From Rufibacter immobilis (GTDB taxonomy: Bacteria > Bacteroidota > Bacteroidia > Cytophagales > Hymenobacteraceae): a DNA stretch of 64,000 bases. The stretch is from the NCBI RefSeq assembly GCF_003721565.1, contig NZ_RJJE01000017.1, positions 496,001-560,000 of the forward strand. The letters are read 5' to 3'. The position numbers were made by a program, and so were the translations under genes. Shown piece by piece: positions 1 through 64,000 of this stretch (within the stretch, counting starts at the first letter, position 1; every line of letters starts with the position of its first letter). The notes below the pieces were generated by a model that worked only from the letters and a program-made list of their open reading frames with translations, searched no databases and was not told the origin of the DNA.

Positions 1-1193
1 TCCCGGCTTTGGCTTTTGCCTGGAGAATCAATGAGGAAGGTTTCCTGAAAAATGTTTCAGCTATCAGTGACCTGAAACTTAGAGTAGGGTATGGTGTTAC
101 TGGCCAGCAGGACATTGGTTCTTATTATCCTTACCTAGCCCGTTATACGTTCAGTGAGAACACTGCCATGTACCCGTTTGGAGATCAATTTTATAATTCC
201 TTACGACCAGCTGGTTATGCTAGCGATATTAAATGGGAAGAGACGAAACAATACAACCTAGGTTTAGACTTTGGTTTCTTCAACGGTAAATTCTCTGGTA
301 CAGTAGAATATTACAAAAAGGAAACAGAAGACCTGTTAGGCACTGTTATACCGGCAGCAGGTTCTAACTTATCTAACAGCCTTTTCACTAACGTGGGAAG
401 CCTTGAATCTGAAGGGGTGGAAGTAACCTTGAATTTCAATCCTATCTCAACTGAGAACCTTAACTGGAATTTCGGGGTGAACGGTACTTACACAGATGTT
501 ACCATTACCCGCTTAACCAACGTAGACAGTGAGAACAGCGTAGGCAGCCCACAAGGCGGTATTTCTGGAGGAACGGGTAACACGGCTCAGGTACATACCG
601 TGGGGTATACGCCATACGCTTTCTATGTATACAAGCAGGTGTACAATGAGCAAGGCAATCCGGTTGAAGGAGTGTACGCCGATTTGAACAATGATGGAAT
701 CATCAACCAGAATGACCTGTACCGTTACAAATCGCCAATGGCTCCGGTTTACCTGGGCTTCAGCAATGACCTTACTTATAAGAACTTCAATCTGAACTTT
801 GTTTTACGTGCTAATCTAGGGAACTACGTTTACAATAACGTATTCTCAAACAATGGCACGTACCAAAACATTAACCGCACAGACTTCTTGACCAACATGT
901 CTAGAAATGTGTTAGAAAGTAACTTCACAGGCTCAAGTGCTGAACAACAACGTTTGTTATCTGATTACTACGTGCAGAACGCCTCTTTCCTGCGCATGGA
1001 TAACATTTCCTTAGGGTATAACTTCGGGAAAGTGGCCAGAGAAAAAGTGAATCTTCGCTTATCTGCCACCGTGCAAAATGTGTTTGTGATTACTAACTAC
1101 AAAGGGTTAGACCCAGAGGTAGGCGGTGGTATTGATAATAATCTATATCCTAGATCGCGTGTGTTCTCTTTAGGAGCTAACCTTGATTTCTAA
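1..1193 (+). CDS. susC: SusC/RagA-family TonB-dependent outer-membrane receptor, C-terminal part
   Basis: The reading frame is open from the window edge (in frame from base 3), so this is the 3' end of a longer gene; a full SusC is about 1000 residues. The visible ~397 residues are beta-barrel with aromatic-rich strands typical of SusC, such as WRINEEGF near the start, ending in the barrel-terminal strand SLGANLDF with a final Phe. SusC forms the outer-membrane channel that imports oligosaccharides bound by SusD, driven by TonB. The next gene, 17 bp downstream, is susD, and glycoside hydrolases follow, so starch or maltodextrin is the likely substrate. The substrate is inferred from neighbours, not read from this fragment. 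Confidence 0.95.
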   Translation, partial: PALAFAWRINEEGFLKNVSAISDLKLRVGYGVTGQQDIGSYYPYLARYTFSENTAMYPFGDQFYNSLRPAGYASDIKWEETKQYNLGLDFGFFNGKFSGTVEYYKKETEDLLGTVIPAAGSNLSNSLFTNVGSLESEGVEVTLNFNPISTENLNWNFGVNGTYTDVTITRLTNVDSENSVGSPQGGISGGTGNTAQVHTVGYTPYAFYVYKQVYNEQGNPVEGVYADLNNDGIINQNDLYRYKSPMAPVYLGFSNDLTYKNFNLNFVLRANLGNYVYNNVFSNNGTYQNINRTDFLTNMSRNVLESNFTGSSAEQQRLLSDYYVQNASFLRMDNISLGYNFGKVAREKVNLRLSATVQNVFVITNYKGLDPEVGGGIDNNLYPRSRVFSLGANLDF

Positions 1194-1210
1194 CATCTAA
1201 CAAGAAACCA

Positions 1211-2803
1211 ATGACTACAAATATTTTAAAGAAAATGGTGCTGGCAGGAGTAATCGCATTTGCGGTTACCTCCTGTACAGATGATCTGGAGCTTACCCCA
1301 AAATATGAGGTTACTTCAGCCAGTTTGTACAAAGACTTCGCTAACTATAAGCCAGTATTGGCAAAGGTTTACGGCGGGTATTCCTTAACTGGATTGAAAT
1401 CTGACGGGGCTCCAGACTTGTCTGGTTTTGATGAAGGTAAATCAAACTACATTCGGGCCTTTTGGACACTTCAGGAACTGTCTACAGATGAAGCGGTCAT
1501 TGCTTGGAGTGATGTTTTTCCAGTACATAATATGAACTGGAATTCAGGTACTGAGGCGGTGCGCATGATGTATGATCGTATTTTTTATCAAATCGCCCTG
1601 TGCAATGAGTTCTTAAGAAATACTACTGATGCTCAACTGGCTGAAAACGGGATTACCGGTAATAACCTGGAGGAAGCGAAGAAATACAGAGCTGAAGTTC
1701 GTTTCTTGAGAGCCATGTCCTATTGGCATGCACTTGATCTGTATGGTAACGTTCCTTTTGTGACAGAAGCAGATCAGGTCGGCTTTTTCAACCCAACTCA
1801 GATTTCGCGCACTGAGCTGTTCAATTTTGTTGAATCTGAGTTGAAAGCGGTGGAAGCTGAATTAGTAGCCCCACGGCAGAATGAATACGCCCGCGCAGAT
1901 AAGGCCGCTGCCTGGATGGTTCTTGCAAAATTGTACCTAAACGCTCAGGTCTACGTTGGGCAGGATAGAAATACAGATGCCGTTACTTATTCTAAGAAAG
2001 TCATTGATGCCGGGTTCTCTTTAGCGCCGCAATACAAGAATTTATTTCAAGCAGATAATGACAGGTTTGCCAGACAAGGTGCTTCACCTCAGGAAATAAT
2101 CTTACCAGTGGTTTTTGATGGGAACAGAACCAGATCTTACGGAGGTACCACATTCCTGATCCATGGTTCTTTAGGACCGGAGCATAATGCAGCAGATTAT
2201 GGTATGAACGGCGGCTGGGGTGGTTTGCGTACTACGCCAGAAATCATAGATCTTTTCTCTACCGCTGACAGCCGTGCCATTTACCATACAGCAGGCCATA
2301 CCAAAGAGATCGAATCCATCAGTAATTTCGCCAATGGCTATCCTTTGAACAAATACACGAATGTTACCTCTGACGGTAAACCTGGTTCTGACCCAGGGCT
2401 TAATTTCCCAGATACTGATTACCCGCTTTTCCGTTTGGCAGACGCTTACCTGATGTATGCTGAAGCTGTTCTGAGAGATGGTGCAGGTGGAGACAGAGCC
2501 ATGGCTTTGGGATATGTAAATCAGCTAAGAGAAAGAGCTTTCGGAAATGTGAACGGCAACATTACAGATGCTCAGCTTACTTTAGATTTTATTCTGGATG
2601 AAAGAGCCAGAGAACTTCATTGGGAAGGACACCGTCGTACTGATCTAATCCGGTTTGGGAGGTTTACATCTGCCAGTTACCTCTGGGCCTGGAAAGGGGG
2701 CGTTGAAGCAGGAAGAGCAGTGGCAGATTACCGCAGGTTGTATCCAATTCCAGCCTCAGATTTAGCGGCCAACCCTAATCTAAAGCAGAATCCAGGTTAT
2801 TAA
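1211..2803 (+). CDS. susD: SusD/RagB-family starch-binding outer-membrane lipoprotein
   Basis: 530 aa with a lipoprotein signal (hydrophobic stretch then AVTSC, Cys22), so the mature protein is lipid anchored at the cell surface. Family traits visible are the N-terminal YKDFANYKPVLAKVYGGY segment, the TPR-like helical region (YRAEVRFLRAMSYWHALDLYGNVPF), and the C-terminal SusD signature around LDFILDERARELHWEGHRRTDLIRFGRF, ending NPNLKQNPGY. It caps the SusC channel and binds glycan. It starts at an ATG 17 bp after susC and is surely co-transcribed. Length is normal. Confidence 0.96.
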   Translation: MTTNILKKMVLAGVIAFAVTSCTDDLELTPKYEVTSASLYKDFANYKPVLAKVYGGYSLTGLKSDGAPDLSGFDEGKSNYIRAFWTLQELSTDEAVIAWSDVFPVHNMNWNSGTEAVRMMYDRIFYQIALCNEFLRNTTDAQLAENGITGNNLEEAKKYRAEVRFLRAMSYWHALDLYGNVPFVTEADQVGFFNPTQISRTELFNFVESELKAVEAELVAPRQNEYARADKAAAWMVLAKLYLNAQVYVGQDRNTDAVTYSKKVIDAGFSLAPQYKNLFQADNDRFARQGASPQEIILPVVFDGNRTRSYGGTTFLIHGSLGPEHNAADYGMNGGWGGLRTTPEIIDLFSTADSRAIYHTAGHTKEIESISNFANGYPLNKYTNVTSDGKPGSDPGLNFPDTDYPLFRLADAYLMYAEAVLRDGAGGDRAMALGYVNQLRERAFGNVNGNITDAQLTLDFILDERARELHWEGHRRTDLIRFGRFTSASYLWAWKGGVEAGRAVADYRRLYPIPASDLAANPNLKQNPGY

Positions 2804-2813
2804 TATGTAAGGT

Positions 2814-2848
2814 ACCCTCGTCGGCAACATTTGGCTGCCGACGAGGGT
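2814..2848 (+). repeat. 13-bp-stem hairpin between susD and susE
   Basis: Perfect inverted repeat: ACCCTCGTCGGCA (2814-2826), a 9-nt loop, then TGCCGACGAGGGT (2836-2848). There is no T-run on either side, so it is not a classic terminator. Sitting 10 nt after the susD stop within one operon, it may protect or process mRNA, giving more susCD than susE message. Confidence 0.75.
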
Positions 2849-2875
2849 CTAACTAAAAGCCATAAAAAGAATTTT

Positions 2876-4018
2876 ATGAAAGCAATTTACAACAAGCTGT
2901 TAATGCTTTGCTGCTTATCACTTACGCTTTGGTCTTGTGATAAGGACGAAGACAGGATCATCATGCAGGAGGGGGTGGCGCCTATTCTTTCCTCTACCCA
3001 ATCTAATCTGGTACTGTTAGAGGCAGACAAGGCCAAAGACGCGGTTACGTTCAACTGGCCCAAAGCAGAGTTTGGGTACAACGCTGCGGTAAGTTATACG
3101 CTCCAATTTGACAAAGCGGGCGGTGACTTTACGGCACCAGTAAAAGTGGAAGTAGAAAATGCTCAGTTCAGAACGGTGAAAGTTGGAGAGTTGAATGATA
3201 TTGCCAACTCACTTGAAATGGAAGGTGAAAAGGCCGGGGAGATGCAGGTAAGGGTTATGGCTTCTGTAGGAGCTGCCGCCGCACCAGTGTATTCAGATCC
3301 TATTAGTATCACGGTTACTCCGTATTTGGCAGAGCCTCCTTACGCTACTTTATATCTGGTTGGCGCTGCTACTGAAGGAGACTGGGATAATAACAAAGCT
3401 ACTCCAATGTTCCGTAGTGCAGATGATGCCTTCCTATTCACCTATACCGGATATCTGAAGTCAGCAGACTTTAAGGTTCTGGGCCAGTTGGGCAAATGGG
3501 GACCAGCATGGGGCATGGGTACGGTGAACACTGACAAGAGCGTAAACATCAGGTTCCGTCCAACAGAAGGAGATGCAGATGTTCCCAATTTCTCTGGCTT
3601 GATTCCAGCAGCGGGTTATTATACCATCACCTTAGATATTAGAAAGAATAGCTTGACCGTTGCCCCATATGATGCTACAGGAAAACCATCTTATACGGTC
3701 ATGGGAGTGTTAGGGGAGTTCAACGGCTGGGATGCCACACCAAACAATGACCAGTTGATGACCACTACCTCCGTAAACCCGCATATCTGGAGAACTACGG
3801 TTACCATACCAGCGAAAGCCGATGCAAATGCCAAATCAGAGTTAAAAATTAGAGTAAACAACAGCTGGGGCACCAACTGGGGAGCGAAAGAAGGAAATCA
3901 GGAAAAACTTTATGGCCAAGGCCAGGCAGGTGGACCTAATTTCAAGATAACCCCTGGCAAATATTTGCTGGTATTCAATGACCTAACTCTAGATTACGTC
4001 TTCATTCCTCAGAACTAA
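2876..4018 (+). CDS. SusE-like outer-membrane starch-binding lipoprotein
   Basis: 380 aa from ATG 2876; an upstream TTG at 2831 would lie inside a hairpin and in front of the signal peptide, so it is rejected. The signal ends LTLWSC, giving a lipoprotein. An N-terminal SusE domain (about residues 25-145, fibronectin-like) is followed by two carbohydrate-binding modules of the SusE/SusF type, seen as YLVGAATEGDWDNN near residue 160 and VMGVLGEFNGWDATPNND near 278. It should sit on the cell surface and hold starch near SusCD. The position after susD supports the call; sequence of these lipoproteins is poorly conserved, so exact substrate is inferred. Confidence 0.88.
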   Translation: MKAIYNKLLMLCCLSLTLWSCDKDEDRIIMQEGVAPILSSTQSNLVLLEADKAKDAVTFNWPKAEFGYNAAVSYTLQFDKAGGDFTAPVKVEVENAQFRTVKVGELNDIANSLEMEGEKAGEMQVRVMASVGAAAAPVYSDPISITVTPYLAEPPYATLYLVGAATEGDWDNNKATPMFRSADDAFLFTYTGYLKSADFKVLGQLGKWGPAWGMGTVNTDKSVNIRFRPTEGDADVPNFSGLIPAAGYYTITLDIRKNSLTVAPYDATGKPSYTVMGVLGEFNGWDATPNNDQLMTTTSVNPHIWRTTVTIPAKADANAKSELKIRVNNSWGTNWGAKEGNQEKLYGQGQAGGPNFKITPGKYLLVFNDLTLDYVFIPQN

Positions 4019-4088
4019 TAGAACTGTTTCTTAAGATTCCCTCCTACAAGAGAGTTCATTGAAAGAGGAAGCACGATCATTCATTTAC

Positions 4089-4123
4089 ATAAACCCGGTG
4101 CTTCTGGTGCCGGGTTTATTTTT
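4089..4123 (+). terminator. Rho-independent terminator after susE
   Basis: Inverted repeat ATAAACCCGG (4089-4098) and CCGGGTTTAT (4110-4119) followed by a short T-run. It separates susCDE from the downstream amylase, implying a separate or read-through-dependent transcript for the latter. Confidence 0.75.
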
Positions 4124-4179
4124 AATATCCTCCTTGGCTCCTTAAGGCCAAGTAATTTTCTTCAACAACAGTACAATTC

Positions 4180-5748
4180 ATGAAAAAGCCCAATTCATTC
4201 CGCTCTATCATGGCAGGAGCTCTTCTCCTGTTGTCTGGTGCAACCATCCCCAACGTTCAAGCCCAATCTGTCCAAGCCAGCCAATGGCCCCGGGGAGTTA
4301 CCTATGAGATCTTTGTTCAGTCCTTCGCCGATTCAAACGGGGACGGGATTGGCGATATCAAAGGCATGACCTCCAAGTTGGATTACCTCAAGAACCTGGG
4401 TGTGGAGGCAGTGTGGCTAATGCCTATGAACCCTTCGCCGTCTTACCATAAGTATGACGTTACCGATTACTACGGCATCCACCCAGATTACGGCACTTTG
4501 GAGGACTTTAAAGCATTCATTAAAGAGGCCCATAAGCGGAACATCAAAGTGGTGATGGACATGGTGATCAACCACTCGTCTAGCAAACACCCTTGGTTCC
4601 TGGATGCCGCCAAAAATGAGAACAGCCCTTACCGTGACTACTATGTCTGGACCCACAAGAACGATCCTCAGACCCAAAAAGAGGGCAGACCTACGGGCGC
4701 TGATTCAGACAATACCCAGCATTGGCATAAGTTAGAAGGCAGTGATTGGCTGTATTACGGCTACTTCTACGGCGGCATGCCTGACCTCAACTTTGACAGC
4801 CCTAAGCTGCGCGAGGAGGTCTTCAAGATTGGACGTTTCTGGTTTTCAGAAGTGGGGGTAGACGGTTTCCGGTTAGATGCCGCCCGCCACATTTTCCCCG
4901 ATGAGCGGCCAACGGATAACCACAACTGGTGGGTGTACTTCCGCAATGAGATGAAGAAGGTCAACAAAGACGTTTATCTGGTAGGGGAAGTGTGGGCTCC
5001 CGCCGAAGTGGTGGGCCCGTACCTGAAGGGCTTGCCTGCGCTCTTCAACTTTGACATGGGCTACGCCATCACCAAAGCCGTGAATGAGGAAGAAGCCGGA
5101 GATCTGGTGGCCAACCACAAAAAGATCAGAGACTTCTACCAGAACGTAAACCCTGAGTACGTAGACGCTACCTTCCTCACCAACCATGACCAGAACCGCA
5201 TCATGAGTGCCGTGAACGGTGACGTGAACAAAGCCAAAATGGCCACGGCCCTGCTCTTGACTTTACCTGGTTCGCCGTATCTGTATTACGGGGAGGAAAT
5301 AGGCATGAAAGGTATGAAACCCGATGAGAACATCCGGGAGCCGTTTCTGTGGGATGCCAAAGCCAAAGACAAGAACCGCACCACTTGGATGCAGCCTAAA
5401 TACAACGCCGAGGGCATGGTAAAGCCATTGGCTGCGCAGATGAAGGACAAGAACTCTATGTACCATCACTACAAGACGTTCCTGCAGCTGCGCAACAACA
5501 GCCAGGCCCTAACCTACGGTGAACTGGAGCCACTGAACCTGAATACCAAAGGCCTCTCGGCGTTTGTGCGCGCAAATGAGCAACAGTCGCTGCTGGTGCT
5601 GCACAACTTGTCTAAAGAAACTCTTACGGTGAACCTGCCCCAGAACCTGGCTGGCTATGATGACATTTACTTCAAGAACAAAGGAGCCAAGGTGAGTAAA
5701 AGCGCTGTTTCTATTCCGGGCTACAGCACCGTGATCCTGAAGAAGTAA
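4180..5748 (+). CDS. GH13 alpha-amylase-family enzyme, secreted
   Basis: 522 aa with a type I signal peptide (cleavage near NVQAQ) and no lipobox, so probably periplasmic. The GH13 barrel begins at YEIFVQSFADSNGDGIGD. Catalytic residues are Asp233 in DGFRLDAARH, Glu270 in VGEVW and Asp337 in TNHDQNR; the region I motif is MDMVINHSS. A C-terminal beta domain covers about residues 430-522. It likely hydrolyses maltodextrins brought in by SusCDE. Unlike Bacteroides SusG it lacks a lipid-anchoring Cys and a CBM insertion, so a surface role is less likely. Neighbours are susE upstream and the GH97 gene downstream. Confidence 0.93.
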   Translation: MKKPNSFRSIMAGALLLLSGATIPNVQAQSVQASQWPRGVTYEIFVQSFADSNGDGIGDIKGMTSKLDYLKNLGVEAVWLMPMNPSPSYHKYDVTDYYGIHPDYGTLEDFKAFIKEAHKRNIKVVMDMVINHSSSKHPWFLDAAKNENSPYRDYYVWTHKNDPQTQKEGRPTGADSDNTQHWHKLEGSDWLYYGYFYGGMPDLNFDSPKLREEVFKIGRFWFSEVGVDGFRLDAARHIFPDERPTDNHNWWVYFRNEMKKVNKDVYLVGEVWAPAEVVGPYLKGLPALFNFDMGYAITKAVNEEEAGDLVANHKKIRDFYQNVNPEYVDATFLTNHDQNRIMSAVNGDVNKAKMATALLLTLPGSPYLYYGEEIGMKGMKPDENIREPFLWDAKAKDKNRTTWMQPKYNAEGMVKPLAAQMKDKNSMYHHYKTFLQLRNNSQALTYGELEPLNLNTKGLSAFVRANEQQSLLVLHNLSKETLTVNLPQNLAGYDDIYFKNKGAKVSKSAVSIPGYSTVILKK

Positions 5749-5774
5749 ACCCAGAAGCGCAAGTGTGTGTGCTG

Positions 5775-5814
5775 CCGTTTAGAGCCTGTTTTTTCAAAAT
5801 CGAGCCCAAAACGC
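5775..5814. repeat. 3'-end palindromic element, copy 1 (asymmetric)
   Basis: CGTTTAGAGCCTG...CGAGCCCAAAACG, 27 bp after the amylase stop. Imperfect arms. Confidence 0.7.
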
Positions 5815-5847
5815 AAATCGCCATAAGTGAGTGTTATTTAAATCTCT

Positions 5848-8173
<2,326 letters not shown>

Positions 8174-8188
8174 CTTTCATTTAATCCA

Positions 8189-8236
8189 GTAACAAAAAAG
8201 CCCCGTCGCAGAAATGCGGCGGGGCTTTTTTGTTAC
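8189..8236 (+). terminator. Strong Rho-independent terminator after GH97
   Basis: Stem AAAAAAGCCCCGTCGCA / TGCGGCGGGGCTTTTTT with a GAAA loop and one G-T pair, extended by GTAAC/GTTAC. Sixteen bases after the GH97 stop. Confidence 0.92.
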
Positions 8237-8266
8237 AGATGTGCGCTGCAGAATGTGACCTCTTTA

Positions 8267-8438
8267 CGCATTCCGTCCCCCTTTGAAGGGGGTAGGGGGA
8301 TGATTACGCGTGCTGAGTTAACTTTTTGCAGAATTACGCATTCCCGAGAATCTACTTTTCATTTCGTTTAATGAAATCTCACGTTTCTTCTACTGCCTTT
8401 GTCATCCCCCTACCCCCTTCAAAGGGGGACGGAATGCG
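8267..8438. mobile_element. 172-bp MITE-like element with perfect 37-bp terminal inverted repeats (copy A)
   Basis: The left arm 8267-8303 and right arm 8402-8438 are perfect inverted copies built on CCCCCTTTGAAGGGGG followed by TAGGGGGATGA. The ~98-bp centre has no gene; it shares GCATTCCCGAGAATC with copy B at 14692-14832. No transposase is present. It may be a non-autonomous element or a structured repeat. Confidence 0.8.
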
Positions 8439-8453
8439 TGCAAATGTACCTTT

Positions 8454-8493
8454 CTGTTTAGGGCCTCTTTTTCCAAAAACGGCTCCTAAACAG
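8454..8493. repeat. 3'-end palindromic element, copy 3
   Basis: CTGTTTAGGGCCTC...GGCTCCTAAACAG, located downstream of the minus-strand MFS gene. Confidence 0.8.
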
Positions 8494-8530
8494 CAACGCC
8501 CGAGGGACTCCCTCGGGCGTTGCTGTTTTC
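8492..8530. terminator. Hairpin terminator after the MFS gene
   Basis: Stem GCAACGCCCGAGGGA / TCCCTCGGGCGTTGC around a 2-nt centre, 15 bases past the MFS stop on the minus strand; T-runs are short on both sides, so it may act in both directions. Confidence 0.7.
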
Positions 8531-8544
8531 AGAATGATCTAAGG

Positions 8545-9870
8545 TTACGCTTCCTGCTCATCCACGTCCCTTACCACCAGCGTTAAGAAACCCGCCAGCA
8601 AGAGGGAACAACCCGCCAGAACCAGGGTGTAGATAGACTCACCGTTGAAGAAGTGTTTGTTGATGCTATCCAGAACGCCCCCGGCAATGAGCTGCGGAAT
8701 CACGATGAAGAAATTGAACACGCCCATGTAGTAGCCCATTTTGTTGGCAGGAAGCGAACCCGCCAGAATAGCGTAAGGCATGGACAAGATACTGGCCCAG
8801 GCAATTCCTACGCCCACCATGGAGACCAGCAGCATCTTGGGGTCCTGGATAAAGTAAATCGAAATCAGGCCCAAGCCGCCAATCACCAAGCAGATCAGGT
8901 GCGTCATGCGGCGGCTGGTGGCCTTCGCAATTTTGGGGAGCAGCAACGCGAAGATGGCAGACACCCCGTTGTAAACGGCAAAACAGATGCCTACCCAGTC
9001 GGCGCCCTCGTTGTAGAGTTTGGAGGTGGTGTCTGAGGTGCCGTACACGTGACTGGTGAGGGCAGGGGTGGTGAAAATCCACATGGCGTAGAGCGCAAAC
9101 CAGGTGAAGAACTGCACGGCCGCCAGTTGTAACATGGTCTTCGGCATCTGGAAAATCCCGAAGAACGTTTCTTTCACGCCAGTCAGGAACGTGGTCTGGT
9201 TTTTCTCGGCTTCAAAAGCGGCCATATCCTCCGGCGGATATTCCTTCGTCTTGAGCACGGTCCAGAGCACGGCCAAAAAGAAAACCAGACCGCCGCAGTA
9301 AAACGCCCACTTCACCGAAGGCGGAATCTCGCCCGCCGGAGCCGTGTTGGCCACGCCAAACCAGTTGTTCAAGATCCAGGGCAGGGCCGAGGCCACCACT
9401 GCGCCAATGCCAATGAAGAAGGTCTGGAACGCAAAACCCGCAGTGCGTTGGCTTGACGGTAACAGATCACCTACCAGCGCCCGGAAAGGCTCCATGGAAA
9501 CGTTGATGGAAGAGTCCATGATCCAGAGCATACCTACCGCCATCCAGAGCACCGAGGAGTTGGGCATGATGAGCAGGGAGATAGAGGCGAGGATGGCCCC
9601 GATCATGAAATAAGGCTTTCTGCGGCCAAAAGTAGGGGACCAAGTGCGGTCAGATAAATATCCGATGATGGGTTGCACCAGCAAGCCGGTGGCGGGGGCG
9701 GCCAGCCAGTAAAGCGCGATTTCGGTTCCGCCAAGTGTTTCAAAAATGCGGCTCACGTTGGCGTTCTGCAGCGCAAACCCGAACTGAATCCCCAGAAACC
9801 CGAAGTTCATGTTCCAGATCTGCCAGAAACTCAGGCGTGGTTTGGCTTGCGCCTGTATTGTTTGTGCCAT
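8545..9870 (-). CDS. MFS sugar transporter (SLC45/maltose-type)
   Basis: 441 aa from ATG 9870 (a TTG two codons earlier is less likely). About 12 hydrophobic segments are visible. The N-terminal WNMNFGFLGIQFGFALQNANVSRIFE and the loop 2-3 motif GYLSDRTWSPTFGRRKPYF are typical of the SLC45-like sugar carriers found in Bacteroidota maltose loci. It is predicted to import maltose or glucose across the inner membrane. It is the last gene of the minus-strand maltose cluster. Substrate is inferred from the GH65 and beta-PGM neighbours. Confidence 0.88.
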   Translation of the reverse strand: MAQTIQAQAKPRLSFWQIWNMNFGFLGIQFGFALQNANVSRIFETLGGTEIALYWLAAPATGLLVQPIIGYLSDRTWSPTFGRRKPYFMIGAILASISLLIMPNSSVLWMAVGMLWIMDSSINVSMEPFRALVGDLLPSSQRTAGFAFQTFFIGIGAVVASALPWILNNWFGVANTAPAGEIPPSVKWAFYCGGLVFFLAVLWTVLKTKEYPPEDMAAFEAEKNQTTFLTGVKETFFGIFQMPKTMLQLAAVQFFTWFALYAMWIFTTPALTSHVYGTSDTTSKLYNEGADWVGICFAVYNGVSAIFALLLPKIAKATSRRMTHLICLVIGGLGLISIYFIQDPKMLLVSMVGVGIAWASILSMPYAILAGSLPANKMGYYMGVFNFFIVIPQLIAGGVLDSINKHFFNGESIYTLVLAGCSLLLAGFLTLVVRDVDEQEA

Positions 9871-9903
9871 GGGCAATTTGTTTGGGTGTAGGTTTTATTT
9901 TGG

Positions 9904-9949
9904 TTTCCGTTTAGGAGCTCTTTTCCGAAAAACGGCCCCTAAACGGAAA
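9904..9949. repeat. 3'-end palindromic element, copy 4
   Basis: Arms TTTCCGTTTAGGAGC and GCCCCTAAACGGAAA; the outer TTTC/GAAA pairs extend the stem. It lies 47 bases past the stop of the minus-strand amylase at 9997. Confidence 0.88.
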
Positions 9950-9996
9950 TGGGTAGTAAGTGAAATTACGCTTTTCTGCTTGATTCTGCTCTTGTA

Positions 9997-11880
9997 TTAT
10001 TTCTTCTGCAACAGGAAAATATGCGCACTCATTGGTGCCAACGTGATGCTGGTCTTCACGCCAGGCTGCAAGAACAACGGCGGCGTGTCAAAGAGTAAAT
10101 CCTGTAGAATGAACGAGCCTTTAGCATCGGCGCCCACGGCGGCCAGCGCCGATGCCGGTAAGGAAAGCCCGTAGTTGGCGGCTTCGCGGTTAAAGTTGAC
10201 CAGCACCAGCACTTGTTCCTTTTCTGTATGCCGAAGATACGCATAGACTCCAGCCGGTGCTGTACCCGCTTCTGCAGTAAGGGCATAAAATTTGCCTTTC
10301 CGGATGGCTTCGCGGTTGGTGCTTAGGTTCAGGAGTTTGGTGTAGAACTCGCGGAGGCGCAGTTGGTCTTCGGTGAGTTTGCCGCCGTCAAATTTGCCGC
10401 CGTTCATCCAAGCCTGGTGGGCGGGAACGCCCCAATAGTCAAAGATGGTGGTGCGGCCGTCTTCGCCCTGAAAGCCTTCGTGGCCTTTACCGGGTTCGCC
10501 TACTTCCTGCCCAAAATACACCATCACGGGGCCGCTGCCCAGGGTGGTGCTCACGGTCATAGCAGGCACGGCGGCCCACGGCGTACCGGCAAACTGCTCA
10601 GAGGCAATGCGCTGCTCATCATGGTTCTCCAGGAAGCGCAGCATGTGGTTAGAGATGCCCCGGCTTTCTTCGCGCCATACTTTGGTGATGTCAGCAGTGT
10701 TGCCCTGACCACGGTTCTCCATCAATCGGCGCACGCCGTCATAGAGGCCTACTTTGTCATAGAGGTAGTCAAAGCCGCCGGTGGTTAGGTAATTGCGGTA
10801 CTCCTTAGGGTTGTAAATTTCAGCGATGAACTTGAGGTCTGGGTGTTGGGCCTTCACCTGCGGAATGACCCAGGCCCAGAACTCCACGGGCACCATCTCG
10901 GCCATGTCGCACCGGAAACCGTCCACGCCTTTGCCTGCCCAGAAGAGCAGAATGTCGCGCATTTTGAGCCAGGTGTTTGGAGTAGGCGAGAAGTGTTTGC
11001 TGCGGTTGTTCTGGTAATCTACTCCGTAGTTCAGTTTCACGGTCTCAAACCAATCGTCCACACTGGGGCTGGCGCTGAACACATCGTTGCCCGAGGCCTT
11101 GGCCGGATTCTCATTAAACTTACCGTCTTCCTGCGGACCTTTGAAAGCCGCGCTCAAGGGGTTGTACGCCGCCGGAATCTGCAATGGCTGGCCCGGCAGG
11201 TAATAGAAGTTATTGCCGGGTTTGAACGGAACCGTGGTGTCATCCTTCGCCCCGAAATCTTCCACCCCGGCCGGTTTAGCGTCTGAACTGTACTTTCTGG
11301 CCACGTGGTTGGGGACGAAGTCAATGATGACTTTCAGACCGTTATGGTGGGTGCGTTCTACTAAAGCTTCAAATTCCTGCCGGCGCTTATCCACATTCAC
11401 GGCCAGGTCTGGGTTCACGTCATAGTAGTCTTTGATGGCGTATGGCGAGCCCGCGCGTCCTTTCACCACATCGGCATCGTCTAACGGAATGCCGTGCTTG
11501 GTATAGTCGGTCATGAGGGCGTGTTCCAGCACGCCGGTGTACCACACGTGCGTGGCGCCCAGCTTTTTGATTTCCTGCAGGGCCACCTCGGTGATGTCAT
11601 TGAACTTGCCCACGCCGTTTTCCTGCACCGTGCCATAAGTTTTGTTCAGCGTCTTCTTATTCCCGAACAGGCGCGTCATGATCTGGAAAATGACCAGCTT
11701 GTGGTCCTGCACTTCCTCCTGGGTGGTGTTGGGGTCAACGGGCGGGGTGGGTGTTTCCATAACGGGGGCCGAGGTTTTATTTTCCGGTGCCTTGGTGGCC
11801 GTGGGTGCCGTGGTTTTACACGCACCCGCCAGCGCCGCCAGCAGCAGGAAAGACAGAAAAGAACGGTTGGTCTGAGTCAT
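9997..11880 (-). CDS. GH13 alpha-amylase-family lipoprotein
   Basis: 627 aa with a lipoprotein signal (AALAGAC), then a Pro/Thr-rich linker (about residues 22-55). The GH13 barrel follows with motif VIIDFVPNHVARKYS. Catalytic residues are Asp325 (DGFRCDMAEM), Glu354 (FIAEIYNP) and Asp421 (LENHDEQR). The C-terminal beta domain ends APMSAHIFLLQKK. The lipid anchor makes this the best candidate here for a surface amylase with the job of SusG. It is transcribed with GH65 upstream and the MFS gene downstream. Exact bond specificity cannot be read. Confidence 0.92.
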   Translation of the reverse strand: MTQTNRSFLSFLLLAALAGACKTTAPTATKAPENKTSAPVMETPTPPVDPNTTQEEVQDHKLVIFQIMTRLFGNKKTLNKTYGTVQENGVGKFNDITEVALQEIKKLGATHVWYTGVLEHALMTDYTKHGIPLDDADVVKGRAGSPYAIKDYYDVNPDLAVNVDKRRQEFEALVERTHHNGLKVIIDFVPNHVARKYSSDAKPAGVEDFGAKDDTTVPFKPGNNFYYLPGQPLQIPAAYNPLSAAFKGPQEDGKFNENPAKASGNDVFSASPSVDDWFETVKLNYGVDYQNNRSKHFSPTPNTWLKMRDILLFWAGKGVDGFRCDMAEMVPVEFWAWVIPQVKAQHPDLKFIAEIYNPKEYRNYLTTGGFDYLYDKVGLYDGVRRLMENRGQGNTADITKVWREESRGISNHMLRFLENHDEQRIASEQFAGTPWAAVPAMTVSTTLGSGPVMVYFGQEVGEPGKGHEGFQGEDGRTTIFDYWGVPAHQAWMNGGKFDGGKLTEDQLRLREFYTKLLNLSTNREAIRKGKFYALTAEAGTAPAGVYAYLRHTEKEQVLVLVNFNREAANYGLSLPASALAAVGADAKGSFILQDLLFDTPPLFLQPGVKTSITLAPMSAHIFLLQKK

Positions 11881-11911
11881 TGTTGGTATCGGTAGCAGAT
11901 TTCCTTTTCTA

Positions 11912-12041
11912 CTGGCGCGAGTCTCATGACTCGTGCCTTGGGATGAATGGAGTCTCCAGACTCCTTGGTTTCAACTGGTGGTTCCCGGCGAGTCTAGAGA
12001 CTCGCATCACCCCTTGTCACGAGACTTTAGTCTCGCGCCAG
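11912..12041. mobile_element. 130-bp inverted-repeat element built of AGTCTC-type palindromes
   Basis: Ends are CTGGCGCGAG and CTCGCGCCAG. Inside are four small palindromes: GAGTCTCATGACTC, GGAGTCTCCAGACTCC, GCGAGTCTAGAGACTCGC and GAGACTTTAGTCTC. Each arm is itself a hairpin. MITE-like; no coding content. Confidence 0.7.
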
Positions 12042-12048
12042 ATTAAAC

Positions 12049-12091
12049 TTCTGTTTTTGGCCTGTTTTCCTGAAAGTAGCCCAAAAACAGA
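12049..12091. repeat. 3'-end palindromic element, copy 5 (GTTTTTGGCC variant)
   Basis: TTCTGTTTTTGGCC...GCCCAAAAACAGAA with an imperfect centre; a variant core in which TTTAG is replaced by TTTTTG. Confidence 0.75.
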
Positions 12092-12092
12092 A

Positions 12093-12168
12093 CTATGGCA
12101 CGGAAGTTACTTCCGTGACTTTCATATACAGTCCATCTTTAGTCATGGAAGTTACTTTCCCGCCATAG
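12093..12168. mobile_element. 76-bp inverted-repeat element with GGAAGTTACTTCC palindromes
   Basis: Ends CTATGGC and GCCATAG. Contains the palindrome CACGGAAGTTACTTCCGTG (12099-12117) and a second GGAAGTTACTTTCC unit (12147-12160). No coding content. Confidence 0.65.
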
Positions 12169-12188
12169 AGGGAAAAGTAACCATTTTC

Positions 12189-12240
12189 TGGTTTCCTTTT
12201 TTGGCCTGTTTTCTGAAAAACAGGCCAAAAAAGGAAACCA
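12189..12240. repeat. 3'-end palindromic element, copy 6 (perfect, GGCC variant)
   Basis: Near-perfect stem of about 24 bp (TGGTTTCCTTTTTTGGCC and complement) with a 3-nt loop, 24 bases past the GH65 stop on the minus strand; probably its terminator. Confidence 0.88.
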
Positions 12241-12264
12241 GGATTTACCGCCTAAAGCAGAGGT

Positions 12265-14583
12265 TTACGCTAATTGGTGCGCAATTTCCGCTTTGCTGTG
12301 GGCGTCAATGGTCTGGGCCTGGTCAAACACCTGCAAGGTCAGCGGCTGCGCCGATTGGTTCTCAATCTGCACGTTGTCTTTGGTTACTTTGATGTTGAGC
12401 AAGTGACCTCTGAACCGAATCTTGAAGGAATATGAACTCCAACCGGCGGGGATGAACGGATTGAAATGCAGTTGGTTATCGCGCACGCGCATGCCCCCGA
12501 AGCCCTGCACCACGCTCATCCAGGTGCCGGCCATGCTGGTGATGTGGCATCCGTCTTCGGTGTCGTTGTTATAGTCGTCCAGGTCCAGGCGGGCGGTGCG
12601 CAGGTAGAACTCGTAGGCACGTTCCTCATCGCCTAGCTTGGCGGCCAGAATGGCGTGCACGCACGGCGACAGCGACGACTCATGCACCGTACGCGGCTCA
12701 TAGAAGTCATAATTCCGCCGGATGGTCTCCAGGTCATAGCGGTCCTCGAAGAGGTAGATGCCTTGCAGCACATCGGCCTGCTTGATGAACACCGAGCGTA
12801 AGATGCGGTCCCAAGACCATTTCTGGTTCAAGGGTCGGTCAGATGCTGGCAGGTCTTTTACCAGGGTCTGTTCTTTGTCCAGGAAACCGTCTTGCTGTAG
12901 AAAAATTCCTAGTTCTTCATCCACGGGGTAGTACATGTGGTCAATCACGTGCTGCCACTGTGCGGGTTCTTTTTCCTCGTTCAGGTTCAGTTTGGAAACC
13001 AGTTCCGCGTAGCGGGCGGGCTCAGTTTCCTGCACGTGCTGGAGGGCTTTTAGAGTGTATTCCAGCGTCCAGGTGGCAATGGTGGAAGTGTACCAGTTGT
13101 TGTTGACGTTGTTCTCGTACTCGTTGGGGCCGGTCACGCCCAGCATCACGTACTGGTTTTTAGCCGATGACCAGTTCACGCGCTGCGCCCAGAACCGGGA
13201 AATGCCCACTAAAACCTCTACACCGTATTCCGCTAGATAAGAATCATCGCCGGTGTAGCGGATGTAGTCATGGATGGCGTGCGCGATGGCGCCGTTGCGG
13301 TGGATTTCCTCAAACGTGATTTCCCACTCGTTGTGGCACTCCTCGCCGTTGATGGTCACCATGGGGTACAGCGCTGCGCCACCGGTAAAGCCAAGTTTCT
13401 CAGCGTTCTCAATGGCTTTTGGCAGGTGCTTGTAACGGTAAATCAAAAGGTTACGGGCTACCTGCGGATCGGCGGTGGCCAGGTAGAAGGGCAGGCAGTA
13501 GGCTTCGGTGTCCCAATAAGTCGTGCCGCCGTATTTCTCGCCGGTAAAGCCCTTCGGGCCGATGTTCAGGCGCTCGTCTTCGCCGGTGTAGGTCTGGTTC
13601 AGTTGGAAAATATTGAACCGAATGCCCTGCTGCGCCGCCGCATCGCCCTCAATCATGATGTCGCTTTCTTCCCATTTGGCGGCCCAGGCAGCGGCTTGTT
13701 CCCGCAAGAGCTGCTCAAACCCTTTTTCGGCCGCCGCCGAAATCACTTTCTTGGTGTTGGTGAGCAAGTCTTCTTTGGGGTGGTTTTCTGAGGAAAGGTT
13801 GGCGGCGTACTTGTACAGCACGGTCTCCTGGCCTTGCTGCACGGCCACCTCAAAGCGGGAGGCGATGTATTTGGTGCGCTCCGTTGGGCTGGCGTTCACG
13901 GCTATTTCCTGCCCGTTCTGTGTGACCACAAACTTCTGGCCGGTGCACACGTGGAAGAAGGTCTTCTTTGTCTCGGCAATTACGTAGCCTTCGGTGGGCT
14001 GGGCTTCCTGCAAGACCTCGGTCCAGAACTTCTCGTCATAGTTGGAGTCGGCGTTCATGATGTCGGCGTCCACGTAAGGGGTGAGGGTGAGCGTGCCGCT
14101 GAAATTGAGCGGGGTCACACTGTACTTGATGGCACCCACTTCATCGTCCACGATGCTGGTGAACCGTTTGGCTTCCACGCGCACTTGTTTGCCGCTGGGC
14201 AGGGTGGCGGTGAAGCGGCGCTCCAGCCAGCCTTCGCGCATGTTCAGCTCCCGCCGGAAATCGGAGACTTCGCACAGGTTCAGGTCTAAGGTTTCCCCGT
14301 CCAGCTGCACGTCAATGCCTATCCAGTTGGCGGCGTTTAAGACCTTGGCGAAGTATTCTGGGTAGCCGTTTTTCCACCAGCCCACGCGGGTTTTGTCTGG
14401 GTAATATACGCCCGCCACGTAATTGCCCTGCAGGGTTTCGCCGGAGAAAGTCTCCTCAAAATTGGCGCGCTGGCCCATACGGCCGTTGCCCAGGCTGAAA
14501 ACGCTCTCGGTAATCTGGTTATAGTCAGGATGGAAGCCTTCTTCAATGATAGACCACTCATCAACGGTCAGGTATTGTTTCAT
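12265..14583 (-). CDS. GH65 maltose phosphorylase (or kojibiose/trehalose phosphorylase)
   Basis: 772 aa, normal for GH65. The N-terminal beta-sandwich (about residues 1-280, starting EEGFHPDYNQITESVFSLGNGRMGQRAN) is followed by an (alpha/alpha)6 barrel. The general acid is Glu488 in TGPNEYENNVNNNWYT, matching Glu487 of Lactobacillus maltose phosphorylase. It would convert maltose plus phosphate to glucose and beta-glucose 1-phosphate in the cytoplasm; no signal peptide is present. The adjacent beta-phosphoglucomutase uses that product, which supports an inverting phosphorylase. Maltose is the likeliest substrate from context; family members on other disaccharides cannot be excluded. Confidence 0.93.
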   Translation of the reverse strand: MKQYLTVDEWSIIEEGFHPDYNQITESVFSLGNGRMGQRANFEETFSGETLQGNYVAGVYYPDKTRVGWWKNGYPEYFAKVLNAANWIGIDVQLDGETLDLNLCEVSDFRRELNMREGWLERRFTATLPSGKQVRVEAKRFTSIVDDEVGAIKYSVTPLNFSGTLTLTPYVDADIMNADSNYDEKFWTEVLQEAQPTEGYVIAETKKTFFHVCTGQKFVVTQNGQEIAVNASPTERTKYIASRFEVAVQQGQETVLYKYAANLSSENHPKEDLLTNTKKVISAAAEKGFEQLLREQAAAWAAKWEESDIMIEGDAAAQQGIRFNIFQLNQTYTGEDERLNIGPKGFTGEKYGGTTYWDTEAYCLPFYLATADPQVARNLLIYRYKHLPKAIENAEKLGFTGGAALYPMVTINGEECHNEWEITFEEIHRNGAIAHAIHDYIRYTGDDSYLAEYGVEVLVGISRFWAQRVNWSSAKNQYVMLGVTGPNEYENNVNNNWYTSTIATWTLEYTLKALQHVQETEPARYAELVSKLNLNEEKEPAQWQHVIDHMYYPVDEELGIFLQQDGFLDKEQTLVKDLPASDRPLNQKWSWDRILRSVFIKQADVLQGIYLFEDRYDLETIRRNYDFYEPRTVHESSLSPCVHAILAAKLGDEERAYEFYLRTARLDLDDYNNDTEDGCHITSMAGTWMSVVQGFGGMRVRDNQLHFNPFIPAGWSSYSFKIRFRGHLLNIKVTKDNVQIENQSAQPLTLQVFDQAQTIDAHSKAEIAHQLA

Positions 14584-14640
14584 AGGTTGGTATCAAGTAT
14601 CAAGGACACACGTATCAAGATGGTTTTAATCTATATTTTT

Positions 14641-14679
14641 GTTTTTGGTCTGTTTTTGGAAAAACAGGCGCTAAACGCG
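14641..14679. repeat. 3'-end palindromic element, copy 7
   Basis: GTTTTTGGTCTGTTTTTGG then AAAAACAGGCGCTAAACGC; hybrid of the two core variants. Confidence 0.75.
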
Positions 14680-14691
14680 GTTTTGCTTTTT

Positions 14692-14832
14692 CGTCCCCCT
14701 TTGAAGGGGGTAGGGGGATGATTACTCGTGCAGAGTGTAGCATTCCCGAGAATCACTCGGTTCTGCCCTTAGCTAAGGCATTCGGTTCTTCGTCTGGCTT
14801 GGTCATCCCCCAACCCCCTTCAAAGGGGGACG
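14692..14832. mobile_element. 141-bp MITE-like element with ~30-bp terminal inverted repeats (copy B)
   Basis: Left arm 14692-14721 and right arm 14803-14832 pair with one mismatch. Same CCCCCTTTGAAGGGGG core as copy A (8267-8438) and a partly shared centre (GCATTCCCGAGAATC). Confidence 0.8.
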
Positions 14833-14855
14833 GACCTGCCGGAACGTTTCTCTTT

Positions 14856-14894
14856 CCGTTTTTGGCTTGTTTTCGGAAAAACGGGCCAAAAACG
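14856..14894. repeat. 3'-end palindromic element, copy 8
   Basis: CCGTTTTTGGCTTGTTTTCGG and AAAAACGGGCCAAAAACG, 3 bases past the pgmB stop on the minus strand. Confidence 0.8.
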
Positions 14895-14896
14895 CT

Positions 14897-15559
14897 TTAT
14901 GCTTTTTGCTCTAGTTCTCTCAGGCGCGCCACCGACATTTCGGTCAGATCCTTTACCACCACATCTGCCTGGATGAGTACTTCTGGTTGGCCTACGCCCA
15001 CGCACAGCATGTCTCCGTTTTTGGCGGCTTCTACCCCGGCTACGGCATCTTCAAATACAACGCATTCCTGGGGTGTAACTCCCAGGGCTTCGGCGCCTTT
15101 GAGAAACACCTCCGGGTCTGGTTTGCCGTTGGTCACGTGTCGGCCGTCAATGATGGCGTCAAAGTAGGGCAGGAGCTGGGTGCGCTCCAGAATGAGTTGG
15201 GCGTTTTTGCTGGCCGAACCCAGGGCGATTTTGATGCCTTCGGTTTTGAGGGCTTTGAGGAAGCCCACCACGCCGGGCAGAATCTCCTCCGGGGTCATTT
15301 GGGCTACATCCAGCAGGTACTCGGTGTTTTTCTGTTCGCAGAGGGCCAGCATCTGTTCCTGCGGCAGCGTTTGGCCGCCAATCTCCAGAATGATTTCCAG
15401 GGAACGCACGCGGCTCACGCCCTTGAGGCGCTCGTTGTCGTGTTCGGTGAAGTCAATCCCCAGGGTCTGGGCCAGGCGGCGCCAGGCTTTAAAATGGTAA
15501 ACCGCCGTGTCTACCAGCACTCCGTCTAAATCAAAAAGGCAGGCTTTAATGGTACGCAT
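14897..15559 (-). CDS. pgmB: Beta-phosphoglucomutase
   Basis: 220 aa HAD-superfamily protein. The nucleophile motif is FDLDGVLVDT with Asp10 (phosphoryl acceptor) and Asp12 (acid/base); a helical cap follows (AWRRLAQTLGIDFTEHDNERLKGVSRVRSLE). The second motif is LGSASKNA, and motif IV is VVFEDAVAGVEAAKNG. It converts beta-glucose 1-phosphate to glucose 6-phosphate. Its place next to GH65 makes the assignment firm. It lies between the SusA-like gene and GH65, all on the minus strand. Confidence 0.95.
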   Translation of the reverse strand: MRTIKACLFDLDGVLVDTAVYHFKAWRRLAQTLGIDFTEHDNERLKGVSRVRSLEIILEIGGQTLPQEQMLALCEQKNTEYLLDVAQMTPEEILPGVVGFLKALKTEGIKIALGSASKNAQLILERTQLLPYFDAIIDGRHVTNGKPDPEVFLKGAEALGVTPQECVVFEDAVAGVEAAKNGDMLCVGVGQPEVLIQADVVVKDLTEMSVARLRELEQKA

Positions 15560-15607
15560 TGTATTTTGTTTTATGTCTTCGCCCGCTCAAGGGCTTTCTT
15601 CTTTTCT

Positions 15608-15645
15608 GGTTTAGGGCTTTTTTCTGAAAAAGAGCCTCTAAACCC
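15608..15645. repeat. 3'-end palindromic element, copy 9
   Basis: GGTTTAGGGCTTTTTTCTG and AAAAAGAGCCTCTAAACC between susA and pgmB. Confidence 0.8.
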
Positions 15646-15684
15646 GTTCGTTCTAATTCTCTCTGGGCTATGCTGGTTCGAATT

Positions 15685-15726
15685 TCCGTTTAGCGGCTCT
15701 TTTTCCGGAATCGGCGCCAAACCAGG
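15685..15726. repeat. 3'-end palindromic element, copy 10 (degenerate right arm)
   Basis: CCGTTTAGCGGCTCTTTTTCC then GGCGCCAAACCAGG, about 24 bases past the susA-like stop. Confidence 0.7.
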
Positions 15727-15749
15727 TTGCTCTGTTTTTCATAAGCCGC

Positions 15750-17648
15750 CTACGGCTGAAGCTCCAGCACCAGCGCCGTTTTGGCGGGTATTTTAATGGT
15801 GGTCAGGGTGTTCAGGTTCTGGTCTGTAAGTACGTTTCTGGCTTTGCTGAACCCTTGCAGGCGCTCCTTATAACGTTCGGTTTTCAGTTCGGCTTCTTTG
15901 TCTGTGCTGTTGGTGGCCACCATCACGGTTTTCTTTTCATCATGGCGGAAATAGACGTAGATACCCTCCTGCGGCACAAACTGCGTGAGCTTGCCGCTGT
16001 GCAGGGCGGGGGTGTTCTTGCGGTACTGGGCCAGTTTCTTTACAAAGTTGAAGGCCTCGTTCTCGCGCTCGGTACGGCCGGCGGCGGTGAATTTGTTTTG
16101 CTTGTCACCGGCAAAACCGCCGGGGAAATCTTTGCGCACCTCGGCGTCTGACGGGTCTTTGAAGTTCTTCATCAGAATCTCGGTGCCGTAGTAGAGTGAG
16201 GGGATTCCGCGCTGCGTGAGGAGCCAGGTCATACCCATTTTGTACTTGTTCAGGTCCTCACCGATGACCGAGAAATAGCGGTTCATGTCATGGTTGTCCA
16301 GGAACGTGACCAGCTTCATGGGGTCTTGGTACACGGCGTCCTGCGCCAGGGTCTGGTGAATTTTGCTCACGCCTTCGTCCCACCCGAAGTTCTGATTGAG
16401 CGCGTCATTGATGGCATTGAACAAAACAAAGTCTAAGGTGCCGGGCTGGTTGCTCTTGAACGGGAAGTTGATGGTATTCTGCACAAAGCGCGCCTGCGCC
16501 ACCACGTTGTTCACCCAAGACTCCCCGAAGATGTGCAGGTTAGGGTACTCGTTGAGCAGCGCCTGGTTGCAGCGGTTCATGAACGCGTCTTCATTGTAAA
16601 GGTACGTGTCAATGCGCCAAGCATCTACCCCAAAGTGCTCCACCGTCCACAACGCGTGCTGAATGAGATAGTTGGCCACGAAGGGGTTGTTTTGGTTCAG
16701 ATCTGGCATGTGCGGCACAAACCAACCTTTCCGGAGCACTTCATAGTCTGCCTGGGCGGCGTGCGGGTCTATGGTAGGCTGAAATTTATGCGAGGTGTTG
16801 GTGTAGGCGGGCCATTGGTTCAGCCAGTCTTTAGAAGGCAGGTCTTTGATAAACCAGTGGTTGCTGCCCACGTGGTTGTACACCGCATCCTGCACCACTT
16901 TCATGCCGCGGGCGTGCGCCGCATGGATGAGTTTTTTATACGCGTCATTTCCGCCCAGGCGGCGGTCCACCTGGTAATGGTCGGTGAAGGCGTAGCCGTG
17001 GTAGGCACTGCGCTGGGTGCCGCCTTCCTCCGTGAGCGGTTGGTCATTTTCAATGATGGGGTTCAGCCAGAGCGCTGTGGCGCCCAGTTCCTCAAAATAG
17101 CCCAAGTGGTTCTGAATGCCCTTCAGGTCGCCGCCGTGGCGTAGGAACGGATTGCTGCGGTCAGCCTGGGTGTCGGCCATGTTCTTGAAAGCATCATTCT
17201 TGGGGTCGGCGTTCGCGAAGCGGTCGGGCAGTACCAGGTAGATGAAATCAGCAGCGGTGACACCTTGTGCTTTGGGCTCAGGGGTACGGGCTTTGAGCTG
17301 GTACTGGCGGGTGAGTTTCTGCTTGCCCTTGCGGCCCGTGAGGGTGAAAGAACCGGGTTTAGTCTGGGGCGCGAGGGTGAGGTCCAGAAATGCATAGTTG
17401 GGGTTCTCCACTGTATGCGTCTTCACCAGCGTCACGCCCGCGTAGTCAATGGTATAGGTAAAGGTGCCGGCGTTGGGACCGTACACCAATAGTTGCAGGT
17501 TCTGGTCTTTCATGCCCACCCACCAGAAGGTTGGATCTACGCGGGTGATGGCGGCTTTCTGCTGGGCCCGCCCCGTGAAGGCCAGCAGCACCAACACCAG
17601 GAGAAGGAATAAATTAGAGACAAGTCTTTGGATATGTCTTTTCCTCAT
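15750..17648 (-). CDS. susA: GH13 neopullulanase/cyclomaltodextrinase (SusA-like)
   Basis: 632 aa with a signal peptide ending TGRAQ. An N-terminal beta-sandwich (about residues 28-120, cyclomaltodextrinase N-domain) precedes the barrel starting DFIYLVLPDRFANADPKND. Catalytic residues are Asp347 (DAWRIDTYLY), Glu376 (FGESW) and Asp454 (LDNHDMNRYF). A C-terminal beta domain closes it. It would break maltodextrins, cyclodextrins or pullulan in the periplasm. It is the first gene of the minus-strand maltose cluster, with a -7 box (TAGTTTTG) at 17698-17705. Confidence 0.93.
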   Translation of the reverse strand: MRKRHIQRLVSNLFLLLVLVLLAFTGRAQQKAAITRVDPTFWWVGMKDQNLQLLVYGPNAGTFTYTIDYAGVTLVKTHTVENPNYAFLDLTLAPQTKPGSFTLTGRKGKQKLTRQYQLKARTPEPKAQGVTAADFIYLVLPDRFANADPKNDAFKNMADTQADRSNPFLRHGGDLKGIQNHLGYFEELGATALWLNPIIENDQPLTEEGGTQRSAYHGYAFTDHYQVDRRLGGNDAYKKLIHAAHARGMKVVQDAVYNHVGSNHWFIKDLPSKDWLNQWPAYTNTSHKFQPTIDPHAAQADYEVLRKGWFVPHMPDLNQNNPFVANYLIQHALWTVEHFGVDAWRIDTYLYNEDAFMNRCNQALLNEYPNLHIFGESWVNNVVAQARFVQNTINFPFKSNQPGTLDFVLFNAINDALNQNFGWDEGVSKIHQTLAQDAVYQDPMKLVTFLDNHDMNRYFSVIGEDLNKYKMGMTWLLTQRGIPSLYYGTEILMKNFKDPSDAEVRKDFPGGFAGDKQNKFTAAGRTERENEAFNFVKKLAQYRKNTPALHSGKLTQFVPQEGIYVYFRHDEKKTVMVATNSTDKEAELKTERYKERLQGFSKARNVLTDQNLNTLTTIKIPAKTALVLELQP

Positions 17649-17697
17649 TGCGTTTAATTTTCTAGTTCAGATGAAGACGGAGCGCTGTATCGATTGC

Positions 17698-17705
17698 CAA
17701 AACTA
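17698..17705 (-). promoter_or_regulatory. Possible -7 box for the susA-like gene
   Basis: Minus-strand TAGTTTTG matches TAnnTTTG, about 50 bases before the start codon. No clear -33 TTG at the right spacing. Confidence 0.35.
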
Positions 17706-17713
17706 CATTGAGC

Positions 17714-17753
17714 TGGTTTAAGCCAGATTCTGGAAAAAAGGTCGCTAAACGCC
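17714..17753. repeat. 3'-end palindromic element, copy 11 (degenerate)
   Basis: GGTTTAAGCCAGATTCTGG then AAAAAAGGTCGCTAAACGCC. One of the few copies not directly after a gene end. Confidence 0.6.
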
Positions 17754-18270
17754 AAACACAGCGCTTGCCCATTGCCGTCATCCCCACCTTGGTATTGTCT
17801 CGTCTGTAAGTTCTAAGTACCGATTTGGGTTTTCCTGGGGCCGGAGACGTTAGGAAATCGATGTTCGGCGCTGTGGAAGCGGTTTTGCCTGATACCCAGC
17901 AACTCCAGGACAGCATGGTGCCGCTGAGATTATGTCTCAGAGAGAGTGATTCTTCCTGCGCCCGTGTCTGTCTTAGCGTCTCCACCGCGTCAATTGTTAA
18001 TATGGTAATTTGACGGTGGTAAATCTAAGCATTTTTAATTAAGAAATCGATTTCCTTCTTTTGAAAATGCCAAATTACGAATTGACTTCAGGGGAAATGT
18101 CCTTACTAAGCCTTTTATACCTTAAATAATAGAAGATTGACCACCGCGGGCGGCTGTTGAGTTACGTGCCGCAGCCTGTATAGGCAGTGGAGAGATTTAA
18201 GGTTTATACACCACAGTACAAGACCAGGCAATGACAGTAGATGTAGCTGGCTAATGTGTTGCTGTAAACT

Positions 18271-18323
18271 GAAGCGTGCGTTTAGCACCTGTTTTTCAAA
18301 AACAGGCGCTAAACGCACGCTTC
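18271..18323. repeat. 3'-end palindromic element, copy 12 (long outer stem)
   Basis: Arms begin GAAGCGTGCGTTTAGC and end GCTAAACGCACGCTTC, with CTGTTTTT and AAAAACAG inside; about 25 paired bases. The outer GAAGCGTGC is unique to this copy yet fully self-complementary. It lies 108 bases past the small lipoprotein gene stop. Confidence 0.9.
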
Positions 18324-18430
18324 GGGTAGATGCAGAAAGAAGGCTTATGAAAGCCAATTATAAGAGAGCGGTCCCTGGAAGATGCTTGCGCGTTTCTACG
18401 GGACCAGCAGAGCTTAGAGGTAAATTATTC

Positions 18431-18643
18431 CTATAAGGTCACGCTGTTGGCCGAGTCGGGGGAGGTTCCGGAGGTAGTGTCGGCGGGGAGATCCAGGGAG
18501 TCTAAGCCGCCGTCAGCGCCGTCTACCATGTCTTCGGTGTTAGTGGTGCCGGTCGTTTCAGCGGGTTTGCTGTCTCCGCAGGCGGCCAGGGAGCTGGTAA
18601 GCATAGCTGCGGCTGCCCATATTGCAATGCAATTCTTTTTCAT
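18431..18643 (-). CDS. Small lipoprotein of unknown function
   Basis: 70 aa. Lipoprotein signal (AMLTSSLAAC, Cys22), then an acidic, Ser/Thr/Asp-rich tail (DMVDGADGGLDSLDLPADT) with no fold I recognise. Short acidic lipoproteins like this are common in Cytophagales. ATG at 18643 directly opens the signal peptide. Monocistronic or co-transcribed with arr 150 bp upstream. Function unknown. Confidence 0.65.
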   Translation of the reverse strand: MKKNCIAIWAAAAMLTSSLAACGDSKPAETTGTTNTEDMVDGADGGLDSLDLPADTTSGTSPDSANSVTL

Positions 18644-18792
18644 AGTTGTTTTGGTTAGGATGGTGCTGGGCCTCTTTTAAGCGGAAGCCTTTTTTATTTG
18701 TACGGAAATCTTGGGCAAGGGTAGGGAAGTGCCTATCTCCGAAAGGCCAGACGCGTAGGCGTCTTCTATGGAAGAGTGGAGTGAGGGGACCG

Positions 18793-19245
18793 TCAATCCT
18801 CAATCGCCTCAATGCCACGCTCCTTCAGGCGCTCCAGGTTGTCCTTCATGGTCTTGAGTTGCTCTGGAGAGTGCCCCTGCCAGTCGGTAACTTCTCCCGC
18901 CACCCGCAGTGCGTCTCGGGTGCGGTAAGACTTGGTGGGATTGCCCGGGAATTTCTTGTCTGTCAGGTTGGGATCGTCTTCAAAAGGGCCGGTGGGTTCT
19001 ACCAGATAGATTCTGCCGGGAGTATCACCGAGAGCCAGTTCGGCTCCCCAAATGGCTGCGTCCAGAGTAGCGGCGAAGTAGACAAAAGCTGCCTTCTTCC
19101 TCTGTCCGTAGTTTGAGTGAAACCCTGGAGTGATCAAGTCGCCCGGCTTAAGGTTGGCTTTGGTGCCATGGAAATACCGCTCAGAACCTGGGTGGAGGGG
19201 AGTGGTTTGGTTTTTTTCCTCGTTTCCGTGTGTGCTCATGGTCAT
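18793..19245 (-). CDS. arr: Rifampin ADP-ribosyltransferase
   Basis: 150 aa, the normal Arr length. Family landmarks run the length of the protein: YFHGTKANLKPGDLI, HSNYGQRKKAAFVYF, ATLDAAIWGAELALGD, IYLVEPTGPFEDDPN, KFPGNPTKSYR and EVTDWQGHSPEQL. Arr transfers ADP-ribose from NAD+ to the C23 hydroxyl of rifamycins, which inactivates them. It is cytoplasmic, with no signal. It has no integron or transposase around it here, so it looks chromosomal. A second ATG two codons in (MSTHG) is an equally good start. Whether it protects the cell or modifies another substrate natively is unknown. Confidence 0.92.
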   Translation of the reverse strand: MTMSTHGNEEKNQTTPLHPGSERYFHGTKANLKPGDLITPGFHSNYGQRKKAAFVYFAATLDAAIWGAELALGDTPGRIYLVEPTGPFEDDPNLTDKKFPGNPTKSYRTRDALRVAGEVTDWQGHSPEQLKTMKDNLERLKERGIEAIED

Positions 19246-19532
19246 AGTTTATTGCCTAATTATTGGTTTAGGTGTAATAGTATTCTTTTGAATGTGTTCA
19301 CTATCTTCATCCATTAGTTTCCCCATGTGCAGTATCATATACTTGATTCTTTGTGAATTGCTCAGCTCAATCTATAGAGTCGGTAGGCTATTCAAATGCT
19401 CCCAGTTCTGTGGTAATGGATAATGGTGTCATAACGGTAAATTCCTTATGACTACCACAAACTATTGCTCATTAATTTATTGCTGTAGGTTTTAAAATAA
19501 ATTATACTGCTCCGTTAATCCATGGTCTCTTT

Positions 19533-20309
19533 TTAATCATAATAGTTTTTTACTTCAAGATTATGGTTTTTAAGCAATTCAAGTAGTGCATATTTATGAT
19601 CGTTGCCAACTAGCACTACTATACTCTTCCCTTTAAACTCGTTAGCGTATTTAATTATATTATTGGCCATGGCGCGGTTTCTTCTGTTCCAGTACTCCAT
19701 TCTGAGTTCAGCAAAATTTAGCCAATTTTTCAATCCTTCGGTTCTCTTGATAATTGAAAGCATGAGCTCAAAATTGATTTTATTCTTTAGCGCAAGGAAT
19801 TTAGTTGCCACATCAGAATTTGATTCTCTCAAAGAACTGAAATGGAGTTCAGAGTAACTGCTCAAGGCAGAAAGCAAGATTTCAAAATCAACTTTACAGC
19901 TTTCAGATAACTTGTTGTTTTTGTAGATGTTCAGCATTTCGCTGAACATCTTGTTCTCCCGTTCTTGGTAGTTTTCTTTCTGGTAGAATTCATGTCTTCC
20001 ATTTATGTCAAATGGCCGGAGCTGAGTGCCATATTGTTGTTGGTATTTATAAATAGCAATATTCTCAATGCCTACAAGAAAGTCTTCCAATGGGTACTTT
20101 TCTGTATTGAACTTAAAGTCTTTTGTGAAATGCTTGTCTTCAAGTTCCATTAATATTAAATCAGGTTTTATTCTGCTTAAGGCAGCCGTTAAGCTATCTG
20201 TATTTATATAGTTTTTCTCTTGATGGACTGTTCCAATCAACCATATATGGTTTTGGCTGTAGCCTGATGAAGTGACCAGTAATGCAAGGACTAAGAATAT
20301 AAATTTCAT
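19533..20309 (-). CDS. Secreted TraB/GumN/TIKI-like protein
   Basis: 258 aa from ATG 20309, which opens a signal peptide (LVLALLVTSSGYSQ); an upstream in-frame Met at 20411 is rejected as it precedes the signal by 34 residues. Motifs suggest the TraB/GumN/TIKI (EreA-ChaN-like) fold: WLIGTVHQ near the N-terminus, LILMELED, RNRAMANNI and the C-terminal VVLVGNDHKYALLELL. Paired GxxH-type motifs in this superfamily are thought to bind metal. Substrate unknown. The gene is clearly more AT-rich than its neighbours, suggesting transfer. Confidence 0.65.
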   Translation of the reverse strand: MKFIFLVLALLVTSSGYSQNHIWLIGTVHQEKNYINTDSLTAALSRIKPDLILMELEDKHFTKDFKFNTEKYPLEDFLVGIENIAIYKYQQQYGTQLRPFDINGRHEFYQKENYQERENKMFSEMLNIYKNNKLSESCKVDFEILLSALSSYSELHFSSLRESNSDVATKFLALKNKINFELMLSIIKRTEGLKNWLNFAELRMEYWNRRNRAMANNIIKYANEFKGKSIVVLVGNDHKYALLELLKNHNLEVKNYYD

Positions 20310-20473
20310 GTAATGGTATTTTTTATAATTATTTTGAACGGCTATATTTATACCTTTTTTATATATGAAATAGTAATCTATAATATTTGAACAGCTAATC
20401 TTATGAAGCAATCTTTGCGTTTATACCTTTAAGGTAAAAAATTAACCACACAGTTATACTTCTATTAGGTATA

Positions 20474-20515
20474 AAAAAGAAGCGCCTGCGGATTCCTCCA
20501 CAGGCGCTTCTTTTT
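20474..20515. terminator. Terminator after glucokinase
   Basis: AAAAAAGAAGCGCCTG and CAGGCGCTTCTTTTT around a 12-nt loop; 25 bases past the glk stop on the minus strand, with T-runs in both directions. Confidence 0.88.
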
Positions 20516-20539
20516 CAGCAATTTTATAAAAAAGTAGAC

Positions 20540-21517
20540 TTATGCCACAGACACACGCTCTAATTCTTTCCAAGCCAGGGCGGCGGCGCCCATAACAGCG
20601 GTATTGTTTAGACCTAGGCCAGAAGGAAGGATTTTTACTTTGCCTTTGAAGATGCTCAGCAGGTTTTTCTCCATGTGGTAACGCACAGGGTCAAAGAGGA
20701 ACTCCTCGGCACGTACCAGTCCCCCAAACAGGAAGATAGCCTCAGGGCTCAGGTGCGCCACGGTGTCGGCCAGTTTCATGCCCAGCACTTTGCCGGTATA
20801 CTCAAAGCAGTCAATCGCGATTTTGTCGCCGCGTTTGGCGGCTTGGGTAATCATTTCAGCGGTAAGGTCGTTGAAGCTCACGCCACGCAGCTCGCTGTAA
20901 TCGGTATAGTCGGCCAGGAACTTGTACACAGTACGCTTGATACCGGTGGCAGACACATACGTTTCCAGACAGCCGCGGCGTCCGCAACCGCACACGCGGC
21001 CGCTGCCTTTCACGTTCACCAGGGTGTGGCCCAGTTCGCCGGCGTTACCGTCATGGCCATACACCAGTTCGCCGTTCACTACAATACCGCTGCCAAGGCC
21101 GGTACCCAGGGTTACCACCACAAAGTTCTTCATGTTTTTGGCACCACCGTAGATCATCTCGCCAATGGCGGCCGCGTTGGCGTCATTGGTGAGGTACACC
21201 GGAAGCTTGAAGTAAGCCTGCAGCAGTTCTACCAACGCCACGGAACCATGCCATTTCAGGTTAGGGGCATTCTCAATGGTACCGGTGTAGAAGTTGCCAT
21301 TAGGAGCGCCCACGCCCACACCAATCACTTTGGCCTCGTCTTCAATTTTTTTGTATTTGGTTTGCACCTCCTGGTAGAGGAAGCGCAGAAAATCATGTAC
21401 GGTTTCCCCTTCAGTGGTTGGGATTTCGCCTTGGGTTAGAATGATGCCATCACGGTCAATGAACCCGAATTTGGTGTTCGTGCCACCGATGTCAATGCCT
21501 AAAATTACGTCCTTCAT
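20540..21517 (-). CDS. glk: ROK-family glucokinase
   Basis: 325 aa from ATG 21517; the upstream in-frame extension has no family match. ATP-binding motif GIDIGGTNTKFG at the N-terminus, sugar-site NDANAAAIGE, the ROK phosphate motif TLGTGLGSGI, EXGH-type GELGH and the zinc-binding CGCGRRGCLE. It phosphorylates glucose in the cytoplasm and would serve the glucose released by GH97 and GH65. Followed by a clear terminator; apparently monocistronic. Confidence 0.92.
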   Translation of the reverse strand: MKDVILGIDIGGTNTKFGFIDRDGIILTQGEIPTTEGETVHDFLRFLYQEVQTKYKKIEDEAKVIGVGVGAPNGNFYTGTIENAPNLKWHGSVALVELLQAYFKLPVYLTNDANAAAIGEMIYGGAKNMKNFVVVTLGTGLGSGIVVNGELVYGHDGNAGELGHTLVNVKGSGRVCGCGRRGCLETYVSATGIKRTVYKFLADYTDYSELRGVSFNDLTAEMITQAAKRGDKIAIDCFEYTGKVLGMKLADTVAHLSPEAIFLFGGLVRAEEFLFDPVRYHMEKNLLSIFKGKVKILPSGLGLNNTAVMGAAALAWKELERVSVA

Positions 21518-21690
21518 GAGAGTTTGTAGAGATTGGTGCGGGTAAAGGCACGAGGTACAATGGGTATTCGTGCGGTTACTATTTTTTTCAGACGGAAACT
21601 TAAGAAGAAACCTGCATTTTGCCAAATTATCCCCCTCACCGGCCCATAGGAACTGTAAAAATATTGCTGGCCCTAGAAATCTGGTCAATA

Positions 21691-21732
21691 TTTCCGTTTA
21701 GCGGCTCTTTTTTGGGAATTAACCCTAAAACA
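21691..21732. repeat. 3'-end palindromic element, copy 13 (asymmetric)
   Basis: CCGTTTAGCGGCTCTTTTTT then GGGAATTAACCCTAAAACAG. Unusual in lying between two divergent genes. Confidence 0.7.
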
Positions 21733-21894
21733 GTAAAAGCCTCTTTGGGGCGGGACGTGCCGCGGCGAGCCTTTCCTGCAGATTGAGCATGGGCTGTCCC
21801 CGCTCCGGTACACACCTGTTTTTTTGTACTCCTAAATAATTAAGCAAGTGCTATATTTAGCCAATTTATGCTGGTGAAACCCGATAAAAATGCG

Positions 21895-21902
21895 TATTTT
21901 TG
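21895..21902 (+). promoter_or_regulatory. -7 box of the gyrB promoter
   Basis: TATTTTTG is an exact match to TAnnTTTG, 26 bases before the gyrB ATG. The -33 region is weak. Confidence 0.5.
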
Positions 21903-21913
21903 CATGTTAATAA

Positions 21914-23884
<1,971 letters not shown>

Positions 23885-23892
23885 CTACCAGT

Positions 23893-23938
23893 CACCGCAA
23901 CAGAAAAGCCTGCCGCAAGCAGGCTTTTCTGTTGCGGT
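23893..23938. terminator. gyrB terminator
   Basis: Perfect 20-bp stem, ACCGCAACAGAAAAGCCTGC and its complement, around CGCAA; 8 bases past the stop. Confidence 0.88.
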
Positions 23939-24019
23939 TGGCCTTAAAAAAGTATTACTTAGCAAGTAAAGAGACACTACTCACAGAGGAACCGAAAAAG
24001 CGAAGTTGACCACCTGCTT

Positions 24020-26122
24020 ATGAACTCTATCAAGGCATCGGAGCAAATCCGGAGAAGTAACTACATTAGCCGTGACCTTAGCTGGTTGCGATTCAATTAC
24101 CGGGTGCTGGATCTGGCGCGCAACCCAGACATGCCGCTTTTTGACCGGCTTAAATTTCTGGCCATTACTGCCTCCAACCTGGACGAGTTCTTCATGATCA
24201 GGGTGGGTAGTCTGTACAATTACATAGACTACGGCAAGGAGCGCATTGACTACTCCGGGTTGCGGGAGTTGCCGTTCCGGAAGAAGTTGCTGGACCTGGC
24301 CCACCGCTTTGTGGGGGACCAGTGCCAGGCGTATGATGACCTGAGACCCGAGTTTGAGAAATTCGGTTTCAACATCTGCAAAGTAGAGGACCTCACGGAG
24401 TCTGAGCAGCACAAAGCGGCTTCTTACTTCAAGAACACCATATTTCCGCTGCTTACGCCCATGGTGTATGACAGCTACCACGGCTTCCCGCTCATGATGA
24501 ACCAGTTGCTCATCTTTGGGGTGATCACCCGCAACGCGGAGGAGGCCAAACCGCAGAGCCGGACCACATTTGTGCAGATTCCGGCTAATCTGAACCGTTT
24601 CTTTGAGATCTCGCGCAAGAACAAGATCATTTTTGTGCCCATTGAGGAGATCATCCGCTGGAACATGCACAAACTGTTCCGCAATGTGGAGATTGAGTCA
24701 GTGAACCTGTTCCGGATTACGCGCAACGGCGACTTCACGCTGGAGGAAAGCGATGACATGGACCAGGACTTTGTGTATGAGGTGAAGCAGAAGCTCAAGA
24801 ACAGGAAGAAGGGGAGAGTGGTGCGCCTGGAGTCTGAGAAAGCGCCATCGCCGTATATCTTGAAAATGCTGAAGGAGCGCTGGAATATTGACAATGGCAA
24901 CATTTTCACCATTGACCGGCTCATTGACCTGAAGGCGCTTTGGCAGATCATCAAGCACCCGCACTTCGCCAATAAAATCCAGCGTCCGCCCGCGCCGGTT
25001 CCCGCGCCCAGCTTACCGCCCGGGGCCATGGACAATATCTTTGAGTACCTCAAGGAGCATGATGTGCTGCTGCACCACCCGTACAACAGCATTGACCCGG
25101 TGGTGGCCCTGCTGGAGAAAGCCGCCGAGGACCCGTACGTGCTGGGAATTAAGCAGACCATCTACCGGCTGGCGGATAATTCACGGGTGACGGCCGCTTT
25201 GCTCAAAGCCGCCGAAAACGGGAAACACGTATCGGCGCTGTTTGAGGTGAAAGCCCGCTTTGACGAGGAACGGAACATCAAAGAAGGGGAGAAGCTGGAG
25301 AAAGCCGGCTGCTTTGTCATTTACGGCATCAGCAAGTACAAAACCCACACCAAGATGATGATGATCATCCGGAAGGAAGGGGAGAAGGTGACCCGGTACG
25401 TGCACATTGGCAGCGGAAACTACAACGAGCAAACCAGCCGCCAGTACACCGACATCAGCCTGCTCACCACCGATGACGTGTATGCGCATGACGTGTCTGA
25501 GTTTTTCAACGTAATTACGGGCCACTCCTTCCCGGAGAACTATGAGTACCTGATCACCGCCCCCAAAGACATGCGGCAGCAGCTCATTGAGCTCATCCGG
25601 CAGGAGAGACGCAACGCAGAGAACGGCTTACCATCGGGTATTGTGATCAAGATCAACTCGCTGGAAGACAAGGATGTGATTGATGAGTTCTATGCCGCGT
25701 CGCAGGCGGGGGTACAGATAAAGCTGATTGTACGCGGGATCTGCTGCCTGAGACCCGGCCGCGAAGGCCTGAGCGAAAACATTCAGGTAAGCTCCATTGT
25801 GGGGCAGTATTTGGAACATGCGCGTCTGTTCTACTTCCATAACAACGGAGCCCCGCTGGTGCTGGGCGGCAGCGCCGATATTATGGTGCGCAGTTTTGAG
25901 CGGCGCATTGAGGCCCTGTTCTACATTGTGCATGAAGATCTGAAGCGGCAGGCCATCAACATCCTGCGTTACAACCTCATGGACAACCAGAACTCTTACC
26001 TCATGCGCGAAGACGGCTCCTACATTAAACGCCAACCCGCCGAGGGGGAAGCGACCTTTAACATGCACCGCGAGTTCTACCACCTCAGCACTGAGATGGA
26101 GGTGGAAAGCTGCCTGTTTTAA
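24020..26122 (+). CDS. ppk: Polyphosphate kinase 1
   Basis: 700 aa, full length. The N-domain starts YISRDLSWLRFNYRVLDLA; the head domain follows; the phospholipase-D-like C1/C2 domains include KARFDEERNIKEGEKLEKAGC and the phosphohistidine His443 in KTHTKMMMI, and HIGSGNYNEQTSRQYTD. It makes polyphosphate from ATP reversibly. The exopolyphosphatase gene lies convergent just downstream, so synthesis and breakdown are neighbours but on opposite transcripts. Confidence 0.97.
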   Translation: MNSIKASEQIRRSNYISRDLSWLRFNYRVLDLARNPDMPLFDRLKFLAITASNLDEFFMIRVGSLYNYIDYGKERIDYSGLRELPFRKKLLDLAHRFVGDQCQAYDDLRPEFEKFGFNICKVEDLTESEQHKAASYFKNTIFPLLTPMVYDSYHGFPLMMNQLLIFGVITRNAEEAKPQSRTTFVQIPANLNRFFEISRKNKIIFVPIEEIIRWNMHKLFRNVEIESVNLFRITRNGDFTLEESDDMDQDFVYEVKQKLKNRKKGRVVRLESEKAPSPYILKMLKERWNIDNGNIFTIDRLIDLKALWQIIKHPHFANKIQRPPAPVPAPSLPPGAMDNIFEYLKEHDVLLHHPYNSIDPVVALLEKAAEDPYVLGIKQTIYRLADNSRVTAALLKAAENGKHVSALFEVKARFDEERNIKEGEKLEKAGCFVIYGISKYKTHTKMMMIIRKEGEKVTRYVHIGSGNYNEQTSRQYTDISLLTTDDVYAHDVSEFFNVITGHSFPENYEYLITAPKDMRQQLIELIRQERRNAENGLPSGIVIKINSLEDKDVIDEFYAASQAGVQIKLIVRGICCLRPGREGLSENIQVSSIVGQYLEHARLFYFHNNGAPLVLGGSADIMVRSFERRIEALFYIVHEDLKRQAINILRYNLMDNQNSYLMREDGSYIKRQPAEGEATFNMHREFYHLSTEMEVESCLF

Positions 26123-26154
26123 GGCTAATTTCAGAAAAAGAGCCGCTAATCAGC
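26114..26154. repeat. 3'-end palindromic element, copy 14, overlapping the ppk stop
   Basis: CTGTTTTAAGGCTAATTTCAG then AAAAAGAGCCGCTAATCAG. The ppk stop TAA is inside the left arm. Confidence 0.7.
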
Positions 26155-26166
26155 AAACCTAAATAT

Positions 26167-26212
26167 AATGCCCGGTAAGGTGAGATCTTACAGATTCTCC
26201 ATGCCGGGCATT
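26167..26212 (+). terminator. Likely ppk terminator
   Basis: AATGCCCGG and CCGGGCATT with a 28-nt loop; a weak T-rich tail follows. Confidence 0.5.
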
Positions 26213-26269
26213 CTATATTCACAGAGATGATCATCTGTAAGTCTAACACAGATCAGTTTTGTTTAAGGC

Positions 26270-26301
26270 AAAAGAAAAGGTAGCTAAGTTGAGCTACCTT
26301 T
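26270..26301 (-). terminator. Likely ppx terminator
   Basis: AAAGGTAGCT and AGCTACCTTT around AAGTT; on the minus strand it is followed by a T-rich stretch. Confidence 0.6.
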
Positions 26302-26311
26302 GAAGGAGAGT

Positions 26312-26348
26312 GCGTTTAGGGGCTCTTTTTTAGAAATCGAGCTTAAAG
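26312..26348. repeat. 3'-end palindromic element, copy 15, encoding the ppx C-terminus
   Basis: GCGTTTAGGGGCTCTTTTTT then AGAAATCGAGCTTAAAG. On the minus strand its arm encodes the last ppx residues (KLDF) and the stop codon. Confidence 0.7.
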
Positions 26349-27256
26349 TGGTGTTGGGTCGCGCCTTGGTGGCGTTCATACAGAGACTGCAAAATTCCGT
26401 CTTTTAGTCCTACCTGCGGCACCTGCATGGTGTCTACCTGTGCCCATTTCATGGCTGAGAGATAGATTTCGGCGGCGGGAACAATCACATCGGCGCGGTC
26501 GGCGTTGAGCAGGAGCACTTTTACCCGTTCTTCCATAGAAACACAGGCAATACGGTTCACTACTTCCTCAATCTGATCCCTATAGATAGGTTTACCGCCC
26601 ATTTTGCCGGCCATTTCATAGATCTTGTTGATGTTACCGCCCGTGCCTATTGCCTGAGACACATGGTACAGCCGCGCTTTTTCGGTAACCCAGTTCTGCA
26701 TGGCCTGCCATATCTCCATAGAGTCCTCGCCCTGCATGTGCCGGATGGAGCCCTGCTCAAACGACTGGGACGCCACCTTCATGCGGTTTACATAGATGTT
26801 GAACTCCGTGCTGCCGCCGCCTACGTCAATGTGCAGGTAGTTTTGGCTGTCCAGCTGCTGCCTAATGACCAGGTTAATCAAATCTGCCTCGGTGGTGCCG
26901 TCAATCACCTGTATCTGGAGGCCCAGTTTCTGGTGGATTTCGTCCAGGAGTTCCGGTGCATTGGTAGCCGAACGCATGGCCGAAGTGGCGCAGATCATAA
27001 AATCATCTACCTCATGCACCTGCATCAGGAGATGGAGGGCGTGCAGCAGCTTCATGAATTTTTCGGCCTTAGGCCGGGAGATCAAACCGGTGGCAAAAAC
27101 ATCTTCGCCCAGGCGCATGGGGTACCGGATGTATTCCACGCGTTTGAAGAGGGTGTGGTCTTCAAACCTGAAGATGTTGGAGATCTGGCATCTAACCGCG
27201 TTAGATCCTATGTCTATGGCGGCCAGTTTAAGAAGGGGTTGGGTTGCTTCTGACAT
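26330..27256 (-). CDS. ppx: Exopolyphosphatase (Ppx/GppA family)
   Basis: 308 aa ASKHA-fold protein: AAIDIGSNAVRCQI at the N-terminus (phosphate 1), MICATSAMRSATN, and DVGGGSTEFN (phosphate 2). This is the short two-domain form lacking the C-terminal HD domain of E. coli Ppx, as is usual in Bacteroidota. It removes terminal phosphates from polyphosphate, or pppGpp. Convergent with ppk. The stop codon lies in a palindromic repeat. Confidence 0.9.
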   Translation of the reverse strand: MSEATQPLLKLAAIDIGSNAVRCQISNIFRFEDHTLFKRVEYIRYPMRLGEDVFATGLISRPKAEKFMKLLHALHLLMQVHEVDDFMICATSAMRSATNAPELLDEIHQKLGLQIQVIDGTTEADLINLVIRQQLDSQNYLHIDVGGGSTEFNIYVNRMKVASQSFEQGSIRHMQGEDSMEIWQAMQNWVTEKARLYHVSQAIGTGGNINKIYEMAGKMGGKPIYRDQIEEVVNRIACVSMEERVKVLLLNADRADVIVPAAEIYLSAMKWAQVDTMQVPQVGLKDGILQSLYERHQGATQHHFKLDF

Positions 27257-27422
27257 ACGTTTGTAAAACTATAACCAAATGCGCTAAATAATTACAAATA
27301 CCCGCTACTTTTTAGCCAGGCAAGCGCAAAACAGGTAAAAAAATGCTTACGTGAAAAGCATACCGGCAGAGCCAGGCAGCGGCTGCAACGGCACCGTGTA
27401 AACGCAAAATATTGGCGGGAAT

Positions 27423-27454
27423 TTGTGGAGTTTAGAAAAAATGTAATACCTTAG
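27423..27454 (+). promoter_or_regulatory. Candidate greA promoter
   Basis: TTG at 27423, 21-bp spacer, then TACCTTAG at 27447-27454 (two core bases of the -7 box fit less well). A start near 27460 would place the next hairpin at the 5' end of the transcript. Confidence 0.35.
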
Positions 27455-27457
27455 CAT

Positions 27458-27497
27458 AAGAACGGTCTCCAGCACGGAAGGCCGTTCTTCTTTTTTT
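27458..27497 (+). terminator. Terminator-like hairpin in the greA leader
   Basis: AAGAACGG (27458-27465) and CCGTTCTT (27482-27489) with a T-run CTTTTTTT after it, 27 bases before the greA ATG. No plus-strand gene precedes it, since ppx reads the other way, so it acts on greA's own leader. Confidence 0.65.
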
Positions 27498-27523
27498 AAT
27501 CATTGTACTAACCCATTACAGAT

Positions 27524-27997
27524 ATGGCATCAGTATCTTATTACACTCCAGAGGGATTGCAGAAGCTCAAGGAAGAGTTACATGAACTGAAGACAAAAGG
27601 CCGTGCCGAAGTGGCCCGTCAGTTAGCGGAAGCCCGCGACAAAGGTGACCTGAGTGAAAACGCTGAGTATGATGCTGCCAAAGATGCCCAAGGGCACCTG
27701 GAACTGAAAATATCCAAACTGGAGGAAGTAATCGGTAACGCTCGTCTTATAGATGAGTCTAACCTGGATCTTACCAAAGCACTCATTCTCTCCAAAGTAA
27801 AGCTCAAGAACCTGGGCAATAACATGGAGATGCTCTATACTCTGGTAGCCGAGGAAGAGGCTAACCTTGCCGCCGGTAAAATCTCTGTGAAGTCACCCAT
27901 TGGCAAAGGTCTGCTGGGGAAATCAGTAGGCGAGATCGCGGAGATCACGGTACCGGCCGGTAAACTTCGGTTTGAGATTCTAGAAATTTCACGGTAA
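27524..27997 (+). CDS. greA: Transcription elongation factor GreA
   Basis: 157 aa. The N-terminal coiled coil carries the signature ARDKGDLSENAEYDAAKDAQGHLE with the acidic tip residues that enter the RNA polymerase secondary channel; the C-terminal FKBP-like domain has SPIGKGLLGKSVGE. It rescues back-tracked polymerase by stimulating transcript cleavage. Followed 11 bp later by the HIT gene. A terminator-like hairpin in its leader suggests attenuation. Confidence 0.97.
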   Translation: MASVSYYTPEGLQKLKEELHELKTKGRAEVARQLAEARDKGDLSENAEYDAAKDAQGHLELKISKLEEVIGNARLIDESNLDLTKALILSKVKLKNLGNNMEMLYTLVAEEEANLAAGKISVKSPIGKGLLGKSVGEIAEITVPAGKLRFEILEISR

Positions 27998-28008
27998 GCC
28001 GCAGCCAC

Positions 28009-28401
28009 ATGGAAACCATTTTCTCTAAAATCATCAGCGGCGAGATTCAGGCCTACAAGGTGCTGGAAGACGACCGCTTTTTGGCTTTTCTGGATGTGTT
28101 CCCGCTGGTGAAGGGGCACACTCTGGTCATTCCCAAAGAGCCGGTAGACTATATTTTTGACATGGACCCCGAAGCCTTGGCCGACCTGCACAAGTTTTCC
28201 CAGAAAGTAGCCGCCGGCGTTAAAAAGGCAATCCCTTGCAAAAAAGTGGGGGTGGCCGTGATTGGGCTGGAAGTGCCGCATGCCCATGTGCACCTGATTC
28301 CCATGAACCAGGTGGCAGACATGAACTTCAGCAACCCGAAGCAAAAGCTGGAAGCCTCAGAAATGGAGGCCATCGCGGAGCAGATCCGGAAGGCTATCTA
28401 A
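28009..28401 (+). CDS. HIT-family nucleotide hydrolase
   Basis: 130 aa, one HIT domain. FSKIISGEIQAYKVLEDDRFLAFLD at the N-terminus and the active-site histidine triad HAHVHL near residue 90. It probably hydrolyses purine nucleoside phosphoramidates or dinucleotides (Hint type). It sits 11 bp after greA, so likely one operon. Exact substrate is unknown. Confidence 0.9.
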   Translation: METIFSKIISGEIQAYKVLEDDRFLAFLDVFPLVKGHTLVIPKEPVDYIFDMDPEALADLHKFSQKVAAGVKKAIPCKKVGVAVIGLEVPHAHVHLIPMNQVADMNFSNPKQKLEASEMEAIAEQIRKAI

Positions 28402-28414
28402 CCCAAGAGATACA

Positions 28415-28480
28415 AAAAGCGCGTTTCCCGTTTAGGGGCTGTTTTTCCAAAAACAGCCCCTAAACGGGAAACGCGCTTTT
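28415..28480. repeat. 3'-end palindromic element, copy 16 (perfect 32-bp stem)
   Basis: Perfect inverted repeat: outer AAAAGCGCGTTTCC, then CGTTTAGGGGCTGTTTTT, a CC/GG centre and exact complement. It separates the convergent HIT and ruvC genes and ends in T's on both strands: a textbook bidirectional terminator. Confidence 0.95.
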
Positions 28481-28555
28481 AAGCATTATGCTACCTTGTT
28501 CTCAATCTTGCAAACGGATTGGCCTTTGATATCTGCTCCTGAATTGATGTAACAG

Positions 28556-29128
28556 TTAGCCAGAAATGCGGTCAGGATTTTCAGTGAGAAAGGCTTTCCA
28601 GGATTTTCCTCCGGCTTTCTGGTTGTTACCTTGCTGGTAGTGGTGGCAGAGCGCCACGGCCAAGGCGTCTGTGGCATCCAAAAACTTGGGCGCTTCCTTT
28701 ATTTTCAGGATTTGCAGCAACATGGCGGCTACCTGTTCTTTAGAAGCGTTTCCGTTGCCGGTCACAGATTGTTTTACTTTCTTTGGGGCGTATTCCACGA
28801 AGGGAATGTCGCGGGAGAGGGCGGCGGCAATGGCCACTCCCTGCGCCCGACCCAACTTAAGCATAGACTGTACGTTAGTGCCGTAGAACGGAGCTTCAAT
28901 GGCCATCTCATCGGGGAGATACTCGGTGATGAGCCGAAGGATGCTGTCGTAGATCTTTTTGAGCTTTACCGCATGGTTGCTGTAGCTTTTAAGCTGGAGC
29001 ACCCCGTACTGAAGCACGGTGATCTTGGACCCGTTCACCTCTATGAGGCCGTAGCCCATCACATTGGTGCCAGGGTCTACACCTAAGATTAACTTATTAT
29101 TGGGAAGAACTGCGGTTGAATGAATCAT
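28556..29128 (-). CDS. ruvC: Holliday junction resolvase RuvC
   Basis: 190 aa from ATG 29128; a TTG/ATG seven codons earlier is possible but would overlap the divergent gene more. RNase H-like fold: ILGVDPGTNVMGYG (first catalytic Asp), AIEAPFYGTNVQSMLKLGRAQGV (catalytic Glu), KKVKQSVTGNGNASKEQV and DATDALAVALCHH (last acidic pair). It cuts Holliday junctions after RuvAB. Its start overlaps that of the divergent flippase gene by 9 bases. Confidence 0.95.
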   Translation of the reverse strand: MIHSTAVLPNNKLILGVDPGTNVMGYGLIEVNGSKITVLQYGVLQLKSYSNHAVKLKKIYDSILRLITEYLPDEMAIEAPFYGTNVQSMLKLGRAQGVAIAAALSRDIPFVEYAPKKVKQSVTGNGNASKEQVAAMLLQILKIKEAPKFLDATDALAVALCHHYQQGNNQKAGGKSWKAFLTENPDRISG

Positions 29129-30130
29129 AAAGTGCAAAATTACAAACATTCCGGCAGACTGCTGTTATCCAGGCGCTTTTTGGTGGGCCTTGGCAAGCTG
29201 GTTGTTTTCTGCCTGACACTTTATTACCTGCGGCAGGCCATTCTGGAAGCCAGCACCCACAGCGTTTTCTCCCTGGCTACTTTCTGGAAAGTCTGGGCCG
29301 ATAGAGGAGTAGCCTTATGCCTGGCAGCGTTTCTATTGCCTGTAAACTGGGGGGTGGAAGCGCTTAAGTGGCAGTACCTGTCCAGAAAAATTGAGCACAT
29401 CACTTTTTTAGAAGCCTATCGGGCGGTTTTAGTAGGACTGACCTTGGGCTTTGTGACCCCAAACCGGGTGGGGGATTACGCCGGACGCGTACTGACCCTG
29501 CACCAGAAAGACCGCGCCGATGCCATAGGCGCCATTCTGCTGGGCAGGCTCTGTCAGTTATACGCAACGGTGCTGATAGGCTCTGCCGCGGTGGCATACT
29601 TTATATATAGGTATTATGTGCCTTTGGCTTCGCCGGTGGGCGTGTCCATAGGGGGGGCGCTGCTCTTAGTGAACGTATGGGCTTTGGCGTTGCTGTTCAG
29701 CTTCAAATGGGCGGTGGTCCTGCTGGAACGCGTGAAGTACTTCCGAAAATGGGGCCATTATGTTTCCGTGATTGGGAGTTACTCCGGCAAAGAACTGCGG
29801 GAGGTGCTGCTCATTTCCGGGCTGCGGTACATGGTGTTTGCGGCGCAATTCATCCTGCTGCTCTGGGCGTTTGGGGTAGAACTCACTTTGCCGGAGTACA
29901 TTTGGGGCGTGGCGGGTACTTTCCTGATTAAGTCTGCGGTACCATCCATCAACGCGTTGGCAGATATTGGCATGCGCGAGTTGTCGGCCATGCATTTCTT
30001 CGGGTTGATGGGGCAAGACCCGCTCTTGGTGTTAGGTGCCAGCCTCACGCTCTGGACCTTGAACATTGCCTTGCCCAGTGCGGTGGGCCTTCTTTTTGTG
30101 TTGCCTCTTAAACTCTCCAGTTCCCGTTGA
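29120..30130 (+). CDS. Lysylphosphatidylglycerol-synthase-TM-like (flippase-like) membrane protein
   Basis: 336 aa with about eight hydrophobic segments. Landmarks of the family are VGLTLGFVTPNRVGDYAGRV and SAVPSINALADIGMRE near the C-terminus. Members flip lipids or polyprenyl-linked sugars, or modify lipids; here no catalytic synthase domain is present. The next gene, a membrane glycosyltransferase, overlaps its stop by 4 bp (TTGA), so the pair probably builds or moves a glycolipid. Confidence 0.82.
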   Translation: MNHKVQNYKHSGRLLLSRRFLVGLGKLVVFCLTLYYLRQAILEASTHSVFSLATFWKVWADRGVALCLAAFLLPVNWGVEALKWQYLSRKIEHITFLEAYRAVLVGLTLGFVTPNRVGDYAGRVLTLHQKDRADAIGAILLGRLCQLYATVLIGSAAVAYFIYRYYVPLASPVGVSIGGALLLVNVWALALLFSFKWAVVLLERVKYFRKWGHYVSVIGSYSGKELREVLLISGLRYMVFAAQFILLLWAFGVELTLPEYIWGVAGTFLIKSAVPSINALADIGMRELSAMHFFGLMGQDPLLVLGASLTLWTLNIALPSAVGLLFVLPLKLSSSR

Positions 30131-31260
30131 TTCTGCTGCCGCTGCTTCTGTTAGTTTTTCTGTATGCAGTGGTGGTACTGCGCTGCTGGTACGCCTGGAG
30201 AAAACTATCGGAATTAACCCAGCAAGCGGAAGTGCCGCCGGTGTTCTTCACCGTCATCATTCCTGTGCGCAACGAAGCATCCAATATTCTCCGGCTGCTG
30301 CAAGACCTGGAGCAGCAGCGGTACCCGGTAGATTCATTTGAAGTATTGGTGGTAGATGATCACTCCCAGGATGCCACCCCAGCGTTAGTCGCTCAATATA
30401 AGGCCCAGAGTTCTGTATTAATCCGATTGATAGAGTTGCACCACTTCCCGGGGAAGCGGCAGAAAAAGGCAGCCGTGGAAATAGGGATCCAACATGCCTC
30501 CGGCTCCTGGATTGTCTGCACCGACGGCGACTGCCGGCTTCCTCAAGGTTGGCTTCAGGCGTATAACCAGATGATCCACGCGCAGCAGCCCAAAATGATC
30601 AGCGGCCCTGTGGTGTACGCACCCATAGACACATTGTGGCAGCGGCTGCAAGCCTTAGAGTTTTCGGCATTGATTGGGGTAGGGGCCGCGTCCATTGCCC
30701 TGCAGAAACCCACTATGTGCAACGGCGCCAATCTGGCCTATGAGAAAGCGGCTTTTGAGGAAGTGAACGGTTTTGCTGGCAATGAACAAATCCCTTCCGG
30801 CGATGATGAATTCCTGCTGCATAAAATCCACAGCCGGTATCCGGGGAAAGTAGCTTTTCTTAAATCCAAAGCAGCCATAGTGCAGACTCCGGCGGCAGAG
30901 AAAGTACGTCAGTTTCTGCACCAGCGGGTGCGATGGGCCAGCAAGTGGCGACATTACCAATCCTGGGCATCCAGCCTGTTGGCGCTGTTGGTGCTGGGGG
31001 CGAACGTGGCGGTTTTGGCCATTTGCCTGGGTTGTTTAAGCGGTATTTGGCCCTGGTATTCCTTTGCCACCGTTATCTTCCTCAAACTGGGGGCAGATGC
31101 GGTTCTTTTACGCCAGATTCTGCTTTTTTTTGAGAAAAAGCGGCTACTTTCGTTACTCTGGTTGCTACAACTTGTGTACGTACCGTATATAGTACTTACG
31201 GCCATTTTAGGGTTAAAAGGAACCTACGCCTGGAAAGGCCGACAACTGAAAACAACATGA
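30127..31260 (+). CDS. Family 2 glycosyltransferase, membrane-bound
   Basis: 377 aa beginning with TTG at 30127, overlapping the previous stop. One N-terminal membrane helix, a GT-A domain with VIIPVRNEASNI, VVDDHSQD and CTDGDC (DXD-like), and the product-site GDDEFL and HQRVRWASKW (Q/RXXRW-like), then two or three C-terminal helices. It is expected to transfer a sugar to a lipid or polysaccharide at the inner membrane. Donor and acceptor unknown. It overlaps the small downstream gene by 4 bp (ATGA). Confidence 0.88.
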   Translation: MILLPLLLLVFLYAVVVLRCWYAWRKLSELTQQAEVPPVFFTVIIPVRNEASNILRLLQDLEQQRYPVDSFEVLVVDDHSQDATPALVAQYKAQSSVLIRLIELHHFPGKRQKKAAVEIGIQHASGSWIVCTDGDCRLPQGWLQAYNQMIHAQQPKMISGPVVYAPIDTLWQRLQALEFSALIGVGAASIALQKPTMCNGANLAYEKAAFEEVNGFAGNEQIPSGDDEFLLHKIHSRYPGKVAFLKSKAAIVQTPAAEKVRQFLHQRVRWASKWRHYQSWASSLLALLVLGANVAVLAICLGCLSGIWPWYSFATVIFLKLGADAVLLRQILLFFEKKRLLSLLWLLQLVYVPYIVLTAILGLKGTYAWKGRQLKTT

Positions 31261-31514
31261 CCGATCAGGAGTTCGATATCTTAGACGAGCTGTATTTTGT
31301 GGTTTCCTATGCGGAACTACAGTCCAAACTGGGGCTACCGGAGCCCGAGTTACGGGAGGCGCTCAGGGGCCTCATCAGCATGAATTATATCAAATGCCTT
31401 TACCCCGACCAGGATACCGAAGTACCCTTTGACCCCGAACACTTTGAGCGGGAAGGGCATGCGTACTATTTTCTGGCCTCTAAAGAAGGGCTGCTTTCCC
31501 ATAACTCCAGATAA
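31257..31514 (+). CDS. Small conserved-looking protein ending the flippase/GT operon
   Basis: 85 aa, acidic, no signal. FDILDELYFVVSYAELQSKLGLPEPELREALRGLISMNYIKCL looks like a winged-helix-like alpha-helical fold (helix-turn-helix spacing around SKLGLPEPELREAL), followed by a short beta-rich tail. ATGA overlap with the glycosyltransferase shows translational coupling. Function unknown; possibly a regulator or accessory of the operon. Confidence 0.75.
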   Translation: MTDQEFDILDELYFVVSYAELQSKLGLPEPELREALRGLISMNYIKCLYPDQDTEVPFDPEHFEREGHAYYFLASKEGLLSHNSR

Positions 31515-31527
31515 GGCTTAGAAAAAG

Positions 31528-31567
31528 GCGTTTAGCGGCTCTTTTTTCAGAATTAGGGCCAAAACAG
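31528..31567. repeat. 3'-end palindromic element, copy 17 (asymmetric)
   Basis: GCGTTTAGCGGCTCTTTTTTCAG then AATTAGGGCCAAAACAG, 13 bases past the stop of the 85-aa gene. Confidence 0.75.
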
Positions 31568-31614
31568 ATGGGGCGGCAGACGTAGATTTAACATAAAGGG
31601 AGTAGGTTATTCAT

Positions 31615-31622
31615 TACATTTG
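31615..31622 (+). promoter_or_regulatory. -7 box upstream of the SpoIIE-type gene
   Basis: TACATTTG, exact match to TAnnTTTG, about 95 bases before the start codon; -33 not clear. Confidence 0.4.
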
Positions 31623-31716
31623 CCTATTCTTACAATTAACCGAAGTGCCCGCCAAACCTCACGCAGGATAGGGGCTGGTACTGGTAAGAACCTAGAAAAG
31701 TAAAGAGCGATCATAA

Positions 31717-32940
31717 ATGTCAGATTTGAAGTTTCCTACAGTTGAGCAGGAATTGAACCTGAAAAAGTTGGAGTTGGCTGCCCTGTTGGAAATTACCAAA
31801 GCCATCAATAACAACCTGCCCGAAGAAGCGCTGTACAAAATATACCACTTCACGCTGCTGGCCCAATTGAACATCCGCCGGCTGTCTCTCTTTCTCATTG
31901 ATGAGCAGTGGGAGTGTAAAGTATCTTTCGGGACGGAGCATAATTTCAGGGAGATAGAGTTACCGCCGGCCATTACCGAGCTGCGGGAAATCACCTCGCT
32001 GGCCACGCTCAACATTGACCGCCGCTGGCATGACTTTGAAACGGTCATTCCCATCATGCACAACAACCGCATTCTGGCCTTTGTCATGATTGGGAACGTG
32101 AACGCCTACTACACTACGCTGGGCGCCCTGAGCTTTGTGCAGACCCTGAGCAACATCATTCTGGTGGCCATGGAAAACCGGCGGCTGGAGCGCCACAGGC
32201 TCACGCAGGAAGCCATGCGCAAAGAGATTGAAATTGCCCGCGAGGTGCAGAACATGCTCTTCCCCAAATCATTGCCCAATAACAAAGACGTGGCCATCCA
32301 TGCCACGTACATCCCACATTCCTCCATTGGCGGCGACTATTATGATTACATCGCCATAGACAAAGACCAGTTCCTGTTCTGCGTAGCCGATGTTTCTGGG
32401 AAAGGGGTGCCGGCGTCTTTGCTTATGTCAAACTTTCAGGCGGGCCTGCGCACCATCCTGCGGCAAACCACCAACCTGAGCACCATTGTAAGCGAGCTCA
32501 ACGACCTCATTTACCGCAACGCGATTGCCGAGAAGTTCATCACCTGCTTTCTGGGCATCTACAATTGCACCACCCGCGAGCTCAGCTACGTCAATGCCGG
32601 GCACAATGCCTCCATTCTGCTCTATGAGAACAACACATACCAACTGTTGGAAGATGGTTGTACCATGTTGGGCATCTTTGATGAGCTACCGTTCCTGAAC
32701 GTGACCAAGGTACACGTGCCGCACAATTCCTTTGTTTTCTGTTACACCGATGGACTCACCGAAGTGTTCAACCAAGAGGAAGACGAGTTCGGGATTGAGA
32801 ACACCATTAGGGTCTTGCAGAGCTGCCGGTACGTAAGCTCTAAAAACGTGCACCGTCATTTGCTGCATGAAATCAATACCTATAACAGCGGTACTACCTT
32901 CAGTGATGACATTACGCTGCTGTCTTGTAGGTTTAAATAG
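31717..32940 (+). CDS. GAF-like/SpoIIE-type serine phosphatase
   Basis: 407 aa. An N-terminal sensor region of GAF type (about residues 10-155) leads through a helical linker (EIEIAREVQNMLFPKSLP, typical of RsbU-like proteins) into a PP2C/SpoIIE domain with IGGDYYDYI, VADVSGKGVPASL, NAGHN and CYTDGLTE plus the last metal site SDDITLL. It should dephosphorylate anti-anti-sigma or similar regulators. No partner switch gene is adjacent. Monocistronic. Confidence 0.92.
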   Translation: MSDLKFPTVEQELNLKKLELAALLEITKAINNNLPEEALYKIYHFTLLAQLNIRRLSLFLIDEQWECKVSFGTEHNFREIELPPAITELREITSLATLNIDRRWHDFETVIPIMHNNRILAFVMIGNVNAYYTTLGALSFVQTLSNIILVAMENRRLERHRLTQEAMRKEIEIAREVQNMLFPKSLPNNKDVAIHATYIPHSSIGGDYYDYIAIDKDQFLFCVADVSGKGVPASLLMSNFQAGLRTILRQTTNLSTIVSELNDLIYRNAIAEKFITCFLGIYNCTTRELSYVNAGHNASILLYENNTYQLLEDGCTMLGIFDELPFLNVTKVHVPHNSFVFCYTDGLTEVFNQEEDEFGIENTIRVLQSCRYVSSKNVHRHLLHEINTYNSGTTFSDDITLLSCRFK

Positions 32941-32956
32941 CACCGTTTTATTTTGT

Positions 32957-33008
32957 GTTTTTGCGTTTAGGGGCTGTTTTTCCAAAAACAGCCCCTAAAC
33001 GCAAAAAC
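32957..33008. repeat. 3'-end palindromic element, copy 18 (perfect)
   Basis: Perfect stem: outer GTTTTTG, core CGTTTAGGGGCTGTTTTT, CC centre, complement. 16 bases past the SpoIIE-type stop; probable terminator. Confidence 0.93.
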
Positions 33009-33039
33009 GGATTCTGGTAGTTAACCTTCTTAGGGAAGG

Positions 33040-33714
33040 GTGTATTCTTGTAGAGATGTAACCATAAAACCTTTGCCTGTGCTGCGCTTCCACAGAACCC
33101 CGCCTGTTTTGCCCTGGCTCTTCCCCAAGGTTTGGTGGAGAAGGCCGGTGCAAGACAAAACCATCTTCCTCACGTTTGATGACGGTCCCATCCCTGAGGT
33201 GACTCCGTTCGTCTTGCAGCAGCTAGCGCAGCATCAGGCGAAGGCAACGTTCTTTTGCGTGGGTGAAAACCTGGTGCGCCACCCAGAGATTGCCCGGCAG
33301 GTGTTGGCGCAGGGGCATTTGCTTGCCAACCACACCCACCAACACGTGAAAGCTTGGAAGACTTCACCCCAGGCGTATCTGCAACAGGTTCATCAATGCC
33401 AGGCTGAGCTGGAAAAGGTTGGAAGAAACTTATCGGACAAAAAGCTTTTTCGTCCCCCACACGGCCAACTGACGCGGCAGCATGTGCGTATCCTTTCACC
33501 AGAGTACCAGATTGTGATGTGGAGCGCGCTCACCTATGACTTTGACGCCACGCTGTCGCCGGAGAAATGCTTGGCCAAAGCCTTGGAAATTATCAAACCA
33601 GGTGCGGTGGTGGTCCTGCACGACAGTCTGAAGGCGGAGCGAAATCTGCGGTTTGTGCTGCCCCGGCTGCTGCACCATTTCTCTGGCCTCGGTTACGCTT
33701 TCAAAACCCTGTAG
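33040..33714 (+). CDS. Polysaccharide deacetylase (NodB/CE4)
   Basis: 224 aa from GTG 33040; there is no good ATG before the domain. CE4 motifs: FLTFDDGP (motif 1, catalytic Asp and metal Asp), HTHQH (motif 2, metal His pair), RPPHG (motif 3), and VVLHDS (motif 5). It lacks a clear signal peptide. It probably deacetylates peptidoglycan or an N-acetylated glycan. Three bases separate it from the next glycosyltransferase, so they work together on a surface polymer. Confidence 0.9.
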   Translation: MYSCRDVTIKPLPVLRFHRTPPVLPWLFPKVWWRRPVQDKTIFLTFDDGPIPEVTPFVLQQLAQHQAKATFFCVGENLVRHPEIARQVLAQGHLLANHTHQHVKAWKTSPQAYLQQVHQCQAELEKVGRNLSDKKLFRPPHGQLTRQHVRILSPEYQIVMWSALTYDFDATLSPEKCLAKALEIIKPGAVVVLHDSLKAERNLRFVLPRLLHHFSGLGYAFKTL

Positions 33715-33717
33715 CGG

Positions 33718-34809
33718 ATGCTTTTTTCCCTTGGCTTTCTGGTTCTGTATTTCGTTTTGTTTGTGCTGTTGCTGGGGCTGTGGTGGTTCAGGGAGGAAAG
33801 GCCAATTCCGCCTCTGGCTGAATTCCCAAGCGTCAGTATTTTGATAGCTGCCCGGAACGAGGAAGAGCACATTATCACCTGCCTGCAAGCCATTGACCGG
33901 CTGCACTACCCCAAGGAGAAGCTGGAGGTGCTGGTAGGCGATGACCGTTCCACCGACCGTACCCGGGCATTGGTGGAAGCGTATCAGCAGCAGTTTCCGT
34001 ATGTACGCTGCCATGCCATCACCTATGATGTACCCGGCACCAAAGGAAAAGCCAACGTGCTGGCCCAACTTGCCCGGCTGGCCACCTCTAACTTCTTCTT
34101 CATCACCGATGCCGACATTGAAGTGTCGCCGCTGTGGGTGGAAACGCTGCTCCGCCAGGTAACAGATAGAACGGGTATTGTGACTGGAATTACCACCACC
34201 AAAGGCTCCGGCCTCTTTAACCGCCTGCAAACTCTGGATTGGCTCTATAACCTGGGGCTCATGCAAGTGGTGGCAGACAGAGGCGTAGCGGTTTCTACCA
34301 TGGGTAACAACATGCTGGTGGCCCGGGAGGCTTACGAGGCCGTGGGAGGATTTGAATCCATTCCATTCTCCGTGACCGAAGACGTGCAACTCTTCAAGCA
34401 GGTGCTTCAGAAAGGATACAAAACGGCTAACGTCTATTCAGCTCAGGTGCTGGCGTTGTCGCTCCCGGCACCCAATGTAATGACGCTGCTGCACCAGCGC
34501 CGCCGCTGGATGCGCGGCTCGGTGCATCTGCCTTGGTACATGCTGCTGCTTTTTGTACTTCATTCAGCGTATTACCCGGTGTGGCTGCCGTTTTTCCTGC
34601 ATACCTCGGTGGAGATTTGGCTTGGCATTTTTTGCGCGAAGGTGGTGGTGCAGGGTTTGTTTGTGCATCTGTGCCTGAGGCGCGTGGGCCGAAAGACCAA
34701 CTGGCCAGACCTTTTTCTGCTGGAAATATATCTGTTGGTGTCGGGCTTCATCCTGATCATTTACTTTTTTCTGCCGGTTAAGATCCGGTGGAAAGGGCGG
34801 CTCTATTGA
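33718..34809 (+). CDS. Family 2 glycosyltransferase, membrane-bound
   Basis: 363 aa. N-terminal membrane helix, then GT-A domain: ILIAARNEEEHI, VGDDRSTD, TDADIEVSP (DXD), TEDVQLF and the HQRRRWMRGS Q/RXXRW motif; two to three C-terminal helices. Resembles the 30127 gene in layout and may be a distant paralogue. Probable processive or lipid-linked glycan synthase partnered with the CE4 deacetylase. Substrate unknown. Confidence 0.88.
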   Translation: MLFSLGFLVLYFVLFVLLLGLWWFREERPIPPLAEFPSVSILIAARNEEEHIITCLQAIDRLHYPKEKLEVLVGDDRSTDRTRALVEAYQQQFPYVRCHAITYDVPGTKGKANVLAQLARLATSNFFFITDADIEVSPLWVETLLRQVTDRTGIVTGITTTKGSGLFNRLQTLDWLYNLGLMQVVADRGVAVSTMGNNMLVAREAYEAVGGFESIPFSVTEDVQLFKQVLQKGYKTANVYSAQVLALSLPAPNVMTLLHQRRRWMRGSVHLPWYMLLLFVLHSAYYPVWLPFFLHTSVEIWLGIFCAKVVVQGLFVHLCLRRVGRKTNWPDLFLLEIYLLVSGFILIIYFFLPVKIRWKGRLY

Positions 34810-34838
34810 CTCAAATGGCGCAGGAAAACCGTAACTTT

Positions 34839-34879
34839 GGCGTTTAGAGGCTGTTTTTGGAAAAAGAGCCCCTAAACGC
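34839..34879. repeat. 3'-end palindromic element, copy 19
   Basis: GGCGTTTAGAGGCTGTTTTTGG then AAAAAGAGCCCCTAAACGC, 29 bases past the glycosyltransferase stop and just before tatD. Confidence 0.85.
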
Positions 34880-34898
34880 ATCCATTCAGAATACGCAC

Positions 34899-35663
34899 AT
34901 GTTTTTTATAGATTCACACGCCCACGTCTTTTCCCCCGAGTTCAACCCTGATCTGGAGGAAATGCTACAACGGGCCCAAGAGGCGCAGGTAGCCGAAATC
35001 TACATGCCCAATATTGATCTGGCCTCGCTGGAACCAATGTTCCAACTGGAGCAGCGTCACCCTTGGTGCCATTCGCTGCTGGGGCTGCACCCGTGCCACG
35101 TGTTTCAGGATTTCCGGCAGGTGTTGCAGGAGATGGAGCTGTGGTTTGAGAAGCGTTCCTTTAAAGGTGTAGGGGAGGCGGGCCTGGATTATTACTGGGA
35201 TAAAACCTTTGTGGCGGAGCAGAAAGAGGCGTTGCGCATCCAGTGCGGTTGGGCTAAAACCCATCAGATTCCTATTGTACTCCACACCCGTGAGGCGTTT
35301 GCAGACACGCTGGAGATCATCAAAGAACAGCAGGACGGTAACCTGCGCGGGATCTTCCACTGTTTTTCTGGTACGGTAGAAGAGGCGCAGGCGGTCATTG
35401 ACCAAAACTTCCTGCTGGGGATTGGCGGCGTGAGTACCTTTAAAAATGGAGGGTTGGGGCCGGTGCTGGAACAAATCGATCTGCAACACTTAGTTTTGGA
35501 AACCGACAGTCCGTATCTTGCGCCTGTTCCTAAGCGCGGCAAGCGGAATGAGCCTGCGTACCTCCCCTATGTGGCGCAGAAATTAGCCGATACCAAATCA
35601 ATTTCCTTAAATGAGGTTGCGGCGGTCACCACGGCCAATGCCAGAAATCTCTTTTCCAGATAG
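34899..35663 (+). CDS. tatD: TatD-family metal-dependent DNase
   Basis: 254 aa from ATG 34899; an in-frame TTG at 34857 lies in the palindromic repeat and is rejected. TIM-barrel amidohydrolase fold: FIDSHAHVF (metal His pair), GVGEAGLDYYWD (metal Glu), VLHTREAF, GIFHCFSGT and LETDSPYLAP (metal Asp). Probably a 3'-5' exonuclease or proofreading D-aminoacyl-tRNA deacylase-like member. Three bases from ansA. Confidence 0.93.
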   Translation: MFFIDSHAHVFSPEFNPDLEEMLQRAQEAQVAEIYMPNIDLASLEPMFQLEQRHPWCHSLLGLHPCHVFQDFRQVLQEMELWFEKRSFKGVGEAGLDYYWDKTFVAEQKEALRIQCGWAKTHQIPIVLHTREAFADTLEIIKEQQDGNLRGIFHCFSGTVEEAQAVIDQNFLLGIGGVSTFKNGGLGPVLEQIDLQHLVLETDSPYLAPVPKRGKRNEPAYLPYVAQKLADTKSISLNEVAAVTTANARNLFSR

Positions 35664-35666
35664 TAT

Positions 35667-36740
35667 ATGAAGTTTTTAAAGGTAAATATCAATACGGCAG
35701 CCCCCCGGGATCCCGAGGCTTCCATCTTGCTTATTTACACCGGCGGTACCATTGGCATGGTCTCAGACAAAGAAGACCAGCACCTGGTGCCTTTTGATTT
35801 CAGCGAGGTCATTCACCGCGTGCCGGAGATGCGTCAGTTCAAGGTGATGCTGACGGTGCTCAGCCTTGACCCGCCCATTGACTCTTCCAATGTGGGAGTG
35901 GAGCACTGGGTCAAGCTGGCCCAGGTGATTCAGGTGAATTACCATGAGTACGATGGTTTTGTGATCCTGCATGGCACCGATACCATGGCCTATAGCGCAT
36001 CGGCGTTGAGCTTTTTGCTAGAGAACTTAAGCAAACCCGTAATTTTCACCGGCGCGCAGGTGCCTATTGGCCGCATGCGCACCGATGCCCGGCGTAACCT
36101 CATCACGGCCATGGAAATTGCCTCTGCCTACAAAGTGGGCAAGCCGCTGGTGCCAGAGGTTTGTATTTTCTTCAATACGGTTTTACTGCGCGGCAACCGT
36201 TCCACCAAGGTAGAGAGCCGCCACTTCAACGCTTTCCACTCAGGTAAATACCCAGAACTGGCCAAGGCCGGAATTGATATTGAATATGACGAAACGGCCA
36301 TTCTGCCACCGCCGTCTGCTCCGCTCCGCATTTTTCAGGATTTAGAAAGCCAGGTAGCCGTCCTGAAGCTTTTCCCAGGCATTAATCCCTCCGTGGTGAA
36401 AGCCATTCTGGAAGCCGAAGGTTTAAAAGGAGTGGTGTTGGAAACTTTTGGGGCCGGAAACGCACCAACCTATCCCTGGTTCCTGACGCTGTTGCGCGAG
36501 GCTATTGAACGAGGCATTACTATCCTGAATGTCTCGCAGTGTGAGGAAGGGGAAGTGCACCAAGGGCAGTACGAAACCAGTAAGTACTTGAAAGACATGG
36601 GTGTAGTTGGCGGCTCAGATCTGAGTACCGAAGCAGCCGTCACCAAGTTGATGTTTGTGTTAGCCCAAGACCTTACCCGCGAAGAAATTGCCACGGCTTT
36701 AACCACCGATCTGAGAGGGGAGATGTCCAGCAGAATTTAG
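35667..36740 (+). CDS. ansA: Type I L-asparaginase
   Basis: 357 aa. N-terminal active-site LLIYTGGTIGM, second threonine motif ILHGTDTMAYSASALSF, and RNLITAMEIA. No signal peptide, so the cytoplasmic low-affinity type rather than the secreted type II. It hydrolyses asparagine to aspartate and ammonia. Follows tatD by 3 bases, a pairing common in Bacteroidota. Confidence 0.94.
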   Translation: MKFLKVNINTAAPRDPEASILLIYTGGTIGMVSDKEDQHLVPFDFSEVIHRVPEMRQFKVMLTVLSLDPPIDSSNVGVEHWVKLAQVIQVNYHEYDGFVILHGTDTMAYSASALSFLLENLSKPVIFTGAQVPIGRMRTDARRNLITAMEIASAYKVGKPLVPEVCIFFNTVLLRGNRSTKVESRHFNAFHSGKYPELAKAGIDIEYDETAILPPPSAPLRIFQDLESQVAVLKLFPGINPSVVKAILEAEGLKGVVLETFGAGNAPTYPWFLTLLREAIERGITILNVSQCEEGEVHQGQYETSKYLKDMGVVGGSDLSTEAAVTKLMFVLAQDLTREEIATALTTDLRGEMSSRI

Positions 36741-36815
36741 CTAAAAAAGCGGGAAAGGGGTTGCAAAAGCAATTGCTTCTCACTTTCTTTGCATTCCTAA
36801 TTATAAGAGGGCCAC

Positions 36816-36902
36816 GGAGAGGTGTCAGAGTGGTCGAACGAGCACGCCTGGAAAGTGTGTATACTGGTAACGGTATCGAGGGTTCGAATCCCTCCCTCTC
36901 CG
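36816..36902 (+). tRNA. tRNA-Ser (anticodon GGA)
   Basis: 87 nt. Acceptor GGAGAGG (36816-36822) pairs with CCTCTCC (36895-36901), discriminator G. Anticodon loop CTGGAAA gives GGA (codons UCC/UCU). The long variable arm (TGTGTATACTGGTAACGGTATC region) and GGTTCGAATCC T-loop confirm a class II serine tRNA. CCA is not encoded. Confidence 0.97.
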
Positions 36903-36903
36903 C

Positions 36904-36947
36904 AAATAAAAAAGCCGCAGATGTAATGTCTGCGGCTTTTTTATTTG
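36904..36947. terminator. tRNA-Ser terminator
   Basis: AAATAAAAAAGCCGCAGA and TCTGCGGCTTTTTTATTT around TGTAATG, directly after the tRNA. Confidence 0.93.
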
Positions 36948-37030
36948 TACATGCGGTGATTCCCTTTCCAAAAGCTTCCAGCATCCTGAAGAATGGCGAT
37001 TTGCTCCTTCTCTCAAGGAACTGGTTTACC

Positions 37031-37061
37031 CCCAATTTCAGAAAAAGAGCCTCTAAACGCC
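37031..37061. repeat. 3'-end palindromic element, copy 20 (half copy)
   Basis: CCAATTTCAGAAAAAGAGCC then TCTAAACGCC; only the right arm is well kept. Confidence 0.6.
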
Positions 37062-37183
37062 ATTACAGTTTGCCTTTATCTGGTAGTTATTATTCTCTGG
37101 TGCTGAAGAAGAGGTGTGTAAGTAAACCTTTGAAGATGATGTTTCTAATTAAACTTTTGTAACTTAGGGTGCTGCTGATGGGG

Positions 37184-37218
37184 CAAAAAAATGCCTGCCG
37201 GTGACAAGTCGGCAGGCA
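37184..37218 (-). terminator. Terminator of the 86-aa gene
   Basis: TGCCTGCCG and CGGCAGGCA with a 9-nt loop, followed on the minus strand by seven T's. It marks the 3' end of the minus-strand cluster. Confidence 0.85.
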
Positions 37219-37294
37219 AACAGACAAACAACAAAAAAAACTAAAACAAGAAACTAACTTCCGCATGGGGGGCTACGGAAGACAACTCAAAATC

Positions 37295-37555
37295 CTAATA
37301 TCTGATACCCGGATGACCGGTTAATGAATCAAATTCAAAAGTTCCCAGAAAAAAACCGTCCACAACGATTCCTTCTGAAGACGAACCGGCCTTGAACTCC
37401 AGGTTATTACTCAAAGTGATAGTGGAATTGCCTTTCAAGTGACCGAAGAGCAGTTTTGAGGTTTGTCCGCCCGGTTTTTTAGGTACAGAGATGCTAACAT
37501 GCGTGTAAGCTCGCTCGTTGATGGCACCTTTTAATGTATAACCTTTAGCTTCCAT
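37295..37555 (-). CDS. Small orphan protein (86 aa) at the end of the Opp-like cluster
   Basis: 86 aa, no signal or membrane segment. Predicted beta-rich with alternating pattern (THVSISVPKK, KLLFGHLKGNSTITLSNN, GIVVDGFFLGTFEFD). I recognise no family. A terminator follows and a 189-bp very AT-rich leader precedes it. That leader has a 20-bp motif shared with the region upstream of the 66-aa peptide gene, so the two are probably co-regulated. Could be an immunity, chaperone or effector partner; this is a guess. Confidence 0.7.
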   Translation of the reverse strand: MEAKGYTLKGAINERAYTHVSISVPKKPGGQTSKLLFGHLKGNSTITLSNNLEFKAGSSSEGIVVDGFFLGTFEFDSLTGHPGIRY

Positions 37556-37654
37556 TTCTCTTTTTGCTCTTTAATATGATACAATATTAAAGCCTTCCAT
37601 GATTAAGATATAGGAAACGATAAGGTAGTTGGTAACTTTAATTTATAGTATATT

Positions 37655-37674
37655 TAATTGTGTTATTTATATAA
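37655..37674. promoter_or_regulatory. Shared motif, copy 1, upstream of the 86-aa gene
   Basis: TAATTGTGTTATTTATATAA, identical except one base to 42344-42363; 100-119 bases upstream of the 86-aa start. AT-rich surroundings make chance similarity possible, but the TTGTGTTATTT block is distinctive. Confidence 0.5.
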
Positions 37675-37744
37675 AATATTAAGCTTAGATGTGATGTAAA
37701 TAAAAATACAAGGGGCGTTTATTAAAGGATAGATAGAAAATGGT

Positions 37745-38791
37745 TTATCTATAACGTTTTCTGTCTAGAGGCTTTTGAAATTGTTGCCCAATTGTCTGCA
37801 AGCTCAAGATACTAACAAGGAGTAAAGCCGCAGGAAAGGCAATAAGCCACCAGGCTTCCACAGAAAACCGGGCATTCGCCAGCATTTTTCCCCAAGAAGG
37901 AATATCTGCCGGAACGCCAATTCCCACATAGGCAAGGGTGGATCCAATTCCTAATAAACCAGAGGCCGCAAAGCAGAAATTGGTAAGAATAGGACCTTGC
38001 AATGCGGGCCAGATAAAATTCAAGAATTTAGTTTGGAAAGGAATACCTAGTGCTTTAGCAGTTTCATAGTAAGGCTCTTGTTTTATCTGCAGCACTGTTG
38101 TACGGGCTACCCTGGCAGGAAGGACCCAATACCCAAGACAGATCCACCCCATTAGGCTATAGAGTGAGAATGTACCAAAAGCACTTAGAAGAAGCAGGAG
38201 AAGTAACTTAGGCAAAGCAGACCAAATGTTGATGCTTTTTTCCAGAACTTCATCTACCGGAATAGTAATGTGTTTGCTCACTTTAGACGATGAGCCTCGG
38301 AATATTAAAAGGTAAAGCAGCAGCCCCATGCAGGTTAACCAATAGGCTGTTCTGGCCAGCGGGATGTAACGGATGGGAACTAAGCCATCTAAAACTGGAG
38401 AGAGGTAAAGAAAGACAAGCAGGAGAAAAAGACTGACATAAAAGTTTACTCTGTTTATTCTCATGCCTGTATTACCTAAAATTGCCGCTCCGGTCCCCCC
38501 TGCAACTCCAAGAATGGTAGTAAGCACAAGCGGCGGAAAAGACAAAAGCCAAGCGGTACGGCAACTCAAAAATAAATAGAGTAAAACATCACGGCCCAAT
38601 TGATCTGTTCCTAATAGATGAGCTGGGTTGGTAAATGGAGGTAGATAAGCCAGTTCTGGAGTTGCCTCCATCTCTCTTCCCTGCAGTATTGCCCAGTGGG
38701 CAAAAATGGCCGCCATCGTAAACAGCAATAGCCAGAGCAGGCTAATTTTTCCTGCTAATGTGAAGGATTTGAATAACACCTTTTTCCCCAT
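37745..38791 (-). CDS. Opp/Dpp-like ABC permease (OppC type)
   Basis: 348 aa from ATG 38791, 7 bases past the previous stop; a longer start at 38839 would overlap oppB. About six to seven hydrophobic helices. OppC hallmark near residue 65, PAHLLGTDQLGRD, and the cytoplasmic EAA loop ETAKALGIPFQTKFLNFIWPA that contacts an ATPase. It would form the inner-membrane channel for peptides or similar solutes with the next permease. No ATPase gene lies nearby. AT-rich like the rest of the cluster. Confidence 0.88.
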   Translation of the reverse strand: MGKKVLFKSFTLAGKISLLWLLLFTMAAIFAHWAILQGREMEATPELAYLPPFTNPAHLLGTDQLGRDVLLYLFLSCRTAWLLSFPPLVLTTILGVAGGTGAAILGNTGMRINRVNFYVSLFLLLVFLYLSPVLDGLVPIRYIPLARTAYWLTCMGLLLYLLIFRGSSSKVSKHITIPVDEVLEKSINIWSALPKLLLLLLLSAFGTFSLYSLMGWICLGYWVLPARVARTTVLQIKQEPYYETAKALGIPFQTKFLNFIWPALQGPILTNFCFAASGLLGIGSTLAYVGIGVPADIPSWGKMLANARFSVEAWWLIAFPAALLLVSILSLQTIGQQFQKPLDRKRYR

Positions 38792-38798
38792 AGAACCG

Positions 38799-40163
38799 CT
38801 ATCCGTTTCTGAGGCGAGGATCAAGTAGAACAAAGGCAAAATGGGTCAAACTTACCACCACTTGCCTGAAGATTAACAAGAGAAGCGTTATCCCAACAAT
38901 CACCGGATAGTCGGCGGTCAAAATAGATTGCGCAAGCAAATTTCCTAAGCCTGGTAAAGAGAAGGTAATTTCTATAACCAAAGCACCTGCCATAATACCA
39001 ATGGTAACTTCGCTTAAAAGTGTAAGGGAAGGTAGCAAGGCATTGGGCATGATATGTTTTTTTAGCGTTTCTTTTTGGGAAAGCCCTTTTGCCCGTGCCG
39101 TGCGGTAGTATAGTTGCCCCAATTGCTCTTCTAAACTTCTATGAAGCTGCAGTGTAAGGTGGGGTGTCACCAGTAATGCGATACAGACACTTCCTAAGAC
39201 CACTGAAGGATTGGAAAGCAACGATGCGGTATGAGCGATAAAAGAACCTTCCTGCGGAAAGATAGGCAGCATAGAACCGCCAGCCACCACATAAATGGTT
39301 AGTACTAGTAGGGCAATGAGGAAGGCCGGAATACTATCCAGAAGATAAAGTACCTTCAGGGCTAAGCGGGTGGCTATTCCTCTGCTGTGGTGCGCGAAAT
39401 AGAAGCCAACAAAATAAGCGACGGCAGTTGCCATAATGAGACCAAGCAATCCAATGATTACTGTTGTTCCAATTGCATGGGAAATTCTGGCTGAAACCTG
39501 CTGATAATCCTGGGTGGAAGTGCCTAAATTGCCCTGTAAGAGGTTCATCAACCAGTGGTGATATGCATTATTCGTTCCTTGCCACTGTACTGCCGGTAGA
39601 TGATAGTATAAGGGGGCGCGTTGATTTTGTAGGTTCTGCCAGTGTGAGAGCAGTTGAGCAGATTCTAAACTAGGTTGAGCTTTCAGCAGTTTGGTTATTT
39701 CCTGATAAGGAGCAGCTCTTGCAATAGGAGCGTTATCATTAGTCCATAGGAGCAAATGATGGGTAAGGGTGCTGTGAACAGTATCGGGGACTAATTTCTT
39801 CCAATCATTCCAGACCCCATAGAATTTGGCAACTTGATTGAACCCATGCCTTAGCACTGCTTTTTCTACCCAAACCTTGTCAAGTTCATCAGGTTTCAGC
39901 TGTGCAGCCAGTACCTTTCCTTTGAGGGAAATATCTATGTAAAATAGAGGATCAAGTAAGCCGTTTCTCTTTAAATAATCACTTTTTACTTTTGCCAGTG
40001 TAGCCGCATTGGCGGCTCCATAAATGACGGTATCTGCCTCTTGCATGCCTTTAGGGGCATTGATAGCCGGCAATAGGCGGCTCAAAAGAAATACACACGA
40101 TACGGTGAGCCAAAGTGTGAAAAGGAACTTCAGCAGTGAAAGAGATACGCTTCTGAAATTCAT
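38799..40163 (-). CDS. Opp/Dpp-like ABC permease (OppB type) with large periplasmic insertion
   Basis: 454 aa, about 120 longer than usual OppB. Helix 1 spans about residues 10-32. An unusual extracytoplasmic domain runs to about residue 200, then the normal motif HWLMNLLQGNLGTS, further helices, and the EAA loop RTARAKGLSQKETLKKHIMPNALLP. The extra domain may dock the lipid-anchored binding protein. It lies 8 bases after the binding-protein gene. Confidence 0.88.
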   Translation of the reverse strand: MNFRSVSLSLLKFLFTLWLTVSCVFLLSRLLPAINAPKGMQEADTVIYGAANAATLAKVKSDYLKRNGLLDPLFYIDISLKGKVLAAQLKPDELDKVWVEKAVLRHGFNQVAKFYGVWNDWKKLVPDTVHSTLTHHLLLWTNDNAPIARAAPYQEITKLLKAQPSLESAQLLSHWQNLQNQRAPLYYHLPAVQWQGTNNAYHHWLMNLLQGNLGTSTQDYQQVSARISHAIGTTVIIGLLGLIMATAVAYFVGFYFAHHSRGIATRLALKVLYLLDSIPAFLIALLVLTIYVVAGGSMLPIFPQEGSFIAHTASLLSNPSVVLGSVCIALLVTPHLTLQLHRSLEEQLGQLYYRTARAKGLSQKETLKKHIMPNALLPSLTLLSEVTIGIMAGALVIEITFSLPGLGNLLAQSILTADYPVIVGITLLLLIFRQVVVSLTHFAFVLLDPRLRNG

Positions 40164-40171
40164 TCAATTCA

Positions 40172-41890
40172 CTATTTTTTTATAAACCTTAAGACATCAT
40201 ACCCTGGCTTCAAGGCTGATACTACCACAGAATCGATCTTTTTACTTACAACAATCTTGCTTTGTTGAAAATAAAGAAAAACCATATTGCTTTCTTCCTG
40301 CATCTTCTGCTGCAGCTCTTTCAATAGAATTGCTTTTTCAGTAGTGCGCTCCTCTTTCGCAATTCGTTCAAGTAAGAGATCGGTCTGTCTATTGCCGAAA
40401 CCCGTTACGTTTGCGCCACCTACTTTAGCATTAGAGGTATGCAGCAAGGGAACCAGATTATAGGAAAACGGATTGCCTACTAAGGTTCTGAAATAGAGAT
40501 CAAAATCACGGCTCAAGAGCTTCTCGTTGATCTGACTACTCTCCATTGCTTGCAATGAGATTGGAATTCCAACTTTGCTGGCATTCTGCTGAAATAGAAG
40601 CGCCATGTTCTCGAAATCTGTGTTGCCTGCCCTATATAATAAGTTAAGTTTTAAAGAGCGGGTTTGACCGTTTATCTTTTTCTCCCATCCAGAGGAGGAT
40701 TTTCTCCAGCCAGATGCAGTTAATAATTGTATAGATTTCTGAGAGTCAAATTTCAGCGGCTGCAATTCTGAATTATAGAATGTCTTTTCCTGCGGATGGA
40801 CAAGCCCTACGGTAGGAGTGGCCAATCCACCGTGCAGGGAGGAAACGACGAGAGGAACGTTGATCAGATGGGCGAGCGCCTGCCGGGTGGCCTTATCCTT
40901 TAGCAGCGGATCTTCACCATTCATTCCCATAAAAATAAGATCATAGGAACTTGGTGTGTAAAAATTGAATAGTTGCCTGTATTTAGGATCTCTCTGCATC
41001 TCCTGAAACGACACTAAGGGAATATTGTCCATTACATCAACCTGCTGGCTTTTTAAGGCCAGTAAGGCAGCAGCGTTGTCGGGAACGACTTGATATACTA
41101 TTTTCTCAGGATTAGCGTGCAGACCAGATTTTTGGGAGGATAGATTCTTAGCCCACCAGTTTTTCTTTTTCTCTAATAGCAAAGCTCTTCCAGAACTCCA
41201 GGAAGTTAGTTTATATGGGCCACTACCTTTCACAAAAGAAGTGTCTCTGGCTATTGCGGCACTGCTTAAGAAAGCTGCAAACTTCTTGAAGTTTTGAGTT
41301 AGGGCTAGAGAATCATGTTTCTGCCGCACCAGACGGTAAGGTATGGAGGAAAGTAAACCTTCAGGATCTAATTGATAGGCCGGTAGAACAAAGAAATCTC
41401 CGGTCATCAATTTCATTTCTGGAGAATATCCAGTGCAGGTAATGGTAAATGTAGTGGGAGAAGCAGTGGAGTACTCTATGTCTTTCATAAAACCATATTG
41501 CGCACGCCAACGCTCATTTTCCAGCAAAGGACTATGCAGCAACTTAAGGGTGAATGCTACATCTGCGGCTGTAATGGGAGAACCATTGTCCCACTTTGCT
41601 TCTGGCCTTATCGTATAGGTATAGAAAGACAATGAATCTTGCACCCGAACGCTTGGCAAGTCAACTGCCAAAAGAGGTTTTATCGTTTTATCTTTGAAGT
41701 CAACAGTTAAGAGACTTTGATGAACCAAGTTGAGCAGTTGTAAGGCAATTGCATTGCCATAACTTAATGGATGTAAAGACTCTGGATCCTGAGGTATTCT
41801 TATTCTAACAGCTGGATCAGAAGCTGGCGTTGAGCAAGAAAAAAACCATAAAAAAAAGAAGCCAAGGCTCTTTGCACAGAAGTTTTTCAT
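40172..41890 (-). CDS. Peptide-type ABC substrate-binding lipoprotein (SBP family 5)
   Basis: 572 aa from ATG 41890, which opens the signal peptide; lipobox FFSC at Cys19. Family 5 features: IRIPQDPESLHPLSYG, YTYTIRPEAKWDNGSPITAADVAFTLK and GSGPYKLTSW. Binds oligopeptides, nickel chelates or glycosides in the family; peptide is likely here. First gene of the SBP-oppB-oppC operon. An inverted repeat overlaps its start codon (41889-41928). Confidence 0.9.
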   Translation of the reverse strand: MKNFCAKSLGFFFLWFFSCSTPASDPAVRIRIPQDPESLHPLSYGNAIALQLLNLVHQSLLTVDFKDKTIKPLLAVDLPSVRVQDSLSFYTYTIRPEAKWDNGSPITAADVAFTLKLLHSPLLENERWRAQYGFMKDIEYSTASPTTFTITCTGYSPEMKLMTGDFFVLPAYQLDPEGLLSSIPYRLVRQKHDSLALTQNFKKFAAFLSSAAIARDTSFVKGSGPYKLTSWSSGRALLLEKKKNWWAKNLSSQKSGLHANPEKIVYQVVPDNAAALLALKSQQVDVMDNIPLVSFQEMQRDPKYRQLFNFYTPSSYDLIFMGMNGEDPLLKDKATRQALAHLINVPLVVSSLHGGLATPTVGLVHPQEKTFYNSELQPLKFDSQKSIQLLTASGWRKSSSGWEKKINGQTRSLKLNLLYRAGNTDFENMALLFQQNASKVGIPISLQAMESSQINEKLLSRDFDLYFRTLVGNPFSYNLVPLLHTSNAKVGGANVTGFGNRQTDLLLERIAKEERTTEKAILLKELQQKMQEESNMVFLYFQQSKIVVSKKIDSVVVSALKPGYDVLRFIKK

Positions 41891-41928
41891 ATTGAGCAAG
41901 ACAAGTAGGGGCATACCCTGCTCAATAT
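41889..41928 (-). promoter_or_regulatory. Inverted repeat overlapping the binding-protein start codon
   Basis: ATATTGAGCA (41889-41898) and TGCTCAATAT (41919-41928), 10 bp each, perfect. In the mRNA the start AUG sits at the foot of the hairpin, so it could be a translational switch or a repressor site. Confidence 0.55.
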
Positions 41929-42020
41929 TACGAAACTTGACACAATTAGCCTTGGCCCTTGATGCAGTAACTTAAAGGAATATTATCTTCCCTTAATTGC
42001 TGATATAGTATTTTTATTAA

Positions 42021-42221
42021 TTAGTCTCTTGTTTCCCAAGTGCCTGAACCACCATAGCCAAGATCAGTGTTATTGTCACCACCTTCATTTGACTGTGAAG
42101 TAGAGGTTGTTTGAACAGATGTAGCGCTACTGGCTGAAGTTGCATTTACATCTTTTTTATCTGTAGAAATACCTGTAGCAACTAAAAGTTGAAGAAGGAG
42201 GGAGAGAAGTAATTCTGCCAT
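42021..42221 (-). CDS. Small peptide with hydrophobic N-terminus and Ser/Thr/Gly-rich tail
   Basis: 66 aa. Residues 1-18 (MAELLLSLLLQLLVATGI) form a hydrophobic leucine-rich helix with no positive charge; residues 19-46 are rich in Ser, Thr and Asn; the C-terminus is GYGGSGTWETRD. It looks like a precursor peptide with leader, linker and a distinct tail. It lies 130 bp upstream of the binding-protein gene on the same strand and is divergent from the helical-repeat gene. No maturation enzyme is adjacent. I recognise no family. Confidence 0.7.
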   Translation of the reverse strand: MAELLLSLLLQLLVATGISTDKKDVNATSASSATSVQTTSTSQSNEGGDNNTDLGYGGSGTWETRD

Positions 42222-42499
42222 GGCTTTTATTAGATTTAAGTTTATATGACAAATTTCCTACAATTAGCCATCTGCGGAAAGGAAACATTTAGTTATATTG
42301 TAACTATGAATATTTAAAGGATTTATTATATTTTTATAATATATAATTGTGTTATTTTTATAATATGGTTTAAATTTAAATATTTTTGAGAGCTATTTTT
42401 TATAAGCGTAACGATTCTATAGATCTTTGCATGAGTATTGTTTAGGGATTAAATAAAGTTAATAGTAAATCTAAATATTTACAGCAGTATGTGTGCTTT
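42222..42499. promoter_or_regulatory. Very AT-rich divergent control region
   Basis: About 280 bp between the 66-aa peptide and the helical-repeat gene, dominated by A/T runs, with two TATTTTTATAATAT-like repeats near 42329 and 42353. It probably carries both promoters; no clear TAnnTTTG box was found. Confidence 0.55.
42344..42363. promoter_or_regulatory. Shared motif, copy 2, in the divergent region
   Basis: TAATTGTGTTATTTTTATAA; 19 of 20 bases match 37655-37674, in the same orientation and at similar distance (123-142 bases) from the minus-strand small gene. Confidence 0.5.
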
Positions 42500-43963
42500 A
42501 TGGAAGAATTGAGAAAATTAATACAAATTGTTGAAAAAAGAGCTGGTAAGCCAAATCATATATTTATATACAAGTCTAAAGAAGAACGTCTGTATGATGA
42601 AATTGTTAACGGAAAAATTACCGATGACCATACAGGATATTCAATTTTATATAAGAGTGGACAAGACGGCAAGGGTTTAAAAATGATTAAGTCACGTCTG
42701 AGAAAGAAGCTGATGAATCAGCTTTTTTTCTTAGACGAAGATAATGATGATATAGGTGCAGCGATAGAGCAATCTTGTTTAACTAAATATTACCAGGCGA
42801 AGGTTTTGGTAGATTCAGGAGCTAATGATCTTGCTGCTCCAATATTACATCAAGTAATAAAAAAAGCTAAAGAATTTGATTTCAATTACATTGTATCACT
42901 TTGTACAAGGACCTTGCTGCAAGTCTACATGAACTTAAACGAAAGAAGCAAGTTTTATAAAGTAAAAGAACAATTAGAGAAGATTGCCCCCCGTTTAGAA
43001 GCTGATCAAGAGTCAGAGATTCTATTTATGGAGGCTAAGGTTGAGCTAAGTTATTCTGTTTCCGCCAGAAAAAATTACTTAACAAAAGTAAAGCCAGTGA
43101 TTGAGAGGCTATTGACTATCTGGACGGAAGCTCGTACGTTCAAGGCCTTTAATAATTACTACAGATTGTCTGTCTGGTTACATGAATTGCAGGGTAATTT
43201 TGAAGACATCATCACGCTAACAAATCAATTCAATGAGCTTACAGCCGATAATGATGCCTTCGCCAAGCGGTTTGACATTAAGTTCAATCAATTTATTCAG
43301 GTATATGCTTACCTAAGATGTAAAAGACTGGAGGAGGGGTTAGCGCTTGCGAATACTTACTACTCCTCATTTGATCAGAGCAGTAACAACTGGTTCGCGT
43401 ACATGGAGAATTATATTCTTCTAGCCATACATGCTAAAAAATATGATGTGGCTCATTTACTGTTGCACCAAGTACAGACGAATCCTTTCATTAAAAAAAT
43501 AAACAAACTGGCACAGGAGAGATGGGTGATTTTTGAGGCCTATCTGCACTTTGTAGCTCCTCAATCTGAACAACCTACTAAATGGATTACTTTGCTTCAA
43601 AATGCCCAAAATTACAGTAAAGACAAAGAGGGCTTCAATGTGGCCATCTTGATCTTGCAGGTGATGTATTATTTGGAAATAGTGGATTTTGAAGCTTTGG
43701 AATATAGAGTGGAGTCTTTGAAGAAATATGCGCAAAACCACTTTAAAGACAGCTTTAGCGAACGGAGTAGGACGTTCTTCAAATTACTGGCTGTATTGGT
43801 TCGTTCAAACTTTGATCCACTGGTGACTCAGAAGAAAGGGCAATACCTCTACACCAAACTGCAGCGTACCCCAACTCCCGGTGACGCCTATGCCGAAATA
43901 GAGATTATTCCGTACGAGCATCTATGGGAGCTTATTCTGGAACGCTTGAAAAGGGTCAACTAA
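42500..43963 (+). CDS. Helical-repeat (TPR-like) protein of unknown function
   Basis: 487 aa from ATG 42500 (a GTG three codons earlier is possible). No signal or membrane segment, so cytoplasmic. Residues 1-80 form a small basic domain (EERLYDEIVNGKITDDHTGYSILY, then KMIKSRLRKKLMNQLFFLD). The rest is a long array of paired amphipathic helices with TPR/SEL-like look (AKVLVDSGANDLAAPILHQV, ILLAIHAKKYDVAHLLLHQV). The basic N-domain could bind nucleic acid. I recall similar proteins as lineage-specific paralogues in Cytophagales, but cannot confirm this. Divergent from the peptide gene. Confidence 0.8.
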   Translation: MEELRKLIQIVEKRAGKPNHIFIYKSKEERLYDEIVNGKITDDHTGYSILYKSGQDGKGLKMIKSRLRKKLMNQLFFLDEDNDDIGAAIEQSCLTKYYQAKVLVDSGANDLAAPILHQVIKKAKEFDFNYIVSLCTRTLLQVYMNLNERSKFYKVKEQLEKIAPRLEADQESEILFMEAKVELSYSVSARKNYLTKVKPVIERLLTIWTEARTFKAFNNYYRLSVWLHELQGNFEDIITLTNQFNELTADNDAFAKRFDIKFNQFIQVYAYLRCKRLEEGLALANTYYSSFDQSSNNWFAYMENYILLAIHAKKYDVAHLLLHQVQTNPFIKKINKLAQERWVIFEAYLHFVAPQSEQPTKWITLLQNAQNYSKDKEGFNVAILILQVMYYLEIVDFEALEYRVESLKKYAQNHFKDSFSERSRTFFKLLAVLVRSNFDPLVTQKKGQYLYTKLQRTPTPGDAYAEIEIIPYEHLWELILERLKRVN

Positions 43964-44001
43964 TCTCTCATTCTATTAAAATAAAGAGAATGGAACCATA
44001 A

Positions 44002-44054
44002 AGCACTTTCGTTTAGCGGCCATTTTTCCTAAAAAGCCACTAAACGGAAGTGCT
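44002..44054. repeat. 3'-end palindromic element, copy 21
   Basis: Arms AGCACTTTCGTTTAGCGGC and GCCACTAAACGGAAGTGCT between two convergent genes (43963 and 44113); probable shared terminator. Confidence 0.88.
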
Positions 44055-44112
44055 AATTCTAACACTGTAAATCATTATCAATTCAGGAAGGAAGCGCGAA
44101 GATCTTTTGGTT

Positions 44113-46773
44113 TTAAAACTGAATTCTATATCCCAAATACGGATAAATTCCTAGCTGATAGTAAATTTTGGCCCTGTTTTCCTCTAAATCCCAGCCGTAA
44201 TAAAGCTCATTTTTCTTGTTCAGCACATTGTCAGCTGCTGCAAAGATCCAGTGGGTTGTTTTTTTTGTGTTGAGCTGGTAAGACACCCGAATATCTGTTC
44301 TGAAGTAATTCCTTAGCTGAGGCCGGTAGGCGTTGGAAACGTCATAATAAATCTTGTCGGTGGATTCATTCAAGGTTTTTTCTTCGTCAATGGGAATAAT
44401 TCTTCTGCCGCCAGAGTAGTTTACTCTTAAATCAAGGGAGAGGTGGTGGCGCTTATTAGGATCCAGATCAATCTCCTTTCCAATTAGGAAATTGGAGATG
44501 TAGCCAATGCTGAAGGTGGTTGGCCTTCGTTGGCCATCGCCGCCGGTAAAAGTTGACCGTAGCAGGGAGAGGTTGGCCAGCGCATAGAAACCTTTCTTTA
44601 GAAATCGTTCAGCGGTAAGTTCCAACCCATAGTTCCTGCCGGTTCCTTTGCTGACCACACTGTCTACGGTCACAAAACTGTAGTCGGTACCCAGGTTGAG
44701 CATGGAGAACGCTTCCTCGCCAGCTCGTTTGCTCACGGGCACCTTAAAGTGGTACTGGTAATATCCTTCGGCTTTCAGACGCCACGTAGGGCTCAGGTTG
44801 TAGTTATAGCTAAGTACGGCCTGTCGGCTTCTGGTGAAATCTAACTTGTTATAGGGCTGGTTGAATTCTGGACGTTCCTGGGAAAAAAAGCGATATTCAT
44901 AATACACCAATGGCTGGGTTTGGCTATGGAAACCGGCTGAAAAGTTCAGTTTCTGCGCATCGGTGAGGTAGTAATCAATGGATAACCGGGGTTCAATAGC
45001 CAATCGTTTGCCTATTGAAAAGCGTTGGGCATAAACACCTGTCTGGACATCAAGGCGGGGAGAGACGGAGAACTTAGTGAGCAGGTACCCCTGCCACAGC
45101 GAGGCAGACCCTTGGGCATCGAGCGGAATTTCATAGACATCCTGCTGGTCCTGGTACATGATCTCCTGGTTGTTGTAGTACATTTTCTGCCAGGTCAATC
45201 CGCTTTTAACCAACAGCCGGGCATTGGGTTTATGGGTGATGTTGAAGCGGGTGATGAGCTGTTTCTCAAAATTCCGGAGGTAGTAGAACAGCCGGTTGCT
45301 TAGGTTACGATAGGTGGCAATGCTGGTGGCTTCCACTTGGCTCCCAGAGGTGGATACGATCAGTTCAGTAACCGTTTTGGGGATGTGGGTATAGGTGTGC
45401 TGCAGGCCAAACGCGTACATCTGGTTGTTGAGGGTAGGCTCCAAGCGGTACCTGAGCTTTCCCCAGGTGGTGGTGTCTTCGTCAATGTCATAGATAGTGA
45501 CGTTGCTGCTGCCGGCAATACCCCAAGCCGAAAATTTACCGGCTTTGGGCGTGGGAATAACGGCCTTGAAAGAACCGTCTTGGTAGCGGGGTAAACCTTC
45601 GTATCCAATGTCCACACCCAATTTTTCTAAAGGTCGGAAAGTGAACAGGCGCATACTGCCCAAAAAAGAGCCCCCCCACTTTTTCACCAATGGTCCTTCC
45701 GTGACCACTTCCATTCCGTTGAGGCCCAACTGGAGCGTGTTTTCTACTTTCTTATTGTTGCCTTCCCGCAGTTTCACATCCATGACCGCTCCAATCCGGT
45801 TGCCATATTCTGCCGGAAAAGCACCCGTCAAAAAGTCTGAATTGTCGAGTAAGTTGTTGTTCAGCAAGCTAAAGGCACCGCCGGTATTAGGGGTGAAGGT
45901 AAAGTGGTTTGGGTTAGGGATTTCAACTCCCTCTAACCGCCACAGAACTCCCAGGGGAGAGTTACCCCGCACAATGAGGTCGTTGCGTTGGTCTGAGGCA
46001 CTGGAGACGCCGGCATAATTGGCGGCCATGCGGCTGGGGTCTTGGCGTGACCCGGCAAAACGGTTAATTTCTTCTGTTCTGAGCGTATGCACGCTGGAGG
46101 AAATTAATAAGTTCTGAGGCAGTGTCTTATCTCGTTCTGCCACCACCAATACTTCAGCTTCCTGGATGTAGCTTTCGGCTAGTTGGACGGAGACTACCGT
46201 TTCTTTTCCAGACACGACCATGATATTGGAAATCTGGCTTTCTTTATACCCCAAGTACGTGACCTTAAGGGAGTGCCGACCGATGGGGAGCCGGTCCAAG
46301 GCGAAAGAACCGTCAATTCCAGTACTAACGGCGCGGTTAGGCTCCACTGAAATCAGTTGCACGGTAGCTCCAATCAATGGCGTTTTTAAGCCCGCATCTA
46401 TTACTGTGCCACGAAGGGTTTGGGTGTAGTTTTTTAGAGCTGAGGAAGCATCGGGGTCTTTGGGCGTAAGAACAATCTGTTCCCCAATGATGCGGTAGGA
46501 GAGTTCCGCGCATTCACAAAGTTCGGCTAATGCATTAACCAGGGAAAGAGCGGTGGCCATACAGGAAACCGGTGCGTTCAGGGGCAGCTGACTGTTACTA
46601 TAGGAAAAACGGAGCTGGTACCGCTTCTCCAGGTCTTGGAGCACCTGCTCCAGTGGGGTTTTCTCGTAACGGAACGAAACAGGTGTACTTAGTGGCACAT
46701 CCTGCGCCCCAGCCTTCTGCCAAGAGAGAAGCCAAACGATGGCGCAAAGAAATATGACAACCTGTTTTGGCAA
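44113..46773 (-). CDS. TonB-dependent receptor with N-terminal STN signalling domain
   Basis: 886 aa with signal peptide ending KAGAQ. Domains in order: STN (secretin/TonB short N-terminal, about residues 30-100), carboxypeptidase-D-like beta-sandwich (LRGTVIDAGLKTPLIGATVQL, about 120-205), plug (about 210-330, ending DVKLREG) and barrel, ending in LGYRIQF with a terminal Phe. The STN domain passes the substrate-bound signal to the FecR anti-sigma factor encoded upstream. No SusD partner is present, so the ligand could be metal, a siderophore, a peptide or a sugar. Confidence 0.93.
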   Translation of the reverse strand: MPKQVVIFLCAIVWLLSWQKAGAQDVPLSTPVSFRYEKTPLEQVLQDLEKRYQLRFSYSNSQLPLNAPVSCMATALSLVNALAELCECAELSYRIIGEQIVLTPKDPDASSALKNYTQTLRGTVIDAGLKTPLIGATVQLISVEPNRAVSTGIDGSFALDRLPIGRHSLKVTYLGYKESQISNIMVVSGKETVVSVQLAESYIQEAEVLVVAERDKTLPQNLLISSSVHTLRTEEINRFAGSRQDPSRMAANYAGVSSASDQRNDLIVRGNSPLGVLWRLEGVEIPNPNHFTFTPNTGGAFSLLNNNLLDNSDFLTGAFPAEYGNRIGAVMDVKLREGNNKKVENTLQLGLNGMEVVTEGPLVKKWGGSFLGSMRLFTFRPLEKLGVDIGYEGLPRYQDGSFKAVIPTPKAGKFSAWGIAGSSNVTIYDIDEDTTTWGKLRYRLEPTLNNQMYAFGLQHTYTHIPKTVTELIVSTSGSQVEATSIATYRNLSNRLFYYLRNFEKQLITRFNITHKPNARLLVKSGLTWQKMYYNNQEIMYQDQQDVYEIPLDAQGSASLWQGYLLTKFSVSPRLDVQTGVYAQRFSIGKRLAIEPRLSIDYYLTDAQKLNFSAGFHSQTQPLVYYEYRFFSQERPEFNQPYNKLDFTRSRQAVLSYNYNLSPTWRLKAEGYYQYHFKVPVSKRAGEEAFSMLNLGTDYSFVTVDSVVSKGTGRNYGLELTAERFLKKGFYALANLSLLRSTFTGGDGQRRPTTFSIGYISNFLIGKEIDLDPNKRHHLSLDLRVNYSGGRRIIPIDEEKTLNESTDKIYYDVSNAYRPQLRNYFRTDIRVSYQLNTKKTTHWIFAAADNVLNKKNELYYGWDLEENRAKIYYQLGIYPYLGYRIQF

Positions 46774-46955
46774 AGCCCTTAAATTGAGGAAAGCTATTTT
46801 GGTAAATAGGGTGAAGTAGATTGCTAATTTCCATATTTCGGGTATATCTACAAAATCATAGCATTAAAATAGCTGGAATACAGTCTTTTTATCTACTTCT
46901 GAATGTTGACAAGACTTTCCTATGGCTCAAGTAGGACAAAACGCCAAAAGAATAG

Positions 46956-46991
46956 TTTTGCCCTGATTTTGGGAAAAGAAGCTCTAAACGT
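46956..46991. repeat. 3'-end palindromic element, copy 22 (degenerate)
   Basis: TTTTGCCCTGATTTTGGGAA then AAGAAGCTCTAAACG; weak arms. Confidence 0.5.
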
Positions 46992-47120
46992 AATTCAGCG
47001 GTGTTGATTAAAGTTATAGTACCGCTTCCCTTCATTGTTAAAGACTTGCCGGTTCTTTTATTGTTTTAGCTAGAGTTCTCTGTCTCTACTGAATTTGATA
47101 TAGAGCAATGACTAGAGCAA

Positions 47121-47172
47121 TGACAAGCGTTTAGGGGCTGTTTTTCCAGAAACAGCCCCTAAACGCTTGTCA
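47121..47172. repeat. 3'-end palindromic element, copy 23 (near perfect)
   Basis: TGACAAGCGTTTAGGGGCTG and its complement, loop TTTTTCCAGAAA. Lies 36 bases past the DUF2807 stop on the minus strand, inside the sigma-receptor operon. Confidence 0.92.
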
Positions 47173-47207
47173 GTCAAAAATGAAAATTAAAAGTACAGCG
47201 GAGGGTT

Positions 47208-47942
47208 TCAATTACCGTTTACTACTTTGCCCGAACCTGTGACGTAGGTGGAGATGGAAGCCGGATTGCCCCTGTAGTAGATATTGCCGCTGCCCGTGAC
47301 GGTGGCATCAAAGGTACCGTTCACCCAAATCTGCTGTATGCCAGACCCGCTGGAAAGTACCTTTGCCGTATCTGCGTTCATGAAATAGCCTTCAATTTTG
47401 CCAGAGCCACTAAGCGTGGTCTCCAGATGATTGGCAAAGCCTTCTAAGGTGATTTGACCCGAACCTGAGTGCAGTAAGTTAATTCTTGCTATGCTGCCCA
47501 AATAGTGGATAGTACCAGAACCAGATAAACCCACCCGCAGTTTCTGTGAAGAAGGCACTGCCTGTACACGTACATGGCCAGAACTCTTTAGTTCCACATG
47601 CTCAATATCGGGCATGGTGATGTAAACCGTGGCTTCCTCGTTGGAGTACTCTAAGCAGGACTCGGAACGAATCACCAGTGTTTGGTTCACCACCTCAGTC
47701 TTAATCTCCTTCAGCAGGTTTGAGTAACTTTCTAGGCTTACTTCGGGGGCTTTCCCTTCGGTGATGACCACGTTGCCGGCAATGCGCATGTCTACTCCCT
47801 TGAAAGCAACTACGTTCCGGACTTCTTTTTTAATAGAGCCGCTGCCCTCCAGGCAAGGGCCAGAACCTAAAATATCACAAGAGAGGAGAAACCCTGTTAA
47901 GCAGAAAAGCGAGAGATAATTAAGCGTGGCTTTAAGGTGCAT
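47208..47942 (-). CDS. DUF2807 (head-GIN domain) lipoprotein
   Basis: 244 aa from ATG 47942; an upstream start at 48107 would overlap fecR and misplace the signal. Lipoprotein signal (GFLLSC). The rest is a parallel beta-helix-like repeat with recurring LSGSGTI, LLHSGSGQI, LSGSGKIEG, VTGSGNIYY and VTGSGKV turns, typical of DUF2807 (putative auto-transporter adhesin, head-GIN). Envelope protein of unknown role. Position between fecR and the receptor suggests a part in the same signalling or uptake unit. Confidence 0.88.
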   Translation of the reverse strand: MHLKATLNYLSLFCLTGFLLSCDILGSGPCLEGSGSIKKEVRNVVAFKGVDMRIAGNVVITEGKAPEVSLESYSNLLKEIKTEVVNQTLVIRSESCLEYSNEEATVYITMPDIEHVELKSSGHVRVQAVPSSQKLRVGLSGSGTIHYLGSIARINLLHSGSGQITLEGFANHLETTLSGSGKIEGYFMNADTAKVLSSGSGIQQIWVNGTFDATVTGSGNIYYRGNPASISTYVTGSGKVVNGN

Positions 47943-47977
47943 GTTTTTAGAATATGGCCTATCAAAGACCAGCGGTA

Positions 47978-49039
47978 CTAGTTGCAGCCTGTACCCTCCA
48001 GGGTGTACGAGCCAGCTTCGGCTTTCACTTTTAGGTCTGAGGATATTTCCAGAATGGACAAGATCTCTTTGAGTTCCGGATTGGCGAAGGTACCCGTGAA
48101 CGTACATTGCTGTACCCCCTTATTAGGAACTTGGATGGACACGTTGAAGTACTCCCCCAGTTGCTTGGCCACCTCTGAAATGGAAGTGTTCTGGAAAACC
48201 AGTGCTTGCCAATCTGGCTGTGCTGTTCTCTGGGTTTGTTCTTTGCCCAGTGAACCATCTGCTGCCAACACGCCCGTAAAACCAGGAGTAAGAATTACCT
48301 GTTTCTGGTTCTGTAAGGAGGCGAAAGCAACCTTGCCCGTCACTACAGCCACAGATACGTCTGAGGTACCTTTGGGAGCCTTCACGTTAAAAGATGTTCC
48401 CAGGACGGTGGTTTGGGCATTGCCGCTCTTGATCACGAAAGGCTGGGCTGGATTCTTGCGCACTTCAAAAAATCCTTCGCCTATCAGTTCCACTTTTCTT
48501 TCAGAGCCTCTAAAGGCGGTCTGGTATCTGAGGGTGGAGTTTTCATTTAAGGTCACCTGGCTGCTGTCTGGGAGGTAAATCAAATGACGCTCACCGGCAG
48601 CGGTGGCAATCTGGGTCCAGGCAGGGGAGGAGTTAAACTGCAAATACCCTAGCCAAGCCAAACCAGCGGCCAACACAAAGGCTGCGGCGTACTTGTATAG
48701 GGTATTCCACGGGAAGTGTGAAGCTTCTTGCGGGGCTGGTTCTGTGGCGGCTGTATTAGCCTGATGGATAGGAATCACTTTGCTGGTTGGGGTAATCTCT
48801 GCTTTGGCGCAGAACTTGCTCCAGGCAGCCTCTACATTGGGTTCAAAGGTATGGTTCTGTTCCTCGCCTACCTCGTCCCAAACCTCTAGTGCGTTGGCCC
48901 ATTGCTGGGAGTGGGAGTCATTCTCATTTAACCAGGCGGTAAAAGTCTGCTGCTCTGAATCTGAAAGTTCCCCCCGAAGTGCCTTCGCCATTAAAACCCA
49001 TTCTGGGCCCTCATGGGTTTCAAGTATCGGTTTTGTCAT
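47978..49039 (-). CDS. FecR-family anti-sigma factor
   Basis: 353 aa. Cytoplasmic N-terminus with the sigma-binding part (WVLMAKALRGELSDSEQQTFTAWL), one membrane helix (about residues 112-132), and a periplasmic FecR domain (TAAGERHLIYLPDSSQVTLNENSTLRY), then a DUF4974/STN-like C-domain (FQNTSISEVAKQLGEYFNVSI). It holds the adjacent sigma factor until the receptor's STN domain signals. 71 bp downstream of the sigma gene, same strand. Confidence 0.94.
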   Translation of the reverse strand: MTKPILETHEGPEWVLMAKALRGELSDSEQQTFTAWLNENDSHSQQWANALEVWDEVGEEQNHTFEPNVEAAWSKFCAKAEITPTSKVIPIHQANTAATEPAPQEASHFPWNTLYKYAAAFVLAAGLAWLGYLQFNSSPAWTQIATAAGERHLIYLPDSSQVTLNENSTLRYQTAFRGSERKVELIGEGFFEVRKNPAQPFVIKSGNAQTTVLGTSFNVKAPKGTSDVSVAVVTGKVAFASLQNQKQVILTPGFTGVLAADGSLGKEQTQRTAQPDWQALVFQNTSISEVAKQLGEYFNVSIQVPNKGVQQCTFTGTFANPELKEILSILEISSDLKVKAEAGSYTLEGTGCN

Positions 49040-49110
49040 GTTTGTTGGTGTCGTGGTATATAAGTGACAAATAATAAGGTTATTACCCCTATGTCTGCCT
49101 CAAGAAAATG

Positions 49111-49722
49111 TTAAAGTAATGTTAATATTTGGCTGGCCTCTGATAAATGCAGTAAGAATGAGGAAGTTAAGCACAGTAACAGTAAGTGTTCCCGTAAGAT
49201 CTTGAGAGCCTTTCCCATTTGGTTTTCAACCGTTTTAGGAGAAAGTTGAAGCGTATCTGCTATTTCTTTGTAGGTGAGTTCCTCAAAACGGCTCATCTCA
49301 AAAATAAGTCGGCACTGGGGTGGTAACGCCGCCAAGGCCTGTTGAATTCTAGCCTCCATCTCTGTGCCTGCCAGCAGTTCCATAGTGGTGTTGGCTGAGA
49401 GGGAAGATTCAAAAGCAGTGGTGTCTTCTGCCAGTACCAACCGCTTCTGCTTCTCAAGGTAGTTAAGGGCTTGGTTGGTGACCGAACGGACTAAGTAGGC
49501 TTTATAGGAAGTACTAATTTCCAATACTTCCCGGTTTTGCCAGATTTTGCAGAAAACTTCCTGTACCAAATCTTCGGCGGCTTCCGTGTCTTTGGTAAAA
49601 CGCACAGCCGTTCGGCACAGAAGAGCGTAGTACTGCTTAAACAACGTTTCCATAAAAAGGGACTCGTTCGTTTTGAGCAGGGAATGCAATTCCTGGTCTT
49701 GGGTAAGTAAAGGTGTACCCAT
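49111..49722 (-). CDS. ECF sigma-70 factor
   Basis: 203 aa from ATG 49722. Region 2 (LFKQYYALLCRTAVRFTKDTEAAEDLVQEVFCKIWQ) and region 4 (LPPQCRLIFEMSRFEELTYKEIADTLQLSPKTVENQMGKAL) are both present. Directs transcription of the downstream receptor genes when freed by FecR. The hydrophobic C-terminal tail (LLLLCLTSSFLLHL) is slightly unusual and may contact the membrane or FecR. Confidence 0.94.
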   Translation of the reverse strand: MGTPLLTQDQELHSLLKTNESLFMETLFKQYYALLCRTAVRFTKDTEAAEDLVQEVFCKIWQNREVLEISTSYKAYLVRSVTNQALNYLEKQKRLVLAEDTTAFESSLSANTTMELLAGTEMEARIQQALAALPPQCRLIFEMSRFEELTYKEIADTLQLSPKTVENQMGKALKILREHLLLLCLTSSFLLHLSEASQILTLL

Positions 49723-49744
49723 TATCGTAAAATTAAGTGTAATG

Positions 49745-49752
49745 CAAAGATA
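49745..49752 (-). promoter_or_regulatory. Possible -7 box for the ECF sigma gene
   Basis: Minus-strand TATCTTTG fits TAnnTTTG, 22 bases before the start codon; no clear -33. Confidence 0.4.
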
Positions 49753-49816
49753 GAAGAAGCTGAATGGCATCCTATATTTCGGCCTAAAATCAAAGCTGAG
49801 GTAGGGCTTAATTACT

Positions 49817-49824
49817 TAATTTTG
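49817..49824 (+). promoter_or_regulatory. Possible -7 box for the UMF1-type gene
   Basis: TAATTTTG fits TAnnTTTG, 45 bases before ATG 49870; -33 weak. Confidence 0.4.
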
Positions 49825-49869
49825 ATTAACTAGAACCCAAATATCCCTTTGAAAAGGACAGACGTTCCT

Positions 49870-51189
49870 ATGACCCAACATTTTCCTAAAAATGACCCTA
49901 AAGTGATGAGAGCCTGGTGCTTTTATGACTGGGCCAATTCTGTTTATTCCCTTGTAATTACCACCGCCATTTTCCCCATCTATTATGATGCCCTCACCAA
50001 AGGGGAGAACGGGGGCATCGTGAGCTTTTTTGGGCTGAATATTACCGCCTCTGTGCTGTACAGTTATGCATTGACGGGAGCTTTCCTAACCATTGCTTTT
50101 CTGAGTCCCTTGCTCACGGCCATCGCCGATTACGGGGGCAACAAAAAGACGTTTATGCGTTTCTTCTGTTACATGGGTTCTTCGGCGTGTATGGGGCTCT
50201 TCTTCTTCACGGAGCAGACTTTTTCCATTTCTGTGCTGCTGTTCATGGTGGCTGCCATCGGCTTTAGTGGGAGTATCGTCTTCTACAATGCCTATCTACC
50301 GGAGATAGCCACCGAGGACCAATTTGACCGGCTGAGCGCCCGCGGTTTCTCCTTAGGCTACATTGGCAGCATGATCCTGCTCATTCTCTCATTGTGTCTG
50401 GTGTTGTTTCCTGAGGTGGTGGGCATTGAGGACAAAGGCCTCCCCGCGCGTATCTCTTTCCTCATGACGGGGCTGTGGTGGTTTGGTTTCTCCCAGTATT
50501 CTTTTGCGTATTTACCAGACAATGCAAACGGCACCGCCGAAGGGAAGGAAGACAAAAGCTATCTCCTGAATGGTTTCAAGGAGTTGGGGAGGGTTTTCCG
50601 GATGCTGAAGGGGCTTCCGCTGCTCAAGCGCTTTCTGCTGGCTTTTTTCTTCTATAACATGGGCGTACAGACGGTGATGTACATGGCCTCACTGTTCGGG
50701 TCTAAGGAATTAAACCTCCCGGAGACTGCTTTGATTACGGTGCTACTGATTATCCAGGGGGTAGCCATAGGCGGGGCATACTTCTTTGCCTGGCTCTCCG
50801 GAAAAGTTGGAAACACCATGGCCTTGGTGTGGGCGGTGCTGGTGTGGGTAGGCATTACCGTAGGCGCGTATTTTGTGACTACCGGAAACCAGTATTATGT
50901 GCTGGCTTTTGTGGTGGGAGCGGTGATGGGCGGGGTGCAGTCGCTTTCCCGTTCTACCTACAGCAAACTGCTACCCGAAACCACGGACCATGCTTCCTTC
51001 TTCAGCTTTTATGACATCTGTGACAAAGTTGGCTTGGCCCTTGGCACGCTGGCGTTTGGGGCAACCGAACAGTTCTTCGGGTCAATGCGGAACAGCATTC
51101 TAGCGCTACTGGTCTTCTTCGTGATTGGGTTGGTCTTCCTTTTCACCATCAGGACCCGCAAACTGGCCCCGGTTGAGCCGGTGGCTTAG
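49870..51189 (+). CDS. UMF1-family MFS transporter
   Basis: 439 aa from ATG 49870 (a TTG seven codons earlier is less likely). About 12 hydrophobic helices. RAWCFYDWANSVYSLVITTAIFPIYY at the N-terminus and FYNAYLPEIATEDQFDRLSARGFSLGYIGS are hallmarks of the UMF1 (Atg22-like) family. Probable efflux of amino acids or other small metabolites; substrate unknown. Monocistronic, with a terminator. Confidence 0.9.
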   Translation: MTQHFPKNDPKVMRAWCFYDWANSVYSLVITTAIFPIYYDALTKGENGGIVSFFGLNITASVLYSYALTGAFLTIAFLSPLLTAIADYGGNKKTFMRFFCYMGSSACMGLFFFTEQTFSISVLLFMVAAIGFSGSIVFYNAYLPEIATEDQFDRLSARGFSLGYIGSMILLILSLCLVLFPEVVGIEDKGLPARISFLMTGLWWFGFSQYSFAYLPDNANGTAEGKEDKSYLLNGFKELGRVFRMLKGLPLLKRFLLAFFFYNMGVQTVMYMASLFGSKELNLPETALITVLLIIQGVAIGGAYFFAWLSGKVGNTMALVWAVLVWVGITVGAYFVTTGNQYYVLAFVVGAVMGGVQSLSRSTYSKLLPETTDHASFFSFYDICDKVGLALGTLAFGATEQFFGSMRNSILALLVFFVIGLVFLFTIRTRKLAPVEPVA

Positions 51190-51202
51190 GTACAATTTTT
51201 AT

Positions 51203-51247
51203 AAAAACAGCGGGGGCATCCAAATTAATGGATGCCCCCGCTGTTTT
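51203..51247. terminator. Terminator between convergent UMF1 and amidohydrolase genes
   Basis: AAAACAGCGGGGGCATCCA and TGGATGCCCCCGCTGTTTT around AATTAA; works in both directions. Confidence 0.92.
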
Positions 51248-51280
51248 AGGCCTAATTTCAGAAAAACAGCCCCTAAATGC
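51241..51280. repeat. 3'-end palindromic element, copy 24
   Basis: CTGTTTTAGGCCTAATTTCAG then AAAAACAGCCCCTAAATGC; abuts the amidohydrolase stop codon. Confidence 0.7.
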
Positions 51281-52932
51281 TATTTGGCGACGTAGACTTT
51301 CTCTCCGTTCAGGTACGTGCTTACTACTTTCACGTCTCTGATGGCTTCAGGCTTTATGATCATGATGTCCTGCTCCAGGATCACAAAATCAGCCATTTTA
51401 CCGGGTTCAATGCTGCCTTTCTGCTTTTCCTCAAAATTGGCGTAGGCCGCCCAGATAGTGGTGCCGCGTAAAGCTTCTTCGCGGGTGAGGGCGTTCTCCA
51501 TCTGGAATCCCCCATCAGGATAGTTCTTGGCATCCTGGCGGGCAATAGCCGCATGGAAACCGTAGAGCGGATTGATGTGCTCCACCGGGAAATCTGAGCC
51601 CAACGGAATCATGTTATTCTGCTGTAACAGTGCTTTGAAAGCATACGCATGTTTTACCCGGTCAAGCCCCAGGCGTTCGCTGGCCCAGTACATGTCTGAG
51701 GTGGCGTGGGTAGGCTGCACCGATGGCAAAATGCTGTACTTCCCGAACAGCGGCACATCCTGCGGGTTCACCACCTGGGCGTGTTCTATGCGCCAGCGCC
51801 GGTCATTTTTGCCTTTGAGCAGGTTGCCGTAGATCTGGAGAATCACTCGGTTGGCAGAGTCTCCAATGGCATGGGTGTTCATCTGGAAGTTATGCTCATA
51901 CAACTCCGCGGCCAGGTCTTTGTACTCCTGCACCGTCTCCAGCAGGAAACCCGTTTCATTTGGCCGGTCTGAGTAGGGGTGAAGCAGGCACGCGCCCCTT
52001 GAGCCCAAGGCACCATCGCCATACACTTTGAAGGATCTAATGTTTAGCCGATCAGTGGTATAAGGACCGTTCTTGAAGTAATGGCTCTTGTTCTCAGGTG
52101 TAGGGCTGAGCATGGCGTACACACGCACGCGCAACTCCTCCTTTTTCTGCAGGGAGTCCAGCAGGTTCACCGAGCTTTTGGGCAAACCGGCGTCTACCAC
52201 GGTGGTAATCCCCACCGCGAACAGGTTTTGCTCTGCCTGTTTCAGCGCTTCGGTCATTTCTTTCGCCGAAGGTGCCGGGATCTTACTGAATACCTGATCA
52301 CCCGCTTTGTCTACCAGAATGCCGGTGGGCTGACCGTTTTTCACTTCCACCAGGCCACCGTTCACCTTGGTTTGGGCCGTGATGCCTGACAGGTCAAGGG
52401 CTTTCTGGTTCACGAGATAGGCATGGCCGTCTACCCGTTCAATCACCACCGGGGTGTCTGGAAAGAGTTGGTCCAAGGTGTCTTTCGTGGGGAACTGCTT
52501 TACCTGCCAGTCGTTCTGGTCCCAGCCCCGGCCAACCAGCCACGTCACTTCTGGGTGCTTCTGGCGGTGCGTTTGCAGGCGCTGCACTACCTCGGCAAAG
52601 GAATTAGTGCCCACCAGATTGGCTTCCCGCAGGCCGGTAGCATACCCGTAGAAGTGCGCATGGGCATCAATGAGGCCCGGGTAAACGGGTTTGCCTTGGG
52701 CATCTACTTTCTGGGCGGCTTTGTATTTCTTCCGGAGTGCCTCAGAGGTGCCCACTTCCAGGATTTTTCCGTCTGCCACCGCAAAGGCCTCGGCTTTCTC
52801 AAACTGAGGATTAACCGTGTAAACAGTAGCGTTGTATACCAACAGATCTGCTTTTGTGCCCTGGCTACAGGAGGAGAGGAGCGACAGAGACACCAGCGCC
52901 GACAGCCCCAGAGAACCCCACTTTTTAGTCAT
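51280..52932 (-). CDS. Amidohydrolase-family lipoprotein (YtcJ-like)
   Basis: 550 aa with lipoprotein signal (LSLLSSC). Composite beta-sandwich plus TIM barrel: PGLIDAHAHFYG (metal His pair), GWDQNDW, GDGALGSRGACL, NTHAIGDSANR, RIEHAQVV and GSDFPVEHINPLYGFHAAI. Resembles the YtcJ / N-substituted formamide deformylase group. Periplasmic; substrate unknown. Its ATG overlaps the end of the AMP nucleosidase gene (ATGACTAA), so the two are translationally coupled. Confidence 0.88.
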   Translation of the reverse strand: MTKKWGSLGLSALVSLSLLSSCSQGTKADLLVYNATVYTVNPQFEKAEAFAVADGKILEVGTSEALRKKYKAAQKVDAQGKPVYPGLIDAHAHFYGYATGLREANLVGTNSFAEVVQRLQTHRQKHPEVTWLVGRGWDQNDWQVKQFPTKDTLDQLFPDTPVVIERVDGHAYLVNQKALDLSGITAQTKVNGGLVEVKNGQPTGILVDKAGDQVFSKIPAPSAKEMTEALKQAEQNLFAVGITTVVDAGLPKSSVNLLDSLQKKEELRVRVYAMLSPTPENKSHYFKNGPYTTDRLNIRSFKVYGDGALGSRGACLLHPYSDRPNETGFLLETVQEYKDLAAELYEHNFQMNTHAIGDSANRVILQIYGNLLKGKNDRRWRIEHAQVVNPQDVPLFGKYSILPSVQPTHATSDMYWASERLGLDRVKHAYAFKALLQQNNMIPLGSDFPVEHINPLYGFHAAIARQDAKNYPDGGFQMENALTREEALRGTTIWAAYANFEEKQKGSIEPGKMADFVILEQDIMIIKPEAIRDVKVVSTYLNGEKVYVAK

Positions 52933-53695
52933 AGCGCAGGTGTTTTACAGATTCACCGGAGTCACGCAGTTCCAGCAAGGCGTCAATGCCTATCTGTAAA
53001 TGCTTGGTCACGAAATCTGCGGTGATGCGGAGGTCACTTTCGGCGGTTTTCACGCCGTCTGGGGTCATGGGGTTGTCAGAAACCAGCAAGAGCGCACCGT
53101 GCGGGATATCATTCATAAAACCTACCACAAAGATGGTGGCGGTTTCCATGTCTACTCCCAGGGCTCTGATGGAGCGCAAATATTCCTTAAAATCCTCGTC
53201 ATGTTCCCAAACGCGGCGGTTGGTGGTGTACACGGTACCGGTCCAGTAATCCATTTCGTGTTTCTTGATCATGGAAGAGACCGCCCGCTGCAGGCGGAAA
53301 GAAGGCAGGGCCGGAATTTCCGGTGGAAGGTAATCGTCTGAGGTTCCTTCCCCTCTGATGGCGGCAATGGGAAGAATGAGATCACCCAGCTTTGATTTCT
53401 TCAGGCCACCGCATTTGCCCAGGAACAAAGCAGCTTTGGGTTTCACGGCAGAAAGCAGGTCCATCACCGTGGCGGCCATGGCGCTCCCCATCCCGAAGTT
53501 GATGATGGTGATGTTCTCTGCGGTAGCGGTTTGCATGGGCTTGTCGGTGCCTTTGATCTCTACCCCGAAGTGATCGGCGAACATGACCACGTAGTTGATG
53601 AAGTTGGTGAGCAGGATGTACTCCCCAAATTCATTTAGAGGACGGCCCGTGTAGCGAGGGAGCCAGTTCTCTACAATCTCCTTTTTGGTTTTCAT
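52925..53695 (-). CDS. amn: AMP nucleosidase
   Basis: 256 aa from ATG 53695. Nucleoside phosphorylase fold: FGMGSAMAATVMDLL, ALFLGKCGGLKKSKLGDLILPI (phosphate-site region), ALGVDMETATIF (ribose-binding Met-Glu) and LLLVSDNPMTPDGVKT with the catalytic Asp. This short form lacking the E. coli N-terminal regulatory domain is usual in Bacteroidota. Splits AMP to adenine and ribose 5-phosphate. Confidence 0.9.
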   Translation of the reverse strand: MKTKKEIVENWLPRYTGRPLNEFGEYILLTNFINYVVMFADHFGVEIKGTDKPMQTATAENITIINFGMGSAMAATVMDLLSAVKPKAALFLGKCGGLKKSKLGDLILPIAAIRGEGTSDDYLPPEIPALPSFRLQRAVSSMIKKHEMDYWTGTVYTTNRRVWEHDEDFKEYLRSIRALGVDMETATIFVVGFMNDIPHGALLLVSDNPMTPDGVKTAESDLRITADFVTKHLQIGIDALLELRDSGESVKHLRYD

Positions 53696-53710
53696 AATTT
53701 TACTTTTGAT

Positions 53711-53740
53711 CAAATTTCAGAAAAACGGCCGCTAAACAGC
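53711..53740. repeat. 3'-end palindromic element, copy 25 (half copy, in a divergent promoter region)
   Basis: CAAATTTCAGAAAAACGGCC then GCTAAACAGC; unusual because it lies between two divergent starts. Confidence 0.55.
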
Positions 53741-53759
53741 ATTGCTGCCACCAAACCGC

Positions 53760-53767
53760 TATTTTTG
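53760..53767 (+). promoter_or_regulatory. Possible -7 box very close to a start codon
   Basis: TATTTTTG, exact consensus, ending 5 bases before ATG 53772. If real, the mRNA would be nearly leaderless. Confidence 0.35.
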
Positions 53768-53771
53768 GGCA

Positions 53772-54227
53772 ATGGAACAACTTTCTCTGCCCGCATATTC
53801 CCACAAACTTAAGGATTCTGAAGGGAAAACATTTATTCTGGACCAGGTAAGGCGCAAATATGTAGTGTTAACCCCAGAGGAATGGGTGCGGCAGCATGTG
53901 ATCCATTTTCTACACCAGTACCTAGGTTATCCGCTTTCGCTCATGAGTGTGGAAAGGGGCACCAAGTACAACGCGCTGCAGAAACGCACCGACCTTAGAA
54001 TCTATACCACCGCCGGGTCTCCGCTTCTGTTGGTGGAGTGCAAGGCCGCCCACGTGCCTATTACGGATGCTACCGTACGGCAGGTTGCCGTGTACAACCA
54101 AACGGTTGCCGCACCTTATTTAATGGTAAGCAATGGCCTGCAACATTACTGTTGGCACGTGAACCCGCAGAGTAAGCAGATAACTCCTATCTCAGTTTTG
54201 CCTTCTTTTTCAGAAATTAGCCTCTAA
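53772..54227 (+). CDS. Small HsdR-N-like (type I restriction R-subunit N-domain) protein
   Basis: 151 aa from ATG 53772. It matches the stand-alone HsdR N-terminal-like domain: YVVLTPEEWVRQHVIHFL, then a PD-(D/E)XK-like core with RTDLRIYT and LLVECKA (Asp and Glu-X-Lys). No helicase follows, so it is not a restriction enzyme by itself. Such single-domain proteins are common in Bacteroidota chromosomes, function unknown. Its last codons (SFSEISL) and stop lie in a palindromic repeat. Confidence 0.85.
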   Translation: MEQLSLPAYSHKLKDSEGKTFILDQVRRKYVVLTPEEWVRQHVIHFLHQYLGYPLSLMSVERGTKYNALQKRTDLRIYTTAGSPLLLVECKAAHVPITDATVRQVAVYNQTVAAPYLMVSNGLQHYCWHVNPQSKQITPISVLPSFSEISL

Positions 54228-54231
54228 ACGC
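54205..54231. repeat. 3'-end palindromic element, copy 26 (half copy), encoding a protein C-terminus
   Basis: CTTTTTCAGAAATTAGCC then TCTAAACGC; it supplies the last residues and stop codon of the HsdR-N-like gene. Confidence 0.65.
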
Positions 54232-54282
54232 AAATTAATGTTGTTCAAAGAACTCATAGCTGAACGGTTTTTGTAGAATGTG

Positions 54283-54334
54283 CTATAAAAAGAAAGGCCT
54301 CCTGTTACTGGAACAGGAGGCCTTTCTTTTTATA
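54283..54334. terminator. Strong bidirectional terminator between HsdR-N-like and ald genes
   Basis: Perfect 23-bp stem beginning TATAAAAAGAAAGGCCTCC, loop ACTGG; 7 bases past the ald stop. Confidence 0.94.
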
Positions 54335-54341
54335 GGGCAAA

Positions 54342-55457
54342 CTAAGCTAATACTTCCGCTACGTCTGTCAATGGAAGGTTGAAGGCTTCAGCAACACCTG
54401 GATACACCACTTTGCCGTCTACCACGTTCAAGCCAAGCTTCAGCTCGTCGCGCTCAATGCAGGCTTGTTTCCAGCCTTTGTTGGCCAGTAATAGAGCGTA
54501 AGGCAATGTGGCATTAGTCAGCGCAAGGGTAGAGGTGTAAGGTACCGCACCTGGCATGTTGGCTACGCAGTAGTGTACCACATCATCAATGATGAACGTT
54601 GGGTTCTCGTGCGTGGTTGGTTTACAGGTTTCAATGCAACCGCCTTGGTCAACGGCAACGTCTACCAACACCGTACCTGCCTTCATGTCTTTCAACATGT
54701 CGCGGGTGATGAGGTGAGGAGCTTTGGCACCTGGTATCAGTACCGCACCAATAATAAGATCAGCGGTTTTAATGGCCGCCTTGATATTGTAGTGGTTAGA
54801 CATGACCGTAGTCACGTTGGCTGGCATGATATCATCCAACTCGCGCAGACGCTTCAGGCTGATGTCCATGATGGTCACATTGGCCCCGAAACCAGCCGCG
54901 ATTTTAGCTGCTTGGGTACCCACAATACCACCACCTAAGATTAATACATTGGCTGGTTGTACGCCTGGTACGCCACCTAACAGAATTCCGCGTCCTTTCA
55001 AGGGTTTCTCCAGATACTTGGCACCTTCCTGCGGAGCCATACGGCCTGCTACTTCACTCATAGGAACCAGCAAAGGCAGAGAGCGGTCTTTCAGCTCAAC
55101 GGTTTCATAGGCAAGGCAAGTGGCTTTGCGTTCAATCATAGCGCGAGTAAGCGGCTCATAAGAAGCAAAGTGGAAATAGGTGAATAATAATTGGCCTTCC
55201 TTGATAAGGCTATATTCCTGCTCAATCGGCTCTTTTACTTTTACGATCATGTCGGCGATGCCGTACACTTCTTCAATGGTAGGAAGAACGGTAGCGCCGG
55301 CAGAACGGTACTCCTCGTCCTGGAAGCCACTGCCTTCACCGGCGGTAGCCTGTACATAGACCGTGTGCCCGTTCTTTACAAATTCCGCCACGCCTCCGGG
55401 GGTAAGGGCCACGCGGTTTTCGTTGTTTTTTATCTCCTTTGGAAGACCAATAATCAT
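54342..55457 (-). CDS. ald: Alanine dehydrogenase
   Basis: 371 aa from ATG 55457. N-terminal [22 protein letters not shown], catalytic KVKEP (Lys) and the second active-site region TYFHFA, the NAD-binding [24 protein letters not shown], and [21 protein letters not shown]. Interconverts L-alanine and pyruvate with NAD(H). Normal length. Monocistronic. Confidence 0.95.
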
Positions 55458-55610
55458 TTTGCAGATTTTTATAGAGTGGTGAAAAAGTGCGTAAATATAC
55501 ACCAAGCTCCTATCAATATAGCAACTTTTGAGGCTAATTAAATTAACGTTTGTTAGGAGATAGCCGTTTTAGGCACCTTTTTAGCAAATATCATCAGATT
55601 TGTTCCTCTT

Positions 55611-55709
55611 ATGAAATGTGTAGGAGCTACCTTGTTTATGCTGCTGTCTTGGAGTAACACTGATAGGGCTTCCTCTACTAGTGCTGTTTCTATTTTACTA
55701 ATAAGCTAA
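55611..55709 (+). CDS. Possible 32-aa small protein
   Basis: ATG 55611 to TAA 55709, beginning MKCVGATLFMLLSWS, with a short hydrophobic N-terminus. A perfect hairpin terminator starts 5 bases after the stop, suggesting a transcript ends here. No promoter box found; may be chance. Confidence 0.3.
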   Translation: MKCVGATLFMLLSWSNTDRASSTSAVSILLIS

Positions 55710-55713
55710 AATA

Positions 55714-55743
55714 GAAACGCCCTGCTTTGTAGCAGGGCGTTTC
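55714..55743. terminator. Hairpin terminator after the 32-codon frame
   Basis: GAAACGCCCTGCT and AGCAGGGCGTTTC with a TTGT loop. Confidence 0.75.
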
Positions 55744-55830
55744 TTAAGACTGAAGTAATAGTTTTACTAGTGTCGTTCTAAGTTTAAATTTATCGGCTGT
55801 ATAATCTATTGATTATCAGTATTTATAAAT

Positions 55831-55858
55831 AAAAAAAGGCAGTAGCTGTGCCACTGCC
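55831..55858 (-). terminator. DUF1573 gene terminator
   Basis: GGCAGT and ACTGCC arms plus G-C inner pairs, followed on the minus strand by seven T's; 28 bases past the stop. Confidence 0.8.
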
Positions 55859-55886
55859 ATTAGTACAAAATAAAACTATGAAAAAA

Positions 55887-56681
55887 CTATTTAAAAGGCA
55901 CAGACGCCTTATTGATCTTTACGCTGCTTTGCTTTGCTAAGCTTTCTACCACTTTGGCCTTAAGAGTAAGGGTGGCGGCAGTACCTGTGATGTCGTTAGA
56001 AACTAAGGTTACTGTCTCAATTCTGTCCTGTAACACCTGCGGGCTGTAGATAAGTTCCAATTTTGCAGACTGACCTGCTTTTACCACAGATGGGCTCATT
56101 TTGTAAGCAATACAGTTGCAGGCGGCTTGTATACCTGTAATGTTTAGATCAGACTTCCCTGTGTTTTTCACAGTGAATTTGGCAGTGGCTTTCTGGCCTT
56201 TTTCTAATTTACCGAAATCAAAGGTGGTGCTGGTAAAATCCACTTTAGGGGAGTTGGCGATTTCTTCTGCAGACGCAGCCGGGGCGGGGGCAACAGCGGC
56301 AGATTTCTGCACTACTGTACCTTTGATAAACAGAGAAATAGACTCTGGCTGACCGTTAGAAGTGACCGTTAAAGTTTTGTTAAAGGCCCCTGGGCGACCT
56401 GCACTGTTATAGCCCGCTTTCACTACGCCGGTTTTACCTGGCAGAATGGCTTCTTTGGGCCACTCTGGGGTAGTACAGCCGCAGGAAGCCTGCACGTGTG
56501 AAATAGTTACCGGTTGGTTACCGGTATTCTTGAATTTGAATTCGTAAATGGCTTGTACCCCTTCAGTTACGTTGCCAAAATCATGTAAGTCTTTCTCAAA
56601 AGTCAGCACGCCTTGTGCTGAGACCATTCCTTGAGAGAGCACTACCAGTGCCAATGCCAGAAAAAGATAAATTTTTTTCAT
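55887..56681 (-). CDS. Secreted protein with two DUF1573 domains
   Basis: 264 aa with signal peptide ending GMVSAQ. Two Ig-like ASPM-SPD-2-Hydin/DUF1573 domains: the first (about 25-125) with HDFGNVTEG, FKNTGNQPVTISHVQASCGCT; the second (about 148-250) with FDFGKLEKGQKATAKFTVKNTGKSDLNITGIQAACNC. An Ala/Pro linker joins them. Periplasmic or exported; function unknown though common in Bacteroidota. Divergent from the E1 gene with its own promoter. Confidence 0.9.
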   Translation of the reverse strand: MKKIYLFLALALVVLSQGMVSAQGVLTFEKDLHDFGNVTEGVQAIYEFKFKNTGNQPVTISHVQASCGCTTPEWPKEAILPGKTGVVKAGYNSAGRPGAFNKTLTVTSNGQPESISLFIKGTVVQKSAAVAPAPAASAEEIANSPKVDFTSTTFDFGKLEKGQKATAKFTVKNTGKSDLNITGIQAACNCIAYKMSPSVVKAGQSAKLELIYSPQVLQDRIETVTLVSNDITGTAATLTLKAKVVESLAKQSSVKINKASVPFK

Positions 56682-56729
56682 AATTTTTAGATGATTTGCT
56701 TCGGTTTTGCTGCCTAGCTACAGGCAAAA

Positions 56730-56764
56730 CAAAAATAGAAAAAATAAGTTCGGATAGCTACAAA
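56730..56764 (-). promoter_or_regulatory. Promoter of the DUF1573 gene
   Basis: Minus strand: TTTG at 56764-56761, 23-bp spacer, TATTTTTG at 56737-56730. Fits the TTG-N17-23-TAnnTTTG form; about 49 bases before the start. Confidence 0.5.
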
Positions 56765-56800
56765 TATTGTGTATTGCTTGCTAACGTATGTTAGTTAAAT

Positions 56801-56831
56801 TTGAAAATGGCTGAAAACTTAGTTAGTTTTG
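56801..56831 (+). promoter_or_regulatory. Promoter of the fused E1 gene
   Basis: TTG at 56801-56803, 20-bp spacer, TAGTTTTG at 56824-56831; 37 bases before the ATG. The best promoter match in the window. Confidence 0.6.
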
Positions 56832-56868
56832 GCTTTAAAAATCCTTTTAGGACCTTATAAAAGAACGC

Positions 56869-59280
56869 ATGCAAACCGTTGAACGGATCAATCACCTTTC
56901 CCTTACCAGAGAAGAGATGTTGCAGGACTATCGCATCGCCTGCGAGAGTCGGCAGGCCAGTTTAACCGGCCGAAAGGAAGTGTTCATGGGCAAAGCCAAG
57001 TTTGGGATTTTCGGAGACGGGAAGGAAGTAGCTCAATTGGCCATGGCCAAATTTTTCCGTCCCGGCGATTTCCGCTCAGGATATTACCGTGACCAAACCT
57101 TTATGTTTGCCATTGGGGAACTGACCGTCCAGCAGTTTTTCGCGCAGCTATACGCCCACACAGATGTGGAGCAGGAGCCTTCCACGGCGGGCCGCAGCAT
57201 GACGGGCCATTTCGGTACCCGGCTGCTAGACGAGGAGGGAAAATGGAAGCCTCAGACTACCTCCAAAAATTCCTCAGCAGATATTTCTCCCACCGGAGCG
57301 CAGATGCCTCGTTTGGTAGGGCTGGCTTATGCTTCCAAATTATATAGAGAGAACCCTGAGTTGCACCAATTCACTGATTTCTCCATTAACGGGAATGAAA
57401 TTGCCTTCGGGACCATAGGGAACGCCTCTACTTCTGAAGGAGTTTTCTTTGAAGCCATCAATGCCGGTGGTGTCTTGCAGGTGCCCATGTTAGTTTCTGT
57501 GTGGGATGATGGCTATGGTATTTCGGTGCCAGCCCAATATCAAACCACCAAAAGCAGCATTTCTGAGATCTTGGCTGGCTTTCAACGCGAAGCCCCGGGG
57601 GAACAAGGCTATGAGATCTTCAAGGTAAAAGGCTGGGATTACGCTGGGCTCTGCGAAGTATACCATAAAGCTACGCAAGTTTGCCGTGAGCAGCACGTAC
57701 CTGTGCTTATCCACGTGGAAGAGGTAACGCAACCGCAGGGGCACTCTACCTCAGGCTCGCACGAGCGCTATAAGTCTAAAGAGCGCTTGGCTTGGGAAGA
57801 AGAGTACGACTGTATTAAGCAGATGCGCAACTGGCTTATCTCCAACGGCTACGCAGACCATGCAGAATTAAACCAGATTGAAGCTGAGGCGAAAGAGGCC
57901 GTGAAAATTGCCCGCGCCAATGCCTGGAATTCTTTCAATGCCGCTATTCAGGAAGACCATCAGCAATGTCTGCACTTGCTGGAGCAGCTGTCGGCAAGCA
58001 TGGAACAGAATGCCTCTGAAATAGCTTCTCTGCGCGATGAACTGCACAAAACTGTCAATCCCCTGCGCTCAGATGCAATCAGAACAGCCCGTCGGGCCTT
58101 ACGCATTGCCCGTACTGTGAAAACGGCGGCCAAGCGCGACCTGGTGAAGTGGTTGGAAGCGGTACAGGGAGAAAACGCGGAACGTTATAATTCTTACCTC
58201 TACAGCCAGTCAGATGAGTCTGCCCTGTTGGTGGAGGAAATTAAGCCGGAATACACAGAGAACAGCCCCTTGGTAGATGCCCGCGAGGTATTACAAGCCT
58301 GTTTTGATGCCGCTCTGGCCCGTGAGCCCCGTCTGTTCGCCATTGGTGAGGACGTTGGGAAGATTGGGGATGTGAACCAAGCATTTGCCGGTTTGCAGGA
58401 AAAGTACGGTGAGCTTCGTGTCACTGACACAGGTATTAGGGAGTGTACCATTGTAGGACAGGGGATTGGCGCGGCTCTGCGTGGTTTACGTCCTATTGCC
58501 GAAATCCAGTACCTGGATTACCTGCTCTACGCCATCCAGATTCTGAGCGATGATGTGGCTAGTCTCCAGTATCGCACCAAGGGTGGGCAGAAAGCGCCGC
58601 TGATTATCAGAACCCGCGGGCACCGTCTGGAAGGGGTTTGGCACTCTGGTTCTCCCATGGGCATGATTCTGCACAGCCTGCGCGGCATGCACGTGTTGGT
58701 GCCCCGCAACATGACCCAGGCCGCTGGTTTCTACAACCTGCTCCTGAAGTCAGATGAGCCGGCCCTGGTGGTGGAATGCCTCAATGGCTATCGTTTAAAA
58801 GAAAGAATCCCCGTCAATATTGGTGAATTCACTGTGCCACTGGGCCAGCCCGAGATCCTGAGAAAAGGAACCGATATCACTATTGTAACCTATGGTTCAA
58901 TGTGTCGTGTAGTAATGGAAGCCGCTGAACAACTTCAGTCTGTAGGCATCTCTGCCGAAGTGATTGACGTTCAGACGCTGCTTCCGTTTGACTTGGAGCA
59001 TACCATCACAGACTCTATCCGGAAAACCAACCGTGTATTGTTTACCGATGAAGACGTTTCTGGCGGAGCCACCGGTTTCATGATGCAGAAGGTAGTTGAT
59101 GAGCAGGAAGCCTGGCGCTGGTTAGATTCTAAGCCGGTGGCGCTCGCGGCGCAGGACCACAGACCTTCTTACTCTACAGACGGAGACTACTTCTCTAAAC
59201 CAAGCATAGAAGATGTGTTTGAAACCGCTTATGCCATCCTGCACGAAGCAGATCCGGCTGCGTTTCCTTCTTTATACTAA
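56869..59280 (+). CDS. Fused 2-oxoacid dehydrogenase E1 (alpha and beta in one chain)
   Basis: 803 aa. The N-terminal half is E1 alpha: YYRDQTFMFAIGE, RSMTGHFG, a TPP site around INGNEIAFGTIGNASTSEG and VSVWDDGYGISVP. Residues about 455-803 are E1 beta: FAIGEDVGKIGDVNQAFAGL, RVTDTGIRE, GLRPIAEIQYLDYLLYA and VIDVQTLLPFDLE. Most likely the branched-chain 2-oxoacid (2-oxoisovalerate) dehydrogenase, the usual role of this fusion in Bacteroidota; a pyruvate-type substrate cannot be excluded. E2 and E3 are not adjacent. Confidence 0.93.
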   Translation: MQTVERINHLSLTREEMLQDYRIACESRQASLTGRKEVFMGKAKFGIFGDGKEVAQLAMAKFFRPGDFRSGYYRDQTFMFAIGELTVQQFFAQLYAHTDVEQEPSTAGRSMTGHFGTRLLDEEGKWKPQTTSKNSSADISPTGAQMPRLVGLAYASKLYRENPELHQFTDFSINGNEIAFGTIGNASTSEGVFFEAINAGGVLQVPMLVSVWDDGYGISVPAQYQTTKSSISEILAGFQREAPGEQGYEIFKVKGWDYAGLCEVYHKATQVCREQHVPVLIHVEEVTQPQGHSTSGSHERYKSKERLAWEEEYDCIKQMRNWLISNGYADHAELNQIEAEAKEAVKIARANAWNSFNAAIQEDHQQCLHLLEQLSASMEQNASEIASLRDELHKTVNPLRSDAIRTARRALRIARTVKTAAKRDLVKWLEAVQGENAERYNSYLYSQSDESALLVEEIKPEYTENSPLVDAREVLQACFDAALAREPRLFAIGEDVGKIGDVNQAFAGLQEKYGELRVTDTGIRECTIVGQGIGAALRGLRPIAEIQYLDYLLYAIQILSDDVASLQYRTKGGQKAPLIIRTRGHRLEGVWHSGSPMGMILHSLRGMHVLVPRNMTQAAGFYNLLLKSDEPALVVECLNGYRLKERIPVNIGEFTVPLGQPEILRKGTDITIVTYGSMCRVVMEAAEQLQSVGISAEVIDVQTLLPFDLEHTITDSIRKTNRVLFTDEDVSGGATGFMMQKVVDEQEAWRWLDSKPVALAAQDHRPSYSTDGDYFSKPSIEDVFETAYAILHEADPAAFPSLY

Positions 59281-59285
59281 TTCAC

Positions 59286-59352
59286 TGTCTTTCGCATAAA
59301 AGCCGGGGGCTGCTTTCAATAAAGCAGCCCCCGGCTTTTATGCGAAAGACAG
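59286..59352. terminator. Very long perfect hairpin terminator between convergent genes
   Basis: Thirty-two paired bases starting CTGTCTTTCGCATAAAAGCC with a CAAT loop. It serves both the E1 gene and the minus-strand lipoprotein gene. It is not a member of the CGTTTAG family. Confidence 0.95.
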
Positions 59353-59361
59353 ATAGTTAAC

Positions 59362-59931
59362 CTATTGTTTAGAGAAAAGAATCACTTCTGAGGTAGTAAC
59401 CGTAGGACTTTCATTGTGGCTTCTGTCCAAGATTTTTACATCAAAGCGGATGGTGTCTCCGGCTCTTAAAGGGTAGAAAGAATCTCTGGGGTTGTCAAAA
59501 ATATTTAAGCTGTATCTGATATCGCCCTCCAGAGGCTCCTGCCGCTCAATGGTTGAGACTCTTGGGAAGCGGCTATGGAAGACTAGCGGTGTAGTCCCCG
59601 GATAAAGTACCCGCTCATACTGCCCATTCACTTTCTTGTAGATATTGCAAAAAATATTGTTGAAGTAGGGATCTCTGCTGGAAAAAGGCGGTTGTATATC
59701 TTTTGGGAATATGGTTTCAGATAAACCTAAATCTCCATCGCCGTCCTGAAACCGAACTACCAGAATAAGCGAATCGTAGATCACATTCTGCGGATTCCGC
59801 AACGTGCGCTGCTCTATATCTCTAAAGGTAAGGGTAGGGGCTAGGTCAAACTCAGGCTCGTCATAGCAGCTGCTTAAGCCCAGAGAACCAAACACAAAAG
59901 CTAAACCTAAAAAGAGTCTATGTTTCTTCAT
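59362..59931 (-). CDS. Lipoprotein of unknown function
   Basis: 189 aa from ATG 59931. Lipoprotein signal (LGLSSC, then YDEPEFD). Beta-rich body with FQDGDGDLGLSE, a calcium-binding-like Asp-rich loop, and VILFSKQ at the end; similar to the short uncharacterised lipoproteins of Cytophagales. Function unknown. Confidence 0.8.
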   Translation of the reverse strand: MKKHRLFLGLAFVFGSLGLSSCYDEPEFDLAPTLTFRDIEQRTLRNPQNVIYDSLILVVRFQDGDGDLGLSETIFPKDIQPPFSSRDPYFNNIFCNIYKKVNGQYERVLYPGTTPLVFHSRFPRVSTIERQEPLEGDIRYSLNIFDNPRDSFYPLRAGDTIRFDVKILDRSHNESPTVTTSEVILFSKQ

Positions 59932-60009
59932 AGCATAATTATGTGCTTCTAAGGTACAAATCCTAACGCGCACTTACTTACTTTGTTGTAAATTTTACTA
60001 TCAACTCCC

Positions 60010-61002
60010 ATGGGATTTGCCCAAGAATATAAGAAAGATATCCTTCAGAAAGGTCCGCAGGATTTCCATGCCGCCGCTCTTGATCTGTTCCAGTACCAAG
60101 CTAACCATAATGCTGTTTACAAAGAATACCTCCATTTCCTGAAGATAAACCCAGCGGAGGTGCGGCACCTGCATCAAATTCCTTTCCTGCCAATTGAATT
60201 CTTTAAGACGCATACAGTGCAGTCTCATGCTTTTGAGCCGCAGGTAATTTTTAAAAGCAGCGGAACCACCTTACAGCAACGGAGCCAACATATGGTAGCT
60301 GATGCCGAGTTCTACAAAAAACACGCACAGGCCCTATTTGAGGAAACTTATGGTGTGCTGAAGGAATGTGTGGTGCTGGCGCTGCTGCCATCTTACCTGG
60401 AGCAGGGAGATTCTTCTCTGGTCATGATGGTAGACCATTTTATACAGGCCACCGGACAAACCCAGGAAGGCTTTTATCTCAGAAACCACGCAGATCTGCG
60501 GCAGGCAGTGCAGGAAGCCAAAACTAACGGACAAAAGGTGTATCTGTTTGGGGTAACGTATGCATTGCTGGACCTGGCGGAGGAGGTAACCCCAAATGAA
60601 TTTTCTGGCGTCACTATCTTTGAGACCGGTGGTATGAAAGGCCGACGCAAGGAAATGGTGCGCGAAGAACTGCACCACGCTTTGAAAGCCGCTTTTGGGG
60701 TGGATGCCATCCATTCTGAATACGGCATGACTGAGCTACTTTCCCAGGCCTATTCTACCGGCGAGGGTATTTTTACGCCGTCCCGCACGCTGCGGGTGCT
60801 GGTGCGGGAAGTCAATGATCCTTTCTCCGTGAGCAGTGAGGCGGGCTCCGGAGGGGTAAACGTGATTGACTTGGCCAATGTAGATTCCTGCGCCTTTATT
60901 GAAACCAAGGACCTGGGCAAACTTTACCCCGATGGCTCCTTTGAGATTTTGGGTCGGTTTGACAACGCCGACATCAGGGGCTGCAACTTGCTGGTGGGGT
61001 AG
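60010..61002 (+). CDS. LuxE-like acyl-protein synthetase domain protein
   Basis: 330 aa. LuxE/acyl-activating fold: IFKSSGTT (phosphate loop), FETGGMKGRRKEMVREELH, HSEYGMTELLSQAYS (adenylate-forming YGMTE motif) and GRFDNADIRGC. It should adenylate and transfer an acyl group, but the lux fatty-acid reductase genes are absent. Found widely in Bacteroidota; possibly linked to lipid or surface polymer synthesis. Monocistronic, convergent with the response regulator. Confidence 0.88.
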   Translation: MGFAQEYKKDILQKGPQDFHAAALDLFQYQANHNAVYKEYLHFLKINPAEVRHLHQIPFLPIEFFKTHTVQSHAFEPQVIFKSSGTTLQQRSQHMVADAEFYKKHAQALFEETYGVLKECVVLALLPSYLEQGDSSLVMMVDHFIQATGQTQEGFYLRNHADLRQAVQEAKTNGQKVYLFGVTYALLDLAEEVTPNEFSGVTIFETGGMKGRRKEMVREELHHALKAAFGVDAIHSEYGMTELLSQAYSTGEGIFTPSRTLRVLVREVNDPFSVSSEAGSGGVNVIDLANVDSCAFIETKDLGKLYPDGSFEILGRFDNADIRGCNLLVG

Positions 61003-61041
61003 CGTTTAGCGGCTCTTTTTTCAGAATTTGCCTTAAAACGG
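61003..61041. repeat. 3'-end palindromic element, copy 27 (asymmetric)
   Basis: CGTTTAGCGGCTCTTTTTTCAG then AATTTGCCTTAAAACGG, directly after the stop TAG of the LuxE-like gene. Confidence 0.75.
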
Positions 61042-61088
61042 AATCGGCTCCTAATGATCAATTGGGAGCCGATTCCGTTTAAAAAAAA
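61036..61088. terminator. Shared terminator of the LuxE-like and response-regulator genes
   Basis: AAACGGAATCGGCTCC and GGAGCCGATTCCGTTT around a 13-nt loop, with A/T runs outside. Confidence 0.88.
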
Positions 61089-61098
61089 GGAAGTAGTT

Positions 61099-62253
61099 CT
61101 ACTTGGCGTAGGCGCGGGCATCTTCTTCTGTGATAGTGTCTTCGCTCATAATGACCAAGCGTTCTACCACGTTTCTGAGCTCGCGCACGTTGCCGCGCCA
61201 ATCCAGGCCTTGAAGGTAGGTAAGCGCTTCCGGCGATATTTTCTTGGGCTTATTGCCATAGTCGCGGGCTACGTCTTGCAGGAACTTGTTCACCAGATCA
61301 GGAATGTCTTCGCGGCGTTCGTTCAGTGGGGGCACGTGGATGAGGATCACGCTCAGGCGGTGGTACAAGTCTTCCCGGAAGTTCTTGGCCTCAATTTCCT
61401 CCAGCAGGTTTTTATTGGTAGCCGCTACCACACGCACATCCACCGTAATGTCTTTGTCGCCGCCCACGCGGGTGATTTTATGCTCTTGCAGCGCCCGAAG
61501 CACCTTGGCCTGCGCCGAAAGGCTCATGTCGCCAATCTCGTCCAGAAACAGGGTACCACCGTTGGCCTGCTCAAATTTGCCTATGCGCTGCTTTACCGCC
61601 GAGGTGAAAGAACCTTTCTCGTGGCCGAACAATTCGCTTTCAATCAATTCACTGGGAATGGCGGCGCAGTTCACTTCCACCAACGGGCCGCTGGCGCGGT
61701 TGCTTTGCTCGTGCAGCGAGCGGGCCACCAGCTCTTTCCCGGCGCCATTGGGGCCCGTGATGAGCACGCGGGCATCTGTGGGGGCTACTTTGGCAACCGC
61801 CGATTTTACTTTGCCTAACGCTCCAGAGGTACCTACCATCTCATAGGTCTTGGAGATCTTTTTCTTCAGCGTCTTAGTCTCAGTGACCAGCGTGGCCTTG
61901 TCCAAAGCATTGCGCACCGACACGAGGAGCCGGTTCAGGTCCGGTGGTTTCACCAGGAAGTCATAGGCGCCTTTCTTGGTGGCCTCTACGGCGGTGTCAA
62001 TGGTGCCGTGGGCCGAAATCATGATAAAAGGGGTGTCTGGAGCCAGAACAGTGGCGCGTTCCAGTACTTCCATGCCGTCCATTTTAGGCATTTTGATGTC
62101 ACAGAGCACCACGTCGTATTTACTTTTCTGCAGCAGATCAATGCCGCGCTCGCCGTCCTCGGCCTCGTCTACGGTATAGTTTTCGTATTCCAGAATTTCT
62201 TTGAGGGTGTAGCGGATGCTACGCTCGTCATCAATGATCAGAATCTTGGGCAT
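61099..62253 (-). CDS. Sigma-54-type response regulator without a DNA-binding domain
   Basis: 384 aa. Receiver domain 1-120 with phosphoacceptor Asp52 (LCDIKMPKMDG) and Lys in FLVKPPD. AAA+ domain about 140-365: Walker A is GPNGAGKE, Walker B GGTLFLDEIGD, arginine finger region REDLYHRLSV. The sigma-54 contact loop GAFTGA is replaced by GSFTSA (214-219). The protein stops after AAA+ (ITEEDARAYAK) with no Fis-type HTH, unlike NtrC (about 470 aa). It may act from solution or through a partner. No histidine kinase is adjacent. Confidence 0.9.
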   Translation of the reverse strand: MPKILIIDDERSIRYTLKEILEYENYTVDEAEDGERGIDLLQKSKYDVVLCDIKMPKMDGMEVLERATVLAPDTPFIMISAHGTIDTAVEATKKGAYDFLVKPPDLNRLLVSVRNALDKATLVTETKTLKKKISKTYEMVGTSGALGKVKSAVAKVAPTDARVLITGPNGAGKELVARSLHEQSNRASGPLVEVNCAAIPSELIESELFGHEKGSFTSAVKQRIGKFEQANGGTLFLDEIGDMSLSAQAKVLRALQEHKITRVGGDKDITVDVRVVAATNKNLLEEIEAKNFREDLYHRLSVILIHVPPLNERREDIPDLVNKFLQDVARDYGNKPKKISPEALTYLQGLDWRGNVRELRNVVERLVIMSEDTITEEDARAYAK

Positions 62254-62331
62254 GTGTGTCTTCTTTACGGTCCGAACGGTTAAAGTTCGTGAATTATTTG
62301 AGACGGATACGGGAGAAACAACGTTGTGGAT

Positions 62332-62369
62332 GTTTTAGGGCTAATTCTGGAAAAAGAGCCGCTAAACGC
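62332..62369. repeat. 3'-end palindromic element, copy 28 (asymmetric, inverted)
   Basis: GTTTTAGGGCTAATTCTGG then AAAAAGAGCCGCTAAACGC; lies head to head with copy 29. Confidence 0.75.
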
Positions 62370-62410
62370 AAACCGTTGAATACTGCGGGTAACCCTTGGC
62401 ATTACCTTGG

Positions 62411-62448
62411 TGTTTAGCGGCTCTTTTTCTGAAATCTTGCCTAAACCA
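62411..62448. repeat. 3'-end palindromic element, copy 29 (asymmetric)
   Basis: TGTTTAGCGGCTCTTTTTCTG then AAATCTTGCCTAAACCAG, 50 bases past the phzF-like stop on the minus strand. Confidence 0.75.
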
Positions 62449-62497
62449 GCGCCCTCTAGAAAATGAGACCATGTTTTTTGGGGGCAACATTACGGCA

Positions 62498-63313
62498 TCA
62501 GGAAAGGGTGAGCAAACCCTCCAGCACAATCTGGGCCTGACTGCGCACCTCCAGGGAGTTTGGTCCGGTAATAGTAAGCTGCATCTGCCCACCCCGCGCC
62601 GAAAGCTGGGCGGCCACTAATTCAGTTTTTGCCAGTTGGTCGGACCAGTACTTGGCTAGTACGCTGTGGGCGGAACCAGTGACCGGGTCTTCATTGATGC
62701 CTACCCTGGGCCAGAAGCAGCGAGAGTAAAAATCGAAGCCGGGGTCTGTGGACTTGGCCGTCACCGCCAGCCCGTTTACGGAGATGGGTAACTGGAGCAA
62801 GCGGGCAAAGTCGGGCTTAATCTGGAGCAGCGTCTCTTTGTCGGGTACTTCCAGCACCAGCATTTGAATGGCTTCTGAGAAGTACAACGGATACGTACCC
62901 GCCAAACCTAAGGCTTCCAAGAGCATGGGGAGGGGAGCCAGTGCTGCGTAGGGGTACAGCGGGAAATGCATGAGAATGGCGTCTTCCTCTCTAAAAGCGC
63001 TTAACACCAACTGCTCCTGCGTAACAAACGTGACCTGCGGAAGGCCCTGTTTCTCCAGCACTACTTTACTGGATGCCAGCGTGGCGTGGCCGCAGAAAGC
63101 AATTTCCACGGTGGGAGTGAAATACCGGATGGAATAAGTGGCGTCTTGGTGCTGCATAGGCACCAGAAAAGCAGTCTCTGAAAGGTTGAGTTCAGCGGCG
63201 ATGGCCTGCATCTGCGGTTCTGCGAGCGACTGGTCCAAGAGGCAAACGCCAGCCGGATTCCCTTTGAAGGACTCCCGCGTAAACGCGTCTACAATAAAGG
63301 TCTTTACGTTCAT
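62498..63313 (-). CDS. PhzF-family isomerase
   Basis: 271 aa, normal length. Diaminopimelate-epimerase-like two-domain fold: FIVDAFTRESFKGNPAGVCLL, ELNLSETAF with the conserved active-site Glu, EIAFCGHATLAS, and GINEDPVTGSAHSVLA. Family members isomerise small acids; phenazine genes are absent, so the true substrate is unknown. Monocistronic as far as seen. Confidence 0.92.
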   Translation of the reverse strand: MNVKTFIVDAFTRESFKGNPAGVCLLDQSLAEPQMQAIAAELNLSETAFLVPMQHQDATYSIRYFTPTVEIAFCGHATLASSKVVLEKQGLPQVTFVTQEQLVLSAFREEDAILMHFPLYPYAALAPLPMLLEALGLAGTYPLYFSEAIQMLVLEVPDKETLLQIKPDFARLLQLPISVNGLAVTAKSTDPGFDFYSRCFWPRVGINEDPVTGSAHSVLAKYWSDQLAKTELVAAQLSARGGQMQLTITGPNSLEVRSQAQIVLEGLLTLS

Positions 63314-63468
63314 GTTCCTCCTAAAAATGGATTGGGTAAGTTCGCGATTTGCCCTAGATACTTGATGAGGTAGTGGCTGAGGCTGTAGATTGCTTCTAAC
63401 GGCTGGGCTAAACGGTGGGGGAGGCAGTCGGCCGAGGCTGACGTTAATACGATGTTAGCTGTAGCATT

Positions 63469-64000
63469 TTATTCCTCAATTGCCTCTATAGCTTTTTTGA
63501 GCATGTAGTCTTGTTTATTTATGATATATTCTTTGGGAGTCATTAAAGGAATATCAATTTTTACGCCTGCTCTTTGAGCTTCCGAGCCATCATTGTAGAA
63601 AATAGCGTTCCCTGTAAAATTCAGCTGATATTTTCCAGGAAGATTCAATATTTTTAAATCCCCGTCAGCCCCTGCGCTCTGTTCCCCCATTCTGATTGCA
63701 TTAGGAAATAAATGCTGCAAGTTCATGGTATTCCATTCGCTTTGGCTTAATGTTTCAGAGTTAACAATAATGACCACTTTACCATTATAAGGAGTATTCT
63801 TTATATTTATATCAGCATTGTAATAGGTGTTTATATCTTGATTATGGACATAAGTGCCAATTTTTTCCTTGTTTAGCTCATAATACTTCGCGTAGAGGTG
63901 TGGAGTAGAACCAAAGTTTTTGATGAGGTATGTGTACGCAAAGCCTCCCCAGTCAGGATATCCACGCATATCGAAAATAATGCCTTTTTGCTGTCTCGCT
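63469..64000 (-). CDS. S41-family (C-terminal processing-like) peptidase, C-terminal part
   Basis: The frame is open through the window edge, with upstream residues KGIIFDMRGYPDWGG matching the S41 beta-strand before the active site. The catalytic serine is in SETLSQSEW, followed by QHLFPNAIRMGEQSAGADGD. The protein ends at 63469. AT-rich relative to PhzF. About 177 residues are seen; the N-terminus lies outside. Likely a secreted or periplasmic peptidase. Confidence 0.85.
   Translation of the reverse strand, partial: ARQQKGIIFDMRGYPDWGGFAYTYLIKNFGSTPHLYAKYYELNKEKIGTYVHNQDINTYYNADINIKNTPYNGKVVIIVNSETLSQSEWNTMNLQHLFPNAIRMGEQSAGADGDLKILNLPGKYQLNFTGNAIFYNDGSEAQRAGVKIDIPLMTPKEYIINKQDYMLKKAIEAIEE

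What the first reader, a model, noticed from the sequence alone, without database searches (positions are those of the whole stretch)
37295..43963. Candidate undescribed peptide-linked system: small peptide, Opp-like importer and divergent helical-repeat protein
An AT-rich block holds, on the minus strand, a 66-aa peptide (hydrophobic leader, Ser/Thr linker, GYGGSGTWETRD tail), a peptide-type binding lipoprotein, two Opp-like permeases and an 86-aa orphan. Divergent from them is a 487-aa cytoplasmic helical-repeat protein with a basic N-terminal domain. The parts resemble Gram-positive RRNPP signalling (pro-peptide, Opp re-import, TPR receptor), a scheme not established in Bacteroidota. Seen: gene content and layout. 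Inferred: that they work together. Alternatives are a RiPP or a toxin-immunity locus.
Basis: partly seen in the sequence, partly recalled or inferred. Interest (0 to 1): 0.75.

Follow-up and report, generated by a model that had tools for sequence, protein, structure and literature searches.

The report
Candidate peptide-pheromone system in Bacteroidota
A gene set in a Gram-negative bacterium looks like a way for cells to signal with small peptides (a short precursor, an importer to take the peptide back in, and an internal receptor), a scheme known so far from Gram-positive bacteria.

Summary
In a Rufibacter-like genome a 66-aa frame, a peptide-type binding protein, two Opp-like permeases and a divergent 487-aa helical protein form a conserved module. 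The helical protein is in 146 of 150 family genomes; the 4 without it keep only weak binding-protein and OppB matches. In 139 of 142 gaps between the two genes a divergent small ORF has a hydrophobic N-terminus, linker and G..W tail; 47 of 137 precursors hold the tail in 2-16 copies, like a multi-copy pheromone. The helical protein models as a TPR superhelix; Rap proteins head the VIA-align rows, but other TPR proteins are close. Peptide-receptor pairs also occur without Opp, twice beside integrases on phage-like contigs. Best explanation: an RRNPP-like circuit of export, re-import and intracellular receptor (0.68). Not shown: secretion, mature peptide, binding, targets. No sequence homology to RRNPP was found, and outside the family many homologues lack a peptide. 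The 86-aa orphan is genus-restricted. Nine literature searches listed no such system in Bacteroidota.

The parts
42021..42221 (-). 66-aa candidate pheromone precursor: hydrophobic N-terminus MAELLLSLLLQLLVATG, Ser/Thr linker, tail GYGGSGTWETRD (tail codons 42024-42059)
   Evidence: precursors of the same build in 139 of 142 gaps; G at -4 and W at 0 of the tail in 58 of 58
42500..43963 (+). 487-aa candidate intracellular receptor: basic N-domain (residues 1-81, weak helix-turn-helix-like matches) and TPR-like superhelix
   Evidence: net charge of the first 82 residues +6.1 on average over 60 homologues, lowest -3
40172..41914 (-). Peptide-type substrate-binding lipoprotein (SBP_bac_5); probable start at 41890; the only SBP_bac_5 match in this genome
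   Evidence: the start is inference
38799..40163 (-). OppB-like permease, 454 aa; permease domain at residues 250-452, with a long stretch before it
37745..38839 (-). OppC-like permease
41920..41939 (+). 20-bp element GCTCAATATTACnAAACTTG upstream of the binding-protein gene; candidate promoter/operator
   Evidence: exact in 14 of 16 same-genus gaps, 1 and 2 mismatches in the other two; best matches in the other genera have 5 to 9 mismatches; single site within 3 mismatches in the whole genome
42250..42307 (-). Conserved promoter-like elements upstream of the peptide gene: CAAAnnT near 42250 (on the - strand it resembles a Bacteroidota -7 box, motif recalled), AAAGGAAA 42278-42285, TAACTAT 42301-42307
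   Evidence: alignment of 16 same-genus gaps; role is inference
37295..37555 (-). 86-aa orphan; genus-restricted, C-terminal tail nearly invariant; probably accessory or unrelated

Best explanation
The locus is a peptide cell-cell signalling module. Shown: a conserved set of small precursor, binding lipoprotein, OppB, OppC and a divergent TPR-type protein, with joint absence, tail conservation and multi-copy tails. Inferred: the precursor is inserted or exported by its short hydrophobic N-terminus and cut so that its C-terminal G-x-x-x-W peptide (here about GGSGTWETRD, exact ends unknown) is released; in many relatives several copies per precursor. The peptide is recaptured by the lipoprotein and re-imported by the two permeases, energised by the genome's single OppDF-type ATPase encoded elsewhere. 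In the cytoplasm it binds the TPR superhelix, most likely at its strongly conserved C-terminal half, and changes the activity of the basic N-domain, which probably binds DNA and controls the divergent peptide/opp promoters and perhaps other genes. It works like the Gram-positive RRNPP circuits. The peptide-receptor pair is the core; the local Opp genes are an addition seen in this family and once outside it.
Confidence: 0.68

Rival explanations
1. The precursor encodes a secreted bioactive peptide (RiPP or bacteriocin with multiple cores), the Opp genes are uptake or immunity, and the helical protein is its regulator.
For: Multi-copy cores also occur in some RiPP families (recalled); precursor with leader, linker and repeated core.
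Against: Apart from the module, no ORF family of 100 aa or more is shared by more than 2 of 6 genera in the 60 stretches, which reach about 1 kb past the receptor and about 2 kb past OppC. The module is near-universal in the family (146 of 150), unlike a strain-variable bacteriocin. An enzyme encoded elsewhere is not excluded.
Confidence: 0.12
2. A nutritional peptide-uptake operon whose small upstream ORF is a regulatory leader peptide, and whose divergent regulator senses imported dietary peptides.
For: The small ORF is directly upstream of the binding-protein gene on the same strand; the genome has only one SBP_bac_5.
Against: Leader peptides do not need a conserved C-terminal tail in up to 16 copies or three tandem genes (L055); peptide-receptor pairs exist without Opp permeases nearby (L094, L135, L137, L143).
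Confidence: 0.09
3. The small protein acts inside the cell or as a membrane-bound ligand of the receptor without export and re-import; the Opp operon is merely a target of regulation.
For: Atypical N-terminus, mostly without positive residues; distant pairs without local permeases.
Against: Repeated tails separated by spacers fit release by proteolysis; joint absence with the binding protein and OppB.
Confidence: 0.08
4. Toxin-immunity or toxin-antitoxin locus.
For: Small hydrophobic protein beside a larger partner.
Against: No PADLOC match for receptor, binding protein or 86-aa protein; near-universal and mostly vertical in the family; the conserved part of the small protein includes its hydrophilic tail.
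Confidence: 0.03

Closest known systems
RRNPP / RRNPPA peptide quorum sensing (Rap-Phr, NprR-NprX, PlcR-PapR, Rgg-SHP, PrgX, AimR-AimP)
   Same: Small precursor next to a TPR-type protein of about 490 aa, conserved C-terminal tail, Opp import genes, presence also on phage-like and plasmid DNA; Rap, NprR and AimR among the first VIA-align rows
   Different: Gram-negative phylum; no sequence match to RRNPP models; N-domain not recognisable as XRE-type HTH; Opp genes linked to the receptor; up to 16 tail copies where PMC11343458 (Introduction read) says 1 to 4; precursor without a classical positive n-region
Tandem-pheromone Phr propeptides of Rap3T and Rap105 (PMC11343458; outline with abstract, and Introduction read)
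   Same: Several mature-peptide copies in one precursor
   Different: More copies and another sequence class here; maturation not studied
Arbitrium (AimR-AimP) of Bacillus phages
   Same: Peptide-receptor pair next to a recombinase on phage-like contigs L258 and L259
   Different: Another receptor family; no evidence on lysis-lysogeny; contigs may be fragments
Generic TPR regulators (MalT domain III, DdvA)
   Same: TPR superhelix; Foldseek ranks them above NprR
   Different: No associated small peptide or Opp genes (recalled)

Membership tests
RRNPP (five criteria of PMC10075063, section 3 part 1 read) | Small propeptide (10-100 aa) | tested here: met
   66 aa here; most relatives are under 100 aa, but those with many tail copies reach about 250 aa
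RRNPP | Propeptide exported by Sec (or PptAB for some) | not testable with these tools
   Hydrophobic N-terminus present, usually without K/R; no signal-peptide predictor available
RRNPP | Receptor 250-500 aa | tested here: met
   487 aa; 474-514 aa in the homologues listed
RRNPP | TPRs detected by HMM | tested here: inconclusive
   Window protein: none; TPR_12 matches 4 of 37 members, best 3.1e-4. The model is TPR-like
RRNPP | Receptor and propeptide genes directly adjacent | tested here: met
   Adjacent, divergent, 278 bp apart; 139 of 142 gaps
RRNPP | Sequence homology to known RRNPP receptors or XRE HTH | tested here: not met
   No such match among the Pfam and NCBIfam hits; the PDB profile search gave only KWOCA_73 (a designed protein, recalled) at E 0.042
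RRNPP | Fold like Rap/NprR/AimR | tested here: inconclusive
RRNPP | Peptide re-imported by Opp and bound by receptor | not testable with these tools
   Opp genes linked in 57 of 60 family stretches; no binding data
Arbitrium | Phage-borne peptide-receptor pair controlling lysogeny | tested here: inconclusive
   Two IMG/VR contigs carry the pair plus a recombinase; portal-like hit on one, below the curated cut-off, none on the other; function unknown
RiPP cluster | Precursor with adjacent tailoring enzyme | tested here: not met
   No further ORF family of 100 aa or more in more than 2 of 6 genera in 60 stretches; an unlinked or shorter enzyme is not excluded

The most novel reading that the evidence does not exclude
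A family of intracellular peptide receptors of Bacteroidota, separate by sequence from RRNPP, forms a phylum-wide peptide quorum-sensing system in Gram-negative bacteria, with multi-copy pheromone precursors, a linked Opp importer in Hymenobacteraceae, and arbitrium-like use by temperate phages and plasmids.
Probability: 0.5. Interest if true: 0.93.

Novelty: new variant of a known kind. Interest (0 to 1): 0.86.

Why it matters
Genetically encoded peptide signalling with an intracellular receptor is described for Bacillota; the listings of searches showed none for Bacteroidota. If the module works as inferred it gives a whole family of culturable Gram-negative bacteria a pheromone system, raises the question of how a peptide crosses the outer membrane, offers a natural series of 1 to 16 pheromone copies per precursor, and suggests that phages or plasmids of this phylum may use such peptides too.

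Tried and rejected
Looked for a regulon of the 20-bp element: only one site in the genome within 3 mismatches, so it is local; it is not found in the other genera. Expected a dedicated ATPase: only one OppDF-type ORF, on another contig, and it is kept in the 4 genomes without the module. Profile search of the receptor against PDB sequences: one hit at E 0.042. PADLOC: nothing. RiPP and toxin readings set lower for lack of conserved partner genes. The 86-aa orphan was considered as a second signal but is genus-restricted. Receptor-tail correlation not used as evidence of co-evolution because vertical descent explains it. Phages collection: no match; plasmids: 1 match. Viral scan with a Hymenobacter-type receptor: none. 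The RRNPP receptor families not in the VIA-align rows (PlcR, Rgg, PrgX) are not thereby excluded. Rows dropped before counts: L091 (receptor outside the stretch) and L094 (rearranged) from the 59 gaps; of the 146 receptor-bearing genomes, G073, G081, G091, G099 and G144 were not counted (rearranged, place not listed, or receptor and binding protein on different contigs), so 142 gaps come from 141 genomes. L076, L078, L221 and L252 were added by eye because an early K failed the criterion; L080, L178 and L233 have none. The distant and order loci (20 each) were chosen by me from the match lists, leaving out the weakest and most fragmentary. The second peptide of L135 fell just outside the 1-kb zone and was not counted. 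Paper search was badly framed (two synonyms of the phylum satisfied it) and was followed by 116.
Full report
Observation. The window lies in a Rufibacter-like genome (the 7 relatives are 6 Rufibacter and one Adhaeribacter). Pfam confirms SBP_bac_5 and two BPD_transp_1 permeases; NCBIfam gives only below-cut-off similarities to Opp/Nik and related parts. The 487-aa protein has no informative sequence match. The genome has one SBP_bac_5 match and one ORF with two oligo_HPY matches, an OppDF-type ATPase on another contig.

Distribution. Of 150 genomes of the same family, 146 have the 487-aa protein and the same 146 have a strong match to the binding protein. The four without it (G107, G115, G133, G143) have only weak matches to the binding protein (E 1.2e-6 to 2.3e-8) and OppB (3.0e-19 to 3.6e-20; next weakest genome 1.0e-32). 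They are in one genus and may reflect one loss. I took 60 stretches from 58 of the 146 genomes: OppB and OppC accompany the binding protein in 57 of 60 (exceptions L080, L091, L094). The 86-aa orphan was found in 12 of 15 same-genus stretches and in none of the 45 others. Apart from the module, no ORF family of 100 aa or more is shared by more than 2 of the 6 genera in these stretches.

The peptide. In the gap between binding protein and receptor, 56 of 59 (the window and 58 stretches) have a divergent ORF of at least 40 aa with a hydrophobic N-terminus without K/R in its first 15 residues, and two more (L076, L078) fail by a K at position 11; 3.4% of first-order resampled gaps pass; a + strand ORF passes in 20 of 59. 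In 83 further genomes, under a looser criterion without such a control, 79 pass, and all 79 have W and G in the later part; two more (L221, L252) have an early K. Together 139 of 142 gaps from 141 of the 146 genomes; L080, L178 and L233 have none. The tail always holds G four residues before W (58 of 58 in the first set). Forms by genus: GGSGTWDTRD-like in the window's genus, GGTGSWDDNN-like, GGSGTWTNVEK-like, GGTGWGEGQ, and in the Hymenobacter-like genus repeats such as GGSGWGND, DHGTGGWTG or GAGGWGGD. Of 137 precursors 47 have two or more copies of the W-centred tail, up to 16 (L221 and L252, also repeated, are not in the 137). L055 has three precursor genes in a row.

Selection. In 16 same-genus sequences the tail codons change mostly at the third base and a linker stretch at all three. 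Repeat units inside one gene differ at third positions by up to 0.51; since I picked units by amino-acid pattern the near-absence of replacement changes is partly by construction, but the synonymous divergence shows that those copies are not recent DNA slippage.

Wider family. In a phylum sample of 395 genomes the receptor profile matches 25, 21 of them outside the family and some near the E limit; in an order sample of 241 it matches 69, 40 of them outside the family. In 20 distant loci that I chose, 8 have a divergent hydrophobic-N ORF within 1 kb against 1.13 expected (P 2.5e-5), several sharing a tail IDRTED/IDRRED/IDRLED/FDRYED. Two of these 20 (L145, L150) have a binding protein nearby, none a recognisable OppB/OppC. 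In L105 three different ORFs around the receptor end in VVVDTLEMN. In 20 loci from other families of the order 7 pass a looser criterion against 2.3 expected (P 0.009), and three of the 7 (L276, L280, L284) look unrelated; L273 has the complete module with a 45-aa peptide ending GWDDND; L272, L275, L281 and L283 have other neighbours and no peptide. So not every homologue belongs to a peptide system.

Mobile elements. A profile scan of viral contigs gave two. In both, a recombinase lies near the receptor (PHROGs integrase for L258; L259's is alike by eye), with a divergent small peptide ending GGSGEWVER (L259) or GGSGTWHEKL (L258). PHROGs also finds DNA methyltransferases on both and an O-like replication protein on one; one contig has a portal-like hit below the curated cut-off, the other none. 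A plasmid of Hymenobacter sp. BRD128 carries a receptor followed by a recombinase and, apart, a lone binding protein; no such peptide was seen in the stretch before that receptor. In the tree the viral receptors branch outside the family and the plasmid one inside the Hymenobacter-like genus. In six genomes chosen for extra copies, three or four receptors stand in tandem at the locus.

Regulation. Footprinting of 16 gaps shows a 20-bp element upstream of the binding protein and promoter-like elements upstream of the peptide; the 20-bp element occurs once in the genome. The locus is syntenic in the genus: TonB-type and FecR-type neighbours in 6 of 7 related loci (all 6 Rufibacter), with 73-80% and 54-68% identity, against 53-67% for the receptor.

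Mechanism and novelty. I commit to export, cleavage, re-import by the linked Opp and binding by the TPR protein, as in RRNPP circuits. Steps shown: gene linkage, conservation, joint absence, predicted fold. Steps inferred: export, processing, import, binding, DNA control. By the five criteria of PMC10075063 (section 3, part 1; passages) three are met, HMM-detected TPRs are doubtful and Sec export is untested; sequence homology is not met. PMC11343458 (abstract and Introduction read) says known propeptides hold 1 to 4 pheromone copies. Searches (listings seen) showed no paper on such a system in Bacteroidota; the library lacks preprints and most subscription papers, so priority is not settled.

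Noticed in passing
window 37295-37555: 86-aa orphan whose C-terminal stretch (SEG..DG.FLGTFEFDSLTGHPGIRY) is almost invariant in six Rufibacter sequences while its first half varies; function unknown.
   Followed up: partly
L105 920-1444, 3670-3816, 3843-4286: Three different small ORFs flanking a distant receptor end in the same VVVDTLEMN tail, as if one signal were carried by several precursors.
   Followed up: no
L135, L137, L143, L144: Divergent peptides of distant receptors share a tail of type (I/F)DR.ED, a second tail class.
   Followed up: partly
L145 1426-3333, L150 6345-8216: Binding-protein relatives (E 5.9e-67, 1e-70) near two distant receptors, without recognisable permeases.
   Followed up: no
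L151-L170: Six genus-g3 genomes carry three or four receptors in tandem at the locus.
   Followed up: no
L171-L173: A second TPR-like family of about 513 aa elsewhere in these genomes matches the N-terminal part of the receptor profile.
   Followed up: no
L260 (NZ_CP053909.1 56000-82000): Plasmid with receptor directly before a tyrosine recombinase and a lone binding protein.
   Followed up: partly
L094: Receptor and binding protein without permeases, and a second receptor with its own peptide beside a long ORF that looks like a recombinase by eye.
   Followed up: partly
L055 6814-7217: Three precursor genes in tandem with near-identical tails.
   Followed up: no
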